A stretch of 61,811 nt of DNA from Nitrospirota bacterium (GTDB lineage: Bacteria; Nitrospirota; Thermodesulfovibrionia; UBA6902), in NCBI GenBank assembly GCA_016213945.1, contig JACQZF010000072.1:1-61811 (forward strand), read 5' to 3'. Below, piece by piece: positions 1-61,811 of this stretch. Numbering within the stretch: the stretch's first letter is position 1; every line of letters begins with the position of its first letter. The notes beneath the pieces are model-generated. The model was not told the origin of the DNA, ran no database searches, and worked only from the letters and a program-made list of their open reading frames with translations. The translations under genes and the position numbers were made by a program.

Positions 1-339
1 ATGTATGCTTTCCGTACTGCTTTTTTCGTCCCTGTTTTGCTCCGGTCGTAACATATTCTATCTTACTTTCAATGCATTACGCTCTGTAACACCTAATGAC
101 GGCCATTAGAATTCCCCGCCTAACGGATATTCTGGGTTTATCCTACATCAGGAAAGCAATTTCTGCGCCAACTTTCAGCTATTCTTATTATGCCCTTAAA
201 ACTATCTTTTCCGGAGACATACCGGGAGTTCATTTAAACACATCTGGTAAAAAAGCCAATCCGATGGAGTTATCTTACCAGGTTCAATTCCTGAAGCTCA
301 GCGCGTTGCGAACTGAGATAGTACGTGATACCATTTGAA
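1..339. other. Start of window without a supported gene
   Basis: I see no convincing gene here. An 80-codon open frame on the plus strand (96-338) has no recognisable family, no good ribosome binding site and ends at the border of a repeat element, so I do not call it. The window may begin inside the flank of an upstream gene. Confidence 0.4.
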
Positions 340-507
340 TAGAGTCTGTCCATAAATTGCTGTTTTTTATTTTTGTCATGCCCGAAGTCTTTAATCGGGC
401 ATCCAAGAACTGATTTAAAAGCTGGATTCCCGCTCAACAGACTGCCAACAGCAGGTGCTTTAAGCACGGGAATGACGATCCATGTTTGAGTTTACGGACA
501 GACTCTA
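340..507. repeat. MITE-like inverted-repeat element
   Basis: The ends are inverted copies of each other: AGAGTCTGTCCATAAA at the left and TTTACGGACAGACTCT at the right. Inside is a second palindromic unit that begins GTCATGCCCG and ends CGGGAATGAC. The element carries no gene. A diverged copy of the right terminus (about 23 nt) reappears at 61673-61695, and the inner unit resembles the repeat at 11554-11640. This layout fits a non-autonomous miniature element or a nested pair of dispersed repeats; no transposase is in the window. Confidence 0.6.
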
Positions 508-552
508 AATAGGGGCATACGTTATATGTCCCCTCCTGAGGGGAGTTTAGTA

Positions 553-1314
553 ATGTCTCACAAGCACAAAAAAACTTTTTATCCTGTAGCTCCGGCAAAA
601 AGCAAAGAATGGCAGGCTGTCCATAAACCTGCTGTGCGGGACGCTTCCGCCCAGGGAGGAACAAGGCCGAAACTTGAAGTTGTTCTAAAATGCGATTCGG
701 CTGGAAGTGTAGAGGCAGTCAGCGCCGCTGTCCTGAAGATTGCCGTTCCCGAAGTTGACATAAGCATCATTCACAGCGGGGTTGGCGACATCAATAAGTC
801 CGACATTTTGTTAGCTGAAACTGCCAGCAGGCTGATCGTTGGTTTTCAGGTCAGTGTTGCGACAGAGATCGATAAGGAGCTGAAGGAACATGCTGTTGAA
901 GCGCGCCTCTATGAGGTGATCTACAACTTGACTGATGACCTGCGCAATATCGCAGAAGGCATGGTCCCGCATATCTCACAGGAAGAGACAATCATCGGCA
1001 ATGCGAAAGTCATAGCACTTTTTAAGGGCAACAGGAAGGGGATAATTATCGGATGTGAAGTTCTCAGCGGCCATTTGGCAGCAGGCCAGCATTTTCGCAT
1101 CATCTCTGAAATGGGGCCTGTTTATTTAGGGACAATAGGGTCAATGCACATAGAACAAAACGCCGTGCAGAAAGTAATTCCGGGGCAGCAGGCAGGTATA
1201 AAAATATCAGACTTCAACAAAGTTAAGGTCGGAGACCTTGTAGAGAGCTTCCGTCCACAAGCTTCAAAGAAAACCACCCGCTGGCAGCCAAAGGGTGGGG
1301 TAGTCCGGCGATAG
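553..1314 (+). CDS. Free-standing IF-2 C-terminal (domains III-IV) protein
   Basis: The protein (253 aa) matches only the C-terminal half of bacterial translation initiation factor IF-2. A domain III-like stretch contains the IF-2 signature IHSGVGDINKSDILLA (about residues 75-90). It is followed by a domain IV-like beta-barrel ending KVKVGDLVESF. There is no GTPase domain: no P-loop and no NKxD. In whole IF-2 domain IV binds initiator tRNA, so this could be a paralogue that binds the ribosome or tRNA without GTP. The start at 553 is chosen because GGGGAG lies about 7 nt upstream; an in-frame ATG at 526 lacks this. The basic tail (KKTTRWQPKGG) is unusual. It is monocistronic and followed by a terminator. 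It could be a fragment, but the clean start and length argue for a real gene. Confidence 0.75.
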   Translation: MSHKHKKTFYPVAPAKSKEWQAVHKPAVRDASAQGGTRPKLEVVLKCDSAGSVEAVSAAVLKIAVPEVDISIIHSGVGDINKSDILLAETASRLIVGFQVSVATEIDKELKEHAVEARLYEVIYNLTDDLRNIAEGMVPHISQEETIIGNAKVIALFKGNRKGIIIGCEVLSGHLAAGQHFRIISEMGPVYLGTIGSMHIEQNAVQKVIPGQQAGIKISDFNKVKVGDLVESFRPQASKKTTRWQPKGGVVRR

Positions 1315-1420
1315 CGCCGCAGGTCCGCATGAAAAAGTCCCATAGCCCCGCAGAGGAAACAACGCCGCAGAAAATCTCCCGCTTGACTCAGCGCCTGTTA
1401 TTTGTGTAGCTTTAACTATG

Positions 1421-1463
1421 AGGTCCCTTCTTTTTGTAGCGTTGAAAGGAAGGGGCCTTTTTA
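1421..1463 (+). terminator. Rho-independent terminator after the IF-2-like gene
   Basis: AGGTCCCTTC pairs with GAAGGGGCCT (one G-T pair) across a loop of about 20 nt and is followed by TTTTATT. It lies in the gap before the next gene. Confidence 0.65.
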
Positions 1464-1524
1464 TTGCGAAGTTATTTTATAATGTAAATGAATATGCCGG
1501 ACAGGAAGAAGGTGCCGGCAGTAT

Positions 1525-4500
1525 ATGGAAAAATTATTGGTTCCTGTAGAAAAGATCAAGTTACTTTTTCATTCTAATCATCGGGCAAAGAAGCGCAGCA
1601 TAGATAAATGGCTCTTCTCAGGCTGGGTGCTGATAATACTGGTGCTGTCCGTTATGTTTATCGCCTACGAATTGAGGACCTCCAGGTTTGAGGCTTACTT
1701 CCTGAGCAGGGTAGCGAAAGACATGAATTTCCGGATGGAGCCGGGGACAAGCCCCTCTATCCGCTTTCCAAAGACTGGGCCCTATGATGAAAGACTGGGA
1801 TATACTTATCTTCCTGCTTTTGTTGACAGGCTGACTGCAAAAGGATTTTCAATCGATGCACAGGCGCGTATTTCACCGCGCCTTCGTGAATTTACAGATA
1901 AAGGCTATTTTACCGCATACCATGAAAAGACACAGGCAGGACTCCTGATCCTGGGGCGGGACGACAAGGCGCTCTTCTCCGCTTCTTATCCTGAAAGGGT
2001 GTACAGTGATTTCAGCTCAATCCCTGAAGTAATTACCAGAACTCTGCTCTTTATTGAAAACAAGGAATTGCTTAATGAGCGTCTTCCGTACCTTAACCCT
2101 GCGGTGGAGTGGGACCGTCTTGCCAAAGCTGTTATCCTTAAAGGACGGCATCTGATTGACAGGGACGAGAGGTCCCCCGGAGGGAGCACCCTTGCTACCC
2201 AGATGGAAAAATACCGCCATTCAGCAGAGGGAATGACATCTTCGGTTTATGAGAAATACAGGCAAATGAAATCAGCCGCGCTCCGTGCTTATCTTAACGG
2301 GGAAAAAACCCTTGACAGCCGGAACCAGATTGTCCTCGACTATATTAATTCCATCCCGCTTGGGGCTGCTCCCGGATATGGCCAGGTTAACGGCCTCGGC
2401 GACGGTTTGTACGCATGGTACGGCGCGGATTTCGATAATATTAACCGCTCTCTCACCGGCGGAAAAAACAAAAACAGCGGGCCTGAAATTACTGAGTGGG
2501 CCTCAGCCTACAAGCAGGCGATCAGCCTTTTTCTTGCCCAGCGCAGGCCTTCTTTTTATCTGCTTGAAAACCAGGAAGCGCTTGAATCGAAGACCGACGG
2601 GTACCTGCGGGTACTTGCAGAAAACGGGACCATATCGTCGGCAGAGCGCGACGCAGCGCTTCAGGTAAAGTTGAACGTGCAAAAGCATATGCCTGTGAAG
2701 AGGAAGGCGCCCTATGTGGAGCGCAAGGCGGCCAATGCCGTACGTCCGCGGCTCCTCTCTCTTCTTGCAGTTCCGCAGCTCTACGACCTCGATCTCCTCG
2801 ACCTCACTGTGAAGAGCACTCTCGACCATGACGTGCAGGAAGATGTGACCGGGGTCCTGCAACAACTTGGCGGACCTGACTTTGCAAGGTCTGCGGGCCT
2901 GTACGGCTCTCATCTTTTAAAAGACGGGAACTCCCCCAATGTCATTTATAGTTTTACTCTCTATGAACGCGCGCCCGGCGCCAACCTTCTGCGTATACAG
3001 GCGGACAACTTCGACCAGCCTTTAAATATCAACGAGGGAGTTAAACTCGAATTGGGCTCCTCAGCCAAGCTGCGTACCCTTGTTTCCTATCTTAATATCA
3101 TTGCGGAGCTTCACGGCCGCTACGCAGGTTTTTCAGCGGAACAATTAAAGGCCGTCCCTGTTGAAGGTACAGACCAGTTGAGCAGGTGGGCGATCGAGTA
3201 TCTTTTAAATTCTACGGACAAAAATTTATCCGTCATGCTTGAGGCCGCAATGGAGAGGAATTATTCGGCAAGTCCTGCTGAGCGTTTCTTCACGGGGGGA
3301 GGCGTGCACACTTTTGCCAATTACGATAATAAATTTGATCACCGGGTCATATCCGTGCGTGAAGCCTTTCACAACTCTGTCAATCTTGTTTTCATACGAA
3401 TGATGCGCGATATCGTCCGCTACTATACTTTTCAGCGCCCCGGAATTAAGGAGCTTATGGCGGACATGAAAGACCCGAGGAGGCGGGAATACCTGTCGCG
3501 TTTTGCGGACAAAGAGGGCAGGACGTTCCTCTATGGTTTTTACCGCAAATACCACGGGAAGAGTTTTGATGATGCTCTTGAGATACTTCTTCAAAACATA
3601 AAGCCCACGCCTGTGCGCCTTGCGACAATTTTCCGCTCTGTAAAACCAGAGGCAGGGTTTGAAGAATTTTCTTCTTTTATACGCTCGCGCCTTCCGAATT
3701 CAACGCTTTCGGACAACTCGCTCAGGAAATTTTATGATGAGTATTCACAGGAGGCTTTCCCCCTTGTTGACAGGGGCTATATCGCCCATGTCCATCCGTT
3801 GGAGCTCTGGACTGTCGCATACCTGCGCGATCATCCAGAGGCAGGCATCACTGAAATAGTGAAGGCCAGCGAAAACGAACGGCAGGAAGTTTACAACTGG
3901 CTGTTCAATACGCACAGCAAAAATAAACAGGACATCAGGATCCGTACGCTCCTTGAGGTCGAGTCATTCTCTGAGATCCACAAGGAATGGAAACGCCTCA
4001 AATACCCGTTTGACTCCCTTGTTCCTTCCTACGCTACAGCCATCGGGAGTTCGGCTGACCGCCCTTCCGCGCTGGCAGAGTTAACAGGGATAGTCCTCAA
4101 TAACGGAGAATGGAACCCTTCCGTCCGTATACAGGAATTACATTTTGCCAAGGACACTCCGTATGAGACTATCTTGAAACCTGACGTAACAGCCGGGGAG
4201 AAGGTGATGCTTCCCGAGGTAGCTTCAGTGGTCAAAGATGCGCTCATAGGTGTAGTGCAAAAGGGAACAGCACAGCGTCTGAAGAAGGCGTTCCTCCTTT
4301 CAGACGGGACCCCTGTAGTGGTTGGAGGGAAGACAGGCACGGGTGATAACCGGCGCGATGTCTACGGGCAGGGAGGCAGGCTTATACAGTCGCAGGCAAT
4401 AAACCGGACAGCAGTTTTTGTTTTCTTTCTCGGCGACCGCTTCTTCGGCACGATAACCGCGTACGTGGCTGGAGCTGAAGCCGATGAATATAAGTTTACG

Positions 4501-4596
4501 AGTTTGTTGCCGGTACAGGTAATGAATGCTCTTGCCCCGAAAATCATACCGCTGATTGAAAGAGTTGATAAGGACGCCTCTCAGCGTGGGAGTTAA
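1525..4596 (+). CDS. Divergent class A penicillin-binding protein
   Basis: A 1023-aa membrane protein with one N-terminal transmembrane helix (about residues 30-48), a GT51 peptidoglycan glycosyltransferase-like domain and a transpeptidase domain. Visible GT51 motifs are FIENKEL with the first catalytic Glu at 178, and PGGSTLATQ near 217. Transpeptidase motifs are SxxK at S512-K515, SVN at 618-620 and KTGT at 936-939. The family would build and cross-link cell-wall peptidoglycan at the outer face of the inner membrane. Oddities: the normal RKxxE motif reads RQMKS, so the second catalytic Glu appears to be Ser250, and the protein is longer than usual (about 700-850 aa). A large insert lies between SVN and KTGT. 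It stands alone, with a possible -10 TATAAT at 1478-1483. Glycosyltransferase activity is uncertain. Confidence 0.8.
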   Translation: MEKLLVPVEKIKLLFHSNHRAKKRSIDKWLFSGWVLIILVLSVMFIAYELRTSRFEAYFLSRVAKDMNFRMEPGTSPSIRFPKTGPYDERLGYTYLPAFVDRLTAKGFSIDAQARISPRLREFTDKGYFTAYHEKTQAGLLILGRDDKALFSASYPERVYSDFSSIPEVITRTLLFIENKELLNERLPYLNPAVEWDRLAKAVILKGRHLIDRDERSPGGSTLATQMEKYRHSAEGMTSSVYEKYRQMKSAALRAYLNGEKTLDSRNQIVLDYINSIPLGAAPGYGQVNGLGDGLYAWYGADFDNINRSLTGGKNKNSGPEITEWASAYKQAISLFLAQRRPSFYLLENQEALESKTDGYLRVLAENGTISSAERDAALQVKLNVQKHMPVKRKAPYVERKAANAVRPRLLSLLAVPQLYDLDLLDLTVKSTLDHDVQEDVTGVLQQLGGPDFARSAGLYGSHLLKDGNSPNVIYSFTLYERAPGANLLRIQADNFDQPLNINEGVKLELGSSAKLRTLVSYLNIIAELHGRYAGFSAEQLKAVPVEGTDQLSRWAIEYLLNSTDKNLSVMLEAAMERNYSASPAERFFTGGGVHTFANYDNKFDHRVISVREAFHNSVNLVFIRMMRDIVRYYTFQRPGIKELMADMKDPRRREYLSRFADKEGRTFLYGFYRKYHGKSFDDALEILLQNIKPTPVRLATIFRSVKPEAGFEEFSSFIRSRLPNSTLSDNSLRKFYDEYSQEAFPLVDRGYIAHVHPLELWTVAYLRDHPEAGITEIVKASENERQEVYNWLFNTHSKNKQDIRIRTLLEVESFSEIHKEWKRLKYPFDSLVPSYATAIGSSADRPSALAELTGIVLNNGEWNPSVRIQELHFAKDTPYETILKPDVTAGEKVMLPEVASVVKDALIGVVQKGTAQRLKKAFLLSDGTPVVVGGKTGTGDNRRDVYGQGGRLIQSQAINRTAVFVFFLGDRFFGTITAYVAGAEADEYKFTSLLPVQVMNALAPKIIPLIERVDKDASQRGS

Positions 4597-5106
4597 CATA
4601 TATTAAAACCACAGAGACACGGAGGCACGGAGAGAAACAAGAAAATAATCTCTATGTTTTTATGGTTATTTTTCTCTGTGTCCCAGTGCCTCCGTGTTTA
4701 TTTATATATTATTCTTCTGCTCTCTTGCACTGCTTTTAAACGGCTCCCTGCAAGTTTTCTTGCACATTGCAATGATCATTGCTTCTAAAAAAACTATTTA
4801 TTATGCACTGTTAGTTGTCACCTTGAAATTCTCATAAAGATTTGTTGCTTTTTACTATCCTCTGCTAAAAGTTAAATCTTCTCCTATCCCACTAATTTTT
4901 CAGCATAAGACCCAAGCTGTGCTGTCTGGCATTTCTTTTGCTCTCTCTAATGACAGTTTCTTTTGGCAAAGGAAATTTCAGGGACACGGAGAAATTAGGA
5001 ATTGAGAATTAAACAATCAGGAGTTAGCAATTAAGGATGAACAATAGTTCCTTAATTATTAATTCATCATTATTAAATATTCACTCAAAAAAAGGAGGAA
5101 GGCATC
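4597..5106. other. Intergenic stretch with repeats only
   Basis: No gene is supported. It holds the inverted repeat at 4607-4700 and an AT-rich stretch (about 4998-5075) of degenerate GAATTGAGAATTAA-like units. A strong ribosome binding site (AAAGGAGGAAGG) lies just before the next gene. Confidence 0.5.
4607..4700. repeat. Dispersed inverted repeat (CACGGAGGCACGGAG type)
   Basis: The left arm reads ACCACAGAGACACGGAGGCA and the right arm ends CCAGTGCCTCCGTGT, so the transcript can fold into a long imperfect hairpin. A shorter relative lies at 17853-17897 and a related unit at 44264-44398. It codes for nothing here. Confidence 0.7.
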
Positions 5107-5640
5107 ATGTCTGACAAAGTCCAGATCAAAAACAAAACGCTTAGCGTGAAGCAGTGCGACATCACCGACACGGAGATAGACGCATTCGTGTTTTACGCGC
5201 GCAATGACCTGAAGCTCGGCTCGGGTTTCGGCAATGCAATCGCCCTGAGGGGAGGCCCGACAGTCAGGAAGGAGCTCGAAAATCTCGGCCCGGTAAATGT
5301 CACCGACGCAGTAATCACAACCGCAGGCGGAATGAAGGCGAAGAAGATCATTCACGCGGTAGGCCCTAAATTCCAGGAGCAGGACACAGTAAAGAAGTTG
5401 AAGCTCACTATCCTTAACGCCTTGAAGGTCGCCGAATCAAACGGCGTTGAAAAGATCGCGTTCCCGCCGATGGGTTCCGGATTTTACGGAGTGCCTCTGG
5501 ATGAGAGCGCGAAGATCACGACCGAAACCATTGCTGAATATTTAAAGAACGGCTCGGAGATCAAAGAGGTCGTCATCTGCGCCAACGACAACAGGGAATT
5601 AAAACCGTTGCAGGAGCAACTTAAAAAACTGAGCAATTAA
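5107..5640 (+). CDS. Macro-domain ADP-ribose-binding protein
   Basis: This 177-aa protein is essentially a single macro domain. It shows the N-terminal core (DITDTEIDAFVFYARNDLKLG), the glycine-rich ALRGGPTVRKEL, the AGGMKAKKIIHAVGP strand and PPMGSGFYGVPL near the phosphate-binding loop. Macro domains bind ADP-ribose or O-acetyl-ADP-ribose, and some hydrolyse ADP-ribose from proteins or nucleic acids. The canonical NAAN motif is replaced by ARND, so catalysis is uncertain. An ATG preceded by GGAGGAAGG sets the start. Only 13 nt separate it from the following cytochrome b-like gene, so the three genes look like one operon; the link between ADP-ribose and this redox module is unexplained. Confidence 0.8.
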   Translation: MSDKVQIKNKTLSVKQCDITDTEIDAFVFYARNDLKLGSGFGNAIALRGGPTVRKELENLGPVNVTDAVITTAGGMKAKKIIHAVGPKFQEQDTVKKLKLTILNALKVAESNGVEKIAFPPMGSGFYGVPLDESAKITTETIAEYLKNGSEIKEVVICANDNRELKPLQEQLKKLSN

Positions 5641-5653
5641 GAGGGAGGATATC

Positions 5654-6340
5654 ATGAGCAACTTGTTACATTTTTCAGAACACACACTTCAGGAGATTGC
5701 GCTGGTCTTTATGGCGACAATTTATTTCCTGAGAGTACGCTGGTTATTAAAATGGACTGCGGCAAAAGAGCGGCAGCCCGCAACAGGCATGGGTGACACA
5801 AACCCGAAGAAGGGCAGCAGGTATTCACTTGCAAATATCCTTATGCCGTGGGTAATGGAGAGCACCCGCACCAAGCCGCTGATGTACCTCCAGTTCGTCC
5901 TTTTTCACCTCGGGGTTGTCGCGTCGATCGGCCTGTCATTTATCATCCCGTACGCGCCGGGCCTGCTGAAATCCACAACAGTGCAGGGCATCCTTCAATT
6001 CTGTATAGGGGCGGCCTTTGTCGTGGGAATAATGCGCATCATCCGCAGGGTGTCGAACGTCTACGTCCGTGCGATCAGCTCGCCTGATGATTATTTTTCA
6101 CTTATACTTCTGACCGCATGGTTCGGCTTTGCATTCTACTCGGTGCCGAATGACGCATCACAGGGAGAAGGCATTCTCTTGACATACTTCTTCGTCACCG
6201 CTTTTTTCCTGATGTATGTCCCGTTCAGCAAAATTTCACACTATCTCTATTACCCGATGACAAGGCATTATCTCGGCAAGACCCTCGGACGCAGGGGCGT
6301 GTTCCCGTTAAGGCGGAGCCCGGCATACGGTAACAAGTAA
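5654..6340 (+). CDS. Membrane cytochrome b subunit of a DsrM/HmcE/NarI-like redox module
   Basis: A 228-aa polytopic membrane protein with about five hydrophobic helices and several histidines placed to ligate haem b (for example LFHLGV near residue 75 and SKISHYLYYP near 193). It resembles the NarI/DsrM/HmcE family of quinone-reactive cytochromes b. Directly downstream is a CCG-domain Fe-S protein, the classic partner: such pairs shuttle electrons between menaquinone and a cytoplasmic or membrane-facing iron-sulfur protein. The start follows GAGGGAGG. Assignment within the family (DsrM, HmcE, TmcC) cannot be settled by eye; no dsr sulfite reductase genes are in the window. Confidence 0.7.
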   Translation: MSNLLHFSEHTLQEIALVFMATIYFLRVRWLLKWTAAKERQPATGMGDTNPKKGSRYSLANILMPWVMESTRTKPLMYLQFVLFHLGVVASIGLSFIIPYAPGLLKSTTVQGILQFCIGAAFVVGIMRIIRRVSNVYVRAISSPDDYFSLILLTAWFGFAFYSVPNDASQGEGILLTYFFVTAFFLMYVPFSKISHYLYYPMTRHYLGKTLGRRGVFPLRRSPAYGNK

Positions 6341-6374
6341 ATAAAATAACCATTAAGGATAAAGGAGAATAAAC

Positions 6375-7691
6375 ATGTTTTTAATGAATGATGAAAATAA
6401 AAAGAGGTCCTATAAGGCCCAAAAGGTAATCGACAGGCTGGGCAAAAAACTCAACCGCCAGATGGTCGGCTCCCTGGCCGCGTGTGTTCACTGCGGCATG
6501 TGCACTGATTCATGCCACTATGTTCTTGCGAATCCGGGCGATCCCACATACGCCCCGGCATACAAGGCCGACAAGATCAGAAAGATTTTCAAGAGACACT
6601 ATGACTGGACAGGTAGTGTGCTCCCATCATGGGTTGGAGCAAAGAGCGTTTTTACTGATGAGGAGTTGGAAGAGCTGAAGGACACCGCGTTCGGCAAATG
6701 CACAAACTGCAGGAGATGCACCATCAACTGTCCGATGGGCGTTGACTTCGCGACATTCAACCGTATGACGAGAGGACTGCTTGTTCATGTCGGAATAATG
6801 CCGGAAGGTGTTGAGTATGTCAGCAAGGAGCAGTGGGAAATCGGTAACCAGATGGGCGTTCTCAAAGAGCAGTATCTTGAAACTCTCGAATGGCAGGAAG
6901 AGGAGCTTCAGGGCGAAGTGAATAACCCGAAGGCAAAGATCCCGATAGACAAAATGAACGCAAACATTGTCTACACGATCAATCCCCGTGAAATAAAACA
7001 TGACCCAAGATCGATCCTCGATGCCGCGAAAATATTTTATGCTGCGAAGGAAAACTGGACCATGCCGAGCGAAGGCTGGGACATGACCAACTTCGGGCTT
7101 TTCTCAGGCGATGACGATTTAGGCGGTGCTGTGGCAGGCCGTGTTTATGAAAAAGTTGAAGAGCTGAAAGGCAAAAAACTCGTTATGTCCGAATGCGGCC
7201 ACGGCTACAGGTCTACGCGCTGTGAGGGACCCAACTGGGCCAAGAAGGACATCAAGTTTGAGGCGGAGAGTTCAGTGATTACCATGCTGAATTACATTAA
7301 AGAAGGAAAAATCCATGTAGACAAGTCAAAGAATGACAGCTCCTATACGTTTCATGATTCATGCAACAACGCAAGAAGCTGCGGCCTGACAGAAGAACCG
7401 CGCGAACTTCTAAATTACGTTGTTGGCGATTTCAGGGAGATGTACCCTAACCGCGCTGAGAATTTCTGCTGCACAGGCGGCGGCGGCGCCATGTCAATGT
7501 CGGAGTACAGGCCGAGAAGATTGCAGTCTGCGATAGTGAAGGCCAAACAGCTTGAGGCCACAGGGACAAAATACGTTGTCACCTCATGCCACAACTGCGT
7601 TGACGGGCTTAATGATGTTATCAAGCATTACAACCTTGATATGAAGGTCACACAGCTTGTTAACCTTGTATCAAACGCGCTGGTTATCTAA
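6375..7691 (+). CDS. DsrK/HmcF-like (Fe-S)-binding CCG-domain protein
   Basis: A 438-aa HdrD-type protein. Two ferredoxin motifs (CVHCGMCTDSC near residue 38, and CTNCRRCTINCP near 114) bind two [4Fe-4S] clusters. The C-terminal half carries a CCG-type domain with HDSCNNARSC, then CCTGGGGAMS, then SCHNC. In the family these cysteines hold the non-cubane cluster that handles thiol/disulfide chemistry in heterodisulfide reductase. With the upstream cytochrome b it forms a DsrMK/HmcEF/TmcBC-like menaquinone-linked module. The spacing of 34 nt and the terminator at 7723-7756 close a three-gene operon with the macro-domain gene. The electron partner is not identifiable. Confidence 0.8.
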   Translation: MFLMNDENKKRSYKAQKVIDRLGKKLNRQMVGSLAACVHCGMCTDSCHYVLANPGDPTYAPAYKADKIRKIFKRHYDWTGSVLPSWVGAKSVFTDEELEELKDTAFGKCTNCRRCTINCPMGVDFATFNRMTRGLLVHVGIMPEGVEYVSKEQWEIGNQMGVLKEQYLETLEWQEEELQGEVNNPKAKIPIDKMNANIVYTINPREIKHDPRSILDAAKIFYAAKENWTMPSEGWDMTNFGLFSGDDDLGGAVAGRVYEKVEELKGKKLVMSECGHGYRSTRCEGPNWAKKDIKFEAESSVITMLNYIKEGKIHVDKSKNDSSYTFHDSCNNARSCGLTEEPRELLNYVVGDFREMYPNRAENFCCTGGGGAMSMSEYRPRRLQSAIVKAKQLEATGTKYVVTSCHNCVDGLNDVIKHYNLDMKVTQLVNLVSNALVI

Positions 7692-7722
7692 TAGGGCGTT
7701 TTACCATGGCGGGAATACTTCG

Positions 7723-7756
7723 GGAGAAACAGGAGCAATCCTGTTTCTCCTTTTTT
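7723..7756 (+). terminator. Strong Rho-independent terminator
   Basis: A perfect 12-bp stem, GGAGAAACAGGA with TCCTGTTTCTCC, around a GCAA tetraloop, followed directly by six T. It ends the macro-domain/redox operon. Confidence 0.92.
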
Positions 7757-7767
7757 GTTTATTAAAT

Positions 7768-9688
<1,921 letters not shown>

Positions 9689-9691
9689 TAT

Positions 9692-9712
9692 GTACCCTCA
9701 ATTAAAGGGTAC
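9692..9712. promoter_or_regulatory. Short palindrome upstream of cas1
   Basis: GTACCCT and AGGGTAC form a perfect 7-bp inverted repeat with a 7-nt loop, only 4 nt before the cas1 start codon on the minus strand. In mRNA it would sequester the 5' end; as DNA it could be an operator. It is not part of a repeat array. Confidence 0.4.
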
Positions 9713-9727
9713 AGCAGAATCTGATGC

Positions 9728-9774
9728 GGGTCAAGCTATAAAAATTATTGACCCCGCCCTCCGTATGCTATAAT
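9728..9774 (+). promoter_or_regulatory. Promoter and operator of the toxin-antitoxin pair
   Basis: An inverted repeat GGGTCAA-N13-TTGACCC (9728-9754) overlaps a promoter: -35 TTGACC at 9748-9753 and an extended -10 TGCTATAAT ending at 9774, with a short 15-nt spacer. The antitoxin start is 45 nt downstream. The palindrome is well placed for binding by the ribbon-helix-helix antitoxin, giving autoregulation typical of such modules. Confidence 0.6.
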
Positions 9775-9818
9775 TGAAAATACTGTTTACCAATCAACTT
9801 CTGCAGGGGGTTAAATAT

Positions 9819-10055
9819 ATGAAAACCACTTTGACCATAAGAGATGATTTATCCAAACGGCTTGAACGTCTGTCAAAATCCACCAAGCGTACAAAGTCAT
9901 CCCTGGCATCCGAGGCAATCGAGGAATTTCTAACTGTTCAGGAATGGCACATACAGGCAATAAAGGAAGGTATTGCTGCAGCCAATGCCGGAAAAATTGT
10001 CAGCCATAAAGAAGCCATTGCTGAATTAAAGAAGTGGGGTAGGCGTGCATCTTGA
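9819..10055 (+). CDS. Ribbon-helix-helix antitoxin (ParD/CopG-like)
   Basis: A 78-aa protein with an N-terminal ribbon-helix-helix DNA-binding motif: the strand MKTTLTIRDDL, then helices containing LERLSKSTKRTKSSLASEAIEEFL. The C-terminal part (about residues 40-78) would wrap the toxin. The antitoxin neutralises the downstream RelE/ParE-family toxin and represses the operon. The ATG at 9819 lies 8 nt after CAGGGGG. The frame is open further upstream, but that region overlaps the -10 box. Its stop overlaps the toxin start by 11 nt, so the two are translationally coupled. Confidence 0.88.
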   Translation: MKTTLTIRDDLSKRLERLSKSTKRTKSSLASEAIEEFLTVQEWHIQAIKEGIAAANAGKIVSHKEAIAELKKWGRRAS

Positions 10056-10326
10056 GTGGACGGTCCCTGCTCTTAATGATCTCAAAGACGCCGGTGACTT
10101 TATCTTTCAAGACAGCCCTCAATCAGCGAAGCGAATGGCTGAAAGAGTTCAAGAGGCTGTTGAGTATCTGATTGAATATCCCAATATGGGCAGACACGGA
10201 CGTGTATCGGGGACGAGAGAACTTATTGTCTCAGGCACTCCGTTTATAGTTGTATATCGAACCGTTGAAGCAGGTATTCAGATATTGAGAGTCCTCCATC
10301 ATGCACGAAAATGGCCAGCCGTTTAG
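10045..10326 (+). CDS. RelE/ParE-family toxin
   Basis: A 93-aa protein of the RelE/ParE fold, starting at GTG 10045: LEWTVPALNDLKDAGDFI, then SAKRMAERVQEAVEYLIEYPNMGRHG, and the C-terminal strands ELIVSGTPFIVVYR and ILRVLHHARKWP. The YPNMGRxG turn and the HHARKWP end are typical of ParE-type toxins, which poison gyrase, though RelE-type mRNA cleavage cannot be excluded. It is coupled to the upstream RHH antitoxin. The pair sits next to the decayed cas locus, a common place for such modules to accumulate. Confidence 0.88.
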   Translation: MHLEWTVPALNDLKDAGDFIFQDSPQSAKRMAERVQEAVEYLIEYPNMGRHGRVSGTRELIVSGTPFIVVYRTVEAGIQILRVLHHARKWPAV

Positions 10327-10394
10327 GCCTAATAAGCACTTTTTCATTCAACCAAAGTTTTAAACTCATCCCACCTTCTGTTACCATATTTGAT

Positions 10395-11501
10395 ATGTCA
10401 AAGGTGTTCGTCAGGAAAGCGGAGTATGATTACAAAACCCTGAAGCCTGTATTTTTTGAGATCATGGATGCCACGGCAGGTAACATGATCCAGAAAAATA
10501 TGCGGGTTGTTATCAAACCCAATCTCCTCGCCCCTGCCTCGCCTGAAATGGCGGTTGTCACTCATCCACTGATAATAAAGGCTGCTGTTGAGTATGTGCT
10601 CGAAAAAGGAGCCAGGCCTGTCATATCCGACAGCTCTGCTGCGGCATCGTTTGAAAAGATTCTTAAAGAAGGCGGGATCAGAAACGCGCTTGAGGGGCTG
10701 AATGTCGAGTTCAGGGAATTTAAAACATCCGCAGCCGTTGACGTCGGGAAACCTTTTAACGAGATTGAGATTGCCGGGGACGCGGTGAACGCCGACTTTC
10801 TCATCAACCTGCCTAAGCTTAAAACCCATGCGCAGATGCTTCTGACACTCGGCATAAAAAATCTGTTCGGCTGCATTGTAGGCATGAAAAAACCTGAGTG
10901 GCATTTCAGGACCGGAGTTGACAGGGAGATGTTTGCAAAACTTCTTGTGAAGATATATCAGGCGGTAAGGCCGTCTGTTACGATAATGGACGGAATTCTT
11001 GCGATGCAGGGACAGGGTCCTGGCAAGGGCGGCGAGCCGAGAAATATTGGAGTGGTTTTAGGAAGCAGTGATACTGCGGCAGTTGATATTGCGGTATGTA
11101 AGATGTTTGGTATTGCGCCTGATGAATTACTGACCAACAGATTCGCAATGGAGCAAGGACTGACAACTGAAATAATTGAAATGGATGGCGACCTTCCTGA
11201 TATAAAGGACTTCAAATTCCCGGAGATAGTCACACTTGTCTTTGGGCCAAGGAAGTTTCACGGTTTCATGCGCAGACATCTTGTCCAGAGGCCTGTATGC
11301 AACGACTCCCTCTGCAGACTCTGTGGTGAATGCTGGAAATACTGTCCCGCTAAAGCGATAACGCATGATAAGAGGAAGATCGACTTTGACTATGATAAAT
11401 GCATAAGGTGCTACTGCTGTATTGAAGTATGCCCCCACGGCGCATTGAGCGCGCATGAGACGGCAACCGGAAGGATAGCGAGGAGATTGTTGAAGATCTA
11501 A
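10395..11501 (+). CDS. DUF362 protein with C-terminal 2x[4Fe-4S] ferredoxin domain
   Basis: A 368-aa cytoplasmic protein. Residues 1 to about 280 form a DUF362 domain (VVIKPNLLAPASPE, then ADFLINLPKLKTHAQ and LGIKNLFGCIVGM). The last 70 residues are a bacterial ferredoxin with CRLCGECWKYCP and CIRCYCCIEVCP, binding two [4Fe-4S] clusters. DUF362-ferredoxin proteins are common in anaerobes; a defined reaction is not established. The ATG at 10395 starts the conserved MSKVFVRKAE strand. It follows the toxin gene by about 70 nt. The substrate is unknown. Confidence 0.85.
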   Translation: MSKVFVRKAEYDYKTLKPVFFEIMDATAGNMIQKNMRVVIKPNLLAPASPEMAVVTHPLIIKAAVEYVLEKGARPVISDSSAAASFEKILKEGGIRNALEGLNVEFREFKTSAAVDVGKPFNEIEIAGDAVNADFLINLPKLKTHAQMLLTLGIKNLFGCIVGMKKPEWHFRTGVDREMFAKLLVKIYQAVRPSVTIMDGILAMQGQGPGKGGEPRNIGVVLGSSDTAAVDIAVCKMFGIAPDELLTNRFAMEQGLTTEIIEMDGDLPDIKDFKFPEIVTLVFGPRKFHGFMRRHLVQRPVCNDSLCRLCGECWKYCPAKAITHDKRKIDFDYDKCIRCYCCIEVCPHGALSAHETATGRIARRLLKI

Positions 11502-11553
11502 TCAAAAGAATTCCTCGAAACTCTGCTTTGGGGTAAATCAGATACTCCTTTGA

Positions 11554-11640
11554 CTGTCATTCCCGCAATTTGTTGAGCGGGAATCCAGAGTCTTTTCATA
11601 AAGAACTGGATTCCGGCTTAAGGACTGCCGGAATGACAGA
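11554..11640. repeat. Dispersed palindromic repeat (GTCATTCCCG...CGGAATGAC)
   Basis: CTGTCATTCCCG at the left pairs with CCGGAATGACAG at the right, and internal GCGGGAATCC and GGATTCCGGC also pair, giving a branched hairpin. It is related to the inner unit of the element at 340-507. It lies between convergent genes and could also stop transcription from both sides. Confidence 0.7.
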
Positions 11641-11659
11641 CAGAGTGTATGAATGGACA

Positions 11660-12751
11660 CTAATTAATTACCGGCTGAAGTATCCTTATGAAATTATCCA
11701 CTAAGAAAGGGTTGAAATCTTTGCCCGCGCTTTTTCCCATCATTACTAAAATAGTTTTTGCGTCAACGCTTTTTCTGTAGGGCCTGTGGGTGCGGAGGGC
11801 GTCGAAGAAATCGGAGATGGCGACAATTTGGCTGCCGATGTGTTGTCTTTTCCCTTCCAGGCAAAGTCCGGGATATCCGGAGCCGTCATATTTTAAATGA
11901 TGCTCAAATGCAATAACCGGGGCCAGCCTGGGGATATCACTCATTTTTGCGAGGTATCTCGCGCCATAAAGCGGATGCTTCTTCATCTCGGCAAATTCTT
12001 TATCATCGAGAGCGCCCGCTTTTTCGAGGATCTCCTTTGGAACAAACATCTTGCCGGTATCATGCAGTAATGCTGAGATGCCGATATCATGCAGCAGTTC
12101 GTCTTTTATGCCCAGGGATTCCGCCTGAAATATTGAAAGTACAGCGACGTTGGTTGCGTGTGTGTAAGTATATTCGCTAAAAGACTTTACCGGGCTCAGG
12201 ACTTTCAGGATATTCGCTTCTCTTTTGAAAGTTGCGATAAAGTGGAACACAACTTCTTCAAGTTCTGTTACCGGCAACTGCCTGAAAGGCGATATTGAAT
12301 GAAAGACCTTCTGCACCTTTTCGACATTATCTGAAGTGGAAAAGGGGATGCTGCCGGCATCCAGCCACGGAGCGCTCACGCTGACGTCAACAATACCTGT
12401 CTTTATATGGGGACAGGATGTTAAGCCTTTACCGGGTTCTGAAAGATCGATGATAATCTGTTTGACCTCTGAAAGGGTCACTCCCTTTAAAAAATCGATA
12501 CGTGTGATGCCTTTTCTCTTAAGACGCTTTACAAGATTAGCATTATGTATACCGGCGTCCCGGACCGGCGTCTTGTTTATTACCAGGTTGTTTTCGATTA
12601 TCATTATTTCAAAACTTTCATCAAGCAATCCATTGAGAGCTGAAAAGGCATTCTTCGCCAGCTCGTCAAAGGCCTCATGCTCCTTTGTATAAAGCGAGCA
12701 GTTTGATACGGCGATCATAAATGTTGTGATGAAATTTTTTAACGTTGCCAT
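11660..12751 (-). CDS. HD-GYP domain phosphodiesterase-like protein
   Basis: A 363-aa protein. Residues 1 to about 130 are a domain shared with the upstream neighbour (see its entry). The C-terminal half is an HD-GYP domain: ALLHDTGKMFVP carries the HD pair, then KHPLYGARYL, then FEHHLKYDGSGYPG with the GYP signature, and QIVAISDFFDALRTHRPYR. HD-GYP proteins hydrolyse the second messenger cyclic di-GMP (or related cyclic dinucleotides) using a metal centre. HHLKYDGSGYP replaces the usual HHE, so one metal ligand may be altered. It starts 8 nt after the HEAT-repeat gene, so the two are one operon. It may control motility, pili or biofilm. Confidence 0.85.
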   Translation of the reverse strand: MATLKNFITTFMIAVSNCSLYTKEHEAFDELAKNAFSALNGLLDESFEIMIIENNLVINKTPVRDAGIHNANLVKRLKRKGITRIDFLKGVTLSEVKQIIIDLSEPGKGLTSCPHIKTGIVDVSVSAPWLDAGSIPFSTSDNVEKVQKVFHSISPFRQLPVTELEEVVFHFIATFKREANILKVLSPVKSFSEYTYTHATNVAVLSIFQAESLGIKDELLHDIGISALLHDTGKMFVPKEILEKAGALDDKEFAEMKKHPLYGARYLAKMSDIPRLAPVIAFEHHLKYDGSGYPGLCLEGKRQHIGSQIVAISDFFDALRTHRPYRKSVDAKTILVMMGKSAGKDFNPFLVDNFIRILQPVIN

Positions 12752-12759
12752 TTGTTACT

Positions 12760-14811
12760 TCACTCCCTTTGCAGGTCCCCCGGATAATTTTTCAGTGCGC
12801 TTTTTATTTCTGCTTTCAATCTGTCGAGAGCGCTTTTGAAAAAAAGAGACTTTTCATCAAGAATGTTTCTGAGTGTATCCAGCGCGGCCGGGTCTCCTAT
12901 TTGTCCGAGCGCCCGCGCAAAAGGGATCTTTTCTTCGAAGTCCGCCCCCAGCAGCGCTCTTTTCTTCAGCATTTTGATCAGGTCAGGAACAACTTCTTTT
13001 ACTTTGAAGGCCCCTGCAAGATCAAGGGCTTTCTTAATGAGCTCTTTGGATTCTGAGTTGAGATAGTTTCTGAGCGACGTAATGCCGTACTCATCCCTTG
13101 CCTTCAACAGGCATTTTATCGCCTCAAAGCTTACTTTTGGATTTTCATGATTGCAGTAAGGCTTTGCCTGTTTAAGCGCCTCTTCATTGCCGCATTCAAG
13201 CAAAATAAAGAGCAGGTTTCTCGTTACGAACCACCTTTTGTCGCCAAGACGTTTTACGGCTTCATCCGCAGATTTATAGCCGAAATGAGTTATTACGCTT
13301 AGAATAAATTTTCTCGTTGCCGGAGACTCTTCAACAAAAAGCGCATCCATCAAAGGGGGAAGTATTTTTTCGTCGTAATAATCACAAAGCAGCATTGCGT
13401 CATCCCTCATCTGCCGGCCCATGACCCTTAGCGAATCGACCAGCGATAAGATAAACTGGGGAGAATTATAGTATTGGACTGCAACAGGGGACAGCCTGTT
13501 ATCAGCGTTTGATTCCAATGTTCTGATTGTCTTCAGCGCCTGACCGTACTGGCCGGTGTTTATGAACTGGACCATCTGCTCCTGCAGGATACCGGCAAAC
13601 AAGTTGTAATCTTCCTGGTCAATAATATCCGTAATGCCGGATGAAAGCAGCTCCAGTAGTATCCGGTTAAAATTCTTTTCGATGTGCTCATCGCTCCATT
13701 CCTTTGCGAACGCCTTTGTCAGCCCGGTAGCAGCTTTTTGTGAATCGGCTTTCAGAATACGCTGAATTTCAGCCTGATATGAATCCGTTACAAATTCGCT
13801 GAAATTGGCTTTTTCAAAGAGAGCGACAATTTCAGGAGATAAAAATATGTCATCCTCAATCAGCCCGCCGCCATAAAAAGGTTTTTGCTGATATACCGAA
13901 AACTTGTCGAGCAGATTTTTAAGCGCCTCCGGGATACTCCCCGAATACTCATTAATTATGTTGAACAGCTCCATGAAATCGTCTGCAGACAGATCCCTGA
14001 GAGATTTCTCAATAGCGGGTAAATCCCGCGATATGGCTTTGACCGTGGAAGACAGGAACTGCCGCTTTAATACGGGGTTGAGGTGATTAATAAAGCCCAG
14101 AAATTTCGCAAGCTTTTTCCCGGAAAACGCCCTTTCCGAAGACTTCCTGATGTAAGACGTGATTATCCGGTCGTAGCTGTCCTCCCTGATTTTATGCGGG
14201 ACGGCGTTGTTTATCAGTTCAGCGAATTGTTCCGGTGGCATATTAAACAGAACATCATATGCGTCCTCCGTGTTTAAACTTCCATCGAGAAGACCGTATA
14301 CATATTTTTCCAGAAGCGATGCTCCTGTGTCAGCCTGCCCGGATGTCCCTGCCGTCATATTGAACGCGGAATAATCTATAAAACCGATTCTGATATGCAC
14401 CAGGTTATATTCTGTCAGAAGCTCCTGCATATCTCCCGTAAATTCGTCGGGAATATTTTTCAGCAGGAAACTGTGAAGCGAGTAAAGCTCTTCTTTTGTT
14501 AACCCCTGAACAAATGTAACAGAAGCGATGTTCATTCTGCCGAGGCAAGCGGCAAAATCCTTGTAGACCGGATTTTGACTGTCAAGTTGCTGCATATCAA
14601 TAATCAGGGAGTCTTTTGCTGTTGCAAGCGTAATTTCCTGCCTCAACTCAAAAAGCTGCTGTAAATCGTCAAATGCCTTGTTGAGAGATGTATCTACTAT
14701 GGGGTGGTTACGGGGATAAATGGATACGTTGTGACGGGAGATGTTTAATTCAATGATGGCTTCACTGAGCAGCCTTGTATCCAGCGGCACATTCTCTTTT
14801 AAGTCAAACAC
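12760..14811 (-). CDS. HEAT-repeat protein paired with HD-GYP protein
   Basis: About 683 aa. The N-terminal 130 residues resemble those of the downstream HD-GYP protein: a Tyr/His-containing helix (SIYPRNHPIVD against SLYTKEHEAFD), then strands with an LIID or LVIN core, then FVQGLTKEELYSLHSFL against FLKGVTLSEVKQIIIDL. The middle is alpha-helical. The last 200 residues are HEAT repeats with RWFVTRNLLFILLECGNEEA, NPKVSFEAIKCLL and KIPFARALGQIGDPAALD. HEAT repeats are protein-binding scaffolds. The start is placed at GTG 14811 because AAGGGAG lies 5 nt upstream; a TTG at 14832 lacks a site. It probably works with the HD-GYP protein in a signalling complex; the exact role is unknown. Confidence 0.75.
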   Translation of the reverse strand: MFDLKENVPLDTRLLSEAIIELNISRHNVSIYPRNHPIVDTSLNKAFDDLQQLFELRQEITLATAKDSLIIDMQQLDSQNPVYKDFAACLGRMNIASVTFVQGLTKEELYSLHSFLLKNIPDEFTGDMQELLTEYNLVHIRIGFIDYSAFNMTAGTSGQADTGASLLEKYVYGLLDGSLNTEDAYDVLFNMPPEQFAELINNAVPHKIREDSYDRIITSYIRKSSERAFSGKKLAKFLGFINHLNPVLKRQFLSSTVKAISRDLPAIEKSLRDLSADDFMELFNIINEYSGSIPEALKNLLDKFSVYQQKPFYGGGLIEDDIFLSPEIVALFEKANFSEFVTDSYQAEIQRILKADSQKAATGLTKAFAKEWSDEHIEKNFNRILLELLSSGITDIIDQEDYNLFAGILQEQMVQFINTGQYGQALKTIRTLESNADNRLSPVAVQYYNSPQFILSLVDSLRVMGRQMRDDAMLLCDYYDEKILPPLMDALFVEESPATRKFILSVITHFGYKSADEAVKRLGDKRWFVTRNLLFILLECGNEEALKQAKPYCNHENPKVSFEAIKCLLKARDEYGITSLRNYLNSESKELIKKALDLAGAFKVKEVVPDLIKMLKKRALLGADFEEKIPFARALGQIGDPAALDTLRNILDEKSLFFKSALDRLKAEIKSALKNYPGDLQRE

Positions 14812-15080
14812 TATTTCTCCCTTGATAACCAAAAATCGGTTAACAGCTAACAGCCCATTGTGTCAGTTAAGACCATATTGTTAATAACAATGATCTTTTC
14901 GTAATAAATCAAGGATTTCTTGAGTCCGATGATAAAGACGGCATCTCCTGATCATGATATTTCTATTTTAGTTATTTAGGACATTATCATTTTGGCGTTA
15001 CCCTGTAATCCGAATCACTGTAAATAGGGTCTAAACAGCCGATAATAATTCATCCGGAAATTAAAGGAGGCATGAACGGT

Positions 15081-15419
15081 ATGGATGATTTTCATGATCA
15101 AGGGGCAATGTACAGCACGTTTGGAATGTTTAAGGAAGCGATAAAAGCTTACAAGGTCGCCATTACCATGAGGCCTGATGATGCGTGCGCATACTGTAAT
15201 CTTGGCAATGCTTATTACAAGTTGGGAATGCTTAAGCAGGCAAGAGATTATATCAAGGCGGCTGTAAAGATAGAGCCGAATTATAAAGACGCCCATTACA
15301 ACCTTGCCCTGGTCTATCTGGAATTAAACGACAGGGACTCCGCAAGGGAACAATATAAGATATTAAAAACGCTTGCACCACAGGACGCTACGAAGATATT
15401 TAAACTGATAAGCAAGTAG
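15081..15419 (+). CDS. Small TPR-repeat protein
   Basis: A 112-aa protein of about three tetratricopeptide repeats: one around FGMFKEAIKAYKVAITMRPD, the next around AYCNLGNAYYKLGMLKQARD and the third around AHYNLALVYLELNDRDSARE. TPR repeats bind partner proteins; no catalytic part is present. The AAAGGAGG site ends at 15070, so the ATG at 15081 is better spaced (10 nt) than the in-frame ATG at 15072 (1 nt). It stands alone, facing away from the HEAT/HD-GYP operon. The partner is unknown. Confidence 0.75.
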   Translation: MDDFHDQGAMYSTFGMFKEAIKAYKVAITMRPDDACAYCNLGNAYYKLGMLKQARDYIKAAVKIEPNYKDAHYNLALVYLELNDRDSAREQYKILKTLAPQDATKIFKLISK

Positions 15420-15478
15420 ATAGGGGAATCCTTTTCCGGCAAAGGAATAACCTTGCCGAAGCATCAGGACAGGGTAAT

Positions 15479-15555
15479 TGGTGGCGGTGGCTGGACTCGA
15501 ACCAGCGACACTACGGATATGAGCCGTATGCTCTAACCGACTGAGCTACACCGCC
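15479..15555 (-). tRNA. tRNA-Met (CAT)
   Basis: The complementary strand folds as a full cloverleaf: acceptor GGCGGTG with CACCGCC, D-arm TAGCTCAG..., anticodon loop CTCATAT, T-arm GGTTCGAGTCC, discriminator A and an encoded CCA end (15479-15481). Anticodon CAT. A start with G-C at position 1-72 favours the elongator tRNA, but tRNA-Ile2 (modified CAT) cannot be excluded. Confidence 0.92.
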
Positions 15556-15706
15556 GAAGAACAGGGCGCAGATTTGCAGGATTTACATGATCTGTATAAA
15601 AGTTGACTTACGAATCAATCAGTTTCTGCGCTTACCCGCGAACAATTGCAGTTAATAATAGAGTTTCAAAATTAACAGAATTCCGCTTTCAATGTCAACA
15701 GCCTCA

Positions 15707-15745
15707 AAAGAGTGAAGAGTTATGTGAGTGAAGAGTTATGAGTTT
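15707..15745. repeat. Short direct repeat before radA
   Basis: GTGAAGAGTTATG occurs twice in tandem. It looks like one of the degenerate short tandem arrays scattered through this window. Confidence 0.5.
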
Positions 15746-15786
15746 TAAGGCGACATTTTAAATGTTAAAGTTTGGTAAAATACCCC

Positions 15787-17127
15787 ATGTCAAAAACCAA
15801 AATCCTCTATCAATGCCAGAGCTGCGGGTATGCAACTCCCAAGTGGCTCGGGAAGTGTCCTGACTGCGGGGAGTGGAACAGCTTTGTAGAGGAGGCGCGC
15901 GTCGCAAAAATCAAAGGCCAGAAGACCGCCCAGCCGGTTGTGCTCTCGGAAATTGCGCCTTCCTCAGACAGCAGGTTCTCCACCGGGATCAAAGAATTAG
16001 ACAGGACCCTCGGCGGCGGGGTGGTGCTCGGTTCAGTCGTCCTTGTAGGCGGAGACCCCGGGATCGGGAAATCCACGCTCATCCTTCAATCGCTTAACGG
16101 GCTTACAAAGCTCGGCAAGGTGCTCTACGTCTCAGGCGAGGAATCGCCGGAGCAGGTAAAATTAAGGGCCGAGAGATTACAGATCGCATCCGATAAGATC
16201 ATCCTCCTTCCCGAAACATCCCTTGAAGGCATAATCTCCGTTGCTCAGGACATCAATCCGCAGGTGATCGTGATCGATTCGATCCAGACGATCTTTTCCC
16301 TTGAGCTAACCTCAGCGCCGGGCTCGGTCAGCCAGATAAGGGAATGCGCGACAAAGCTGATGTTCCTTGCAAAGAAACATGCTGTGCCACTCTTCATCAT
16401 AGGGCACGTCACAAAGGAAGGCGCGATAGCGGGGCCAAAGGTGCTGGAGCATATTGTGGACACAGTGCTGTATTTCGAGGGCGACAGGGGCAGCCCGTTC
16501 AGGATCATCAGGGCCGTGAAAAACAGGTTCGGCCCTGCCAATGAGATAGGCGTATTTGAGATGCAGGAATCAGGTTTGAAAGAAGTCGACAACCCTTCGC
16601 AGCTTTTTCTCTCGGAGAGGCCGCTGGATGTCTCAGGCTCAGTGGTTACCGTCAGCATGGAGGGCACGAGGCCTTTGCTTGTGGAGATCCAGGCGCTTGT
16701 CACCGCGTCGAACTTCGGAGTTCCGCGAAGGACGGCCCTCGGCGTTGACTACAACAGGATCAATCTCCTTATCGCTGTTCTCGATAAGCGTATCGGGATG
16801 CAGCTTGGCGGGATGGACATATTTGTAAATGTTGTGGGCGGGCTGAAGATTGACGAGCCTGCCATTGACCTGGGGATCATCGCGGCAATAGCCTCATCGT
16901 TTAAAAACACTGTCATAGCGCACGGGACATTTACATTCGGAGAAATTGGATTGTCTGGTGAAGTCAGGGCCATCGGCCAAGCTGAGACGAGGATAAAAGA
17001 GGCAGCGAAATTAGGTTTTAAAAAAGGCATCGTGCCTGCAAGCAATGCGCAGAAATTGGACGGGCATGATGTTGAAATAATCGGAGTAAAGAATGTCGAA
17101 GAAGCCATTGAAATACTGTTTTATTAA
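15787..17127 (+). CDS. radA: DNA repair protein RadA
   Basis: A 446-aa RadA (Sms). It has an N-terminal C4 zinc finger (CQSCGYATPKWLGKCPDCG), a RecA-like ATPase with Walker A GGDPGIGKSTL near residue 92, the RadA-specific KNRFG motif (VKNRFGPANEIG) and a C-terminal Lon-like domain. RadA is a hexameric helicase that extends branch migration in homologous recombination. The ATG at 15787 begins the zinc-finger region; the frame is open 15 nt further upstream. Its 3' end overlaps the next gene by 35 nt. Confidence 0.95.
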   Translation: MSKTKILYQCQSCGYATPKWLGKCPDCGEWNSFVEEARVAKIKGQKTAQPVVLSEIAPSSDSRFSTGIKELDRTLGGGVVLGSVVLVGGDPGIGKSTLILQSLNGLTKLGKVLYVSGEESPEQVKLRAERLQIASDKIILLPETSLEGIISVAQDINPQVIVIDSIQTIFSLELTSAPGSVSQIRECATKLMFLAKKHAVPLFIIGHVTKEGAIAGPKVLEHIVDTVLYFEGDRGSPFRIIRAVKNRFGPANEIGVFEMQESGLKEVDNPSQLFLSERPLDVSGSVVTVSMEGTRPLLVEIQALVTASNFGVPRRTALGVDYNRINLLIAVLDKRIGMQLGGMDIFVNVVGGLKIDEPAIDLGIIAAIASSFKNTVIAHGTFTFGEIGLSGEVRAIGQAETRIKEAAKLGFKKGIVPASNAQKLDGHDVEIIGVKNVEEAIEILFY

Positions 17128-17854
17128 GTGGGAAGTGGGAAGTGGGAAGTGGGAATTTAAAAAAGTATCGCTTCTTCGCAAGTTGCTCTTTACTTCTTAC
17201 TTCTTACTTCTTATTTCTTACTTCTCCGTGGGCTGCGCCCCCAAAGTCGCCCCGCCGCCGCAATACATCAAAGAAGAACTGTCTCTTGATGAAGCCATTA
17301 AAAAAGCAGGCAGTGACATTGAGGTCCTGAAGGCGATCGCGGACATCAGGATCGAGAAAAATAATGAGCTGTACGATTTCATCAACGCCTCAGTGCTTAT
17401 AAGAAAACCCGACTGGGTACACATGCGGATATATAAATTCGGAATGCTCGTCAGGGATTTCATGATCAAGGACGGGGAACTGTATTCCCTTGTCGGAAAC
17501 ACCGACATTAAACTCAGAAGTGTCGCAAATGAATTTCTCCGCTCGATCTTCTGGTGGGAGGATTTAAACGGCGGTTCCATGCGCAGGGAGGGAGAGGAAT
17601 ATATCATCAGGGCGGAAAATAAAGAGATCCATCTTGACAGCGCAACTCTCCTGCCTTTAAAGCAGGACATCATGCTGCCGGACAAGGCCATTCACATTAA
17701 ATACAGTGAACCCGTAAATAACGAAGGCTTCTGGTATCCGTCACAACTGGAAATTTTAATGGGCGATTTCAGATTTGACGTAACGCTCGTAAAGCTCATC
17801 AAAAACCCGCATCTTGGGGAAAATGATTTCAGGACGCCGTTAGGAGATAAATAA
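17093..17854 (+). CDS. Putative outer-membrane lipoprotein (LolB/DUF4292-like)
   Basis: About 253 aa. A hydrophobic signal stretch (LLFTSYFLLLISYFSVG) is followed by Cys, as in a lipoprotein, although Ser rather than Leu at -3 makes the lipobox weak. The mature part has a LolB-like pattern: DIEVLKAIADIRIEKNNELYDF, then WVHMRIYKFGMLVRDFMIKD and KQDIMLPDKAIHIKYSEP. Such proteins bind lipids or lipoproteins at the outer membrane. The start is uncertain: ATG 17093 lies inside radA, and GTG 17135 or TTG 17195 are alternatives. The signal peptide is encoded by short tandem repeats (17126-17224), which is very unusual. Confidence 0.65.
   Translation: MSKKPLKYCFIKWEVGSGKWEFKKVSLLRKLLFTSYFLLLISYFSVGCAPKVAPPPQYIKEELSLDEAIKKAGSDIEVLKAIADIRIEKNNELYDFINASVLIRKPDWVHMRIYKFGMLVRDFMIKDGELYSLVGNTDIKLRSVANEFLRSIFWWEDLNGGSMRREGEEYIIRAENKEIHLDSATLLPLKQDIMLPDKAIHIKYSEPVNNEGFWYPSQLEILMGDFRFDVTLVKLIKNPHLGENDFRTPLGDK
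17126..17224. repeat. Heptamer arrays encoding a signal peptide
   Basis: AAGTGGG repeats (17126-17155) are followed by TTACTTC repeats (about 17190-17224). In RNA the arms GAAGUGGG and CUUACUUC can pair fully if G-U pairs are allowed. Three TTACTTC units translate to the hydrophobic heptapeptide LLLTSYF in every frame order, and here they supply the membrane core of the lipoprotein signal. Confidence 0.75.
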
Positions 17855-17897
17855 CCACAGAGAACACGGAGGCACGGAGAGAGAAGCCTCTGTGGTT
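17853..17897. repeat. Hairpin repeat between lipoprotein and EndoQ genes
   Basis: AACCACAGAG pairs with CCTCTGTGGTT around the CACGGAGGCACGGAG core. It is the same family as 4607-4700, shortened. It has no T tract, so it is not an obvious terminator. Confidence 0.65.
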
Positions 17898-17925
17898 AAA
17901 TTTAAATTAAAGGGATAAAAATACT

Positions 17926-19170
17926 ATGCGATTTATTGCCGACCTGCACATTCACTCAAAATACTCACGCGCCACCAGCAAAGATATGTCTCCTGAGAGC
18001 ATCTGGAGGTGGGCGCAGCTCAAGGGAATTACGGTGATCGGCACCGGCGATTTCACTCATCCGAAATGGTCCATGGAACTGAACGAGAAACTCGAACCTG
18101 CCGGCAACGGACTGTTCAGGCTGAAAAAGGAATTTCAGTCCGGTGACATCTACGGTTCCTGCAGGGCGGAGGTATTTTTTCTTCTCTCCGCTGAGATAAG
18201 CTGCATCTACAGCAAGAACGGAAAGACGAGAAAGGTACACTCATTAATTTTTGTCCCTGATTTCGCTGACACAGCAAAGATCAGCCTGGCGCTTTCAAAG
18301 ATCGGCAACATCAACTCAGACGGAAGGCCGATACTCGGACTTGACGCAAAGGAGCTTTTGAAGATAGTAATTGATAACGCGCCTGAAGCGATGTTTGTTC
18401 CGGCGCACGCCTGGACACCGCACTTCTCGGTCTTCGGCGCTGTATCGGGTTTTGATTCAATGGAGGAATGCTTTGAAGAACTGACTCCTCATATCCACGC
18501 GATCGAGACAGGGCTCTCATCAGACCCGGCCATGAACTGGAGGCTTTCGGCGCTCGACAGGCTGACGCTCATCTCCAATTCCGACGCCCATTCACCTGCC
18601 AAGATAGGGCGCGAGGCAAATATCTTTGACACGGAGATCTCATACAAGAAAATGATGAATGCGCTGAAAACGAGAAAGGGCTTTCTTGGCACAATAGAAT
18701 TTTTCCCTGAAGAAGGGAAGTACCATCATGACGGCCACAGGCAGTGTGAGGTGGGCCTTTCTCCAAAAGAAACGGTGAAGCATAACTATCTCTGCCCGGT
18801 CTGCGGCAAGAAAGTGACTGTCGGCGTTGTGCACCGGGTTGAAAAACTTGCGGACCGTGAAGAAGGATTTAAGCCAAAGGGCGCGCCGGCCTTTCATTCA
18901 ATAATTCCGCTTCCTGAGATAATTGCGGAGACTTTAAAAGTTGGGGCCAACAGTAAGGCAGTTGATAAGCAATATCAGAAGCTGCTTCAGTCCCTCGGCA
19001 ATGAATTCAAAATCCTGATGGATGTTCCTCTCAATGATATTGAGAAGGCAGGTTCACCGCTTTTGCGTGAGGCAATCTCCAGAGTGCGTAAAGGCAATGT
19101 CCACATCGCGCCCGGCTATGACGGCGAATACGGGAAGGTGAAAATCTTCGAGACAGCGGAAAGGAAATAA
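17926..19170 (+). CDS. Endonuclease Q-like PHP-domain protein
   Basis: A 414-aa protein with an N-terminal PHP domain (IADLHIHSKYS with metal-binding His residues, GTGDFTHPKW, AHAWTPHFSVFGAVSGFDS and the late SNSDAHSP). After it comes a zinc-ribbon region with Cys in QCEVG and LCPVCG, then a helical C-terminus (LPEIIAETLKVG). This order matches endonuclease Q, which nicks DNA 5' of deaminated bases such as uracil and hypoxanthine. EndoQ is known mainly from archaea and some bacteria. The start follows AAAGGGAT. It is joined to the downstream TerB gene by a 2-nt gap. Confidence in the family is high; activity is inferred. Confidence 0.82.
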   Translation: MRFIADLHIHSKYSRATSKDMSPESIWRWAQLKGITVIGTGDFTHPKWSMELNEKLEPAGNGLFRLKKEFQSGDIYGSCRAEVFFLLSAEISCIYSKNGKTRKVHSLIFVPDFADTAKISLALSKIGNINSDGRPILGLDAKELLKIVIDNAPEAMFVPAHAWTPHFSVFGAVSGFDSMEECFEELTPHIHAIETGLSSDPAMNWRLSALDRLTLISNSDAHSPAKIGREANIFDTEISYKKMMNALKTRKGFLGTIEFFPEEGKYHHDGHRQCEVGLSPKETVKHNYLCPVCGKKVTVGVVHRVEKLADREEGFKPKGAPAFHSIIPLPEIIAETLKVGANSKAVDKQYQKLLQSLGNEFKILMDVPLNDIEKAGSPLLREAISRVRKGNVHIAPGYDGEYGKVKIFETAERK

Positions 19171-19172
19171 TC

Positions 19173-19640
19173 ATGGTACGCACTGTCACACAGTTTTTTA
19201 AAAAATACATAGCATCCTCTCCTGAAAACTCAGTCAGGGTGTCGGAACATTCCCTTCAGATCGCCACCGCCGCTTTACTTATCGAGATGATGCGCTCAGA
19301 TTCTGAGGTCAAGGAAGACGAACGGAAAACGATAACGGAAATTATGCGGTCAAGGTTCAGCCTGTCCGAAGAAGAGATCAACGCGATGATGAAATTTGCC
19401 GAGGAAGAGATCTGCTCCGCCACAGGGTATTTTGATTTTACGTCCCTCATCAATGAGAGGCTGGCCTATGAGCAGAGGGTCATAGTTGTAGAGCACCTTT
19501 GGGAAGTTGCACTTTCCGACGCCGCCGTGGACAAACACGAAGAGCACATGGTGCGCAAGATAGCCGGCCTGCTCCACGTAGACCACAAGGATTTCATCCA
19601 GGCCAAACTCAGGGTGCGCAAGAGGCTTCTGGGGGAGTAA
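19173..19640 (+). CDS. TerB-family protein
   Basis: A 155-aa all-helical protein with TerB features: LQIATAALLIEMMRSDSEVKEDERKTI and VVEHLWEVALSDAAVDKHEEHMVRKIAGLL, each with conserved acidic residues. TerB-like domains occur in tellurite-resistance and stress proteins and may bind metal at the acidic sites; a molecular role is not settled. It follows the EndoQ gene with only 2 nt between, so the two are co-transcribed. It is the last housekeeping-like gene before the defence island. Confidence 0.75.
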   Translation: MVRTVTQFFKKYIASSPENSVRVSEHSLQIATAALLIEMMRSDSEVKEDERKTITEIMRSRFSLSEEEINAMMKFAEEEICSATGYFDFTSLINERLAYEQRVIVVEHLWEVALSDAAVDKHEEHMVRKIAGLLHVDHKDFIQAKLRVRKRLLGE

Positions 19641-19765
19641 GTGTTTTAAATACTGCTGCGCTGCCGCATTGTTACACGTAATATCTTCTTGCCGTTTCTC
19701 CGGGGTTTGAGTAAAATTAAGCGGTGGATTTTTAAAGGGACTAATTCTATAAGGGCTATTCCTTC

Positions 19766-20317
19766 ATGAATAAAAAAGACCTCACAGAGCGCGACATCTG
19801 CACGAAGTTTATTACTCCCAATATCGAGAAGGCTGGGTGGGATGTGCAGTCGCAGATTCGGGAAGAGGTTTATTTCACCAAGGGCCGCATCATTGTCCGA
19901 GGTAAACTTGTTACCCGTGGCAAAGCAAAGCGCGCTGATTATATTCTCTACTATAAACCCAATATCCCCATTGCACTGATCGAGGCAAAAGATAACAATC
20001 AAGAGATCTGGTATTACGAACACCGTGTGCCGGAGGGCCAGAAGGCATACTCAATGACCAGGCCGATCCGCTTTGAGCATATGAAGCCCTGCATAGATTG
20101 GTGGGACACGCGGGAGGAAAATGAAGTTGCGTGGAAGGTCACGATAGACGAGATCAAGGCGCGCAATTACAACCTCGATTTCAAGAATCCGCATGTTGTC
20201 GATGAAGATCATGGTGATCCGGCAGAACTGCTTGCCAAACTTGAGCAGAGCGAGGCTGAGACCGCAAAGCTCCGGGACAAGCTGAAGGCCATTCTGAAGG
20301 AGGCGCTGCTGAGATGA
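19766..20317 (+). CDS. HsdR-HsdM deletion chimera
   Basis: A 183-aa frame made of two halves. Residues 1 to about 77 match the N-terminal nuclease domain of type I restriction subunit HsdR (FITPNIEKAGWD, VRGKLVTRGKAKRADYILYY and the catalytic-type ALIEAKDNN). From residue 78 it matches the C-terminus of methyltransferase HsdM (EIWYYEHRVPEGQKAYS, then WKVTIDEIKARNYNLDFKNP and a coiled-coil tail). The join lies at about 19997-20005. The HsdR helicase motor and the HsdM catalytic domain (NPPF motif) are absent, so neither restriction nor methylation is expected from this protein. The HsdM tail may still dock on HsdS. It overlaps the next gene by 4 nt. Confidence 0.8.
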   Translation: MNKKDLTERDICTKFITPNIEKAGWDVQSQIREEVYFTKGRIIVRGKLVTRGKAKRADYILYYKPNIPIALIEAKDNNQEIWYYEHRVPEGQKAYSMTRPIRFEHMKPCIDWWDTREENEVAWKVTIDEIKARNYNLDFKNPHVVDEDHGDPAELLAKLEQSEAETAKLRDKLKAILKEALLR

Positions 20318-21438
20318 AGAAAAAAATATCTCCCATAACAACTATAGAACTTTCCTCGTCACGGCAACTGGGCAGGCTTGTCGAGCAGGTAAGATCCCTC
20401 GTACGGTCCGCACGTCGGACAGCAGCCACTAACATTAATTCACTCCAAACCCTCACGAACTTCGAGATTGGACGGCTTATTGTCGAGCATGAGCAAGCTG
20501 GACAGAACCGCGCTGCCTACGGCAAGGAGACATTGAAGCAACTTTCACTTCGTCTTACATCTGAGTTCGGTCGAGGGTTTTCCGAAGATAATTTGTCGAA
20601 TATGCGCAAGTTTCATATTTTATGGAGGGGCCGCATCAGTTTGATTTCCGAGAAGCCTTCTCGGAAATTGCGTTCAACTTTAATTAGTCAGCAGCCTGCT
20701 GACCAACTGTCAACACACTCACTTAACTTTACCCTCAGTTGGTCTCACTATGTCCTTCTCCTGAGTATCAAAGACGCCAGGGAACGCAGTTTTTACGAAA
20801 TTGAAGCTTCAAGGAATTCCTGGTCACTTCCGGAGCTCAAACGTCAGGTAAATGCCAGCCTCTATGAAAGGCTTGCTTTAAGCCGCGACAAGAAACGTAT
20901 ACAGCAGTTGGCGAAGGAAGGCCAGATTATCAGCCAGCCGGAGGATCTTATCAAAGAGCCCTATGTGCTCGAATTTCTCGGCATAGATGAGAAGTCAACT
21001 TATTCTGAGAGCGATCTTGAAACCGCTATTATCGACAAGCTGGAACACTTTCTTCTGGAATTAGGTAAAGGGTTCCTCTTCGAGGCCCGACAGAAACGCT
21101 TCACTTTCGATGAAGATCACTTTTACGTTGACCTCGTATTCTATAATCGTCTGCTGCGCTGTTATGTTTTGATCGATCTGAAAATCGGCAAACTCACTCA
21201 TCAGGATATTGGGCAGATGCAGATGTACGTCAATTACTTTGACCGTTACGTGAAGCAACCGGAGGAACAGCAGACTATCGGCATTATTCTCTGCAAAAAG
21301 AAACGCGACGCGCTGGTCGAATTGACTCTGCCCAAAGATGCCGGCATTCATGCCAGGGAATACCAGTTATACCTTCCTTCCAAAGAGGATCTGAAACAAC
21401 GGTTGATGGAGTGGGCCAGGGAAGAAGGCGAAGAATGA
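20314..21438 (+). CDS. DUF1016 / YhcG-type PD-(D/E)xK nuclease
   Basis: A 374-aa protein. The N-terminal helical half has NFEIGRLIVEHEQAG and YGKETLKQLSLRLTSEFGRGFSEDN, the DUF1016_N signature. The C-terminal half is a PD-(D/E)xK nuclease fold: FYVDLVFYNRLLRCYVLIDLKIGK carries the Asp and the D-x-K catalytic pair, and QMQMYVNYFDRYVK follows. DUF1016 proteins are frequent passengers in type I restriction loci and are thought to be DNA nucleases in defence. Here the gene lies between the chimera and hsdS, with 4-nt overlaps on both sides, and so is a tight part of the operon. Confidence 0.88.
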   Translation: MKKKISPITTIELSSSRQLGRLVEQVRSLVRSARRTAATNINSLQTLTNFEIGRLIVEHEQAGQNRAAYGKETLKQLSLRLTSEFGRGFSEDNLSNMRKFHILWRGRISLISEKPSRKLRSTLISQQPADQLSTHSLNFTLSWSHYVLLLSIKDARERSFYEIEASRNSWSLPELKRQVNASLYERLALSRDKKRIQQLAKEGQIISQPEDLIKEPYVLEFLGIDEKSTYSESDLETAIIDKLEHFLLELGKGFLFEARQKRFTFDEDHFYVDLVFYNRLLRCYVLIDLKIGKLTHQDIGQMQMYVNYFDRYVKQPEEQQTIGIILCKKKRDALVELTLPKDAGIHAREYQLYLPSKEDLKQRLMEWAREEGEE

Positions 21439-23192
21439 ACCCTGAACGGTTATTGCAGAACTTTGGCCGCCTGATCGACACGCCTGATGCGGTGCCGCGC
21501 CTGCGGAGGTTTATTCTCGATCTGGCTGTGCGGGGGAAGCTGGTGAAGCAGAATCAGGAGGATGAACCGGCGGGGGAGTTGTTGAAGAGGATCGAGGGGG
21601 AGAAGAGGCTGTTGATAAAAAACGGCACTATCAGAGCTCCCAAATCATATGAACAGTTTAATGAAACCGATCCACTATTCAACCTTCCAAAATATTGGAA
21701 ATGGGTTCGGTTATGTGATGTGGGTTCGATTATTGGTGGAGGAACCCCGCCCAGTAAGGATGAATCATGCTTTACGGAAGGCGGCAAAGGTATCGCGTGG
21801 CTAACACCTGCAGACTTGGGAAAACACAATGATCTTTTTATTTCACATGGAGCACGGGATTTAACTGAAACGGGCTTGGCGACCAGCTCAGCTCAGTTGA
21901 TGCCAGTGGGAAGCGTACTATTCACTATCCGCGCACCGATAGGATATACTGCCATTGCGGCAAACAAAATTTCTACAAATCAAGGTTTCAAATCCGTAGT
22001 GCCTTACGTCTCAGAATCGAACCGCTATATTGCTGTGTATTTCAAGGCCTTCGCATCTTGGATTAACAGCAAAGCATCGGGAACGACGTTTAGAGAAGTA
22101 TCAGGAAAAATTGTCGCTAATCTTCCTTTTCCTCTTCCGCCCCTTTCCGAACAACACCGGATCGTGGCGAAAGTGGATGAACTGATGAAACTGTGCGACG
22201 AGCTGGAGGCAACACAGGCAAAGCTCGAACGACGGCGCAATCGCTTGGTAACGGCGACGCTGTATGGTCTTAACAACGGCGACTCTGATTCGGAAACAAG
22301 CGAACGATTACCATTCGGAGAAAGCGCCCGATTCTATTTCAACCACCTCCCGCGCCTCACTACCCGTCCTGAACATATCCAGCAACTACGACAGACTTTC
22401 CTCAATCTCGCGGTGCGGGGAAAGCTCGTTCCGCAGGACCCGAAAGATGAACCGGCGGCGGAGTTATGTAAGAGAATCGAAAAAGAGAAACAACACCTCA
22501 TCAATGCGGGTAAAATTAAGGAGCAAGATCCACAGCCGCCTATTGAAGATGGTGAACTCGACTACCAACTTCCCTTAAATTGGATGCCTACCCGAATTGG
22601 TAACCTGTTGACAGTGATACGTGGAGCATCTCCTCGACCCAAAGGCGATCCAAAGTATTTTTCATCTAAACGAACAGCATATCATTGGATAAAAATATCA
22701 GATATTCGAAAGCACTCTAAAGACAGAGTCCTGTTTGACACCGAAGAATTTCTCACTGAGGCTGGTATGGAAAAGAGCGTGCAACTTCCACGCGGCACGC
22801 TCATTGTAACCAATAGTGCAACAATAGGCGTTCCCATTCTTCTCGGATTTGATGGCGGTTGTATCCATGATGGATACTTGGCTTTTCCGTATTTCCCTGA
22901 ATCGGAACTTTTAAAAGGATTCTTTTTTATCTTATTCCAAACTCTTCAAACCTATGCTATCAAAAAGGCTCGTGGGATGGCTCAGTTGAACCTAAATACT
23001 GGGCTTGTTCGTGCGTTTCCGCTCGGCCTTCCACCTCTTGCCGAACAACTCCGGATCGTGGCTAAGGTGGACGAACTGATGGTGCTGTGCGATGAGATGG
23101 AAAAGAGAATCACTACCAACACGACGACCAGCCGGAAACTTCTCGAAGCCACGCTGCAAGAGGCGGTTAGTGGCTTTCATCAGGTTGCATGA
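21435..23192 (+). CDS. hsdS: Type I restriction specificity subunit HsdS
   Basis: A 585-aa HsdS with two target-recognition domains and two repeated spacer helices: LSEQHRIVAKVDELMKLC (about 236) and LAEQLRIVAKVDELMVLC (about 533). A related repeat occurs at the front of each half (LRRFILDLAVRGKLV and LRQTFLNLAVRGKLV). HsdS reads a split DNA site and holds the HsdM methylases. No full HsdM is present in the window, so it is an orphan unless a partner is encoded elsewhere. The start is set by the ATGA overlap with the DUF1016 gene. Its own stop overlaps the reverse transcriptase start in the same way. Confidence 0.9.
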   Translation: MNPERLLQNFGRLIDTPDAVPRLRRFILDLAVRGKLVKQNQEDEPAGELLKRIEGEKRLLIKNGTIRAPKSYEQFNETDPLFNLPKYWKWVRLCDVGSIIGGGTPPSKDESCFTEGGKGIAWLTPADLGKHNDLFISHGARDLTETGLATSSAQLMPVGSVLFTIRAPIGYTAIAANKISTNQGFKSVVPYVSESNRYIAVYFKAFASWINSKASGTTFREVSGKIVANLPFPLPPLSEQHRIVAKVDELMKLCDELEATQAKLERRRNRLVTATLYGLNNGDSDSETSERLPFGESARFYFNHLPRLTTRPEHIQQLRQTFLNLAVRGKLVPQDPKDEPAAELCKRIEKEKQHLINAGKIKEQDPQPPIEDGELDYQLPLNWMPTRIGNLLTVIRGASPRPKGDPKYFSSKRTAYHWIKISDIRKHSKDRVLFDTEEFLTEAGMEKSVQLPRGTLIVTNSATIGVPILLGFDGGCIHDGYLAFPYFPESELLKGFFFILFQTLQTYAIKKARGMAQLNLNTGLVRAFPLGLPPLAEQLRIVAKVDELMVLCDEMEKRITTNTTTSRKLLEATLQEAVSGFHQVA

Positions 23193-24559
23193 TAAATCGG
23201 GAGAATTTTCAACGCTGGTTCAATAGGGATTTTTGGAAAGCCTTCAAGAACCGAGCCTTCCCTATCAAAATCCCTCAGACACAAAATGAGAAAGATGATC
23301 TTATTGAAAAAGTTTACTCATCCATCTCATCCGCTCGCTACGCGCCTAGCATTCCAGAAGCGGAAATTGTGATGAACAAGGGACATGGCGTGGCACGTAC
23401 TGTCCCGGTTTTCTGCATCGAGGACTACTGCATCTATTACTTCTGCATAAAGGAACTCGAAGATGTTCTCTGCGGGAATCGCACTGATAACACTTTTGGC
23501 GGTTGGACGCTAGGCGGCAAGCTTCGACAGCAAGAGAATAATGAAATTGAAAGTGAACTCACCGAGTATGGGCGTTATTCATTTAACCCACAGGCATGGA
23601 CACGAGCCTTCGGCGAGTTCAACTCTCTTCTTTTCTCTCAGCTCGACCAGGGGAATTACTCTCACATTCTGCAATTTGACCTTTCAAATTTTTACGACTC
23701 CGTGCGCCTCGATATGATCGAACGCTGGATTCGTGAAGAAGCAGACAGAGAGAAGGGTTGGGTCATCACGCTCTTGTTTTATCTTCTGAACCAGTGGAAT
23801 CGGCGAAACACGGGATTGCATCCTCAGTCCGTAGGGCTTCCTCAAGATGCTCTCGCCGATTGCTCCCGGATTCTTTCCAATTACTACTTGCAGAAGTATG
23901 ACCAGTTCGCGGCACCCGTCTGTGCCAAAGCAGGTGCGCTGTATTTCCGTTACGCCGACGATCAGATGATCTTGATGAATGATCCCGGCAAGATAGACGG
24001 AATATTACTGCTCCTTACCAGAAACTTGGACCGCTACGGCTTACGGGTAAACCAGAAGAAAGTGGAACTTTGGCAAGCAGCCGAACTGCAACAGCACCGC
24101 TGTCGCACGATTCAGGCTCTATTTGCCCAAAAAGGGGATAACCAAAAACCAGAACTTGTCCGGAAATTTATTGACGCCTACTTAGCGATGCCAGAGAGTG
24201 CTCTGGAGAAAACATGGAATCGTGGCCTGCCGCTCCTTAACCGGCTTCTCTGGGCCAATCTGGAATCACTGCCCAAGAACCTGTTCGAAAGAATTGTTAT
24301 TCGCCTCACGTCAGAGCAATACCTTCTTCTCGCCGACCAAAAGAAGCTGGGACGGGTATATGAACTCAACCGTAAGCGGTCACGGCCCATTGATTTCGCC
24401 AAACGTCTTAAACATCTTGGTGAAAAATCTGTCCACAATTCATACCACCATGAGGTTCTTGCCTTTGCAATCTCGATTAAAGACACCAAACTAAAGATAT
24501 TCTGTGAGTCGAGACTATCGTCCCTCGAACAGCAAATGAATACACACGAAATATCCTGA
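23189..24559 (+). CDS. Reverse transcriptase in the type I restriction operon
   Basis: A 456-aa protein with the core motifs of a bacterial reverse transcriptase: motif A LQFDLSNFYDSV (Asp164), motif B-like GLPQDALADCSRILSNYYL (about 216-234), motif C YADDQ (Asp257, Asp258) and YGLRVNQKKVELW of motif D/E. About 150 residues precede motif A and 160 follow the palm, with no recognised extra domain. There is no group II intron maturase domain or endonuclease, no msr-msd structure and no template/variable repeat pair, so it is neither an intron, retron nor diversity-generating RT. It most resembles Abi/unknown-group defence RTs. Its ATG overlaps the hsdS stop by 4 nt, which ties it to the restriction operon. 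The subgroup cannot be named by eye. Confidence 0.85.
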   Translation: MINRENFQRWFNRDFWKAFKNRAFPIKIPQTQNEKDDLIEKVYSSISSARYAPSIPEAEIVMNKGHGVARTVPVFCIEDYCIYYFCIKELEDVLCGNRTDNTFGGWTLGGKLRQQENNEIESELTEYGRYSFNPQAWTRAFGEFNSLLFSQLDQGNYSHILQFDLSNFYDSVRLDMIERWIREEADREKGWVITLLFYLLNQWNRRNTGLHPQSVGLPQDALADCSRILSNYYLQKYDQFAAPVCAKAGALYFRYADDQMILMNDPGKIDGILLLLTRNLDRYGLRVNQKKVELWQAAELQQHRCRTIQALFAQKGDNQKPELVRKFIDAYLAMPESALEKTWNRGLPLLNRLLWANLESLPKNLFERIVIRLTSEQYLLLADQKKLGRVYELNRKRSRPIDFAKRLKHLGEKSVHNSYHHEVLAFAISIKDTKLKIFCESRLSSLEQQMNTHEIS

Positions 24560-24660
24560 CCGTCTAAACAGCACGTTTGTAGCTTTAGGCGCAGCTAAGC
24601 GCGAAGCGGTGAACTGACTGCCATACACTGAACGAACAGGAAAAGGATGAAACCTTACAG

Positions 24661-24685
24661 GCAAAGCAGAAGCATCAATTGAAGA
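24661..24685 (+). pseudogene. Possible relic of a DUF262 gene start
   Basis: These 25 nt differ at only four positions from the start of the DUF262 relic at 26320-26344, and would read AKAEASIED in one frame. After that the resemblance fades. It may be a second decayed copy, or chance. The rest of 24560-24764 holds no gene. Confidence 0.35.
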
Positions 24686-24764
24686 TCACATCCGGCATAT
24701 TGATTTTCCACTTTGTTACTGTCATATTATCTGACAAGGGCAATCTTATATAAGTATTGAGGGC

Positions 24765-25703
24765 ATGAAAACAGTTAAATATGAAATAAAACTCAAAGGT
24801 CTTGCGACGCCCGATGGAACTATTTCGGTAAAGGCGCTACTCGACCTTATGGGCAGTCTTACTGACTGCGCCGAGCGCGGTCTGCGCCTTGCTGTTGAAG
24901 GCAGCAGCGTCAAGACAGGCCGGACGCCTGCGTGGCTTGACCGTGCTGTTGACTTTACGATTTCAGGGCTCAAGAAAGGCTCGACAGTTCTCAGTCTGGA
25001 TGCGCCGCAATTAGGCGAAGTAATAGGCGACGAACTTCGGCAACAGGACTTATGGGTCACCCCTCCTGCTCCTGGTGATACAGCGCTCACGCTCTTTGCA
25101 AAATCACTGCATGACACAACAAAAGAGAACCTTGAAAGTGATTATTATGATTCCGGGGTGTTGAAAGGCCTGCTCTCATTCAAGCGGTTTATGAAAACCG
25201 ACGTCAGCACGATTGAAATACTATCAAAAGCCAGGCCTGCCGATCGGATTTCATTAACATCGTCCGGCCTCGAAAAGGTTGAACGTCTCAAGGTCAAGAC
25301 CCCTGAACCTCATGCGATTATCGTTTCCGGTCAGCTTGATGCCATCCATCATAGCAGAAGGCGTTTCCTCCTCGCCTTGCCGGACCAGACCATTCAGGGC
25401 CGTATTGATGACAAGCATCTTACTGCTGAAAGCCTGCGAGAATATTGGGGCAAAGAAGTGACTATCAAGGGTATCGTTCACTTCAAGCCCTCCGGTAAAG
25501 TGCAGTTGCTGGAAGCTCATGTGATAAAGCACAAAGCTCCCGGCGAAGAGATATTTGCGGAGATGCCTCAGGCATTCACTGACATGGAGCTTTTTGGCGA
25601 AGTCATGCAAAAGCCGGATAGAAAAGACTGGCTGCAGAAGGTTTGGGCACAGTGGCCCGGCGATGAACCTATAGAAGAAATATTGCAGGACCTTAAGAAC
25701 TGA
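24765..25703 (+). CDS. Unknown protein paired with a PIN toxin
   Basis: A 312-aa soluble protein that I do not recognise as a named family. The start has a regular alternating strand (KTVKYEIKLKGLATPDGTIS) followed by a helix rich in conserved-looking residues (ALLDLMGSLTDCAERGLRLAVEG). A middle part follows (RVLSL-like strands, LLSFKRFMKTDVSTIEIL), then a beta-rich C-terminal half with TIQGRIDDKHLT and VTIKGIVHFKPSGKVQLLEAHVI. Only 2 nt separate it from the downstream PIN-domain gene, which suggests a two-gene unit in which it could be the antitoxin. No DNA-binding motif is obvious, and antitoxins of PIN toxins are usually much shorter (about 80 aa). It sits at the edge of the defence island. 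Confidence 0.7.
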   Translation: MKTVKYEIKLKGLATPDGTISVKALLDLMGSLTDCAERGLRLAVEGSSVKTGRTPAWLDRAVDFTISGLKKGSTVLSLDAPQLGEVIGDELRQQDLWVTPPAPGDTALTLFAKSLHDTTKENLESDYYDSGVLKGLLSFKRFMKTDVSTIEILSKARPADRISLTSSGLEKVERLKVKTPEPHAIIVSGQLDAIHHSRRRFLLALPDQTIQGRIDDKHLTAESLREYWGKEVTIKGIVHFKPSGKVQLLEAHVIKHKAPGEEIFAEMPQAFTDMELFGEVMQKPDRKDWLQKVWAQWPGDEPIEEILQDLKN

Positions 25704-25705
25704 AT

Positions 25706-26161
25706 ATGCCGACATATGTTTTGGACACTAACCTTCTTGTCGGATATATCAGAGGCGCAAAGTATGCCGGCTATGTCGACAAGCATTATGGTCCGACCAA
25801 GCCACCAAATCTTGCAACAGTCTCAATAGCAAGCGTAGGAGAGATCTATGCGTTTGCTTTAAGAAGGAACTGGGGAGAACTGAAGCAAAAAGCACTTCTT
25901 GATCTTCTGCAATCCATTCCCACAACACCTATACGCCATCAATTAATAATTCAGAAATATGCTGAAATAGACGCATACAATCATGGTCAACACCCAAAGC
26001 ATAGTCTGCCTTCATCAGCCCGCAGCATGAGCGATAACGATATCTGGATAGCAGCAACAGCTTCCGCTCTTAATGCAACCTTGCTGACAACGGATCGTGA
26101 CTTCGATCATCTGAACAACCTTTTTCTGTCAGTATCTTATATTGACCCGGCTTCTGAATGA
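25706..26161 (+). CDS. PIN-domain (VapC-like) ribonuclease
   Basis: A 151-aa PIN domain with the four acidic positions of a VapC-type RNase: the first Asp in YVLDTNLL, Glu in VGEIYAFAL, Asp in MSDNDIWIAATA and Asp in TTDRDFDHL. PIN toxins cut tRNA or rRNA and arrest growth. The start ATG lies 2 nt after the preceding gene's stop. There is no RHH or AbrB-type antitoxin next to it, so the 312-aa neighbour is the only candidate partner. Confidence 0.85.
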   Translation: MPTYVLDTNLLVGYIRGAKYAGYVDKHYGPTKPPNLATVSIASVGEIYAFALRRNWGELKQKALLDLLQSIPTTPIRHQLIIQKYAEIDAYNHGQHPKHSLPSSARSMSDNDIWIAATASALNATLLTTDRDFDHLNNLFLSVSYIDPASE

Positions 26162-26316
26162 CAGGGTATCGTTTCTGGAAAACTCCATAGCCCGCAGAAT
26201 CGCACCATTAATTGCAGTTTCATCACATTTTCCCCAAGGCGGTTTTAATCCGGATATTGCACGAGACCATGAATCGTGCAGTGGCACGGAATTTTATTCA
26301 GAGAGAATAAACTATT

Positions 26317-26448
26317 ATGGCCAAAGCTGACGCATCAGTTGAAGAATAAGCTGGAATGATCGAGTGGAGGGAACTCCGACTGCCAGAGATGCAGCGGCGA
26401 TAAGTGGGTGGTCTACACGCTTACGTGACTTCTTGATTCTCTGTATCG
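26317..26448 (+). pseudogene. Relic of a DUF262 (GmrSD-type) gene
   Basis: The DNA spells the DUF262 N-terminus across three frames: MAKADASVEE, stop, GMIEWRELRLPEMQRR, stop, then in the next frames STRLRDFL and LLDSLYR. The family consensus that I remember is ...GMIERGELRLPEMQRRYVW...LLDSLYRGYPSG. DUF262 proteins (GmrSD N-domain, DndB/ParB-like) act in restriction of modified DNA. Only the first 45 codons remain, with at least two stops and two frameshifts, and it is cut short just before the pil operon end. Confidence 0.65.
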
Positions 26449-26452
26449 ATGC

Positions 26453-27829
26453 CTAATCCGTAATTATCTTTCTCTCAATTCCGTACTTTTTTAATTTGTG
26501 TCTGAATGATCTGAAGGTCAGGTTGAGGAGTTTTGCGGCTTCGGTCTTTACGCCGTTTGTCTGTTCGAGGGCTTTAAGCAGGTACGCCCTTTCCATGTCT
26601 TCCATCATTTTCTCAAAGTCCATGCCGCCGGACGGCACGGCAATACTTTTTGCGATGGTTGAGGCGGACCTGATTTCTTCAGGGAGATGTTCCACGCCGA
26701 TAACTTCCCTGTCGCAAAGGAGAACCACTCTTTCAATAATATTCTCAAGCTCCCGGACATTTCCCCTCCATCGATAATTCTTTAGCATTTCCATCGCGTC
26801 CGTGGAGAACTTCTTTTTGTCCCCGGCGAATTTTTGAAGGAAATGGTCCACTAAGACCGGGATGTCATCCCTGCGCTCCCTGAGTGGAGGGATCTTTACG
26901 GACAGCACGTTCAACCTGAAGTAGAGGTCTTCCCTGAAGAGGCCTTTTTCTATGAGGTCTTTTAAGTCTTTGTTCGTGGCGGAGATCACCCTCACGTCAA
27001 CTTTTATATCGGCCACGCCGCCGACCCTGCGGAAGGCCCCGCCTTCGATTACGCGCAGGAGTTTTGCCTGCAGGTTCATGGGCATTTCTCCAATCTCGTC
27101 AAGAAAGAGGGTGCCGTCGTTTGCAAGTTCAAACAGCCCCTGTTTATTGGCCGCGGCGCCTGTGAATGCGCCTCTCATATATCCGAAGAGTTCGCTCTCA
27201 AGAAGCCCCTCCGGGATTGCAGCGCAATTGATTGCTACGAAGTGCTGGTCTTTTCTCGGGCTGAGGTTGTGGACCGCCATTGCGACGAGCTCTTTGCCGG
27301 TGCCGCTTTCCCCCAGAATTAGAACGTTCGCGTTACTCTCGGAGGTCTTGGTTATTATGGAGAACATATCCTGCATTGCCTGGCTGCTGCCGATTATGTT
27401 TTCAAGAGACGGCGACTTCAACTGTTCTTTCAGGATGGAGACGTCTTTCTGGAGTTTCAATTTTTCAAGGGCGTTTTTTATAACAAGCCTGATCTCATCC
27501 ATCTGAAACGGTTTTGAGATGTAGTCATACGCCCCGTGCTTCATCGCCTCAACGGCTGATTCTGTTGTGCCGAATGCGGTGACTATTACCACGACGGTTT
27601 CCGGTGAGATTTCTTTTACGTTTTTCAAGACCTCCATCCCGCCCGCCTTCGGCATCTTCATGTCTGTGATGACAAGGTCGTAGATGTCTTTTTTTACGGC
27701 GTCAATTGCCGCAGCGCCGTTGTCGGCAGTGGCTACGCTGTAGCCCTCGCTTTTGAGGAAGATATCGAGGATCTCTCTCATACTCTTCTCATCGTCTACT
27801 ACTAAAATTTTACCTTTTGTTTTTTTCAT
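26453..27829 (-). CDS. pilR: Sigma-54 response regulator (PilR)
   Basis: A 458-aa NtrC-family regulator. An N-terminal receiver domain has the phosphoacceptor Asp in LVITDMKMP. The AAA+ domain follows with Walker A GESGTGKE, the sigma-54 contact loop GAFTGA and the Walker B-like DGTLFLDEIGEMP. The Fis-type helix-turn-helix at the end is TEAAKLLNLTFRSFRHKLKK. Such proteins activate sigma-54 promoters, for PilR typically pilA. It overlaps pilS by 4 nt, so the pair is coupled. No pilA is in the window. The name is inferred from the pilBTC context; AtoC/ZraR-type regulators look alike. Confidence 0.88.
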   Translation of the reverse strand: MKKTKGKILVVDDEKSMREILDIFLKSEGYSVATADNGAAAIDAVKKDIYDLVITDMKMPKAGGMEVLKNVKEISPETVVVIVTAFGTTESAVEAMKHGAYDYISKPFQMDEIRLVIKNALEKLKLQKDVSILKEQLKSPSLENIIGSSQAMQDMFSIITKTSESNANVLILGESGTGKELVAMAVHNLSPRKDQHFVAINCAAIPEGLLESELFGYMRGAFTGAAANKQGLFELANDGTLFLDEIGEMPMNLQAKLLRVIEGGAFRRVGGVADIKVDVRVISATNKDLKDLIEKGLFREDLYFRLNVLSVKIPPLRERRDDIPVLVDHFLQKFAGDKKKFSTDAMEMLKNYRWRGNVRELENIIERVVLLCDREVIGVEHLPEEIRSASTIAKSIAVPSGGMDFEKMMEDMERAYLLKALEQTNGVKTEAAKLLNLTFRSFRHKLKKYGIERKIITD

Positions 27830-29424
27830 GTATTATGTGCAGGCAATATTACCTTAAAGGTCGTGCCGGTTCCGGGACCTTGGGACCAGACCAATATCTT
27901 GCCGCCGTGTTCTTCTGCGATTTTTTGCGCAATTGAAAGTCCGAGTCCCGTCCCTTTTTCCTTGGTCGTGTAAAACGGATAAAATATCTTGTCAATATCG
28001 CTTGGGTTTATACCGGCGCCAGTGTCTTTGAAGATAATCTCAACAGCGCTGTTTTTTTTGAGCGTATAAATCTCCATGCTTCCTCCTTCAGAGACCGCGT
28101 CAAGGGCATTGATGCCGAGATTCCAGAAGACCTGCTGCATCTGTTTTGCATCTCCTGTAATAATCAGGCTGCCGTCAAATTTCGCCGTTATTGTAACATT
28201 TTTATTTGCGGTTTCCGAACCTTGCAGAAGGGTGGCCACGTCTCTTAAAGACTGATGCAGATCAAAGGGCTGTCTGTTCAGGGCCTGCGGTCTTGCATAG
28301 AGCAGGAAATCCGTGATGATGCCGTTGAGCCTGTCCATCTCGGACAACGCAATGTTCATGAGCCGGTCCGCAAGTTCTTCGGAGACCTTTTTTTCACGCA
28401 GCATTTCAATGGACGCCTTTAAAGATGCGAGGGGATTTCTGAGTTCATGGGCAATTGAGGCGGAAAGTTCTCCGATGAAGGCCCATTTTTCCTTTCTCTT
28501 GACCTCTGCCTCCATTGCCTTTAATTCAGTCAGGTCCTGGAAGACGCCGATTATTCCTATGGGGTTCCCGGCGCTGTCCTTCAGAGGTGAGAGCCTCATG
28601 CCGACCGGGAAGGCGTCGCCGTTCCTTGGTATCTCGCCTTCAATTCTGTCCAGCGGCACTTTGCAATTTGCTAAGAAGGGGAATATGTCTTCAGGCGTTT
28701 TCCCCGCGACGTCGCTTTGAGAGAGCTTTGTTATCTCCTGTGCCGAGGTATTGAAAGTAATGATCCTCCTGTCCAAATCCGTTGTGAATATGCCGCTCGG
28801 CATACTTTCTATAATGTAGCGGCTGAAGGCCTTTAAGTCTTTCAGGATAGTGTCCCTCTCCGCGAGACTCTTCGTTGCCTTGTGGAGTTTGTCAGAGAGA
28901 TAACCGCTGAGAAAAGCGACAAGATAAAAGGCTATGAAATTGGCGAAGATGTTATAGAAAAAATCCTTGTCTGTAAAATAAATGCCCGAAGGAATCTTTA
29001 ATATTTTGTAATACTGGAGGTCTATGAGGGTCCCATATAAGATGCTGCTTAAGGTGGCGATAATATAACAAGCGCGGCGGTTTAAGATAATACCCGCGGA
29101 GAGTATGCTCAGCGGGAACATAAAGGAGAACATGCTGCCGATGCCGCCTGTCATGTATGTAAGAATTGTTATGGAAATGACATCGATAATGATCTGCGCA
29201 TATGAAAAGAAAATAAAATGCCGGTCATTCCTGGTCCACCTGAGGACGAGGGCATAACAGATTGTCAGAAGATAGAGAAAGGCTATGAAAAAGGAAAAGG
29301 CCGTCGGATGAAACAGCCTCTCGTAACCGATCCTGAATATGTAAGAGGACCCAAGCAGGAGGGTGACTACCGTGACCCTGATAAAGATCAGGGCCTGGAT
29401 CCGTTTAAACAATTCTTTTTGCAT
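27826..29424 (-). CDS. pilS: Sensor histidine kinase (PilS)
   Basis: A 532-aa membrane kinase. The first about 190 residues hold five or six transmembrane helices (for example FFIAFLYLLTICYALVL), as in PilS. A PAS domain follows (IIESMPSGIFTTDLDRRIITF). The HisKA box ASIAHELRNPLASLKASIEML contains the phospho-His, and the ATPase domain has FWNLGINALDA, DTGAGI and GTGLGLSI. It senses a membrane signal and phosphorylates the downstream regulator, with which it overlaps by 4 nt. The TM-PAS-HisKA order and the pil neighbours support PilS. Confidence 0.88.
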   Translation of the reverse strand: MQKELFKRIQALIFIRVTVVTLLLGSSYIFRIGYERLFHPTAFSFFIAFLYLLTICYALVLRWTRNDRHFIFFSYAQIIIDVISITILTYMTGGIGSMFSFMFPLSILSAGIILNRRACYIIATLSSILYGTLIDLQYYKILKIPSGIYFTDKDFFYNIFANFIAFYLVAFLSGYLSDKLHKATKSLAERDTILKDLKAFSRYIIESMPSGIFTTDLDRRIITFNTSAQEITKLSQSDVAGKTPEDIFPFLANCKVPLDRIEGEIPRNGDAFPVGMRLSPLKDSAGNPIGIIGVFQDLTELKAMEAEVKRKEKWAFIGELSASIAHELRNPLASLKASIEMLREKKVSEELADRLMNIALSEMDRLNGIITDFLLYARPQALNRQPFDLHQSLRDVATLLQGSETANKNVTITAKFDGSLIITGDAKQMQQVFWNLGINALDAVSEGGSMEIYTLKKNSAVEIIFKDTGAGINPSDIDKIFYPFYTTKEKGTGLGLSIAQKIAEEHGGKILVWSQGPGTGTTFKVILPAHNT

Positions 29425-29448
29425 CGCTTAATTGTATAAGGGTTGAAG

Positions 29449-29475
29449 GCAAAAGGCAAAAGGCAGAAGAAAGAA
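29449..29475. repeat. GGCAAAA short tandem array
   Basis: AAGGCAAAAGGCAAAAGGCAGAAG between pilC and pilS is another member of the heptamer-repeat class in this window. A partly complementary CTTCATCTTTTGC lies downstream. Confidence 0.5.
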
Positions 29476-29517
29476 TTGTTAAATTCATCCTCCCGCCTTC
29501 ATCTTTTGCACTTGTAA

Positions 29518-30723
29518 TTACTTGACCAGCGTTATCAGCTTGAATATCGGCAGATACATGGCAACTACTATGAAGCCGATAGTGCCGCCGAGAAAGATCA
29601 TCAGCACCGGCTCTATCATGGAGGTGAGATTGCCGACTGCCTGATCAACTTCTTCATCATAGAAATCCGCGATCTTCCCGAGCATATTGTCGAGAGCGCC
29701 CGTGGATTCACCGACCGCTATCATTTGTGTGACCATCGGGGGGAACACCTTTGATTGGGTCAGCGGTTCGGCAATAGTCCTTCCCTCGGAAACCCCCTGT
29801 CTTACTTCCATGACCGCCTTTTCGATCACCCTGTTGCCGGCGGTCTTCGCAGTTATGTTCAAACCATCGAGTATGGGCACGCCGCTGCTTATGAGGGTGC
29901 CGAGTGTGCGCGTGAACTTTGCCACAGCGACTTTTCTGAAAAGTATCCCGACAACAGGAAGCCTCAGGATTATCCTGTCTGTAACCATCTGGCCTGTTTC
30001 CGTCCGCCGGAACTGGACAATACCGACTATTATGGCGATAATGCTTCCGAGCATTATCAGCCCTCCGATTCCGCCGAGGAATTTACTTAAATCGATAATG
30101 ATCTGAGTCGGCATTGGCAGGGTCCCGCCAAGCTGTGTAAACATTTTTGCAAAGGTAGGCACCACAAAGACCATGATGATCACAATGACCATGATGGCGA
30201 CTGTAATGACAACTGAAGGGTAAACCATCGCCCCCTTGACCTTCCTCTTGAGTTTTTGGGCCTTTTCAATATATGAGGCGAGCCTTACAAGAATGGTGTC
30301 CATAATACCGCCTGCTTCACCGGCCGCAACCATATTCGTATAGAGGTCTGAAAAGACTTTTGGGAATTTTCTAAGGGCGTCCGCAAAGGTGGAGCCGCCT
30401 TCCACGTCGCTTTTTATTTCGCCGATGCTCTTTGCAAATCCAGGGTTCTCGGTCTGCTTGGAGAGAATATCCAGCGCCTGCACGAGCGGCAGTCCCGCTC
30501 CTATCATCGTCGCAAACTGTCTTGTGAAAATAACAAGGTCTTTGTCTGTGACTTTCCCTCCTAACGCACTGAAAAGGGGTTTCCCTTTCTGTGTAACACT
30601 TGTCGGAGTTATGCGCTGTTTACGCAGGTAACCTTTTACTTCTTCCATTGAACCCGCAGTAAACTCGCCTTTTACAACGGCGCCTTTAGCGGATTTCCCT
30701 GTCCATTTAAATACAGTAGCCAT
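29518..30723 (-). CDS. pilC: Type IV pilus inner-membrane platform protein PilC
   Basis: A 401-aa PilC/GspF protein with two T2SSF domains and three transmembrane segments. Motifs include FTRQFATMIGAGLPLVQALDILSKQ and FTRTLGTLISSGVPILDGL (the repeated start of each domain) and GESTGALDNMLGKIADFYDEEVDQAV. It forms the membrane platform on which the PilB and PilT motors act. It is 1 nt from pilT; the order pilB-pilT-pilC is typical. Confidence 0.94.
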   Translation of the reverse strand: MATVFKWTGKSAKGAVVKGEFTAGSMEEVKGYLRKQRITPTSVTQKGKPLFSALGGKVTDKDLVIFTRQFATMIGAGLPLVQALDILSKQTENPGFAKSIGEIKSDVEGGSTFADALRKFPKVFSDLYTNMVAAGEAGGIMDTILVRLASYIEKAQKLKRKVKGAMVYPSVVITVAIMVIVIIMVFVVPTFAKMFTQLGGTLPMPTQIIIDLSKFLGGIGGLIMLGSIIAIIVGIVQFRRTETGQMVTDRIILRLPVVGILFRKVAVAKFTRTLGTLISSGVPILDGLNITAKTAGNRVIEKAVMEVRQGVSEGRTIAEPLTQSKVFPPMVTQMIAVGESTGALDNMLGKIADFYDEEVDQAVGNLTSMIEPVLMIFLGGTIGFIVVAMYLPIFKLITLVK

Positions 30724-30724
30724 T

Positions 30725-31807
30725 TTATTGCACCTTTCCTAACGACGCCCTTTGCATCATATTAAGCAGTTCGTCCGGGACCGTGGATTTCGCAAGGGCG
30801 TCTTCGTATGCTATTAAACCTTTTTTATACAATTCAAAAAGAGACTGATTCATTGTCTGCATCCCGAACTTAGCCTGGCCTGTCTGCATCATGGAGTATA
30901 CCTGATGGGTCTTGTCCTCCCTGATAAGGTTTCTGATGGCGGGAGTGGGGATAAGCACTTCTGCCGCCATCACCCTGCCCGCGCCTGTTTTTTTTGGAAG
31001 AAGCTGCTGGGATATTATTCCCTCAAGGACAAAGGACAGTTGTATCCTTATCTGCTCCTGCTGGTGCGCGGGGAATACGTCTATAATGCGGTTTATCGTC
31101 TGAATTGCGGTATTTGTGTGCAGGGTTGCCAGGGTGAGATGCCCGGTTTCCGAGACGGTAAGCGCCGCCTCTATGGTTTCCAGGTCTCTCATCTCGCCGA
31201 TTAAGACAATGTCCGGGTCCTGCCTGAGAACGTACCGGAGGGCGTCCTTAAATGACGCTGTATCCGCGTTTACCTCTCTCTGGTTTATCAGGCAATTTTT
31301 GTGTGCGTGGATAAATTCAATTGGGTCTTCAATTGTAATTATGTGTTCATGCCGCTCTTTATTTATCTTGTCTATCATGGCCGCAAGCGTGGATGATTTC
31401 CCGCAGCCTGTAGGGCCTGTGACCAAAATCAGCCCTCTTGGTTTCTTGGTAAGTTCAGTTACTATTGGAGGCAGTCCAAGCTCGCCGAAGGTCCTTATAT
31501 TGTATGGGATAGTCCGGAACGCTCCTGTCACAGCGCCTCTCTGCATGAATATATTTGCCCTGAAGCGGCTCAGCCCTTTCACGCCAAAGGAGAGATCCAG
31601 CTCATTGTTCTCCTCAAATTTGTGTTTCTGTGTATCGGTAAGAATGCTGTAACAAAGCGCTTTGGTGTCGGCAGGTGAAAGGGGAGAACTGGTGAAAGGG
31701 ACAAGTTTGCCGTCAACCCGTATTCTTGGAGGTGTGCCGGTGCTCACATGCAAGTCGGAAGCCCCTTTGTCTATCATGATCTTCAGTAATTCGTATAACG
31801 TTTCCAT
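30725..31807 (-). CDS. pilT: Pilus retraction ATPase PilT
   Basis: A 360-aa PilT with N-terminal ASDLHVSTGTPPRIRVDG, Walker A GPTGCGKSSTLAAMID, the Asp box TIEDPIEFIH, Walker B DPDIVLIGEMRDLETIEAAL, the His box SETGHLTLATLHTN and the retraction signature IRNLIREDKTHQVYSMMQTG (AIRNLIRE). PilT powers pilus retraction and twitching. A 125-nt gap separates it from pilB, so it may have its own promoter. Confidence 0.95.
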   Translation of the reverse strand: METLYELLKIMIDKGASDLHVSTGTPPRIRVDGKLVPFTSSPLSPADTKALCYSILTDTQKHKFEENNELDLSFGVKGLSRFRANIFMQRGAVTGAFRTIPYNIRTFGELGLPPIVTELTKKPRGLILVTGPTGCGKSSTLAAMIDKINKERHEHIITIEDPIEFIHAHKNCLINQREVNADTASFKDALRYVLRQDPDIVLIGEMRDLETIEAALTVSETGHLTLATLHTNTAIQTINRIIDVFPAHQQEQIRIQLSFVLEGIISQQLLPKKTGAGRVMAAEVLIPTPAIRNLIREDKTHQVYSMMQTGQAKFGMQTMNQSLFELYKKGLIAYEDALAKSTVPDELLNMMQRASLGKVQ

Positions 31808-31932
31808 AAACCTACCCTTAAATTATACCTAATTATGCTTTCCCGTCATTAATTTTTCAGTAATTACCATCACTAACTATTTACAGTAAGTATTAATTCG
31901 GCAGAATCCAGAAAATCTTTACATGCTGATAA

Positions 31933-33639
31933 TTAATCACCAAATGTCACCCTCAGGACTTCTTCTATCGAAGTCAACCCTTCTCTCAGTTTTGAAAGAC
32001 CGCTCATCCTCAGGGTTTTCATTCCCTGCCTTACGGCCTCTCTTTTTATATCCAGCGCCGTGGCGCTTTTAATAATCAACTGCTTCATATCATCTTTTAT
32101 CGGCATCACCTCATACAAAGCTATCCTTCCTTTGTATCCTGTTCCATTGCATGTGGGGCATCCTTTGCCCTTATAACACTTAAATGTACCGATCTCATCT
32201 TTAGGGATTCCTGCGTTGATAAGAACGGTTTCAGGGATGGCTTCCTCCTCCCTGCAGTTGTTACAAACTTTTCTGCACAGCCTTTGAGCAAGGATCAGCA
32301 GTACGGATGCAGAGACCAAAAACGGCTCCACTCCCATATTTACCATTCTCGAAATGGTGCCCGGCGCATCATTAGTATGAAGGGTGCTAAGCACAAGGTG
32401 TCCGGTAAGGGCCGCTTTTACGGCAATCTCCGCGGTTTCAAGGTCTCTGATTTCACCAACCATTATTATGTCCGGGTCCTGTCTCAGGAATGATCTGAGG
32501 GCGGCAGCGAAGGTAAGCCCGATCTCCTCTCTGATATGGACCTGGTTGATGCCAAGAAGGTTATATTCCACCGGGTCTTCGGCAGTCATTATATTAACGT
32601 CTATGCTGTTGACTGTGCTGAGGGCGGAATAAAGCGTTGTAGTTTTACCGCTTCCGGTAGGTCCCGTTACTAAAGCCATTCCATAAGGTGAGCGTATTGC
32701 CTCTTTAAAATCCTTCAGGGCCTGTTCTTCAAAACCGAGCCTTGTAAGGTCAAGCACGAGGCTGCTCTTGTCAAGGATTCTCATGACTATTTTCTCGCCA
32801 AAAAGCGTTGGCAAAGTCGATACGCGGAGATCAACCGATTTGTCTTTAATCCTCAACTTGATCCTTCCGTCCTGGGGGAGCCGTCTTTCCGCGATATCAA
32901 GCTCAGACATAATCTTTATCCTGGATGAAAGCGCGGACCTCATTTTTAAAGGCGGCTGCATTACATCATAAAGCATTCCGTCAATTCGATAGCGCACACG
33001 GAAATCTTTTTCATACGGTTCAATATGGATATCGCTCGCGCCCCTTGAGATTGCCTCACTGAGCAGCAGATTGACGAGCTTAACAACCGGCGCTTCTTCA
33101 ACCGCTGTTTTAAGCTCGGATATATCAACGTCTTCTTCCGTCTCCCTGACAAAGTCCAGACTGTCATCTTTTGATTCGGTCGTTATGCTGTCAACAACGG
33201 TCTGAAGAGCGTCTGATTGCTCATAGTGCCTGGATATAGCATCCTTAATCGAGGCTTCCGAGGCAACAACGGGCTTTACGTCATAACCTGTCATAAATTT
33301 TATATCGTCTATGGCAAAGACATTGGACGGGTCCGCCATTGCGATTGTCAGGGTAGCGCCGTTTTTTGAAAACGGGAATATATGATATTTATATGCGACA
33401 TCGTACGGGATGAATTTTACAACTGAAGTATCTATCTCTTCGGCGGAGAGGGTGATCGCAGGGACCCCGTATTGCTTGCTGAGAAACTGCACCAATCTTT
33501 CGTTAGTTATAAAACCCAGTTTAACAAGGGCTGTGCCGATGCGCCCCCCCTCTTTCTTTTGCAAATCGAGCGCCTTGAGCAGTTGTTCCTCTGTAACAAC
33601 ATTATTACTGACGAGCAGTTGACCTAATTTTGCAGCCAT
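31933..33639 (-). CDS. pilB: Pilus extension ATPase PilB
   Basis: A 568-aa PilB/GspE ATPase. It has an N-terminal MshEN domain (LGQLLVSNNVVTEEQLLKAL and a second copy-like region), Walker A GPTGSGKTTT, the Asp box TAEDPVEYNL, Walker B PDIIMVGEIRDLETAEIAV, and a tetracysteine zinc motif (CNNC and CPTC in KVCNNCREE and GCPTCNGTG). It drives pilus assembly. MshEN domains bind cyclic di-GMP in many relatives, which would link it to the HD-GYP protein upstream. It is the first gene of the pil cluster. Confidence 0.94.
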   Translation of the reverse strand: MAAKLGQLLVSNNVVTEEQLLKALDLQKKEGGRIGTALVKLGFITNERLVQFLSKQYGVPAITLSAEEIDTSVVKFIPYDVAYKYHIFPFSKNGATLTIAMADPSNVFAIDDIKFMTGYDVKPVVASEASIKDAISRHYEQSDALQTVVDSITTESKDDSLDFVRETEEDVDISELKTAVEEAPVVKLVNLLLSEAISRGASDIHIEPYEKDFRVRYRIDGMLYDVMQPPLKMRSALSSRIKIMSELDIAERRLPQDGRIKLRIKDKSVDLRVSTLPTLFGEKIVMRILDKSSLVLDLTRLGFEEQALKDFKEAIRSPYGMALVTGPTGSGKTTTLYSALSTVNSIDVNIMTAEDPVEYNLLGINQVHIREEIGLTFAAALRSFLRQDPDIIMVGEIRDLETAEIAVKAALTGHLVLSTLHTNDAPGTISRMVNMGVEPFLVSASVLLILAQRLCRKVCNNCREEEAIPETVLINAGIPKDEIGTFKCYKGKGCPTCNGTGYKGRIALYEVMPIKDDMKQLIIKSATALDIKREAVRQGMKTLRMSGLSKLREGLTSIEEVLRVTFGD

Positions 33640-33727
33640 TCTTAATAAAACCTCAAGTTCCCTTCCCGATAATCACCTGTTACCAAGTTGCATCCATGGT
33701 GTCAAGCAAACCGGAAACGGGAAGACT

Positions 33728-33755
33728 AAATTATTAAATGTTTTTTGTCTGTCAA
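33728..33755 (-). promoter_or_regulatory. Putative promoter of pilB
   Basis: Read on the minus strand: TTGACA (33750-33755), a 16-nt spacer, then TAATTT (33728-33733). It lies about 90 nt before the pilB ATG. The rest of 33640-33933 holds no gene. Confidence 0.45.
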
Positions 33756-33933
33756 TTTTTAAACGCAATTCGGCATCACTGTCCTTCTGAGCGCCCACAA
33801 ATCAGGGCACCCACATATATTATGTCAGGTATTTATTCGGCAGGTTTCAGTTATTACTAAAGGAGCAGGGAAAGAGAAGAGATTTGGAAAATATATTATT
33901 CTCAACGGCAAGCTGCTTTACATGTGTTAATTA

Positions 33934-34845
33934 TCAAAAAATGCGTATCCTGTCTGCCAAAGCCATTTCAATTGCCTTCTCATTAAATGACGGCATCGGG
34001 ACATTATCAAAAAGTTCCCATTGTTCCTTATGTTCAACATATGAGTTTGGCCCCAAAAGCATAAGAGGCGAAAGGGTCTCCATTTCAAGCATGAGATTAT
34101 TTACGTATGTCTCGTACGATACCCCGTAGTCAGGATACCGGGCATTTGTATTATGCGTGTAATATTTAACAAACAGATGGCCGTGGTTGAAATATGCGGC
34201 CCAACCGTTTTCATTGGATGTGCCTAATTTCAGGGGTTGTTTTACGGCAGGGTCTTGATGGATAGTTATATAGTTGCCGCAAAAACGCAACCGGCGGTCA
34301 TCAGGCATCGTGTATGGCCACAAGGCAATGATCCTGTTTGGCAGCAATCCGGTTTCTCTGCGGGTTTGAGGGACAACTTCTATCCCTCCTGTTGCCATTG
34401 CGGATATGCTCCACACTGACAACTCCACCGGCCACACTCCCGTGTTTGTCAAACGGTGAATGATTGTTACTTCGGTTTTATCAGGTGAGAGAGTTATCTC
34501 CATTTCCTTTTTAATTTTTGAGGCCGGCTCAGTAGCTTGCACAGTCTTGATACCGTTTAAAATCTCTGCCCACTCAACAGGACAATTGTCCGGCTCATAT
34601 GTTCTCTCTTTTGATTCAGGGCTGTGCCAGAGGCGGTGTCCGCCATAAATCCTCCATTCGTTCCCGCCCGTTACACCCATTGTAGATTCGACTTCACACA
34701 TCTCATTGTCCCGGCCAACTAAACCATACCTGATGATCCGCGGACCAACGTCAACAGTAATTATAAGATCGATGGACTCGTTTCTTATCTGCACGCAATT
34801 ATCCCATCCGCCATATGAAATCTTTTTCACTGTTACTTCAGCCAT
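33934..34845 (-). CDS. DUF4380-like protein (mutarotase-like fold)
   Basis: A 303-aa protein resembling DUF4380, which looks like galactose-mutarotase-type beta-sandwich proteins: LIITVDVGPRIIRYGLVG, GGHRLWHSPE, VTIIHRLTNTGVWPVELSVWSISAM and LPNRIIALWPYTMPDDRRL. No signal peptide is seen, so it is probably cytoplasmic and could act on a sugar or sugar nucleotide. It is divergent from the large cytochrome clusters and the only gene on the minus strand in its section. The substrate is unknown. Confidence 0.7.
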   Translation of the reverse strand: MAEVTVKKISYGGWDNCVQIRNESIDLIITVDVGPRIIRYGLVGRDNEMCEVESTMGVTGGNEWRIYGGHRLWHSPESKERTYEPDNCPVEWAEILNGIKTVQATEPASKIKKEMEITLSPDKTEVTIIHRLTNTGVWPVELSVWSISAMATGGIEVVPQTRRETGLLPNRIIALWPYTMPDDRRLRFCGNYITIHQDPAVKQPLKLGTSNENGWAAYFNHGHLFVKYYTHNTNARYPDYGVSYETYVNNLMLEMETLSPLMLLGPNSYVEHKEQWELFDNVPMPSFNEKAIEMALADRIRIF

Positions 34846-34961
34846 GAAAACCTCCCGATAATTTTTTTTATTATACCCAAAAGTTCAATTTTCTGATGAT
34901 GTTTTACCAAAAGGAAACTGGCCAAACCTCATTTAAATTTTTAATGAGGCAATACGTGGTA

Positions 34962-34990
34962 TTGACTTTAGAAAAAACAAATGTTAATAA
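34962..34990 (+). promoter_or_regulatory. Putative promoter of cytochrome module 1
   Basis: TTGACT (34962-34967), a 17-nt spacer and TAATAA (34985-34990), about 120 nt before the first cytochrome gene. A palindrome CCTCATT-N9-AATGAGG (about 34927-34949) just upstream could be an operator. Confidence 0.5.
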
Positions 34991-35113
34991 TATTCGTTTT
35001 ATCAAAAAATCCTATTTTAAGAAGAGCTTATAATTCTATAAATAAAACTAACTAATTCTTTCCTGTAGAGGTTGTAGAGATACAAAATAAGCAGGATAGA
35101 AGGGGGAAGAAAA

Positions 35114-36181
35114 TTGGAACGCTCAACAATATTGAAAATCACTTTGTTTATTTTGACAGTAACTTTTTTCTCACTCATTGAAGTTAATGCTGAAGCGGCA
35201 GATAAAGAAAATTGTCTTATGTGCCATAAGTACCGTCAAATCGGTCGAATAGACGAGCAGGGAAGAAAAAGAAGTTATTATGTTAACGAAAATATCTATT
35301 CCAACACTGTCCACAGAAACGTCCCATGCAGAGACTGCCACACCTATATTAATAAGCTTCCTCACGACCCTGTGACTGAGGAAGTCAATTGTGCTAACGA
35401 GTGCCACATCAAACCTCCTTTTTCGAGTGAAAACTTTTCGCACAAAAAAATAATAGATGTGTATAACAAGAGCGTCCACGGTCTAAAACCCAATGACTCA
35501 ACCGAATTGAAAAAAGCGAAGCCGTATTGCAAATACTGCCACCAGAATCCGATCTATACAAAAGTGGATGAGGAGAGGGTTGCATCAACAAGTCTTCTGC
35601 GCTGTTTGAACTGTCACGAAAGACAGGGCGTCACAATGGCATACAAGCATATCACGCACCGTCTCAGGAACAAGACCTCCCGCTCACCTCAGGAGATAGT
35701 CCAGCTATGCTCCAAGAACTGCCATGAGAATGTTGAACAGATGAAGAGATTCAGGGTATCAGAGGTTAGCCTGGAGGCCGTAGAGACTTACAACAGTTCG
35801 ATCCACGGGAAGTCCGTATCCCTCGGGTCACAGGTCTCCGCTGACTGCGTGAGTTGTCATGCTACTAATTCAATACACGATATATATAAGAAGGATGAAT
35901 CTCAGTCTACAGTTAACCTGAGAAACAAGGCCAACACCTGCAGACAGTGTCACACAAACGTCAATGACCGGTTTGTCCAGATAGATGTCCACTCAAGCCA
36001 TAAAAAGCCTATAATACATTTTATAGCGTTTGGACTTACATTCGCTTTCTATGGTTCTGTTTTTGGCCTTATCGGATTATCGATAGTAGAAACACTCGGC
36101 AGGAAGAAGGACGGAATTGAATGGCAGATAAAGAAGGGAACTTCGTGGCGCGGTGTCGTAAGGCGGAAACCAAAAGTTTAA
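35114..36181 (+). CDS. Membrane-anchored octahaem cytochrome c (module 1)
   Basis: A 355-aa cytochrome with a signal peptide (ITLFILTVTFFSLIEVNAEA) and a C-terminal transmembrane helix (IAFGLTFAFYGSVFGLIGLSI). Eight haem sites: six CxxCH (CLMCH, CRDCH, CKYCH, CLNCH, CVSCH, CRQCH) and two wider CX3CH (CANECH and CSKNCH). Extra His residues such as TVHR, SVHG, THRL and SIHG could be distal ligands. It would sit in the periplasm, held by the C-terminal helix, and take electrons from the cytochrome b next door. A TTG start follows GAAGGGGGAAG. A paralogue lies at 41471-42529. Confidence 0.85.
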   Translation: MERSTILKITLFILTVTFFSLIEVNAEAADKENCLMCHKYRQIGRIDEQGRKRSYYVNENIYSNTVHRNVPCRDCHTYINKLPHDPVTEEVNCANECHIKPPFSSENFSHKKIIDVYNKSVHGLKPNDSTELKKAKPYCKYCHQNPIYTKVDEERVASTSLLRCLNCHERQGVTMAYKHITHRLRNKTSRSPQEIVQLCSKNCHENVEQMKRFRVSEVSLEAVETYNSSIHGKSVSLGSQVSADCVSCHATNSIHDIYKKDESQSTVNLRNKANTCRQCHTNVNDRFVQIDVHSSHKKPIIHFIAFGLTFAFYGSVFGLIGLSIVETLGRKKDGIEWQIKKGTSWRGVVRRKPKV

Positions 36182-36212
36182 GATAAATTCTCTATAGAAA
36201 TCAGGAGGTAAA

Positions 36213-37088
36213 ATGGCGGCTTCCAGTGAAGATACAACAGATGCAAATAACATAACGAACACAGATGATTATCTTACCTATGTAGACGGCGTAGGCAATA
36301 TTCCGAGGGACATTTACAAGCATGTTAAATCAGATCCGTTGGGCGACTTGCCGAGATATTCAATTCACATAGTAATTCAGCATTTCGCTACATTTCTAAC
36401 TTTTCTGATCTTAGCTGCTACAGGGCTTACACTGCATTTCAGCAGCCTCTGGTGGGCGCCGTATGTGATGTCTCTCTTCGGCGGGCCTGATACAGCAAGG
36501 TTTATTCACAGGATCTCGGCGATCTTCATGGTCATTGCGAGCGCGTATCATCTTTTAACAATTGTTGGCGGCACCTTTCAAAAAATAATGAAAAAACAAT
36601 TTGACTTCAAGAGGACACAGATCCCATGGGTAAAAGATGCCCAGGACATTGTCCACGACGTCAAATACTTTACGGGGCGTGAGCCTTACAGGCCCAAGAT
36701 GCACAAATTCATGTATAAGCAAAAGCTCCATTATATTGCAATAATATGGGGGACTTTTGTTCTGGTAACGGCCGGCACTACCTTATTATACCCTGAGACA
36801 ATGTCGACCATATGGCCCAATCCGGAATTCTTTCAGGACCTCGCAAGATTAATGCACGCCGACGAGGCAGTCATGGCGATCACAGTCATTGTTTTCTGGC
36901 ACTGGACCAATGTGCATCTTGTGCCGGGCAGATTCCCCCTCCAGTGGTCTTTTTTAACAGGTAAGATCACAAGGGAGCATCAAATAGAAGAGCACTTTCT
37001 GGAATACATTAATAATCTTAAAGAATTCCCGGAAGAAAGAGAATATATTAAAAAAATCTTAAGAGAAAAAGGACTCGACACACACTAA
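36213..37088 (+). CDS. Quinone-linked cytochrome b (module 1)
   Basis: A 291-aa membrane protein with about four transmembrane helices. Histidines suited to two b-type haems lie in HIVIQHFATF, FIHRISA, SAYHLLTI and HADEAVMAI...FWHWTNVHL. This is the FdnI/cytochrome b561 type. It would oxidise menaquinol in the inner membrane and hand electrons to the octahaem cytochrome. The N-terminal 50 residues are hydrophilic, an extension that the module 2 copy lacks. An AGGAGG site precedes the ATG. Confidence 0.85.
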   Translation: MAASSEDTTDANNITNTDDYLTYVDGVGNIPRDIYKHVKSDPLGDLPRYSIHIVIQHFATFLTFLILAATGLTLHFSSLWWAPYVMSLFGGPDTARFIHRISAIFMVIASAYHLLTIVGGTFQKIMKKQFDFKRTQIPWVKDAQDIVHDVKYFTGREPYRPKMHKFMYKQKLHYIAIIWGTFVLVTAGTTLLYPETMSTIWPNPEFFQDLARLMHADEAVMAITVIVFWHWTNVHLVPGRFPLQWSFLTGKITREHQIEEHFLEYINNLKEFPEEREYIKKILREKGLDTH

Positions 37089-37105
37089 GAGGAGGTGACT
37101 TTACA

Positions 37106-38008
37106 TTGCCAGGCGAACCAAAACGATTAGAACATCCGAAGATAGTTTATTTAATCGGTTTCATCTTTAAAATAGTTACGCTTTCAGTGTTGATAGCTGT
37201 TGTATACCAGATAACCTTTGCGCCTCATGGCCCCTCGCTGCTGGTGCCCATTCAAAAGAAGATGGAGGAAAAGCAGAAGTCAGCTATCATGGAAGAAGTA
37301 AAGCGGCAGGAGGAATACGAAAAGCACAGGCACTTCCACCATATGGTTGAGACCCAGAAGCTGCCGGAAAATATGCGTCCGGTCTGTTATATCTGTCACT
37401 CAGATTATCCTCACAGCAAGAATAAAAAAGTCAGGGCAATGCTAAATATGCACACTGAGTTCTTTGTCTGCGAAACATGCCACATAGAAGACAAGCCAGG
37501 GGTGACCGTAGCATATAAATGGTACAACCCTCTTGAAAAAGAGCCTAAGGGTCCGTTAGAAGACAAGCCAGGGGTGACCGTAGCATATAAATGGTACAAC
37601 CCTCTTGAAAAAGAGCCTAAGGGTCCGTTTTTCGGCACGAGCTATGAACCTGATACCGGCAATCTTGTGGAGGTTGAGGACCAGTTCTCAAAGATAGCCC
37701 CTTTCTACAGAATAGGCGGGAAGTTTGAGTCGGCGATCCAGATACAGGACGCGCCGCTTGCCCAGGATTACGTGAAAGTGAGAGACCAGCTTACGCCTGA
37801 ACAAAGAGACAATGTCAAAAAGAAATTTCACGTGGGTATCAAGGCAAAGGGACATGAGTGCAAAAAATGTCATTCAAAGGGCGGCCTTATGGATTTCAAA
37901 GCGCTCGGCTTTTCGGAGAACAGGATCGTAGATATAGAACAACTCAATATAGCGGGCATGATAACCAAGTACGAAAAATTCTATATCCCCAATCTTTTCC
38001 AGGAATAA
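37106..38008 (+). CDS. Membrane-anchored trihaem cytochrome c (module 1)
   Basis: A 300-aa protein with one N-terminal transmembrane helix (IVYLIGFIFKIVTLSVLIAVVYQ) and three CxxCH sites: CYICHSDYPH, CETCHIED and CKKCHSKGG. The rest is periplasmic. Residues 128-175 are a perfect 24-residue duplication (EDKPGVTVAYKWYNPLEKEP... twice). The module 2 paralogue has no such duplication. The TTG start is supported by the strong GAGGAGGTGA site 8 nt upstream. It probably relays electrons between the octahaem and the large multihaem protein. Confidence 0.85.
   Translation: MPGEPKRLEHPKIVYLIGFIFKIVTLSVLIAVVYQITFAPHGPSLLVPIQKKMEEKQKSAIMEEVKRQEEYEKHRHFHHMVETQKLPENMRPVCYICHSDYPHSKNKKVRAMLNMHTEFFVCETCHIEDKPGVTVAYKWYNPLEKEPKGPLEDKPGVTVAYKWYNPLEKEPKGPFFGTSYEPDTGNLVEVEDQFSKIAPFYRIGGKFESAIQIQDAPLAQDYVKVRDQLTPEQRDNVKKKFHVGIKAKGHECKKCHSKGGLMDFKALGFSENRIVDIEQLNIAGMITKYEKFYIPNLFQE
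37487..37630 (+). repeat. 72-bp perfect tandem duplication inside a cytochrome gene
   Basis: Copies at 37487-37558 and 37559-37630 are identical except for the last base (TTA against TTT). The unit is 24 codons, so the frame is kept. The near identity points to a recent event or to an assembly artefact. Confidence 0.95.
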
Positions 38009-38032
38009 CTTATTAATGTATAATACAAAGGC

Positions 38033-38062
38033 GCGGGTCCGGGTTTTAAAGCCCGGACCCGC
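38033..38062 (+). other. Strong GC-rich hairpin inside the cytochrome operon
   Basis: GCGGGTCCGGG-like arm pairs with CCCGGACCCGC around TTTTAAAG. There is no T tract after it. It lies 25 nt before the NHL gene and may protect or process the mRNA. Confidence 0.6.
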
Positions 38063-38087
38063 CAGATCCCGGTAATGAGAGACAACG

Positions 38088-39008
38088 TTGCAGCGAATTT
38101 ACATTTATATAATAATTGCCATAACCCTTCTTGCTGATTTATTCCCTCAAAATTTATTCGCCATAGACTGCATTAATACCAAATTCCTTTTCGACATCAA
38201 GCCTGGCGCGGACCAGCCCAGCGACATCGCCGTCGCCCCAAACGGGGACATCTATCTGGTTGACGGTTTGAACAACAGGATAATTGTGGTTGACGGCAAC
38301 GGCACCTGGAAGTTTGCGTTCGGCAGCGAAGGCCCTGAGAAAGGGCAGTTCAACCGGCCCCTCGGGATAGATATATCTGAAAACGGCAACGTGTTTATCG
38401 CCGACACGGGCAACCATAGAATTCAGATCTTTGATCAGCGCGGGAATTTCCTGAATATGTTTTCAGTCAAGACCAATTCACCGCAGACAAAATCAGACCC
38501 GGTAGACGTGGCGGTCTCTAAAATAAAAAATTATCTTTACGTGTCAGACAATGACAATCACAAAATAAAGGTATATGACCAGAACGGCGCCTTTGAATTC
38601 GAATGGGGGAAAAGCGGCGAAGGGACCGGTGAATTCAGGTTCCCCGCCATGATGACTGTCAACCAGTTTAATGAGCTCCTCGTTGTGGATGTGCTGAATA
38701 CGAGGGTCCAGAAATTTGACCCGTTTGGAAACTTTGTTTCCGTTATTGGCGAATGGGGTGTCCTGCCCGGCAGGTTTTTCAGGCCCAAGGGAGTGGCCCT
38801 TGATAAACAAAGCAGGGTGTTTGTCAGCGACAGCTATACGGGAGCGGTGCAGGGCTTTACAGAACTGGGACGATTTCTCGGGGTTGTTTGCGAAAACAAC
38901 AAGAGGAAAGTATTCAACACGCCTGTCGGGATTTTTATTGATAAGAATAACAGGCTGTTAGTAGTGGAGATGAGGGGAAATAAGATAACGGTGTTGAAGA
39001 TTTTATAA
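38088..39008 (+). CDS. Secreted NHL-repeat beta-propeller (module 1)
   Basis: A 306-aa protein with a signal peptide (YIYIIIAITLLADLFPQNLFA) and about six NHL repeats: DIAVAPNGDIYLVDGLNNRI, then GQFNRPLGIDISENGNVFIADTGNHRIQIF and similar. NHL propellers are protein-interaction platforms in the periplasm or outside the cell. In cytochrome clusters they may help arrange or mature the large cytochrome encoded next. A TTG start is used; no strong ribosome site is seen. The paralogue is at 44284-45306. Confidence 0.82.
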   Translation: MQRIYIYIIIAITLLADLFPQNLFAIDCINTKFLFDIKPGADQPSDIAVAPNGDIYLVDGLNNRIIVVDGNGTWKFAFGSEGPEKGQFNRPLGIDISENGNVFIADTGNHRIQIFDQRGNFLNMFSVKTNSPQTKSDPVDVAVSKIKNYLYVSDNDNHKIKVYDQNGAFEFEWGKSGEGTGEFRFPAMMTVNQFNELLVVDVLNTRVQKFDPFGNFVSVIGEWGVLPGRFFRPKGVALDKQSRVFVSDSYTGAVQGFTELGRFLGVVCENNKRKVFNTPVGIFIDKNNRLLVVEMRGNKITVLKIL

Positions 39009-39032
39009 CCAAAGAAGGATTAAGGGGTTCAG

Positions 39033-41330
39033 GTGGTGCGGGATTTATTCAATTTAAAGCTCATGTCGGTCAAATACAGGACCGCCTTATTAACCGGAGT
39101 TCTCCTAATCATGGCCTGTATTACGGCCACACCGGTTTTCCCTTTAGAGCTGTCTTCCAAGAGAGACTGTGTTGTCTGCCATATCATGTGGATGGATGAC
39201 TTCAGGACAGATAAAGAAACTCTGGTTGAATGGCAGCCCGGCAACGTCCTCATGAAAGATACCCAGGGCGTTGTAAGCTCAGAGGAGATATGTTATAGCT
39301 GTCATGACGGTTATGTTAAAGATTCCCGCGACATAGTATGGAAATATAACAGGCATCCCGTGTACGTAAGGCCTTCAAAGAATGTTACTATCCCTCCGGA
39401 ACTGCCGCTTAGCGTCAAAGACGAATTATACTGCGGCACCTGCCATTCCGCTCACGGAAAAGGCGCTGCGCCTCACGGAGACCCTTTTGGAAGGACCGCT
39501 GTTTACAGGGAAGTTAACATCGATTCAAGTCTCTGCGAGATGTGCCACAGGAATGAAGCATCCTACAAATTTTCCAATGGGCATCCCGTGCATACGATTG
39601 CAATGAAACTCCCTGACAAATTATTTTCAATGGGCAGCAGAAAGGCAACCGATCCTAACAAGGTGATCTGCCAGACCTGCCACAAAATACACGGCGCCAG
39701 GGGAGAAAAGATATTAATAGTCAGCAATAAAGGCTCCGAGCTGTGCGCTACATGCCATGAACAACAAAAGAACCTTATTGAGACAAAGCACGACCTCCGC
39801 GCTACCCTGCCTGAGGAGAAAAATCTTAAACAGCAGTTGCCATCGGAATCAGGCCCGTGCAGTGCGTGTCATATGCCCCATAATTCCTCCGGGAAAAGGC
39901 TGTGGGCAAGAAGTCTTAAATCGGGAAACCCCGCAACCCAGATGTGCCTGACATGCCACGGGGAAGACACCACTTACAAGATAAAACATACTGGAAAGTA
40001 TTCGCATCCTATAAACATTGAGCCTTCCTCAAAGGAAAAGCTGCCGGAGTATATGCCGTTATTTTCAGAAGACGGGACCAAGAACCCCGAAGGCAAAGTC
40101 CAGTGCTTTACCTGCCACAACGTACACACGTGGGACCCGAATTTCCTGACGAACAAGGGAGGGAAAGAAGTGGAAGGCGACGCGTCAAACAGCTTTCTGA
40201 GGATGTCCAACCACGCATCCGCACTCTGCCTTGAATGTCATAAAGATAAAAAACAGTTAATCACATCAGACCACAACCTTGAGGTAACAGCGCCTGAAGA
40301 GAAAAACGTACAGGGATTTAATGCGCCTGTCTCAGGGCCATGCGGCGTGTGCCACATCCCGCACAACGCTGAGGCGCCCCATCTCTGGTCCAAAAAACTT
40401 TACGGCGGCAATGACTTCGTCACCCAAATGTGTACCACCTGCCACAACAATAAAGGCGCGGCAAAGGCGAAGCTTATCGGTGACAATTATCATCCGGTGG
40501 ATGTCTTCATGAAGAAATATAACATCAAGACGGAATTGCCCCTCTTTGACAGCGAAGGCAATAAAACAGCAGACGGGAAGCTGGTTTGCATCACCTGTCA
40601 CGAGCCCCACACATGGGACCCGGTAAAACCTGTTCTTAATTACGAGTTCAAAAATATGGAGGGAGACGCCACCAATAGTTTTTTAAGAAAAGCGAACTTC
40701 CCCTCGTCCGATTTATGCAAAGCCTGTCATGAGGACAAGGCTTTGGTAGACGGAACAGACCACGACCTGAACGTAACAGCTCCTGATGCTAAAAACCTGA
40801 TAGGACAACCAGTGAAAGAATCAGGCACGTGCGGCGCGTGTCATCTCGTTCATAACGCTCCCAATAAACTTAAATTATGGGCAAGACCTTACGGCACTAT
40901 CGCGCAGAGCGAAGACGTTATTAACTCATTGTGCAAGAGCTGCCATTCAAAGGGGAATATCTCCGAGAACAAGATTCCGCCTATTGCAACTCATCCTGAG
41001 GAGAGACTGATAAACAACGTCATGAGGAGCAACAAGGAATCATTGGACTATGCCCCGATATATGACAGGAGGACCGGCAAGGAGACAAGTGTAGGCAATA
41101 TCTCCTGCCCGACATGCCACAACGCCCACCAGTGGAGCCCCCTGTTAAAAGAAAAAGGAAATAATCAAAAACTCGAAGGCAACGCAACGAACAGCTTCTT
41201 AAGGAACGTCAGCTACAATAATATCTGCATCGACTGCCACGGCCTTGATGCGCTTTTCCGATTTAAATATTATCACGACCCTGAAGACAGGGTGGAAAAA
41301 CAGCAGGAAGGCATCAGGATCACCAAGTAA
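39033..41330 (+). CDS. Large multihaem cytochrome c, 18 CxxCH (module 1)
   Basis: A 765-aa secreted cytochrome with a signal peptide (ALLTGVLLIMACITATPVFP) and 18 CxxCH motifs arranged as repeated pairs (doubled-CXXCH type): for example CGTCHSAH, CFTCHNVH, CGVCHIPH and CITCHEPH. Repeated text such as EGDATNSFLRKANF and a SGPC/SGTC-x2-CH core shows about four tandem repeat units. The C-terminal CIDCHGLDALFRFKYYHDP is shared with the module 2 copy. It is probably an extracellular or periplasmic electron conduit; no transmembrane helix except the signal. The GTG start at 39033 follows AAGGGG. Confidence 0.85.
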   Translation: MVRDLFNLKLMSVKYRTALLTGVLLIMACITATPVFPLELSSKRDCVVCHIMWMDDFRTDKETLVEWQPGNVLMKDTQGVVSSEEICYSCHDGYVKDSRDIVWKYNRHPVYVRPSKNVTIPPELPLSVKDELYCGTCHSAHGKGAAPHGDPFGRTAVYREVNIDSSLCEMCHRNEASYKFSNGHPVHTIAMKLPDKLFSMGSRKATDPNKVICQTCHKIHGARGEKILIVSNKGSELCATCHEQQKNLIETKHDLRATLPEEKNLKQQLPSESGPCSACHMPHNSSGKRLWARSLKSGNPATQMCLTCHGEDTTYKIKHTGKYSHPINIEPSSKEKLPEYMPLFSEDGTKNPEGKVQCFTCHNVHTWDPNFLTNKGGKEVEGDASNSFLRMSNHASALCLECHKDKKQLITSDHNLEVTAPEEKNVQGFNAPVSGPCGVCHIPHNAEAPHLWSKKLYGGNDFVTQMCTTCHNNKGAAKAKLIGDNYHPVDVFMKKYNIKTELPLFDSEGNKTADGKLVCITCHEPHTWDPVKPVLNYEFKNMEGDATNSFLRKANFPSSDLCKACHEDKALVDGTDHDLNVTAPDAKNLIGQPVKESGTCGACHLVHNAPNKLKLWARPYGTIAQSEDVINSLCKSCHSKGNISENKIPPIATHPEERLINNVMRSNKESLDYAPIYDRRTGKETSVGNISCPTCHNAHQWSPLLKEKGNNQKLEGNATNSFLRNVSYNNICIDCHGLDALFRFKYYHDPEDRVEKQQEGIRITK

Positions 41331-41470
41331 AAACCGCTCAAGCCCCGCCCGATTATCTCTCCATAATAATAATTTATTTTACAAACAAAAAATCCGTGAT
41401 ATAAAAGAACCATAGAGGGTATAGTCTTACAAATCAAATATCAGAAACTTGCAGTAGAAGGGGGCGAAGC

Positions 41471-42529
41471 ATGAAGGTATCACTACCATATCTGAAGTCT
41501 TATCTTTTACTTTTTCTGTCCATTCCGTTCCTGATTTTCTCCTCGCCAGGCAGCGCCTCTGCGGCGGACATAGGCAACTGCCTTTTGTGCCACAAGTATC
41601 CCGGGATGAGCAGGGTTGATGAAGAAGGGAAGTTCAGGCTTTTCTTCATCAACGAATCCATCTTTAACAACGGAGTTCACGCCAAGGTCAAATGTGAAGG
41701 ATGCCATACGGACATCACGGAGATCCCGCATAAGCCGGCAAAAAAGGTTGACTGTCTTGTGGAGTGTCATATTGTTGAGCCGTCAAGCGAAAAGAAGTTC
41801 TCACACAAAAGCGTTGAAACCGATTTGGGCCAGAGCGTACACGGCAAAATTGATTCGGCAGGCAAGTCAAAAAAATATGCCAACGATTTCCCTGAATGCA
41901 AGGACTGCCACGACGAGCCGTTATACAGGCCTCTTTCATTTTTCAAGAAAGTGCGTCCCGGGATATCCGAGGCGTCACTTGGCAGATGCAGGGTCTGTCA
42001 CAAGAAGGACGAGTTTATCTACAGGTTCTACAATCACGTTACAACAAGACTGCATAAGAGCAGAAATCCCATCAACATCGCGGAGGTCTGCGCAAGATGT
42101 CACAATGATTCCCAGCTTGTGGAGAGACACGGGCTGTCAACAAAGGCCGTATTCTCCTACGGAGAGACGTTCCACGGGAAGGCCGCCCGGTTCCTTGATG
42201 AAAGGATCCCGGATTGTCTTGACTGTCATGTGAACAAGGGCGAGTCCGCCCACCAGATGTTAAGCCATAAAAACACCCAGGCTTCCACCAATGATATGAA
42301 CCGTGGCAAGATTTGCTCCAATATAGATTGTCATCCTAACGCATCGCCCAAGCTTGCGACGTATAATGTGCATGCTGAATTCAATCTCAAGCAAAGCCCC
42401 GCCCAATACTTTTTCACGGTGTTTTTCATTGTGCTGACAGGCGGCACATTGCTTCCTTTAATGGGCATAATATTGCTTGATCTGATAAGAAGGTTCTTCC
42501 CTAACGCTGTCATCAAAAGGAGGAAATAA
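41471..42529 (+). CDS. Membrane-anchored octahaem cytochrome c (module 2)
   Basis: A 352-aa paralogue of the 35114 gene with signal peptide, eight haem motifs and a C-terminal transmembrane helix (FFTVFFIVLTGGTLLPLMGI). Motifs are CLLCH, CEGCH, CLVECH (CX3CH), CKDCH, CRVCH, CARCH, CLDCH and CSNIDCH (CX4CH). So site 6 has become CxxCH here while site 8 has gained two residues compared with module 1. The ATG is preceded by GCAGTAGAAGGGGGCGAAGC, very like the sequence before module 1. It overlaps nothing and leads a second operon. Confidence 0.85.
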   Translation: MKVSLPYLKSYLLLFLSIPFLIFSSPGSASAADIGNCLLCHKYPGMSRVDEEGKFRLFFINESIFNNGVHAKVKCEGCHTDITEIPHKPAKKVDCLVECHIVEPSSEKKFSHKSVETDLGQSVHGKIDSAGKSKKYANDFPECKDCHDEPLYRPLSFFKKVRPGISEASLGRCRVCHKKDEFIYRFYNHVTTRLHKSRNPINIAEVCARCHNDSQLVERHGLSTKAVFSYGETFHGKAARFLDERIPDCLDCHVNKGESAHQMLSHKNTQASTNDMNRGKICSNIDCHPNASPKLATYNVHAEFNLKQSPAQYFFTVFFIVLTGGTLLPLMGIILLDLIRRFFPNAVIKRRK

Positions 42530-42532
42530 GAT

Positions 42533-43366
42533 ATGAAACGCTATCCTGCGATAAAGATAAAAGACGGGAAAAGGTATTTTTACAGATTTACAATGAACCA
42601 GAGGATACAGCATATCATCCTCGCATGGTCTGTAGTTACACTTGTATTGACCGGGATGCCTCTGAAATTCTCCAATTCCGCGTGGGCGCCGTATCTCTAC
42701 GCCCTGTTTGGAGGCATAAAGGCTGCCCCTATTGTCCACATAACTACCGGGGTAATTTTGCTGATACTGTTTGTATATCACATCGGATACCTGGCATATG
42801 TTATTTATAAAAAACAGATTCTCCCCTTAAAGCAGAAAGAAGGGTTGAGCTTGATGAAGGTCCTTATAATACTTGCCAAACAACCCCTTGTCCCGAATCT
42901 CAAGGATGCGTTTGACATCAGGGACCTTATGAAATATCTGTTCTTCCTGACGAATAAACGGCCTGATGGCGACAATTTTACATGGAAAGAGAAATTTGAT
43001 TACTGGGCGCCGTTCTGGGGCATGATCATCATAGGGCTGTCCGGTCTTATCATATGGAACAAGGAGCTTGCCACACACATTGTGCCGGGCTGGTTTTTGA
43101 ATTTCTCATTGATCGCGCACAGTGACGAGGCGCTGCTTGCCGCGCTCTTTTTATTCATCTGGCACTGGTACAACGTCCATTTCTCAATATCCGTTTTCCC
43201 TATGGGGACGGTATTCCTGACGGGATACATGTCCGAGGAGCTTATGGCGGAAGAACATTACGAACACTACGTAAAAGTCATGAAGGAGGCGGGGCTGGAG
43301 CATGAGATACTGCCGCCGCACGGCGCACATGCGCATGAATCTTCGGAAGGAGGGCATTCGGCATGA
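42533..43366 (+). CDS. Quinone-linked cytochrome b (module 2)
   Basis: A 277-aa paralogue of the 36213 gene: about four transmembrane helices with haem-ligand candidates in RIQHIILAWS, IVHITTGV, YHIGYLA and HSDEALLAALFLFIWHWYNVHF. It lacks the hydrophilic N-terminal extension of the first copy and ends in a His-rich tail (HGAHAHESSEGGHS) that the first copy lacks. It starts 3 nt after the octahaem gene and overlaps the next gene by 4 nt. Confidence 0.85.
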   Translation: MKRYPAIKIKDGKRYFYRFTMNQRIQHIILAWSVVTLVLTGMPLKFSNSAWAPYLYALFGGIKAAPIVHITTGVILLILFVYHIGYLAYVIYKKQILPLKQKEGLSLMKVLIILAKQPLVPNLKDAFDIRDLMKYLFFLTNKRPDGDNFTWKEKFDYWAPFWGMIIIGLSGLIIWNKELATHIVPGWFLNFSLIAHSDEALLAALFLFIWHWYNVHFSISVFPMGTVFLTGYMSEELMAEEHYEHYVKVMKEAGLEHEILPPHGAHAHESSEGGHSA

Positions 43367-44256
43367 AGAACCTGTTCTATAAAATATACATGCTGGGTTT
43401 TATGGCGCTCACGGTATTCTTTATCTATATAATATGGGAGGTGACTTTTGCGCATATAATAGAAGAATATTACGGCAGGGAGCGTGCCCTGGAGATCGGG
43501 CAAATAGTAGAGCAGAAAAAACACGAAGCGACGAAGACCTCTTTTGAGAAGATCATTCTCGAAAGCGACGAGAAGATAAAACATTACCTCGGTTACAAGA
43601 TCCTCGAAGAGAGAAGGATAAAGGGACACTTCCACCATATCGGATTTCAGATCGGCCCGGACAAACGGTCATACTGCGTGGACTGCCACGGCGATATGCC
43701 GCATGATCACATAAAAGAGCTGAGGGCCTTTCTGAATATGCACGCGTTCTTTGTCGGCTGCGAGACCTGCCACGTAAAACTTGAGGGGGCGCAGAAGACA
43801 AGGGTCTATAAATGGTATGACAGGACCACCGGAGAACTGGTTGAAAGCCCGGTGAAGGGTTCAGCGCCCGGCGCGTACAAGGCGAAAATTATTCCTTTTG
43901 AGCGCGTTGACGGAAAGCTCCAGAGGATCGACTCGGAGGACCGGATGGCCTTTTCACGCGAATACAGGGAAAAAGAAAAATCCCTCTCGCAGGCGCAGAA
44001 ATCAAGGGCCAAAAAACTGATACATAAAATAGTTAGCAAACAGCCGGCTATCTGCGAGGACTGCCACCAGAAGGAGGCGTCTCTTCTGCCGCTTGCCGAC
44101 CTCGGGTATCCGAAAGAGAGGATCGATTCCATCATGAGCACGGAAGTCGTCGGGATGATAAAGAACTACACAAAGTTCTACATGCCGAGGATGCTCCATC
44201 CGGGCGAAGAACTGCCGAAGGTAGAGGAAAAAAAAGCGGTAAAAAGTGAGATATAA
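43363..44256 (+). CDS. Membrane-anchored trihaem cytochrome c (module 2)
   Basis: A 297-aa paralogue of the 37106 gene: N-terminal helix (YMLGFMALTVFFIYIIWEV), three CxxCH (CVDCHGDMPH, CETCHVKL, CEDCHQKEA). The equivalent of the duplicated segment is single here (TRVYKWYDRTTGELV). An ATGA overlap with the cytochrome b gene sets the start. Confidence 0.85.
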   Translation: MKNLFYKIYMLGFMALTVFFIYIIWEVTFAHIIEEYYGRERALEIGQIVEQKKHEATKTSFEKIILESDEKIKHYLGYKILEERRIKGHFHHIGFQIGPDKRSYCVDCHGDMPHDHIKELRAFLNMHAFFVGCETCHVKLEGAQKTRVYKWYDRTTGELVESPVKGSAPGAYKAKIIPFERVDGKLQRIDSEDRMAFSREYREKEKSLSQAQKSRAKKLIHKIVSKQPAICEDCHQKEASLLPLADLGYPKERIDSIMSTEVVGMIKNYTKFYMPRMLHPGEELPKVEEKKAVKSEI

Positions 44257-44263
44257 ATTAATT

Positions 44264-44398
44264 GACCACAGAGTGCGCAGAGAATGATAAATTTCATCCA
44301 CAGATGCCGCAGATTTCACAGATTAAGCAAAAGGCCCTTATTGAAAATCTGCGTAATACTGAGCAATCTGCGGACCATTCTCTTCTGTGTGCCCTGTG
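44264..44398. repeat. Dispersed inverted repeat spanning the NHL gene start
   Basis: ACCACAGAGTGCGCAGAGAATG at the left pairs imperfectly with CATTCTCTTCTGTGTGCCCTGTG at the right, and CCGCAGATTTCACAGATT inside pairs with AATCTGCG...AATCTGCGG. The NHL gene start and its signal peptide are encoded within it. Confidence 0.7.
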
Positions 44399-45306
44399 TT
44401 TTTTTGATTGCCTTCATAGCATCACCAACCCCGGCCCATGCCATCAGGCTGACGAATGTCCGGCATCTCTTTGATTTAACTCACAGCTTCAAGCAGCCCA
44501 GCGATGTGGCCGTTTCAAAAGAAGGCCTGATATATGTCGTGGACGGCGTAAACAACGCTGTCAAGGTCTTCAATCAAAACGGCAAGTTCGTATTTTCATT
44601 CGGCGCAAAGGGGCAGGCAGAGGGAGAGTTTAAATTCCCGCTGGGCATAGGCATTGACAGCGCGGGAAGAGTTTACATAGCGGACTCCGGCAATCACCGC
44701 GTGCAGATCTTTAATTCAACCGGGGTGTTCCTTTCACAAATTAAAATCACCTCAAAGAACGGCAGGCCCGCAGACCCGACCGATGTTTCAATTGACGAGT
44801 CCGCGGGCAGAATCTACATAGTCGACAATGACAATCACTGCATTCATGCATATGACCGGGCGACATTGCAGAAGATCGAATCCTTCGGCGCGCCTGGAGA
44901 AGGAGACAGGGAATTCAGATACCCGTTCTTGATGGCCCTTGACGCAGAGCGTTATCTTTATATAGTGGATGTCATTAATACGCGCGTCCAGATCTTAAGT
45001 CCCGATGGACTGTATGTCGCAAGCGTCGGCAAATGGGGTGTTGAAAAAGGTGAATTCTTCAGGCCTAAGGGGGTCGCAATTGACAGGAACGGGAAGATAT
45101 ATGTAAGCGACAGCTATATGGGAGTGATCCAGGTGTTTGAACCGGTCGGCGATTTTTATTCGGCGATCGGCGACACGGACAAAGGAGCGGTAAGGAAATT
45201 CGTTACGCCCGCGGGGATATTCATAGACAACAAAGACAGGCTCTATGTCGTGGAAATGTTTGCAGAGAAGGTAAGCGTGTATCAGATAGAAAAGGATATG
45301 GAATGA
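44284..45306 (+). CDS. Secreted NHL-repeat beta-propeller (module 2)
   Basis: A 340-aa paralogue of the 38088 gene with about six NHL repeats (DVAVSKEGLIYVVDGVNNAVKVF, GEFKFPLGIGIDSAGRVYIADSGNHRVQIF and more) and a signal peptide ending in PTPAHA. The first 45 residues come from a dispersed repeat (44264-44398), so the start is less sure; ATG 44284 is the only good one and has a weak site (GCAGAGA). Its stop overlaps the next gene (ATGA). Confidence 0.78.
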   Translation: MINFIHRCRRFHRLSKRPLLKICVILSNLRTILFCVPCVFLIAFIASPTPAHAIRLTNVRHLFDLTHSFKQPSDVAVSKEGLIYVVDGVNNAVKVFNQNGKFVFSFGAKGQAEGEFKFPLGIGIDSAGRVYIADSGNHRVQIFNSTGVFLSQIKITSKNGRPADPTDVSIDESAGRIYIVDNDNHCIHAYDRATLQKIESFGAPGEGDREFRYPFLMALDAERYLYIVDVINTRVQILSPDGLYVASVGKWGVEKGEFFRPKGVAIDRNGKIYVSDSYMGVIQVFEPVGDFYSAIGDTDKGAVRKFVTPAGIFIDNKDRLYVVEMFAEKVSVYQIEKDME

Positions 45307-47840
45307 CAGGGGAGAAGTCAAAAGTCAAAAGTCAAAAGTCAAAAGTCCGGGGAAAGAATATATTAAAAATATCCTTGATCTTGCATTTTGTATTTTGCAT
45401 TTTTTGTTTTGAAAGCATTTCATACGCCTCGGAAAATGCGCCGAGAAACCCGGATTCGGCCAAAGAATGCGCGATATGCCACTACAACTGGATAGACACC
45501 TTTTACATTGAGGGAAGAGGCTCGGACCTTGTGCCGTATACAAGTGAAAAGACCGTGGCAAAGCCCGAGATGTGTTTTTCATGTCACGACGGAAGCGTGG
45601 TTGATTCGAGGGCCAGGGTATATAATGATTTAAGGCACAAGATCAACCAGCCGCCTCCTGCCGCAATGAAGATACCGAAAATATTTCCGCTGGATAAAGA
45701 CGGTAAGATGCAGTGCTTTACCTGCCACACCGCGCACGGCGTGCCGAGCGAGATGGGGATGGAGAGGACCATCTTCGTCAGGGCGTCAAACAAGAATTCA
45801 GCAATGTGTGTAATGTGCCACGCCGACAAAGACGGAGGGACGGCATCCGGCAACCACCCCATTGGCCCGGGAGAGAAAGAGATCTCAAAGGCCCTCATTT
45901 CTTACGGCGCTGTTATCGGAGACGGGAAGAACCAGATCATCTGTGAAACCTGCCACACGGTCCACGGGTCTCCTAACGCAAGTTTCCTTATAGAGAGCGC
46001 AAAGGACTCCCGCCTCTGTCTCGAATGCCATACGGACAAAAATATCTTTACCTCTGACGGCAAAAGGAACCACTATCACGTCATAAATGTAAAACCTGAG
46101 AAAGTGAAGATCCCGGAAGAGCTGTTTCAGAAAGGGGCGGAATTAGGATTCAATGCCGAGATTATATGCCAGACATGTCATAAGGTGCACAATAATAAGA
46201 TCGAGGAGAAACTGTTATTAATCAAAAGAGACAACAAGTCTACCCTGTGCCTGACCTGCCATACAGATAAAAAATATATTGAGGTCACAAAACACAATCT
46301 CCAGCACTCCGCCCCTGGAGAAAAAAATCTTGACGGAAAAAGCGTGGCAGAAGCAGGCATATGTTCGCCCTGTCACCTGCCGCATAAAGAGGCCAGGAAG
46401 GCCGGAGAAGGTACGGACTTCACCACACGGCTCTGCCTCAGTTGTCACAGTAAGGGGAACATCGCAGATAAAACTATCCCTGTAGACTATCGTCATCCGG
46501 TGGATGTTAACCCCTTTGAAAGCAACTCGCCGGATACATTGCTTACAGTGATCGGGGTTGAAAAGGACAAGTTGACCCTTCCGCTTTTTAATAAATTCGG
46601 CATTCAGGACAAAGGCGGCAATGTCACATGCGCGACCTGCCATGACCCTCACAGATGGCGCGCTGATTCCGCTGAAGGAGAGATAAGGAAAGAAGCAAAG
46701 GGTGACAATAAAACTTCCTTTCTCAGAAGGCCTGCGCCTGACTTGTGCAAGGAATGTCACAGTAATAAATTTTACATTGCCGACTCCAAGCATGATATTG
46801 CAAAGGTGGCCCCTGAGACAAAAAATTACCTGGACCAAACGCCGGCCCAATCAGGACTATGCGGGGTCTGCCACAATGTGCATGGTGGCCAGAAAAGCTA
46901 CCTATGGGCCAGGGAAATAAACACAAAGAGCGGGCAGGTTGTGCAGGACTTGTGCATAAGTTGCCATAATGAAAACGGCATGGCAAAGAAAAAAATAGTG
47001 AAGGACTATTCCCACCCCTTTAATATCACGCCTGCCGAAAAAGGGCTCACTACCACGTTGCCTCTTTTTGACAAAAACGGAAAGGTATCGAAAAGCGGCC
47101 TGATGGCATGCCAGACCTGCCACGACCCTCACCGCTGGGACCCCGTGAAAATCATACCGGGAGATCATTCAACTGTTGAGGGCACTTCACAAAACAGTTT
47201 CCTGAGGCTTACAAACTCACCGTCTTCCAGTCTCTGCGGGAACTGCCATCCCGAACAAAGTTATGTTGAAAGGACCGACCACGACATGATTGTTAGCGCG
47301 CCTGATACAAAAAATATTATCGGAGAGACCCCTGCTGAATCAGGCCCGTGCGGCGTTTGTCATATTGTTCACAACGGCAAGAACAAATTGAAACTCTGGG
47401 GACAAAGCTTTGCAAAAGGGGCCAGCATGATGGACATGATGTGTAATTCCTGTCACTCTGATAACGGCGTTGCAAAAAACAAGATACCCACGATTGTCTC
47501 TCATCCTGAAGGGCAGCTTATTACCAACGTTGGAAAAGATGCAAAGGGGAAACCCAACTATTTCCCGCTCTTTGATCAGCATACGGGAAAGAACGTGTCA
47601 GTCGGCAATATCTCGTGTCCGTCGTGTCACAACGTTCATCAATGGGACCCGAAATTTCATACCAAAGGCACGGGCGCGAATGTTGAAGGCACAGCAACCA
47701 ACAGCTTTCTCAGGATGCAGACTTACAGTCTGCTGTGCATCGACTGCCATGGCCTTGACGCGCTTTTCAGATTTAAATATTATCATGATCCCCATGAGAG
47801 GGTGGAAAAAGGTTCATTTGCGCAGGGAATGCCGAGGTAG
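45303..47840 (+). CDS. Large multihaem cytochrome c, 20 CxxCH (module 2)
   Basis: An 845-aa paralogue of the 39033 gene with 20 CxxCH motifs (two more than module 1): CAICH, CFSCH, CFTCH, CVMCH, CETCH, CLECH, CQTCH and so on to CIDCHGLDALFRFKYYHDP. Repeat units again share SGPCGVCHIVHN-type cores. The signal peptide (ISLILHFVFCIFCFESISYA) and the basic region before it are encoded by AAAAGTC and TTTTGCA heptamer arrays. The ATG overlaps the NHL stop by 4 nt. Probably the terminal electron conduit of the module. Confidence 0.85.
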   Translation: MTGEKSKVKSQKSKVRGKNILKISLILHFVFCIFCFESISYASENAPRNPDSAKECAICHYNWIDTFYIEGRGSDLVPYTSEKTVAKPEMCFSCHDGSVVDSRARVYNDLRHKINQPPPAAMKIPKIFPLDKDGKMQCFTCHTAHGVPSEMGMERTIFVRASNKNSAMCVMCHADKDGGTASGNHPIGPGEKEISKALISYGAVIGDGKNQIICETCHTVHGSPNASFLIESAKDSRLCLECHTDKNIFTSDGKRNHYHVINVKPEKVKIPEELFQKGAELGFNAEIICQTCHKVHNNKIEEKLLLIKRDNKSTLCLTCHTDKKYIEVTKHNLQHSAPGEKNLDGKSVAEAGICSPCHLPHKEARKAGEGTDFTTRLCLSCHSKGNIADKTIPVDYRHPVDVNPFESNSPDTLLTVIGVEKDKLTLPLFNKFGIQDKGGNVTCATCHDPHRWRADSAEGEIRKEAKGDNKTSFLRRPAPDLCKECHSNKFYIADSKHDIAKVAPETKNYLDQTPAQSGLCGVCHNVHGGQKSYLWAREINTKSGQVVQDLCISCHNENGMAKKKIVKDYSHPFNITPAEKGLTTTLPLFDKNGKVSKSGLMACQTCHDPHRWDPVKIIPGDHSTVEGTSQNSFLRLTNSPSSSLCGNCHPEQSYVERTDHDMIVSAPDTKNIIGETPAESGPCGVCHIVHNGKNKLKLWGQSFAKGASMMDMMCNSCHSDNGVAKNKIPTIVSHPEGQLITNVGKDAKGKPNYFPLFDQHTGKNVSVGNISCPSCHNVHQWDPKFHTKGTGANVEGTATNSFLRMQTYSLLCIDCHGLDALFRFKYYHDPHERVEKGSFAQGMPR
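45314..45411. repeat. Heptamer arrays at a cytochrome start
   Basis: AAAAGTC four times (about 45314-45347) and TTTTGCATTTTGTATTTTGCA (about 45381-45411). The first encodes KSKVKSQKSKV, the second the hydrophobic core LHFVFCIFCF. Confidence 0.75.
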
Positions 47841-47845
47841 GTTTC

Positions 47846-48211
47846 TCAGGTCTTCAGAAAGCTTGCAGCAAAGCTTCCCAGCAGCGCGCCTGTAAAGTCT
47901 GCTAACGCATCGCCAAAACTTGCATCACGGCCCGGGACAAATGACTGGTGAAATTCATCCGTAATGCCATATAGCAATGTCAAAAGGACCGCTGCTAAAA
48001 AAACATATCTATTAATCCCGCTTCTATTGAGTGAAAGATAAAACAGGAAGGCCAAGGGGATATAAATGCCGATGTGGACAATCTTGTCAAAGTTTGTAGG
48101 GAGCTTAGGCAGATGAAACGACTGGGACGAAAGATAGAAAATTAGTCCCATATACCCAATTGTAATAAGCCAAAATATAACGGCCTGCTTTATGTTTGTT
48201 TTTCCTGCCAT
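47846..48211 (-). CDS. VanZ-family membrane protein
   Basis: A 121-aa protein with about four transmembrane segments and the VanZ pattern: FYLSSQSFHLP near the start, DKIVHIGIYIPLAFLFY and GITDEFHQSFVPGRDASFGDALADFTGALLG. VanZ-type proteins occur in many bacteria; a general function is not established beyond low-level teicoplanin resistance in enterococci. It converges with the cytochrome module and follows feoB with a 17-nt gap, so it may be transcribed with the iron operon. Confidence 0.85.
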   Translation of the reverse strand: MAGKTNIKQAVIFWLITIGYMGLIFYLSSQSFHLPKLPTNFDKIVHIGIYIPLAFLFYLSLNRSGINRYVFLAAVLLTLLYGITDEFHQSFVPGRDASFGDALADFTGALLGSFAASFLKT

Positions 48212-48228
48212 ATTCCGAATATTTTATC

Positions 48229-50205
48229 TCAAGCGAAGATTTTCATCCACAGCAGTAATCTGTGAAGCACTCCGCCAACGAGGATTGCAAAGGGGAATAC
48301 AAAGCCTGCAATCCACAGCGCAGCTTTTAACCCTCTTTCCTTCACCATCATGAAAAAATTGGCGATACAGGGAATGAAGAGGGTAATTGTCACAAGACTC
48401 ACCACCACCTGTTCTGTGTTAAGAAGCCCCTGCTCCTGAAGGGCAAAAAGTCCAGCGGCCCCGTAATCACGCCTTAAGAATCCCATGATGAACGATTCCG
48501 TTGCCTGAGGGGGCAGACCCAGGAAGTTTACAATTAAAGGAGACGCAGCATCCCGCAAAAAAGGAATGACTTCTAATTTATCAGCAGTAAACAGGATTAA
48601 CGTGCCGAGGATGAAAAGCGGCACAGCCTCTTTGAGATACCATTCGATGCGGCTCAATGTTTTTACCAGGACATTGGAAATCTGAGGCATTCTTATAGGC
48701 GGCAGTTCAAGTATGAAATCGGTCCTTTGACCGGGGATGATCTTGGCGGCAACGAACCCTACGAATAATATCACGGCGGTTAAAATGAAAAGCCATATCA
48801 GCATTGCAGAAACCGGCTGTTTGCCGAACATCCCGAGTATGACGCCGATCTGAGCAGAGCATGGGACGCCCAGGGCCAGAAGCAGGGTGACTATCAGCCT
48901 TTCCTTTTTTGTATCCAGTATCCTGGTCGTCAGGGTCGCCATGGTGTCGCAGCCGAGACCGAGGACCATTGGAAGGACTGCCTTGCCGTTAAGGCCCATT
49001 GTCTGAAAGATCTTGTTCAACATCGCGGCGAGGCGCGGCAGATATCCGGAATCCTCCATGATTGAAAATGCTATGAAGAAGGTGGCTGTAATCGGCAGGA
49101 TGATAGCGATTGCATAGGTAAGGGCCATTGTTATAATGCCGTAAGGCCCGATTAGCAGCTCTTGTAAAAAATGCACGGGTAAAAAGGTGGTGACTATCTT
49201 CTCCGCCCAGGGGTTCAGGTATTTCCCGAAAACCGCTTCTTCCATCAAGTCCACCAGTGTTCCAGCGCCGAAAACGCCTACAAATTCGTAAAGAACAAAA
49301 ATGACCAGCAACAGAAACGGCACACCCCACCATGGATGTGTCGTAATGTCGCCAAGGACTTTGAGTGCCCCCTTGTCCGTTCCTTCTGTTTTGGTTAACA
49401 CTTCATCGGTAATGCCGTCAACCATTTTCAGCCTTTGCTGGCTGATTACTAAACTGAGCGGGATTGAATACTTCTCCTCAGCTTTGTCACGGATGGTTTC
49501 AATAAGCTTTATTGTCTCCCCTGACAGGTTTGTGAGGAGCCAGCTTTTCAATGTCTTGTCTCCCGAAAGTATCATGACCGCGATTGAACGCTTTGAAATA
49601 TTTGCCTCAGGCAGAAGCGGGACTATTTTTGCGATACCGTCTTCAATGTTGGAATCATAGGAGAAATTATAACGGGAAATGTGCGGATGCGCGACAGCCT
49701 TCTTAAGGTAAGATATCCCTTTCTTTTGGACCGCGATCGTTGACACTACCTCAACCCCGAATATCTTACGGAGGCCCGCTTCATCAATTTCTACCCCCCT
49801 GCCTGAGGCCTCGTCTTTCATGTTTAAATCAATGACAAAAGGCACGTCCATCTCGACAAGCTGCAAGGTTATAAAAAGCCCGCGCTTGATGTTTTTGGCA
49901 TCAATCACCTGAACGACTGCCTCCGGTTTCTCAACAAGCAGGATGTCTCTCGTGACTTTTTCATCCTCGCTCATTGGCACAAGACTATTGACTCCGGGGG
50001 TGTCCACAACCAGGAATTTTTCACTGTGGATTGTGACTTCGCCCCTTGTCACCTCAACCGTTGTGCCCGGGTAATTTGATACGGTGACATATTTGCCTGT
50101 CAGCAGTCCGAAGATGGCGCTTTTCCCCACGTTAGGATTGCCGACAAGAAAAAGCTTCGGCGAATCGCTCTTTTTTTCAGTCTGTTTATGCGAATGGTTA
50201 TGCAT
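48229..50205 (-). CDS. feoB: Ferrous iron transporter FeoB
   Basis: A 658-aa FeoB. The N-terminal G domain has GNPNVGKSAIFGLLTG, NYPGTTVEVTRG and VDTPGVN, followed by a GDI-like helical domain and two gate regions with many helices (TFFIAFSIMEDSGYLPRLA, LPMVLGLGCDTMATLTTRIL). FeoB imports Fe2+ into the cytoplasm. An N-terminal His-rich start (MHNHSHKQ) is a small oddity. No feoA is adjacent. It is downstream of fur with a 43-nt gap, so the Fur box upstream of fur probably controls both. Confidence 0.95.
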   Translation of the reverse strand: MHNHSHKQTEKKSDSPKLFLVGNPNVGKSAIFGLLTGKYVTVSNYPGTTVEVTRGEVTIHSEKFLVVDTPGVNSLVPMSEDEKVTRDILLVEKPEAVVQVIDAKNIKRGLFITLQLVEMDVPFVIDLNMKDEASGRGVEIDEAGLRKIFGVEVVSTIAVQKKGISYLKKAVAHPHISRYNFSYDSNIEDGIAKIVPLLPEANISKRSIAVMILSGDKTLKSWLLTNLSGETIKLIETIRDKAEEKYSIPLSLVISQQRLKMVDGITDEVLTKTEGTDKGALKVLGDITTHPWWGVPFLLLVIFVLYEFVGVFGAGTLVDLMEEAVFGKYLNPWAEKIVTTFLPVHFLQELLIGPYGIITMALTYAIAIILPITATFFIAFSIMEDSGYLPRLAAMLNKIFQTMGLNGKAVLPMVLGLGCDTMATLTTRILDTKKERLIVTLLLALGVPCSAQIGVILGMFGKQPVSAMLIWLFILTAVILFVGFVAAKIIPGQRTDFILELPPIRMPQISNVLVKTLSRIEWYLKEAVPLFILGTLILFTADKLEVIPFLRDAASPLIVNFLGLPPQATESFIMGFLRRDYGAAGLFALQEQGLLNTEQVVVSLVTITLFIPCIANFFMMVKERGLKAALWIAGFVFPFAILVGGVLHRLLLWMKIFA

Positions 50206-50248
50206 TATTTCTTATCTCCATTGATAACATCAATATGCGGCTGAGGTC

Positions 50249-50713
50249 CTACTTGTCAGGTTTTCTGCACATCCTGCAATATCCGTACAATTCCATTTTG
50301 TGCGTCACGGTGTTAAACCCGAATTCTTCGGCAATCCTCTTCTGGAGCTTTTCCATCTTCGGGTTTTCAAATTCCGTAATCGAACCGCATCTTAAACATA
50401 TAAGGTGATCATGGTGGTCTTCCGAGGAAAGCGGCTCGTATCTCGTAAGGTTGTCTGCAAATACCCTCTCCGTTGCGAGGCCCGATTTTGAGAGGAGCTT
50501 TAACGTCCTGTATACGGTCGTGAAACCGATTTCACGGTGAGTCCTGCTGATTTGTTTATAAAGCTCTTCCGCGGTCAAGTGCTCTCCGCACCGTAAAAAC
50601 TGGCCGGCAATTATATCCCTTTGCCTTGTGGATTTAAAACCCCTTTCTTTTAGAAAGGCCCGCAACTGCTCTTTCTTTTCAGATACTTGTCTGTCCATTG
50701 GCGATTTCGACAT
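50249..50713 (-). CDS. fur: Fur-family metalloregulator
   Basis: A 154-aa Fur protein with an N-terminal winged helix (FKSTRQRDIIAGQFLRCGEHLTAEELYKQI), the metal-binding EDHHDHLICLRCG region, and two CxxC pairs for structural zinc (CLRC and CRMC). It represses iron uptake when Fe2+ is bound. The start at ATG 50713 is chosen because upstream lies a Fur box and promoter; a longer frame to 50770 would run through them. The promoter -10 ends only 6 nt before the ATG, so the mRNA may be leaderless. PerR or Zur cannot be fully excluded, but the link with feoB favours Fur. Confidence 0.88.
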   Translation of the reverse strand: MSKSPMDRQVSEKKEQLRAFLKERGFKSTRQRDIIAGQFLRCGEHLTAEELYKQISRTHREIGFTTVYRTLKLLSKSGLATERVFADNLTRYEPLSSEDHHDHLICLRCGSITEFENPKMEKLQKRIAEEFGFNTVTHKMELYGYCRMCRKPDK

Positions 50714-50719
50714 AAAGCT

Positions 50720-50748
50720 AAGATAGCAGAATAGGCATGTCTTGTCAA
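50720..50748 (-). promoter_or_regulatory. Promoter of fur-feoB
   Basis: On the minus strand TTGACA (50743-50748), 17-nt spacer, TATCTT (50720-50725). The start codon is at 50711-50713, so transcription should begin at or near it. Confidence 0.75.
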
Positions 50749-50749
50749 G

Positions 50750-50768
50750 GAAAATGAAATTCATTTTC
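50750..50768. promoter_or_regulatory. Fur box
   Basis: The palindrome GAAAATGAAATTCATTTTC matches the Fur consensus GATAATGATAATCATTATC at most positions. It abuts the -35 of the fur promoter, so Fur binding would give autoregulation and control of feoB. Confidence 0.85.
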
Positions 50769-50785
50769 AATTAGTTCGGGGGCAA

Positions 50786-50830
50786 AAATAAAAACCCCGT
50801 CAGAAGATCCAACGTGCATCTCTGACGGGG
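50786..50830 (-). terminator. Terminator of the ferredoxin gene
   Basis: On the minus strand CCCCGTCAGA and TCTGACGGGG form a 10-bp stem followed by TTTTTATTTTT. It lies 38 nt after the ferredoxin stop and upstream of the fur promoter. Confidence 0.88.
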
Positions 50831-50867
50831 CGCAGATGCTTTTACGGTTACCTTTTTCAGGAAATAA

Positions 50868-51053
50868 TTACTTGATGATTATCGCCTCTGAAGGGCACGT
50901 GTCAGCGGCTTCCTGACAGTCACAGGTGTCGCACTTGTCCTCGGCCTTGACGAATGCCTTTCCATCGTCACCGAGTTCAAAGACCTCCGGACATATCTCA
51001 ACGCATGTGCCGCAGCCAGTACAGGCATCATAGTCAACTTCAGGTTTTTTCAT
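50868..51053 (-). CDS. Small [4Fe-4S] ferredoxin
   Basis: A 61-aa ferredoxin with CTGCGTCVEICPEVFEL and CDCQEAADTCPSEAI. The first three cysteines plus the last CP bind one [4Fe-4S] cluster, as in single-cluster ferredoxins with a disulfide pair; the extra Cys in CDTCDC is unusual. It carries electrons in the cytoplasm. The ATG at 51053 follows GGAGG at 5 nt; a GTG-type extension of four codons lacks this. It is monocistronic with its own terminator. Confidence 0.9.
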   Translation of the reverse strand: MKKPEVDYDACTGCGTCVEICPEVFELGDDGKAFVKAEDKCDTCDCQEAADTCPSEAIIIK

Positions 51054-51184
51054 AAGCACCTCCAAAATTAATTTTTTATTTGGCCTGATCTATCAGGCAG
51101 GTTTCTTGTGAGTTTTCAAAACTATAATACCACATTTTATTGCAATAGAGAATCGTCAGACATCGATTCAAAATAATGCCCGGT

Positions 51185-51499
51185 CTAATCAACGGGAGTC
51201 ACCACTGCCATCACAACGAGCCTTTCCCCTTTATCGGCGTTGAAGCCGTGCTGGACCATCGGGTCGCACAGTATACATGTTTTTTCATCTGCTTCAAGTT
51301 TTTCGTCTCCGACGGTGAAGGTGCCTCTGCCTTCAACGACGTACATCATGAGCCTCATCGGCGCCTTGTGCGGGTCAAGTTTCTGCCCCGGTTCAAGACA
51401 CATGAGGGCAACTCTCATCTCCGGCTTGTCAGAAAGCATTTCTCTGCCAATTTTATCAGGATAAAACTTTGTTAATTTTTTCAGATCGAGTGTCTCCAT
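51185..51499 (-). CDS. Small cupin protein
   Basis: A 104-aa single cupin domain: KLDPHKAPMRLMMYVVEGRGTFTVGDEKLEAD matches the cupin motif 1, with some metal-ligand His replaced, and DPMVQHGFNADKGERLVVMAVV matches motif 2. It probably binds a small molecule or metal. AGGAGA lies 5 nt before the ATG. The function is unknown. Confidence 0.8.
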   Translation of the reverse strand: METLDLKKLTKFYPDKIGREMLSDKPEMRVALMCLEPGQKLDPHKAPMRLMMYVVEGRGTFTVGDEKLEADEKTCILCDPMVQHGFNADKGERLVVMAVVTPVD

Positions 51500-51608
51500 A
51501 ATTGTCTCCTGTTTAAGTGGTTATTTATGTTTTAATGTTAAAGCATATTGGAGCAGTAACACCATGACTTAAATCATAGGGACAGTTGGTATGCCTGTCA
51601 AGCCATAT

Positions 51609-51637
51609 TTGATTTTTACAGGCTGATATGATATAAA
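51609..51637 (+). promoter_or_regulatory. Putative promoter of the rpsF operon
   Basis: TTGATT (51609-51614), a 17-nt spacer and TATAAA (51632-51637), about 100 nt before rpsF. The rest of the 240-nt leader shows no known r-protein structure that I can identify. Confidence 0.5.
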
Positions 51638-51740
51638 AATATACTCTTTGCTCTTACTTTGTATAAAGAAAGGGCTGCTCTCCCCGCTTTTAAAGAGTAA
51701 ATACATCATGCGGGAAGAATTAATCCATAAGGAGGTGTAA

Positions 51741-52148
51741 ATGAATTATTACGAAAAAGTCATGATTCTTGACCCGAATCTTGACGACAATGCCGCAGAA
51801 GAGACCGTTGGAAAGATCAGGGACGTAATCACCAAACAGGGCGGAGAGATCTTAAAGAAAGAAAACTGGGGCCGCCGCAAGTTAGCTTACGAGCTGAACA
51901 AGCATCAAAAGGGAAACTATATTTTCCTGTTTTTTAAATCCACCCCCGCAACCATATTCGAGATCGAAAAACTCTGCAAGGTGCTTGACCCGATCATAAA
52001 GTTCATGGTTGTCAAGCTGACGAAAAAGAAACAGATAGAAGCAGTGCTGCAATCTCTGGAGCAGGCAGCAGCAAAGAGCGCCGCTCACGATACAAAGCCT
52101 GCTGTGTCAGGCGAGAAAGCACCGGAGGAAAAAAAGGATGTTCAATAA
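51741..52148 (+). CDS. rpsF: Ribosomal protein bS6
   Basis: A 135-aa S6 with YYEKVMILDPNLDDNAAEETVGKI, WGRRKLAYELNKHQKGNYIFLFF and a KFMVVKL strand; the charged tail (about 35 residues) is longer than the core. It binds the 30S platform together with S18. Its start has AAGGAGGTG. It overlaps ssb by 11 nt. Confidence 0.95.
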   Translation: MNYYEKVMILDPNLDDNAAEETVGKIRDVITKQGGEILKKENWGRRKLAYELNKHQKGNYIFLFFKSTPATIFEIEKLCKVLDPIIKFMVVKLTKKKQIEAVLQSLEQAAAKSAAHDTKPAVSGEKAPEEKKDVQ

Positions 52149-52542
52149 AGTTATCCTGATAGGCAATCTTACGAGGGACCCCGAGATGAGATATACCCCG
52201 CAGGGGACGTCCGTATGTAATTTCGGGCTTGCAGTTAATCGCAGATACAAACAGGGTGATGAAGCGAAAGAAGAGGTTACTTTCATAAGTATAGTGGTCT
52301 TCGGCAAGCAGGCCGACACATGCGGGCAGTATTTAAATAAGGGCAGCTCTGTGCTTGTTGAGGGCAGACTGCAGGAGAGACGCTGGGAGACGGAAGACGG
52401 GCAGAAAAGGAGCAGGCACGAGGTCGTAGCGCAGTCTGTCCGGTTCCTCGGCAAAAAACAGGGCCCTTCCACCGGGTTTGATGCCGCTGGCGGGGAGGAG
52501 ACGGCTCCTCCTGATGAAACCACTGAACTGGAACCTTTTTAA
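52138..52542 (+). CDS. ssb: Single-stranded DNA-binding protein
   Basis: A 134-aa SSB with the OB fold MFNKVILIGNLTRDPEMRYTPQG, the FGKQADTCGQYLNKGSSVLVEGRL core and a C-terminal acidic tail ending DETTELEPF, which recruits partner proteins. It covers single-stranded DNA in replication and repair. It sits between rpsF and rpsR as in many bacteria. Confidence 0.95.
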   Translation: MFNKVILIGNLTRDPEMRYTPQGTSVCNFGLAVNRRYKQGDEAKEEVTFISIVVFGKQADTCGQYLNKGSSVLVEGRLQERRWETEDGQKRSRHEVVAQSVRFLGKKQGPSTGFDAAGGEETAPPDETTELEPF

Positions 52543-52576
52543 CCGGATCAAAATTTAAAAAATAAGGAGTTATAAA

Positions 52577-52801
52577 TTGCAATTCAAAAAATTTCAGAGA
52601 AGAAAATACTGCAGGTTCTGTGCAGACCATAGTGCGTTTATCGACTATAAGGACATCAAGACCCTCAGGAACTATCTGACCGAGAGGGGAAAGATGATAG
52701 CTGGTAGAATGACCGGCAATTGCGCGAAACATCAGAGGGAGCTTACAACCGCCATTAAGAGGGCGCGGAATATAGCCCTCCTTCCGTTTGTAGAGAGATA
52801 A
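52577..52801 (+). CDS. rpsR: Ribosomal protein bS18
   Basis: A 74-aa S18 with [35 protein letters not shown] and [13 protein letters not shown]. The CRFC pair suggests the zinc-binding form. The TTG start follows AAGGAG at 8 nt. It shares its last base with the start of the next gene (TAATG). Confidence 0.95.
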
Positions 52802-53082
52802 TGAGAGTACCTAAAGGGTGGGTGCCTGTTGTTTCAAGGGAGATCCTGGAAGAGCTCCTGAAGAAAAGCTTGATTGAACTGAAGGTATCCAAAGAAAAGG
52901 CCACAGAGTTATTGAATGAATTGATGCTTGAAGAGCTGATGGTTGAAGACAGGCTCAACGAAGAAGTACGGCAGATGTTGAAGAAATTCGATTCGGAAAT
53001 AGAAAAGGGCCGGCTGGACTACCGTAAACTTTTTGATATGACAAAACAGAAACTGGTCAAGGAGCGGAATATTATTTTATGA
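52801..53082 (+). CDS. DUF507 protein, copy 1
   Basis: A 93-aa helical protein of the DUF507 type, with ILEELLKKSLIELKVSKEKATELLNELM, a basic-acidic middle and FDMTKQKLVKERNIIL at the end. The function is unknown. It overlaps rpsR by one base and the second copy by 4 nt, so both belong to the ribosomal/ssb operon. The second copy is a paralogue. Confidence 0.8.
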   Translation: MRVPKGWVPVVSREILEELLKKSLIELKVSKEKATELLNELMLEELMVEDRLNEEVRQMLKKFDSEIEKGRLDYRKLFDMTKQKLVKERNIIL

Positions 53083-53357
53083 GGCTCTCCGACGACAAGA
53101 TCAGCCATCTTTCACACATTATCCTGAAAGGCCTTGCCGATAAAAATGCAATCGCTCCCCCTTCGGATGAGGGGGCCATCAGGCGGGAGATAAAAAGGAT
53201 CATAGTTAAAGAAGTAAAACTCGCCGAAGAGATGGACGAATCCATCAGGAAGAAGCTTCAATCCTACTCAAAGAAGATACCTGAAGGGACTTCCGAATGG
53301 GACGTCCTCTACCAGAAATTCTTCCAGGAAGAGTCAGCCAAAAAAGGCAGAGGGTAA
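53079..53357 (+). CDS. DUF507 protein, copy 2
   Basis: A 92-aa paralogue: MRLSDDKISHLSHIILKGL, then IRREIKRIIVKEVKLAEEMDESI and a coiled, charged end. The ATGA overlap with copy 1 sets the start. DUF507 pairs are a feature that I associate with Nitrospirota-like and Aquificales-like genomes, from memory. The function is unknown. Confidence 0.8.
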   Translation: MRLSDDKISHLSHIILKGLADKNAIAPPSDEGAIRREIKRIIVKEVKLAEEMDESIRKKLQSYSKKIPEGTSEWDVLYQKFFQEESAKKGRG

Positions 53358-53382
53358 ACGTCGCGCGGTCAATCCGCATTGA

Positions 53383-53411
53383 TTGACAATTAAGCTTTTT
53401 TAGGGTATTTT
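53383..53411 (+). promoter_or_regulatory. Promoter of tRNA-Ile
   Basis: TTGACA (53383-53388), 17-nt spacer, TATTTT (53406-53411), 22 nt before the tRNA. Confidence 0.7.
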
Positions 53412-53433
53412 TTAATTCGCTTGTTTTGTGATA

Positions 53434-53510
53434 GGGCCTATAGCTCAGCTGGCTAGAGCGCACCCCTGATAAGGGTGAGGTCATTGGTTCGACTCCAATT
53501 AGGCCCACCA
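53434..53510 (+). tRNA. tRNA-Ile (GAT)
   Basis: Acceptor GGGCCTA with TAGGCCC, anticodon loop CTGATAA (GAT), T-loop GGTTCGACTCC and an encoded CCA at the end. It lies 121 nt before a tRNA-Ala. Confidence 0.96.
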
Positions 53511-53631
53511 TGCTGATTATGCCGCAGGCAAATCAGAGTTGAAAGTTGAGAGTTAAAAGTTATAATATAGAACACGCTGAAAGGCGTTAGGATTTATCAC
53601 CTTTTAAAATTTGCGAAATAATTTTTGGTTC

Positions 53632-53707
53632 GGGGGTGTAGCTCAGCTGGGAGAGCACCTGCTTTGCAAGCAGGGGGTCATCGGTTCGATCCCGTTCACC
53701 TCCACCA
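53632..53707 (+). tRNA. tRNA-Ala (TGC)
   Basis: Acceptor GGGGGTG with CACCTCC (one G-T pair), anticodon loop TTTGCAA (TGC), T-loop GGTTCGATCCC, CCA encoded. In many bacteria this Ile-Ala pair lies in the 16S-23S spacer; no rRNA is near here. The gap between the two tRNAs holds a short GTTGAAAGTTGAGAGTTAAA array. Confidence 0.96.
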
Positions 53708-53970
53708 TTTCTTTCCTTCTAAGCATTAAACACTTATCTACTGTTAACGAAAAAACCTGACGGCCCCGGGATCCATAAGGGCCTCCAATTGCAGTTAATA
53801 GGAAATCCGTTCCCGGCTTTTATCCTGTCAAAATTATCTCACAGAATAATCAGCCCTGTAACTGGAAAAGTGTGGAAGTGCAGAAGTGCAATAGAGCAGT
53901 AATAGTCGGGGCGAGGCGTTGCCTCTACCGACCTTTTCAATGAGCACCTACAATCATTTATAATGAACGT

Positions 53971-56361
53971 ATGTATGAACAAACTCTCCGGGTGCTTGAA
54001 TTCGACAAGGTCCTTGAAATGGCCGCGGCTTTTGCTGTTACGGTCCCGGGGAGAGTTGTGGTCCAGGGAATCAGGCCCCTCAATAATATCGAAGAGACAA
54101 GACAGCAGATAGACCTCATTTCCGAGTGCCGGAGATTTTTGTCCGAGGGGCGGACTCTGGGCATTGAGCATTTTGATGATCTGTCCCCGCTGTTTCAGCG
54201 GGTCAGGCCTGCAGACGCAGTGCTTGACCCGTTTGAGCTAAGGGCTTTTCTTCCTCTTTTTTATTCCTCCTTCAACCTTAAGATATTAAGTGAGGACGCA
54301 TCATGCCCAGGTCTGGGTGAAATAGTTTCACGGCTCGCTGCGCATCCGCATATCCGGAAGGCGATTGAAGGCGCGATTGATATAGAAGGGGAAATCCTCG
54401 ATAACGCGTCGCCTGAACTTTTTCACATAAGAAAGGGCATCAAGACCTGCGAGGGAAGGATCAAGAACACACTTGAGGAGATATTGAAGCAGAAAGAGAT
54501 GACGCAGTACCTTCAGGATTTTTATCTGACCGAGAGGAACAAGAGATGGGTCATCCCGGTGAAACGGGATTTCAAGGGCAATGTCCCTGGGGTTGTTCAT
54601 GACATTTCAAATACAGGCGAGACGGTTTTTGTGGAGCCGTACGCAATTCAGAAGTTAGGCAATGAGCTTGAATCCTACAGGGCTGAGGAGAAGCTTGAAG
54701 AGTACAGGATCCTCAGGAACATTGCGTCTCTTGTAAGAGGCCACCTCCATGAGATTGAAAGCGACTATCGCATTGTCGCCGGGGTTGACGCCCTCCAGTC
54801 TATGGCGGTATTTGCAAGACAGATGGACATGTCCCCTCCTGAAATAAATGAAAAGGGCTACATGGAAATTATCAGGGGACAGCACCCGCTTCTATGGAAG
54901 AGATTGAAAAAAGAAAACCGCGAAGGCGCTCTTGTCCCGCTTGATATTGACCTGGGCAGAGGGCATTCATGCATGGTCATTACCGGCTCGAACGCGGGCG
55001 GCAAGACAGTGTCCCTCAAGACTATCGGCGTGCTGAACCTCATGGCGCTTTCAGGGATGCACATTCCAGCGGGGTCGGGCACAACAGTGCCTTTTCTGAA
55101 TAATGTCCTTGCGGACATCGGCGATGAACAATCCATCGAGCAGGACCTCTCTACATTTTCCGCGCACATTAAACGCATCTCCGGGATCATCAGGCAAAGC
55201 AGCGCCCAGACGCTGATCGTTATTGATGAGCTCGGAACAGGCACAGACCCTGAGCAGGGAGGCGCCCTGTCATGCGCGGTTTTAAGAAAAATGAAACAGC
55301 TCGGCGCGCTCATTCTTGTTTCCACGCACCTTGGGAGGCTAAAGGCATTTGCCCATTCCGAGCCGGGGATGATAAACAGCGCGATGGAGATGGAGGAAGT
55401 TAACGTCAGCGGAGTTTCAACTTACAGGCCTACTTATAAACTCATCATCGGCGAACCCGGCACTTCACACGCCTTTGAGATCGCGGAATCGCTTGGACTT
55501 GATGCGGACGTCATCAGAGAGGCGAGGGACTTCGTAAAGGATGAAGGCGGGCGTATCGAGCCGCTTATCACGGAGCTGAAACAGAAAACAAGAGAACTCG
55601 ACAACAGGCTGAAAGAGACAGGGGGACTGAAGCAGGAAGTTGCGCATCTGCACTCTAAGCTGAACGATGAAATCTCGCGGTTCAAGGCAGCGGAAAAAGA
55701 GACGATGGCAAAGGCGCTGAAGGAATCTGAAGATGTTATCAGACAGGCCAAGAAAGAGGCGCGGGACATTATTGACACTCTGAAACGGGCAAGCCTTTCA
55801 GAGGCCAAAGAGCTTGCAAAAGGTCTCGATAAAAAGCTTGAGGAAGTTATAACGATCCGGAAACAGTATGCGCCGGAAAAGATCCATCTGCTGACGGAAG
55901 TCAAAGAAGGACAGCGCGCATTCGTGATCACTCTTAAAAAACATGGCATCATTCAATCAGTAAATGAAAAGACACAGAAATGCAGAGTGCTGATCGAGGG
56001 AAAAGAGTTTACGGTTTCGATGAAAGACCTTTCAGGACCGGTTACAGATGTTTCGGAGAAACAATTGCCAGCCCACAAGGGCGTATCTCGATACGCCCCA
56101 TCAGAGACCGGCGATATTAATATTCCGCATGAAATAAAAGTCATCGGCCAGCGTGTGGACCCCGCGCTTTCTCTAATTGAACGTTATCTCAATGACGCGT
56201 CTATGGCAGGGATGAAACAGGTAAAGATCATCCACGGGATCGGCACAGGCATCCTCGCCCGCGCGATAAGAGATTATCTCAAAGACCATCCGCTTGTCGA
56301 GAGTTACAGAAAAGGAAATGAAGACGAAGGCGGCGAGGCCGTGACGGTTGTGGTGTTGTGA
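53971..56361 (+). CDS. mutS2: Endonuclease MutS2
   Basis: A 796-aa MutS2. N-terminal helical lever domains lead to the MutS-type ATPase with Walker A GSNAGGKT near residue 340 and Walker B LIVIDELGTGTDP, then a long coiled coil (ITELKQKTRELDNRLKETGG), a KOW-like stretch and a C-terminal Smr domain (IKVIGQRVDPALSLIERYL and IIHGIGTGILARAIRDYL). MutS2 suppresses recombination or rescues collided ribosomes depending on the species. The usual Smr LDLHG is replaced by IKVIGQR, as in many MutS2. Confidence 0.95.
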   Translation: MYEQTLRVLEFDKVLEMAAAFAVTVPGRVVVQGIRPLNNIEETRQQIDLISECRRFLSEGRTLGIEHFDDLSPLFQRVRPADAVLDPFELRAFLPLFYSSFNLKILSEDASCPGLGEIVSRLAAHPHIRKAIEGAIDIEGEILDNASPELFHIRKGIKTCEGRIKNTLEEILKQKEMTQYLQDFYLTERNKRWVIPVKRDFKGNVPGVVHDISNTGETVFVEPYAIQKLGNELESYRAEEKLEEYRILRNIASLVRGHLHEIESDYRIVAGVDALQSMAVFARQMDMSPPEINEKGYMEIIRGQHPLLWKRLKKENREGALVPLDIDLGRGHSCMVITGSNAGGKTVSLKTIGVLNLMALSGMHIPAGSGTTVPFLNNVLADIGDEQSIEQDLSTFSAHIKRISGIIRQSSAQTLIVIDELGTGTDPEQGGALSCAVLRKMKQLGALILVSTHLGRLKAFAHSEPGMINSAMEMEEVNVSGVSTYRPTYKLIIGEPGTSHAFEIAESLGLDADVIREARDFVKDEGGRIEPLITELKQKTRELDNRLKETGGLKQEVAHLHSKLNDEISRFKAAEKETMAKALKESEDVIRQAKKEARDIIDTLKRASLSEAKELAKGLDKKLEEVITIRKQYAPEKIHLLTEVKEGQRAFVITLKKHGIIQSVNEKTQKCRVLIEGKEFTVSMKDLSGPVTDVSEKQLPAHKGVSRYAPSETGDINIPHEIKVIGQRVDPALSLIERYLNDASMAGMKQVKIIHGIGTGILARAIRDYLKDHPLVESYRKGNEDEGGEAVTVVVL

Positions 56362-56445
56362 AGTGGGAAGCAAGCATTCGGCTTGACGGATAACGGCATT
56401 GCATATTATCATCATGCTAATACTTCTAAGGAGTAATTTGATTTA

Positions 56446-57978
56446 ATGAAGCTTTCATCTACTCAGCTTGCAGATAAAACACTCTTTGCGCTCAAGAAAC
56501 CATCAATTGATTTTTTTGATGCCAACATATCAGGCAATGTAATTGTTGATATTGAGCATGAGGGTCAGACAGAAATTTCTATAGAACAACAAACTTCATT
56601 GAACAAAATCGAGGCCCTTGATCTCAAGCTCTTGCAGCATTTTCACAGCATAATTAAACTTCAACCGGCATTGACACGTCAGCTCGTAAGTTTCCAGGCC
56701 AACAAACCCAGACCATCTTACCGCTGGTATAAATATAAAGAGGCTTTTTCAGCGGCTCTTATCGAATATTTATTATCGCAATATGGAATTGCTTCCGGTA
56801 AGGTGCTTGACCCATTTGCCGGGAGCGGCACAACATTATTTGCAGCAAGCGCATATGGCCTTGATGCAGATGGCATTGAACTTCTTCCCATCGGTCAACA
56901 GATCATCTATGCAAGAAAATGTTTGGAAAGAGAATTTGCCAAAAAAGATTTTGCAACTCTTAACCGCTGGATCACAGATCATCCTTGGCGTAAAACAAAG
57001 GAGAAAAAAACACTTTCCAGTTTGCGTATAACTGATGGAGCTTATTCGCAAGAAACACTTGACTCCATCGAACGGTATATTGGAGCGTTGCATCATAAAA
57101 ATGAGCGTGTCCGGCTTGTCTTGCAATTTGCACTTCTCTGTATATTAGAGAGTATCAGCTTTACCCGCAAAGACGGGCAATATCTTCGCTGGGATTATCG
57201 GTCAGGGCGTCGGCAGGGTGCAAGACCTTTCGACAAAGGCGCAATTCTTGATTTCGATAAAGCGATTTGCGACAAGATAAAAGATATTCGTCATGATTTG
57301 CAAAGTACGAATGGCGACAGTGATCTTTTTCCAACAAAAATCCTGCAAGGCGATATCAACCTTTTTAACGGTTCCTGTCTCGATATTATGCCGACTTTAC
57401 CGAACAGATCATACAATGCCGTTATGACGTCTCCGCCTTACTGTAATCGTTATGACTATACCAGAACTTACGCTCTTGAATTAGCTCTGCTCGATGTCGG
57501 AGAAAAAGAACTGACAAAGCTTAGGCAAGAGATGGTGAGCTGCACGGTTGAAAACCGGGCAAAGGACTTACTGCAAATCAATCCGAAATGGACAGATGCG
57601 ATAGAAGCGGCAGAAAGTCAGGAATTATTACAAACCATTTTAAGATATCTTGAAGATGAAAAGGCGCAAGGGCGGTTGAACAACAACGGCATCCCCAGAA
57701 TGGTACGCGGATATTTCTATGAGATGGCTTGTGTCATATCAGAGTGCAGGCGTGTGCTGAAGCAGAATGCACTTCTGTTTATGGTTAATGATAATGTGCG
57801 ATATGCAGGCGCAAGTATTTCGGTGGATTTAATACTTTCAAGTATTGCTGAAAAGTTAGGGTTCCATGTAGAAAATATCCTCGTGCTTCCAAATGGCAAA
57901 GGAAACAGCAGTCAGCAAATGGGCAAGCATGGGCGTAATCCTTTAAGGAAGTGTGTTTATGTCTGGAGAAAAATATAG
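56446..57978 (+). CDS. DNA methyltransferase of an AvaI/BsoBI-type system
   Basis: A 510-aa DNA methyltransferase with the SAM-binding motif [14 protein letters not shown] (about residue 123) and the catalytic motif [11 protein letters not shown] (about 327), an order of motifs found in N4-cytosine or N6-adenine enzymes. PPY after TS favours N4-cytosine. It protects sites from the linked nuclease. Its TAG stop and the GTG of the nuclease share one base. The frame between motifs I and IV contains a long variable region that may be the target-recognition domain. Confidence 0.88.
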
Positions 57979-58934
57979 TGCCGGCAGACAAACATTACCG
58001 TAAGCATTTATCCGGCAGCGCCGACCTTGTAACTACCTATGAAGAAACCAGAGCCGGTTTTGTCGCGCTGGCGCTTGAGAAGAACCGCAGAGCAACACCA
58101 TTTGTTGAACAGGCTCGTTCCTTGAAAGCAGCATCGTCTCAATCCAAGACTCCCGCCGACCTGCTTAATATCGAAAGCATTCAATCAGCTTTATTGACTG
58201 CGGCAGGCGTCTCCGACAAAGCAGTTAATCACTTGTTGCACGAAGATAAGATAGAGGCAATTCAAGGATTGATAGCAAAATACCTTGAACCAGCAGGCCC
58301 GGCCTTTGTTGAAGAACTGGTTTTCAGATTTCTCCTGACAAGGGGTGACACTTTGGGTGGTTCAATGCGTAACGTAGGCGGCATTATGGCGGAGCGCAAA
58401 CTGACTCGCGCAACCCTTGCCAACCTCTCCCTTGCGAAAATCCCTTATAAATGGCTTCACGCCGACAGCAAAGAATGGCTGCATGGAAAAGAAGAAGACG
58501 CAGATATAGAATTGTATCTAAAAGGACTTAGCTGGAAGAGCAAAGGCAGAACTCGTACAATGATTTATAACCGGACGCTGCCGCTTGTTAAAAAGAATGT
58601 TGACTTGTGTCTTCTAAATTGCACTCCAGAGGATTTATCTACTGCTTTCAAAAACCCTTCTTTTTATATTGCACTTGGAGAGCTTAAAGGTGGCATTGAT
58701 CCGGCTGGTGCTGATGAACACTGGAAAACGGCAAGGACATCGCTCACCCGTATACAGAAGGCTTTTTCCAAAAAAAATTTGTCACCGTATTTATTTTTTG
58801 TCGGGGCTGCAATTGAAAATAGCATGGCAGATGAAATCTGGGATCAGTTGAAGAAAGGCACATTAAGCAATGCTGCTAATTTGACAAATGCCGATCAGGT
58901 TGCTTCTTTGTGTGGGTGGTTGTGTAGTTTGTAG
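57978..58934 (+). CDS. AvaI/BsoBI-family type II restriction endonuclease
   Basis: A 318-aa protein matching the AvaI/BsoBI family as I remember it: [58 protein letters not shown] and the catalytic region [17 protein letters not shown] (about 233-249) with the E-x-K. BsoBI and AvaI cut C^YCGRG, so that is the likely site, unverified here. The start GTG 57978 has GGAG 8 nt upstream; a GTG at 57951 lies inside the methylase. It is close to full length for the family. Confidence 0.85.
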
Positions 58935-59378
58935 GTCGGCTGTGCGGCTCACCATTAAAGAGAGAGATAAAAAAGTTTCCTCCCGACATTGACCGGATTT
59001 ACCTGCAATGTTTAAGCTTCTTTGTATGACTGGCCATACATGGTTTTAGATCTCAGTAAAAACACAAATCCCTCAAGACAACAATATCATTAATAATTCT
59101 CCAGACAAAAATCCTCAACCCTCATCTCGCATCGTATTTGCTTTAGAACCCCGGCTGTGATGAAAAAGTATTTATTCATTTTTTTGATTGTAATGAGCGT
59201 CACATATTTTTGATTGCCGCAGCGGATATAGTTATCGAATGGCAAAACATTAAGAATGAGATCTTCATCGATGTCATGAAAAGGAGGTGGTTGGCCAATA
59301 CAAAGCACAATATTATCGAAAGCAGTTTTTTGAATTTGAGTAACAAAGAAAATTAATTCTTACGAATGGAGAGTGTCA
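58935..59378. other. Gap with no supported gene
   Basis: About 440 nt with no gene that I can support. The plus strand has an open stretch, about 59143-59355, without a good early start codon (reads IAAADIVIEWQNIKN), and the minus strand has a 72-codon frame (59090-59308). They overlap and cannot both be real; neither matches a family that I know. A decayed gene is possible. Confidence 0.35.
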
Positions 59379-61670
59379 ATGAAAAAAGCATCAATTGTTT
59401 CACTATGTATCGCAGCACTTGCAGCACTTTTTCTCTGGGCTTCCAACGCCAGCGCTTACGAAACATACACGGCATCAAAGGGCGCGCTGAATACCAACTG
59501 CGCGCAGTGTCATGGTGATTACCGCACTGCGCCTTACATGTCTCAATCCGACGGGCAGTCATGGGGCGGAAACCTTCACGACATACACCGCAACAACATG
59601 CTGAGCTCGGATTGTGAAGCCTGCCACTCAGGCTCCAGCAGGTATCCGGTTATTATCGGCACGTCAACAGGCGGAAAAGGACTTGCGCCTGTTTCCTGTC
59701 TGGGATGTCACGGGCGTGATGAAGACAATACAAATGCCAGCACGAGCGGCGCCGGTTTGCGTCAGCACCATTACAGGGCCGGTGAGACGGGTTGTCTTGA
59801 CTGTCACAAGGATTCCAATCCGGCAAATTATAAGCCCGTTGGCGAAAATGTGCTCCCACCGTACTACTTCACCCCTGATACTGCACATCCCAACAAGCCT
59901 TCTGACAGTTGCAGTCAGTCCGGGGAGGAAAACTTCGCGGGTTCAGCAAATGGACTGGATAACGACGGCGACGGCATGTATGACGGCAGCGATACGGATT
60001 GCAAGACGGCGGCCGCATGTATTGACAATGACGGCGACGGTTACGGTTCCAATGGCGCAGCCACATGCACCAAAGGCATCGCAGTTGATTGCAACGACAA
60101 CAACGCCGCGATCAATCCCGGAGCTGCTGAAGTGTGCGACGGCGTAGACAACAACTGTAACGGCCAGATGGACGAAGGCATGACTACAACTTATTACAGG
60201 GACGGTGATGGTGACGGTTACGGCAGCGCCGCGACATCAGTTAAAGGATGTACCGCGCCAGCAGGGTACGTAGCAAATAACACCGACTGCAATGACAGCG
60301 ACCCAATACAGCGTCCGAACCAGACCTGGTATCAGGATGCGGACAATGACGGGTATTCAAGCGGCAACATGATCGTGCAATGCGCAAGGCCTTCCGGTTA
60401 CAAAGCCGCATCTGAATTAAAAGCCATATCCGGTGACTGTAGCGACAGCAACGCCGCAATTAATCAGGGCGCAGTTGATAAAACCTGTAACGGAATTGAC
60501 GAAAACTGCAGCGGTACAGCCGATGAAGGCTATGCGCCGACAAACACAACCTGCGGCGTGGGAGTTTGCGCGTCCACAGGTCAAATGATCTGCCAGGGCG
60601 GGAAAACAGTCAACACTTGTACTGCGGGGACCCCGCAGACAGAGGGGCCGGTTGAAAGCCCGACATGCAGTGACGCGCTGGACAACGACTGCAACGGCTT
60701 AACCGATGCAGCAGATATTAAATGCGCGGCCCCTGCGGCGTGTGTGGACAATGACGGCGACGGCTATGGTTCAAACGGCGCAGCCACCTGCCCCAAAGGC
60801 ACGGCAGTTGACTGCAACGACAACAACGTTGCAATTAATCCCGAAGCCACTGAAGTATGCGACGGGATAGACAACAACTGTAACGCTCAGATAGATGAAG
60901 GTGTGAAAAACACCTACTACAAAGACGCTGATGGTGACGGTTACGGCAGCCCGTCAGGTCCTGCACAGAGCTGCACGCAGCCTGCCGGTTATGTAACAAA
61001 CAATACTGATTGTATCGACAGTAATGCCGCCGCTCATCCGGGCGCGTCCGACGACAACTGTAACGGGATTGACGAAAACTGTAACGGAACAGCCGATGAA
61101 GGTTATGCGCCGGCTAATACAAACTGCGGCGTTGGGATTTGCGTGTCCACCGGCCAGTTAATTTGTCAGGGCGGGAAAACCGTTGACACATGTACCGCAG
61201 GGACTCCGCAGACAGAAGGGCCTGTTGGAAGCATGACATGCGGCGATACACTTGATAACGACTGCAGCGGCCTGATCGACGCGGCAGATCCTAAGTGCAC
61301 AAATACTGTGCCGGCTTGTATAGACAGGGACGGCGACGGCTACGGTTCAAACGGCTCGCCTTTATGCCCCAACGGCACGACGATAGACTGCAATGACAAC
61401 AATCCCAAAGAGCATCCGGGACAGACCTGGTATCAGGATGCGGACAATGACAGGTACTCAAGCGGCAAAACAATCACCCAGTGCAAAAGGCCGCGAGGGT
61501 ATAAAACAGCTTTTGAACTAAAAGCCGTATCAGGTGACTGTAACGACAGAAATCCGAGAATCCATCCGGGTGCTGTTGAGGTCTGCGGCGACCGTATTGA
61601 TCAGAACTGCAACGGCATCAGAGACGACAACAGGTGTGACGAGGTAGATGATGACGAGCACGATGACTAA
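59379..61670 (+). CDS. Secreted tetrahaem cytochrome fused to MopE-type calcium-binding repeats
   Basis: A 763-aa protein. After a signal peptide (SIVSLCIAALAALFLWASNASA), residues up to about 160 carry four CxxCH haem sites: CAQCHGDY, CEACHSGS, CLGCHGRD and CLDCHKDS. The rest is about a dozen repeats rich in DxDxDGYGS and DCNDNNxxINPGAxEVCDGxDNNCNG, the putative metal-binding motif (MopE type). These loops probably bind Ca2+ or, as in MopE of methanotrophs, copper. The protein is probably exported to the cell surface. It ends in an acidic tail (DEVDDDEHDD). Start ATG 59379 follows GGAGAG; a GTG at 59373 is less well spaced. Internal repeats are visible at the DNA level. Confidence 0.85.
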   Translation: MKKASIVSLCIAALAALFLWASNASAYETYTASKGALNTNCAQCHGDYRTAPYMSQSDGQSWGGNLHDIHRNNMLSSDCEACHSGSSRYPVIIGTSTGGKGLAPVSCLGCHGRDEDNTNASTSGAGLRQHHYRAGETGCLDCHKDSNPANYKPVGENVLPPYYFTPDTAHPNKPSDSCSQSGEENFAGSANGLDNDGDGMYDGSDTDCKTAAACIDNDGDGYGSNGAATCTKGIAVDCNDNNAAINPGAAEVCDGVDNNCNGQMDEGMTTTYYRDGDGDGYGSAATSVKGCTAPAGYVANNTDCNDSDPIQRPNQTWYQDADNDGYSSGNMIVQCARPSGYKAASELKAISGDCSDSNAAINQGAVDKTCNGIDENCSGTADEGYAPTNTTCGVGVCASTGQMICQGGKTVNTCTAGTPQTEGPVESPTCSDALDNDCNGLTDAADIKCAAPAACVDNDGDGYGSNGAATCPKGTAVDCNDNNVAINPEATEVCDGIDNNCNAQIDEGVKNTYYKDADGDGYGSPSGPAQSCTQPAGYVTNNTDCIDSNAAAHPGASDDNCNGIDENCNGTADEGYAPANTNCGVGICVSTGQLICQGGKTVDTCTAGTPQTEGPVGSMTCGDTLDNDCSGLIDAADPKCTNTVPACIDRDGDGYGSNGSPLCPNGTTIDCNDNNPKEHPGQTWYQDADNDRYSSGKTITQCKRPRGYKTAFELKAVSGDCNDRNPRIHPGAVEVCGDRIDQNCNGIRDDNRCDEVDDDEHDD

Positions 61671-61672
61671 GT

Positions 61673-61695
61673 AGTGTCTGTTTATAAACTCAAAC
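61673..61695. repeat. Partial copy of the 340-507 element terminus
   Basis: AGTGTCTGTTTATAAACTCAAAC resembles AGAGTCTGTCCGTAAACTCAAAC, the reverse complement of the right end of the element at 340-507, with 19 of 23 bases matching. The other end, if any, is beyond the window. Confidence 0.55.
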
Positions 61696-61760
61696 GCCAT
61701 ATACTACAATAGGTTACAACGAGTTTGGTTAAAAATCAAAACGGAGTAACCGAGGAGAGA

Positions 61761-61811
61761 ATGAAGAAGATACTGAATGATCTGAAGCTGAAATTCGAAG
61801 CAGTGCTTTGG
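61761..61811 (+). CDS. Start of a gene cut by the window end
   Basis: An ATG after GAGGAGAG opens a frame MKKILNDLKLKFEAVLW that runs off the end. Too short to identify. Confidence 0.5.
   Translation, partial: MKKILNDLKLKFEAVLW

Follow-up and report, generated by a model that had tools for sequence, protein, structure and literature searches.

Heptamer array pairs as likely signal peptides: a lipoprotein gene overlapping radA in a Nitrospirota bacterium

In a Nitrospirota bacterium, an inverted pair of heptamer arrays, translated from a start codon inside radA, is likely to be the signal peptide of a lipoprotein. The pair lies in a 61,811-nucleotide stretch of DNA, hereafter the window (assembly GCA_016213945.1, contig JACQZF010000072.1, positions 1 to 61,811). 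Comparison among relatives shows that such arrays are translated in frame, recur across gene families, turn over in their units and are replaced between sister species. That the array-coded peptide works as a signal, and that the lipoprotein is exported and lipidated, is inferred from sequence, without transcript or proteomic data. The sequences compared come from draft, metagenome-type assemblies. The origin of new signal peptides remains an open question, and a T-rich unit with a length indivisible by 3 provides a hydrophobic segment in any frame. This rule has apparently been reused on conserved genes, namely those for TolB, the flagellar ring proteins, LptE and a LolB-like protein. Heptamer signals represent a testable route to de novo export signals and a caution for gene callers and N-terminal annotation; they also pose the question of what sets the period at seven.

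The lipoprotein gene and its heptamer arrays

The upstream gene, radA (15772..17127; all window features given here are on the forward strand), is an ORF with Pfam matches to the RadA-type Zn ribbon, the KaiC/RecA ATPase and Lon_C. A Shine-Dalgarno-like GGAG (17083-17086), a 6-nt spacer and an ATG (17093-17095) can be read within its 3′ end, and orthologues are arranged likewise. The ORF opened by this ATG (17093..17854, 253 aa), which is supported by relatives and by a fold match, has the N-terminus MSKKPLKYCFIKWEVGSGKWEFKKVSLLRKLLFTSYFLLLISYFSVGC followed by APK. Two arrays lie within this N-terminus as an inverted pair. The purine arm, AAGTGGG ×4.3 (17126..17155; 100% matches in TRF), starts inside the radA stop codon and encodes KWEVGSGKWE; the repeat KWEVGSG is hydrophilic and occupies the position of the n-region. 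A spacer (17156..17189), translated approximately as FKKVSLLRKLL, supplies K/R charges, such that the n-region is basic overall (MSKK...KK..RK). The pyrimidine arm, TTACTTC ×5.1 (17190..17225; 93% matches in TRF), follows as the hydrophobic h-region FTSYFLLLISYF. The lipobox ends in SVGC (17225..17236, Cys codon 17234-17236), with Ser at position -3; LLLISYFSVGC matches a PROSITE PS51257-type pattern, and the Cys does not vary across 19 orthologues. In the window as a whole, two-copy TTACTTC occurs four times, against 0.43 expected from shuffles.

An earlier sequence-only reading had proposed a lipoprotein signal made from heptamer repeats at 17126-17224, and the TRF arrays, the ORF and the lipobox uphold this proposal, with export still inferred. 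Its statement that TTACTTC yields a hydrophobic 7-residue repeat in any frame also held (LLLTSYF in every frame, GRAVY 1.63). The further claim that the arrays form the membrane core held only in part, since the right array is hydrophobic and the left AAGTGGG array is a hydrophilic n-region.

The two arms could form an uninterrupted 30-bp RNA stem (17126-17155 with 17194-17223), a potential hairpin that begins at the radA stop codon and spans 17126..17223, with an MFE of -41.3 kcal/mol and a z of -5.7 relative to dinucleotide shuffles. This stem is much more stable as the sense strand than as the antisense strand. The exact complement of TTACTTC, GAAGTAA, would place an in-frame TAA every 21 nt; AAGTGGG escapes TAA yet keeps G-U pairing.

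Counted from the preferred start at ATG 17093, the lipobox Cys is residue 48, beyond the usual range of roughly 15-35; this, like the Ser at position -3, weighs against the signal reading. An alternative GTG at 17135 would place the Cys at residue 34, and it remains possible that this is the real start.

The mature lipoprotein (17234..17851) is predicted by AlphaFold (pLDDT 85.5) to adopt a LolA/LolB fold. The best Foldseek matches of the model were a LolA-superfamily protein (3buu, E 7.7e-8) and LolB (8cm1, E 1.6e-7). By sequence, no match was found in Pfam or PDB, and DUF4292 gave a sub-threshold match in one orthologue only; sequence-level identification was accordingly dropped, and identity came from the fold instead. 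Membership of the LolA/LolB superfamily is thus a model prediction. The protein shares this predicted fold with LolA and LolB (3buu, 8cm1, 1iwm) and a lipobox with LolB; it differs from them in lacking a sequence-level match and in the position of its gene 3′ of radA, and its function is inferred only from the fold.

Orthologous and other heptamer-built signals

The lipoprotein is present in 46 of 61 related genomes. Most array-free relatives possess a short, unrelated signal of about 20 residues that overlaps radA (e.g., MSKKLFRYFCFSLLIFFIAC); in these genomes the radA stop and the mature start are only some 10-20 nt apart. At the same site, 40-220 nt with varied heptamers are found in the bacterium's own genus, as well as in two further families of its order. 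The units are TTACTTC in its own genome, in G004 and in G041 (G numbers denote related genomes), a mixture of TTACTTC and TCACTTC in G007, TTACTGC in G003 and G006, ACTCCTT in G006 and G008, and TTCACTG in G042 and G038. Between its own genome and that of the sister species G004, the array has the same length. On a RadA tree, the array state requires five changes and is present on at least two separate branches; a single ancestral insertion is therefore not favoured. In G008 (L036, ~1278-1497), the signal region also carries a longer, inverted-repeat-like insert (GTCATTCCCGATGTAGTAATCGGGAATCCAG...), which is in frame and gives a very long n-region.

Although this segment spans 40-220 nt, the reading frame set by the radA-overlapping start is preserved in nine of the ten orthologues with arrays. 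The purine arm of G007 reads AAGTGGG, AAGTAAG, AAGTGAG and AAGTGGG, in which AAGTGGG is confined to the register that a stop would enter with AAGTAAG or AAGTGAG; units in the other registers keep their TAA or TGA. Judged from sequence, this pattern indicates that translation begins at the original start and not at one inside the array. The sequence-only reading had named two observations that could decide the matter. The unrelated signals of most array-free relatives favour it. A start downstream of the array, which would have refuted it, is very unlikely because the sole in-frame start past the array, GTG 17228, would leave no signal ahead of the conserved Cys and because nine of ten orthologues with arrays stay in frame with the start that overlaps radA.

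A second example in the window is a multihaem cytochrome ORF (45303..47840), in which the ATG overlaps the upstream stop (ATGA). Its signal consists of arrays placed directly 3′ of this overlap: a purine arm of AAGTCAA ×4.7 (45315..45347; n-region KSKVKSQKSKV) and a T-rich arm of TTGCATT/TTGTATT (45381..45411; h-region HFVFCIFCF).

With a period-7 score cut-off of ≥13, heptamer-built signal regions were found among relatives for FlgH (10/27), FlgI (17/27), FlgA (10/28), TolB (20/30) and LptE (13/30), with units that vary among orthologues. The control periods 5, 6, 8 and 9 reached this cut-off at one locus over all families. These five families were chosen for their arrays in the bacterium's own genome, the relatives were chosen without that criterion, and the orthologue counts are not independent. 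The consecutive genes flgA, flgH and flgI (L109, 14768-17412) each possess a heptamer-built signal with different units. In TolB, the upstream stop and the mature start are separated by 65-164 nt (19/19 in one frame); in FlgH, the separation is 58-139 nt (10/10 in one frame). As signal length varies while the frame stays fixed, the arrays are translated. Mature proteins of the bacterium and G004 are 92-97% identical. The LptE and FlgH signals are conserved between the two, and the length difference in the TolB purine arm is exactly 21 nt (3 units). FlgA and FlgI each have unrelated signals in the two genomes, set between closely matching flanks. Array and non-array signals are similar in core hydrophobicity (2.2-2.7 vs. 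2.3-2.9) and in n-region charge (1.9-4.4 vs. 2.7-3.3).

Arrays were absent from the signals of BamA and Pal, at about 60 loci, and from RecA N-termini, which rules out heptamers as a universal signal source. Since BamA and Pal never have arrays, the array-built signals are a set of recurrent sites and not a rule. The idea that dispersed T-rich heptamers are ready-made export signals held for FlgA, FlgH, FlgI, TolB, LptE and the multihaem cytochrome, with four qualifications: units other than TTACTTC also serve, no BamA or Pal signal is involved, most arrays lie elsewhere, and export is inferred.

Genome-wide arrays and competing explanations

A census of arrays with at least three perfect copies covered 1.54 of the 3.5 Mb of the bacterium's own genome, sampled in stretches. 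It returned 40 arrays at period 7, one at period 8 and none at periods 5, 6 or 9; a shuffled sample contained no period-7 array. The units fall into 20 classes without a common consensus. In 428 kb of relatives' loci, 128 period-7 arrays were counted, compared with 0-7 at other periods, and a pattern search across the phylum for one unit only, AGAAGTC ×4, found it in 14 of 246 genomes. Per 100 kb, exported-type ORFs contain 37.8 arrays in their first 60 codons, other N-termini 5.1, the remaining coding DNA 4.1 and intergenic DNA 7.1, such that exported N-termini are approximately 9-fold denser than other coding DNA (Poisson P 4e-11) and 5-fold denser than intergenic DNA. This comparison relies on ORF heuristics for gene calls and is partly circular, as the exported class was set partly by N-terminal hydrophobicity, which the arrays themselves supply. 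For the flagellar, Tol and Lpt proteins, export is established on independent grounds.

Overall, 72 of 88 arrays lie inside ORF calls. The bulk lie outside signals, many of them in frame within enzymes. NCBIfam identified PurL, FlgI, FlgH, FlgA, TolB, RecJ and PriA among the genes with in-frame arrays; others we take, from motifs read by eye, to encode HisC, HemK, YbeY, MnmA, LeuS, a P-type ATPase and LptE. In the cobalamin genes of G009 (L361, compared with L088, 10000-18600), most array positions are shared but the units differ, indicating that array sites can persist while units turn over. This comparison rests on G009 alone, the cluster being unmatched in G004 and G007. Dispersed repeats of about 80-110 bp also occur in L088 (~18049-18159 and 10130-10213) and are present in high copy number in G007 and G004. 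In PurL (L110, 1127-5287), residues ~1076-1114, between the synthase and glutaminase parts, match dispersed places in other genomes, and this stretch is probably a translated dispersed repeat serving as an interdomain linker. LeuS, assigned by motif, has one loop (L227, L228, L230) in which array pairs vary in unit by species and the purine arm always comes first.

All 35 close array pairs are ordered purine-pyrimidine (RY), with none in the order YR; RY is the order of the n- and h-regions of a signal. Of these pairs, 29 are N-terminal, and four internal pairs are RY too. An inverted purine...pyrimidine pair reads RY on either strand. Arms within a locus are more alike (0.726) than arms matched by permutation (0.655, sd 0.018), and 21 of the 35 pairs fold better than arm-shuffled controls, leaving 14 without excess pairing. 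Over the 35 pairs, no sense/antisense bias was detected (20/35). RNA-level selection through G-U polarity was dropped as an explanation, as the sense-favoured stem of the window is not general.

The explanation we prefer begins with the arithmetic of the unit. Since 3 does not divide 7, an array passes through all frames and encodes a fixed seven-residue repeat. T-rich units make this repeat hydrophobic, and purine-rich units make it hydrophilic (K/R/E/Q/S). Purine arm and spacer would then provide the polar, basic n-region and the pyrimidine arm the hydrophobic core, with the lipobox Cys next. A stop-free, in-frame pair situated past an upstream stop and ahead of a mature exported domain would be a usable signal, owing to its frame-run repeats and strand-symmetric order. 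Arrays may appear, expand and be rewritten genome-wide, with selection retaining those that are in frame and free of stops; retention would be easiest where sequence is flexible, as in signal peptides and surface loops. Slippage, inter-array exchange and template switching between arms all fit the data, and the DNA process is inferred to be slippage together with exchange or template switching. A bolder reading, which we regard as no more than possible, is that heptamer hairpins are a self-propagating DNA module fixed repeatedly as interchangeable signal peptides. If true, frame- and orientation-independent export cassettes would swap conserved signals en bloc, decoupling the evolution of signal peptides from that of the mature protein.

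The strongest competitor is passive tolerance, in which neutral period-7 slippage products are kept wherever the protein is loosely constrained. Signals would simply be the most permissive place, purifying selection would keep hydrophobic strands there, and nothing would be ready-made. It draws support from the in-frame arrays of PurL, HisC, HemK, RecJ, PriA and the P-type ATPase, from intergenic arrays, from the presence in G009 of other units at the same sites, and from the constant absence of arrays in BamA and Pal. Against it stand the roughly 9-fold and 5-fold excess at exported N-termini over other coding and intergenic DNA, the 35:0 ratio of RY to YR, and the swapping of FlgA and FlgI signal blocks between sisters, which exceeds the prediction of slow unit drift; on balance, we lean slightly against this view. 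A hairpin element of MITE or REP type might instead act on mRNA, e.g., by stabilising or uncoupling radA, with the signal peptide as a by-product. The 30-bp stem from the radA stop codon (z -5.7), the 21 of 35 RY pairs that outfold their arm-shuffled controls and the likeness of same-locus arms (0.726 against a permuted 0.655, sd 0.018) speak for such an element. Nevertheless, it appears unlikely, as 14 of 35 pairs lack excess pairing, sense and antisense are unbiased (20/35), the 20 unit classes have no common consensus, and the conserved frame requires a coding role.

Two further explanations fare worse. As contingency loci, the arrays would shift frame by 7-bp slippage and thereby act as an on/off switch for the lipoprotein and for other exported proteins. 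An N-terminal coding unit indivisible by 3 is the classic arrangement for this behaviour, and Haemophilus influenzae HMW1A is reportedly phase-variable, in a paper discussing heptanucleotide repeats (PMC8262952). We consider this very unlikely, given that array-bearing TolB and FlgH orthologues are in frame in 29 of 29 cases, that the TolB length change is exactly 21 nt, that the lipoprotein array is unchanged relative to G004 and that the arrays are short. Chance, whereby T-rich codons of a hydrophobic stretch merely look repetitive, can appeal to the general T-richness of signal cores. It is all but excluded by the excess of period 7 over periods 5, 6, 8 and 9 in the same segments and by a shuffled sample without a 3-copy period-7 array; low complexity was rejected on the same period controls and shuffles.

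Known repeat systems and other repeats in the window

Heptamer repeats have been described as cyanobacterial STRR, as TAACTGA in Beggiatoaceae (PMC4679880) and as GGGAATC or GGGGA(C/T)T in Xanthomonas and Nostoc (PMC4692102). Like these, the present arrays are dispersed, few-copy 7-bp arrays with period 7 dominant, and they meet the criteria of heptanucleotide SSRs (tandem 7-bp units, at least three near-perfect copies and a genome-wide period-7 excess). Published heptamers are mostly intergenic, with approximately one consensus per genome, although reverse-orientation TAACTGA arrays are read through as LSVISYQ inside ORFs (PMC4679880). In contrast, the present arrays comprise 20 unit classes with paired purine and pyrimidine arms, often lie in frame in conserved genes and form signals. 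The criterion of cyanobacterial or TAACTGA-type STRR, i.e., intergenic position and one consensus, is consequently unmet (72/88 in ORF calls, 20 classes).

Rickettsia palindromic elements and other MITE-like repeats are translated within genes (reviewed in PMC2229807). They share with the present arrays the placement of inverted-repeat DNA in frame in conserved protein genes, but they conform to a family consensus roughly 100-150 bp long, whereas the heptamer arms are short, variable in unit and without a shared consensus. The family-consensus criterion is likewise unmet: units vary between copies and orthologues. As for inverted repeats, 21 of 35 pairs are significantly complementary. The nearest precedent, described by Delihas (in PMC2229807), is the Yersinia YPAL/RU-2 element, which makes up part of YPO1552's predicted signal peptide. 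There too, a repeat element supplies a predicted signal peptide; that case concerns one locus and a putative new protein, while here signals of TolB, FlgA/H/I, LptE and the LolB-like protein are rebuilt recurrently across genera. Beyond Delihas, the open-access literature searched contained no precedent for conserved signals rebuilt from heptamers. As far as that literature extends, heptamer repeats and element-derived signals are known separately, and the repeated rebuilding of conserved signals from heptamers is apparently undescribed.

Other repeats were observed in the window. Just 5′ of radA (15710-15740), a perfect 16-bp repeat is present twice (GAGTGAAGAGTTATGT). An ORF with CXXCH-type motifs (MRPVCYICH..FFVCETCH) contains a perfect, in-frame 72-bp tandem duplication at 37485-37629 (24 aa, EDKPGVTVAYKWYNPLEKEPKGPL). 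Finally, an AGTTGAA/AGTTAAA heptamer array (53535-53561) lies between two apparent tRNA genes, which were recognised by eye without a tRNA scan.
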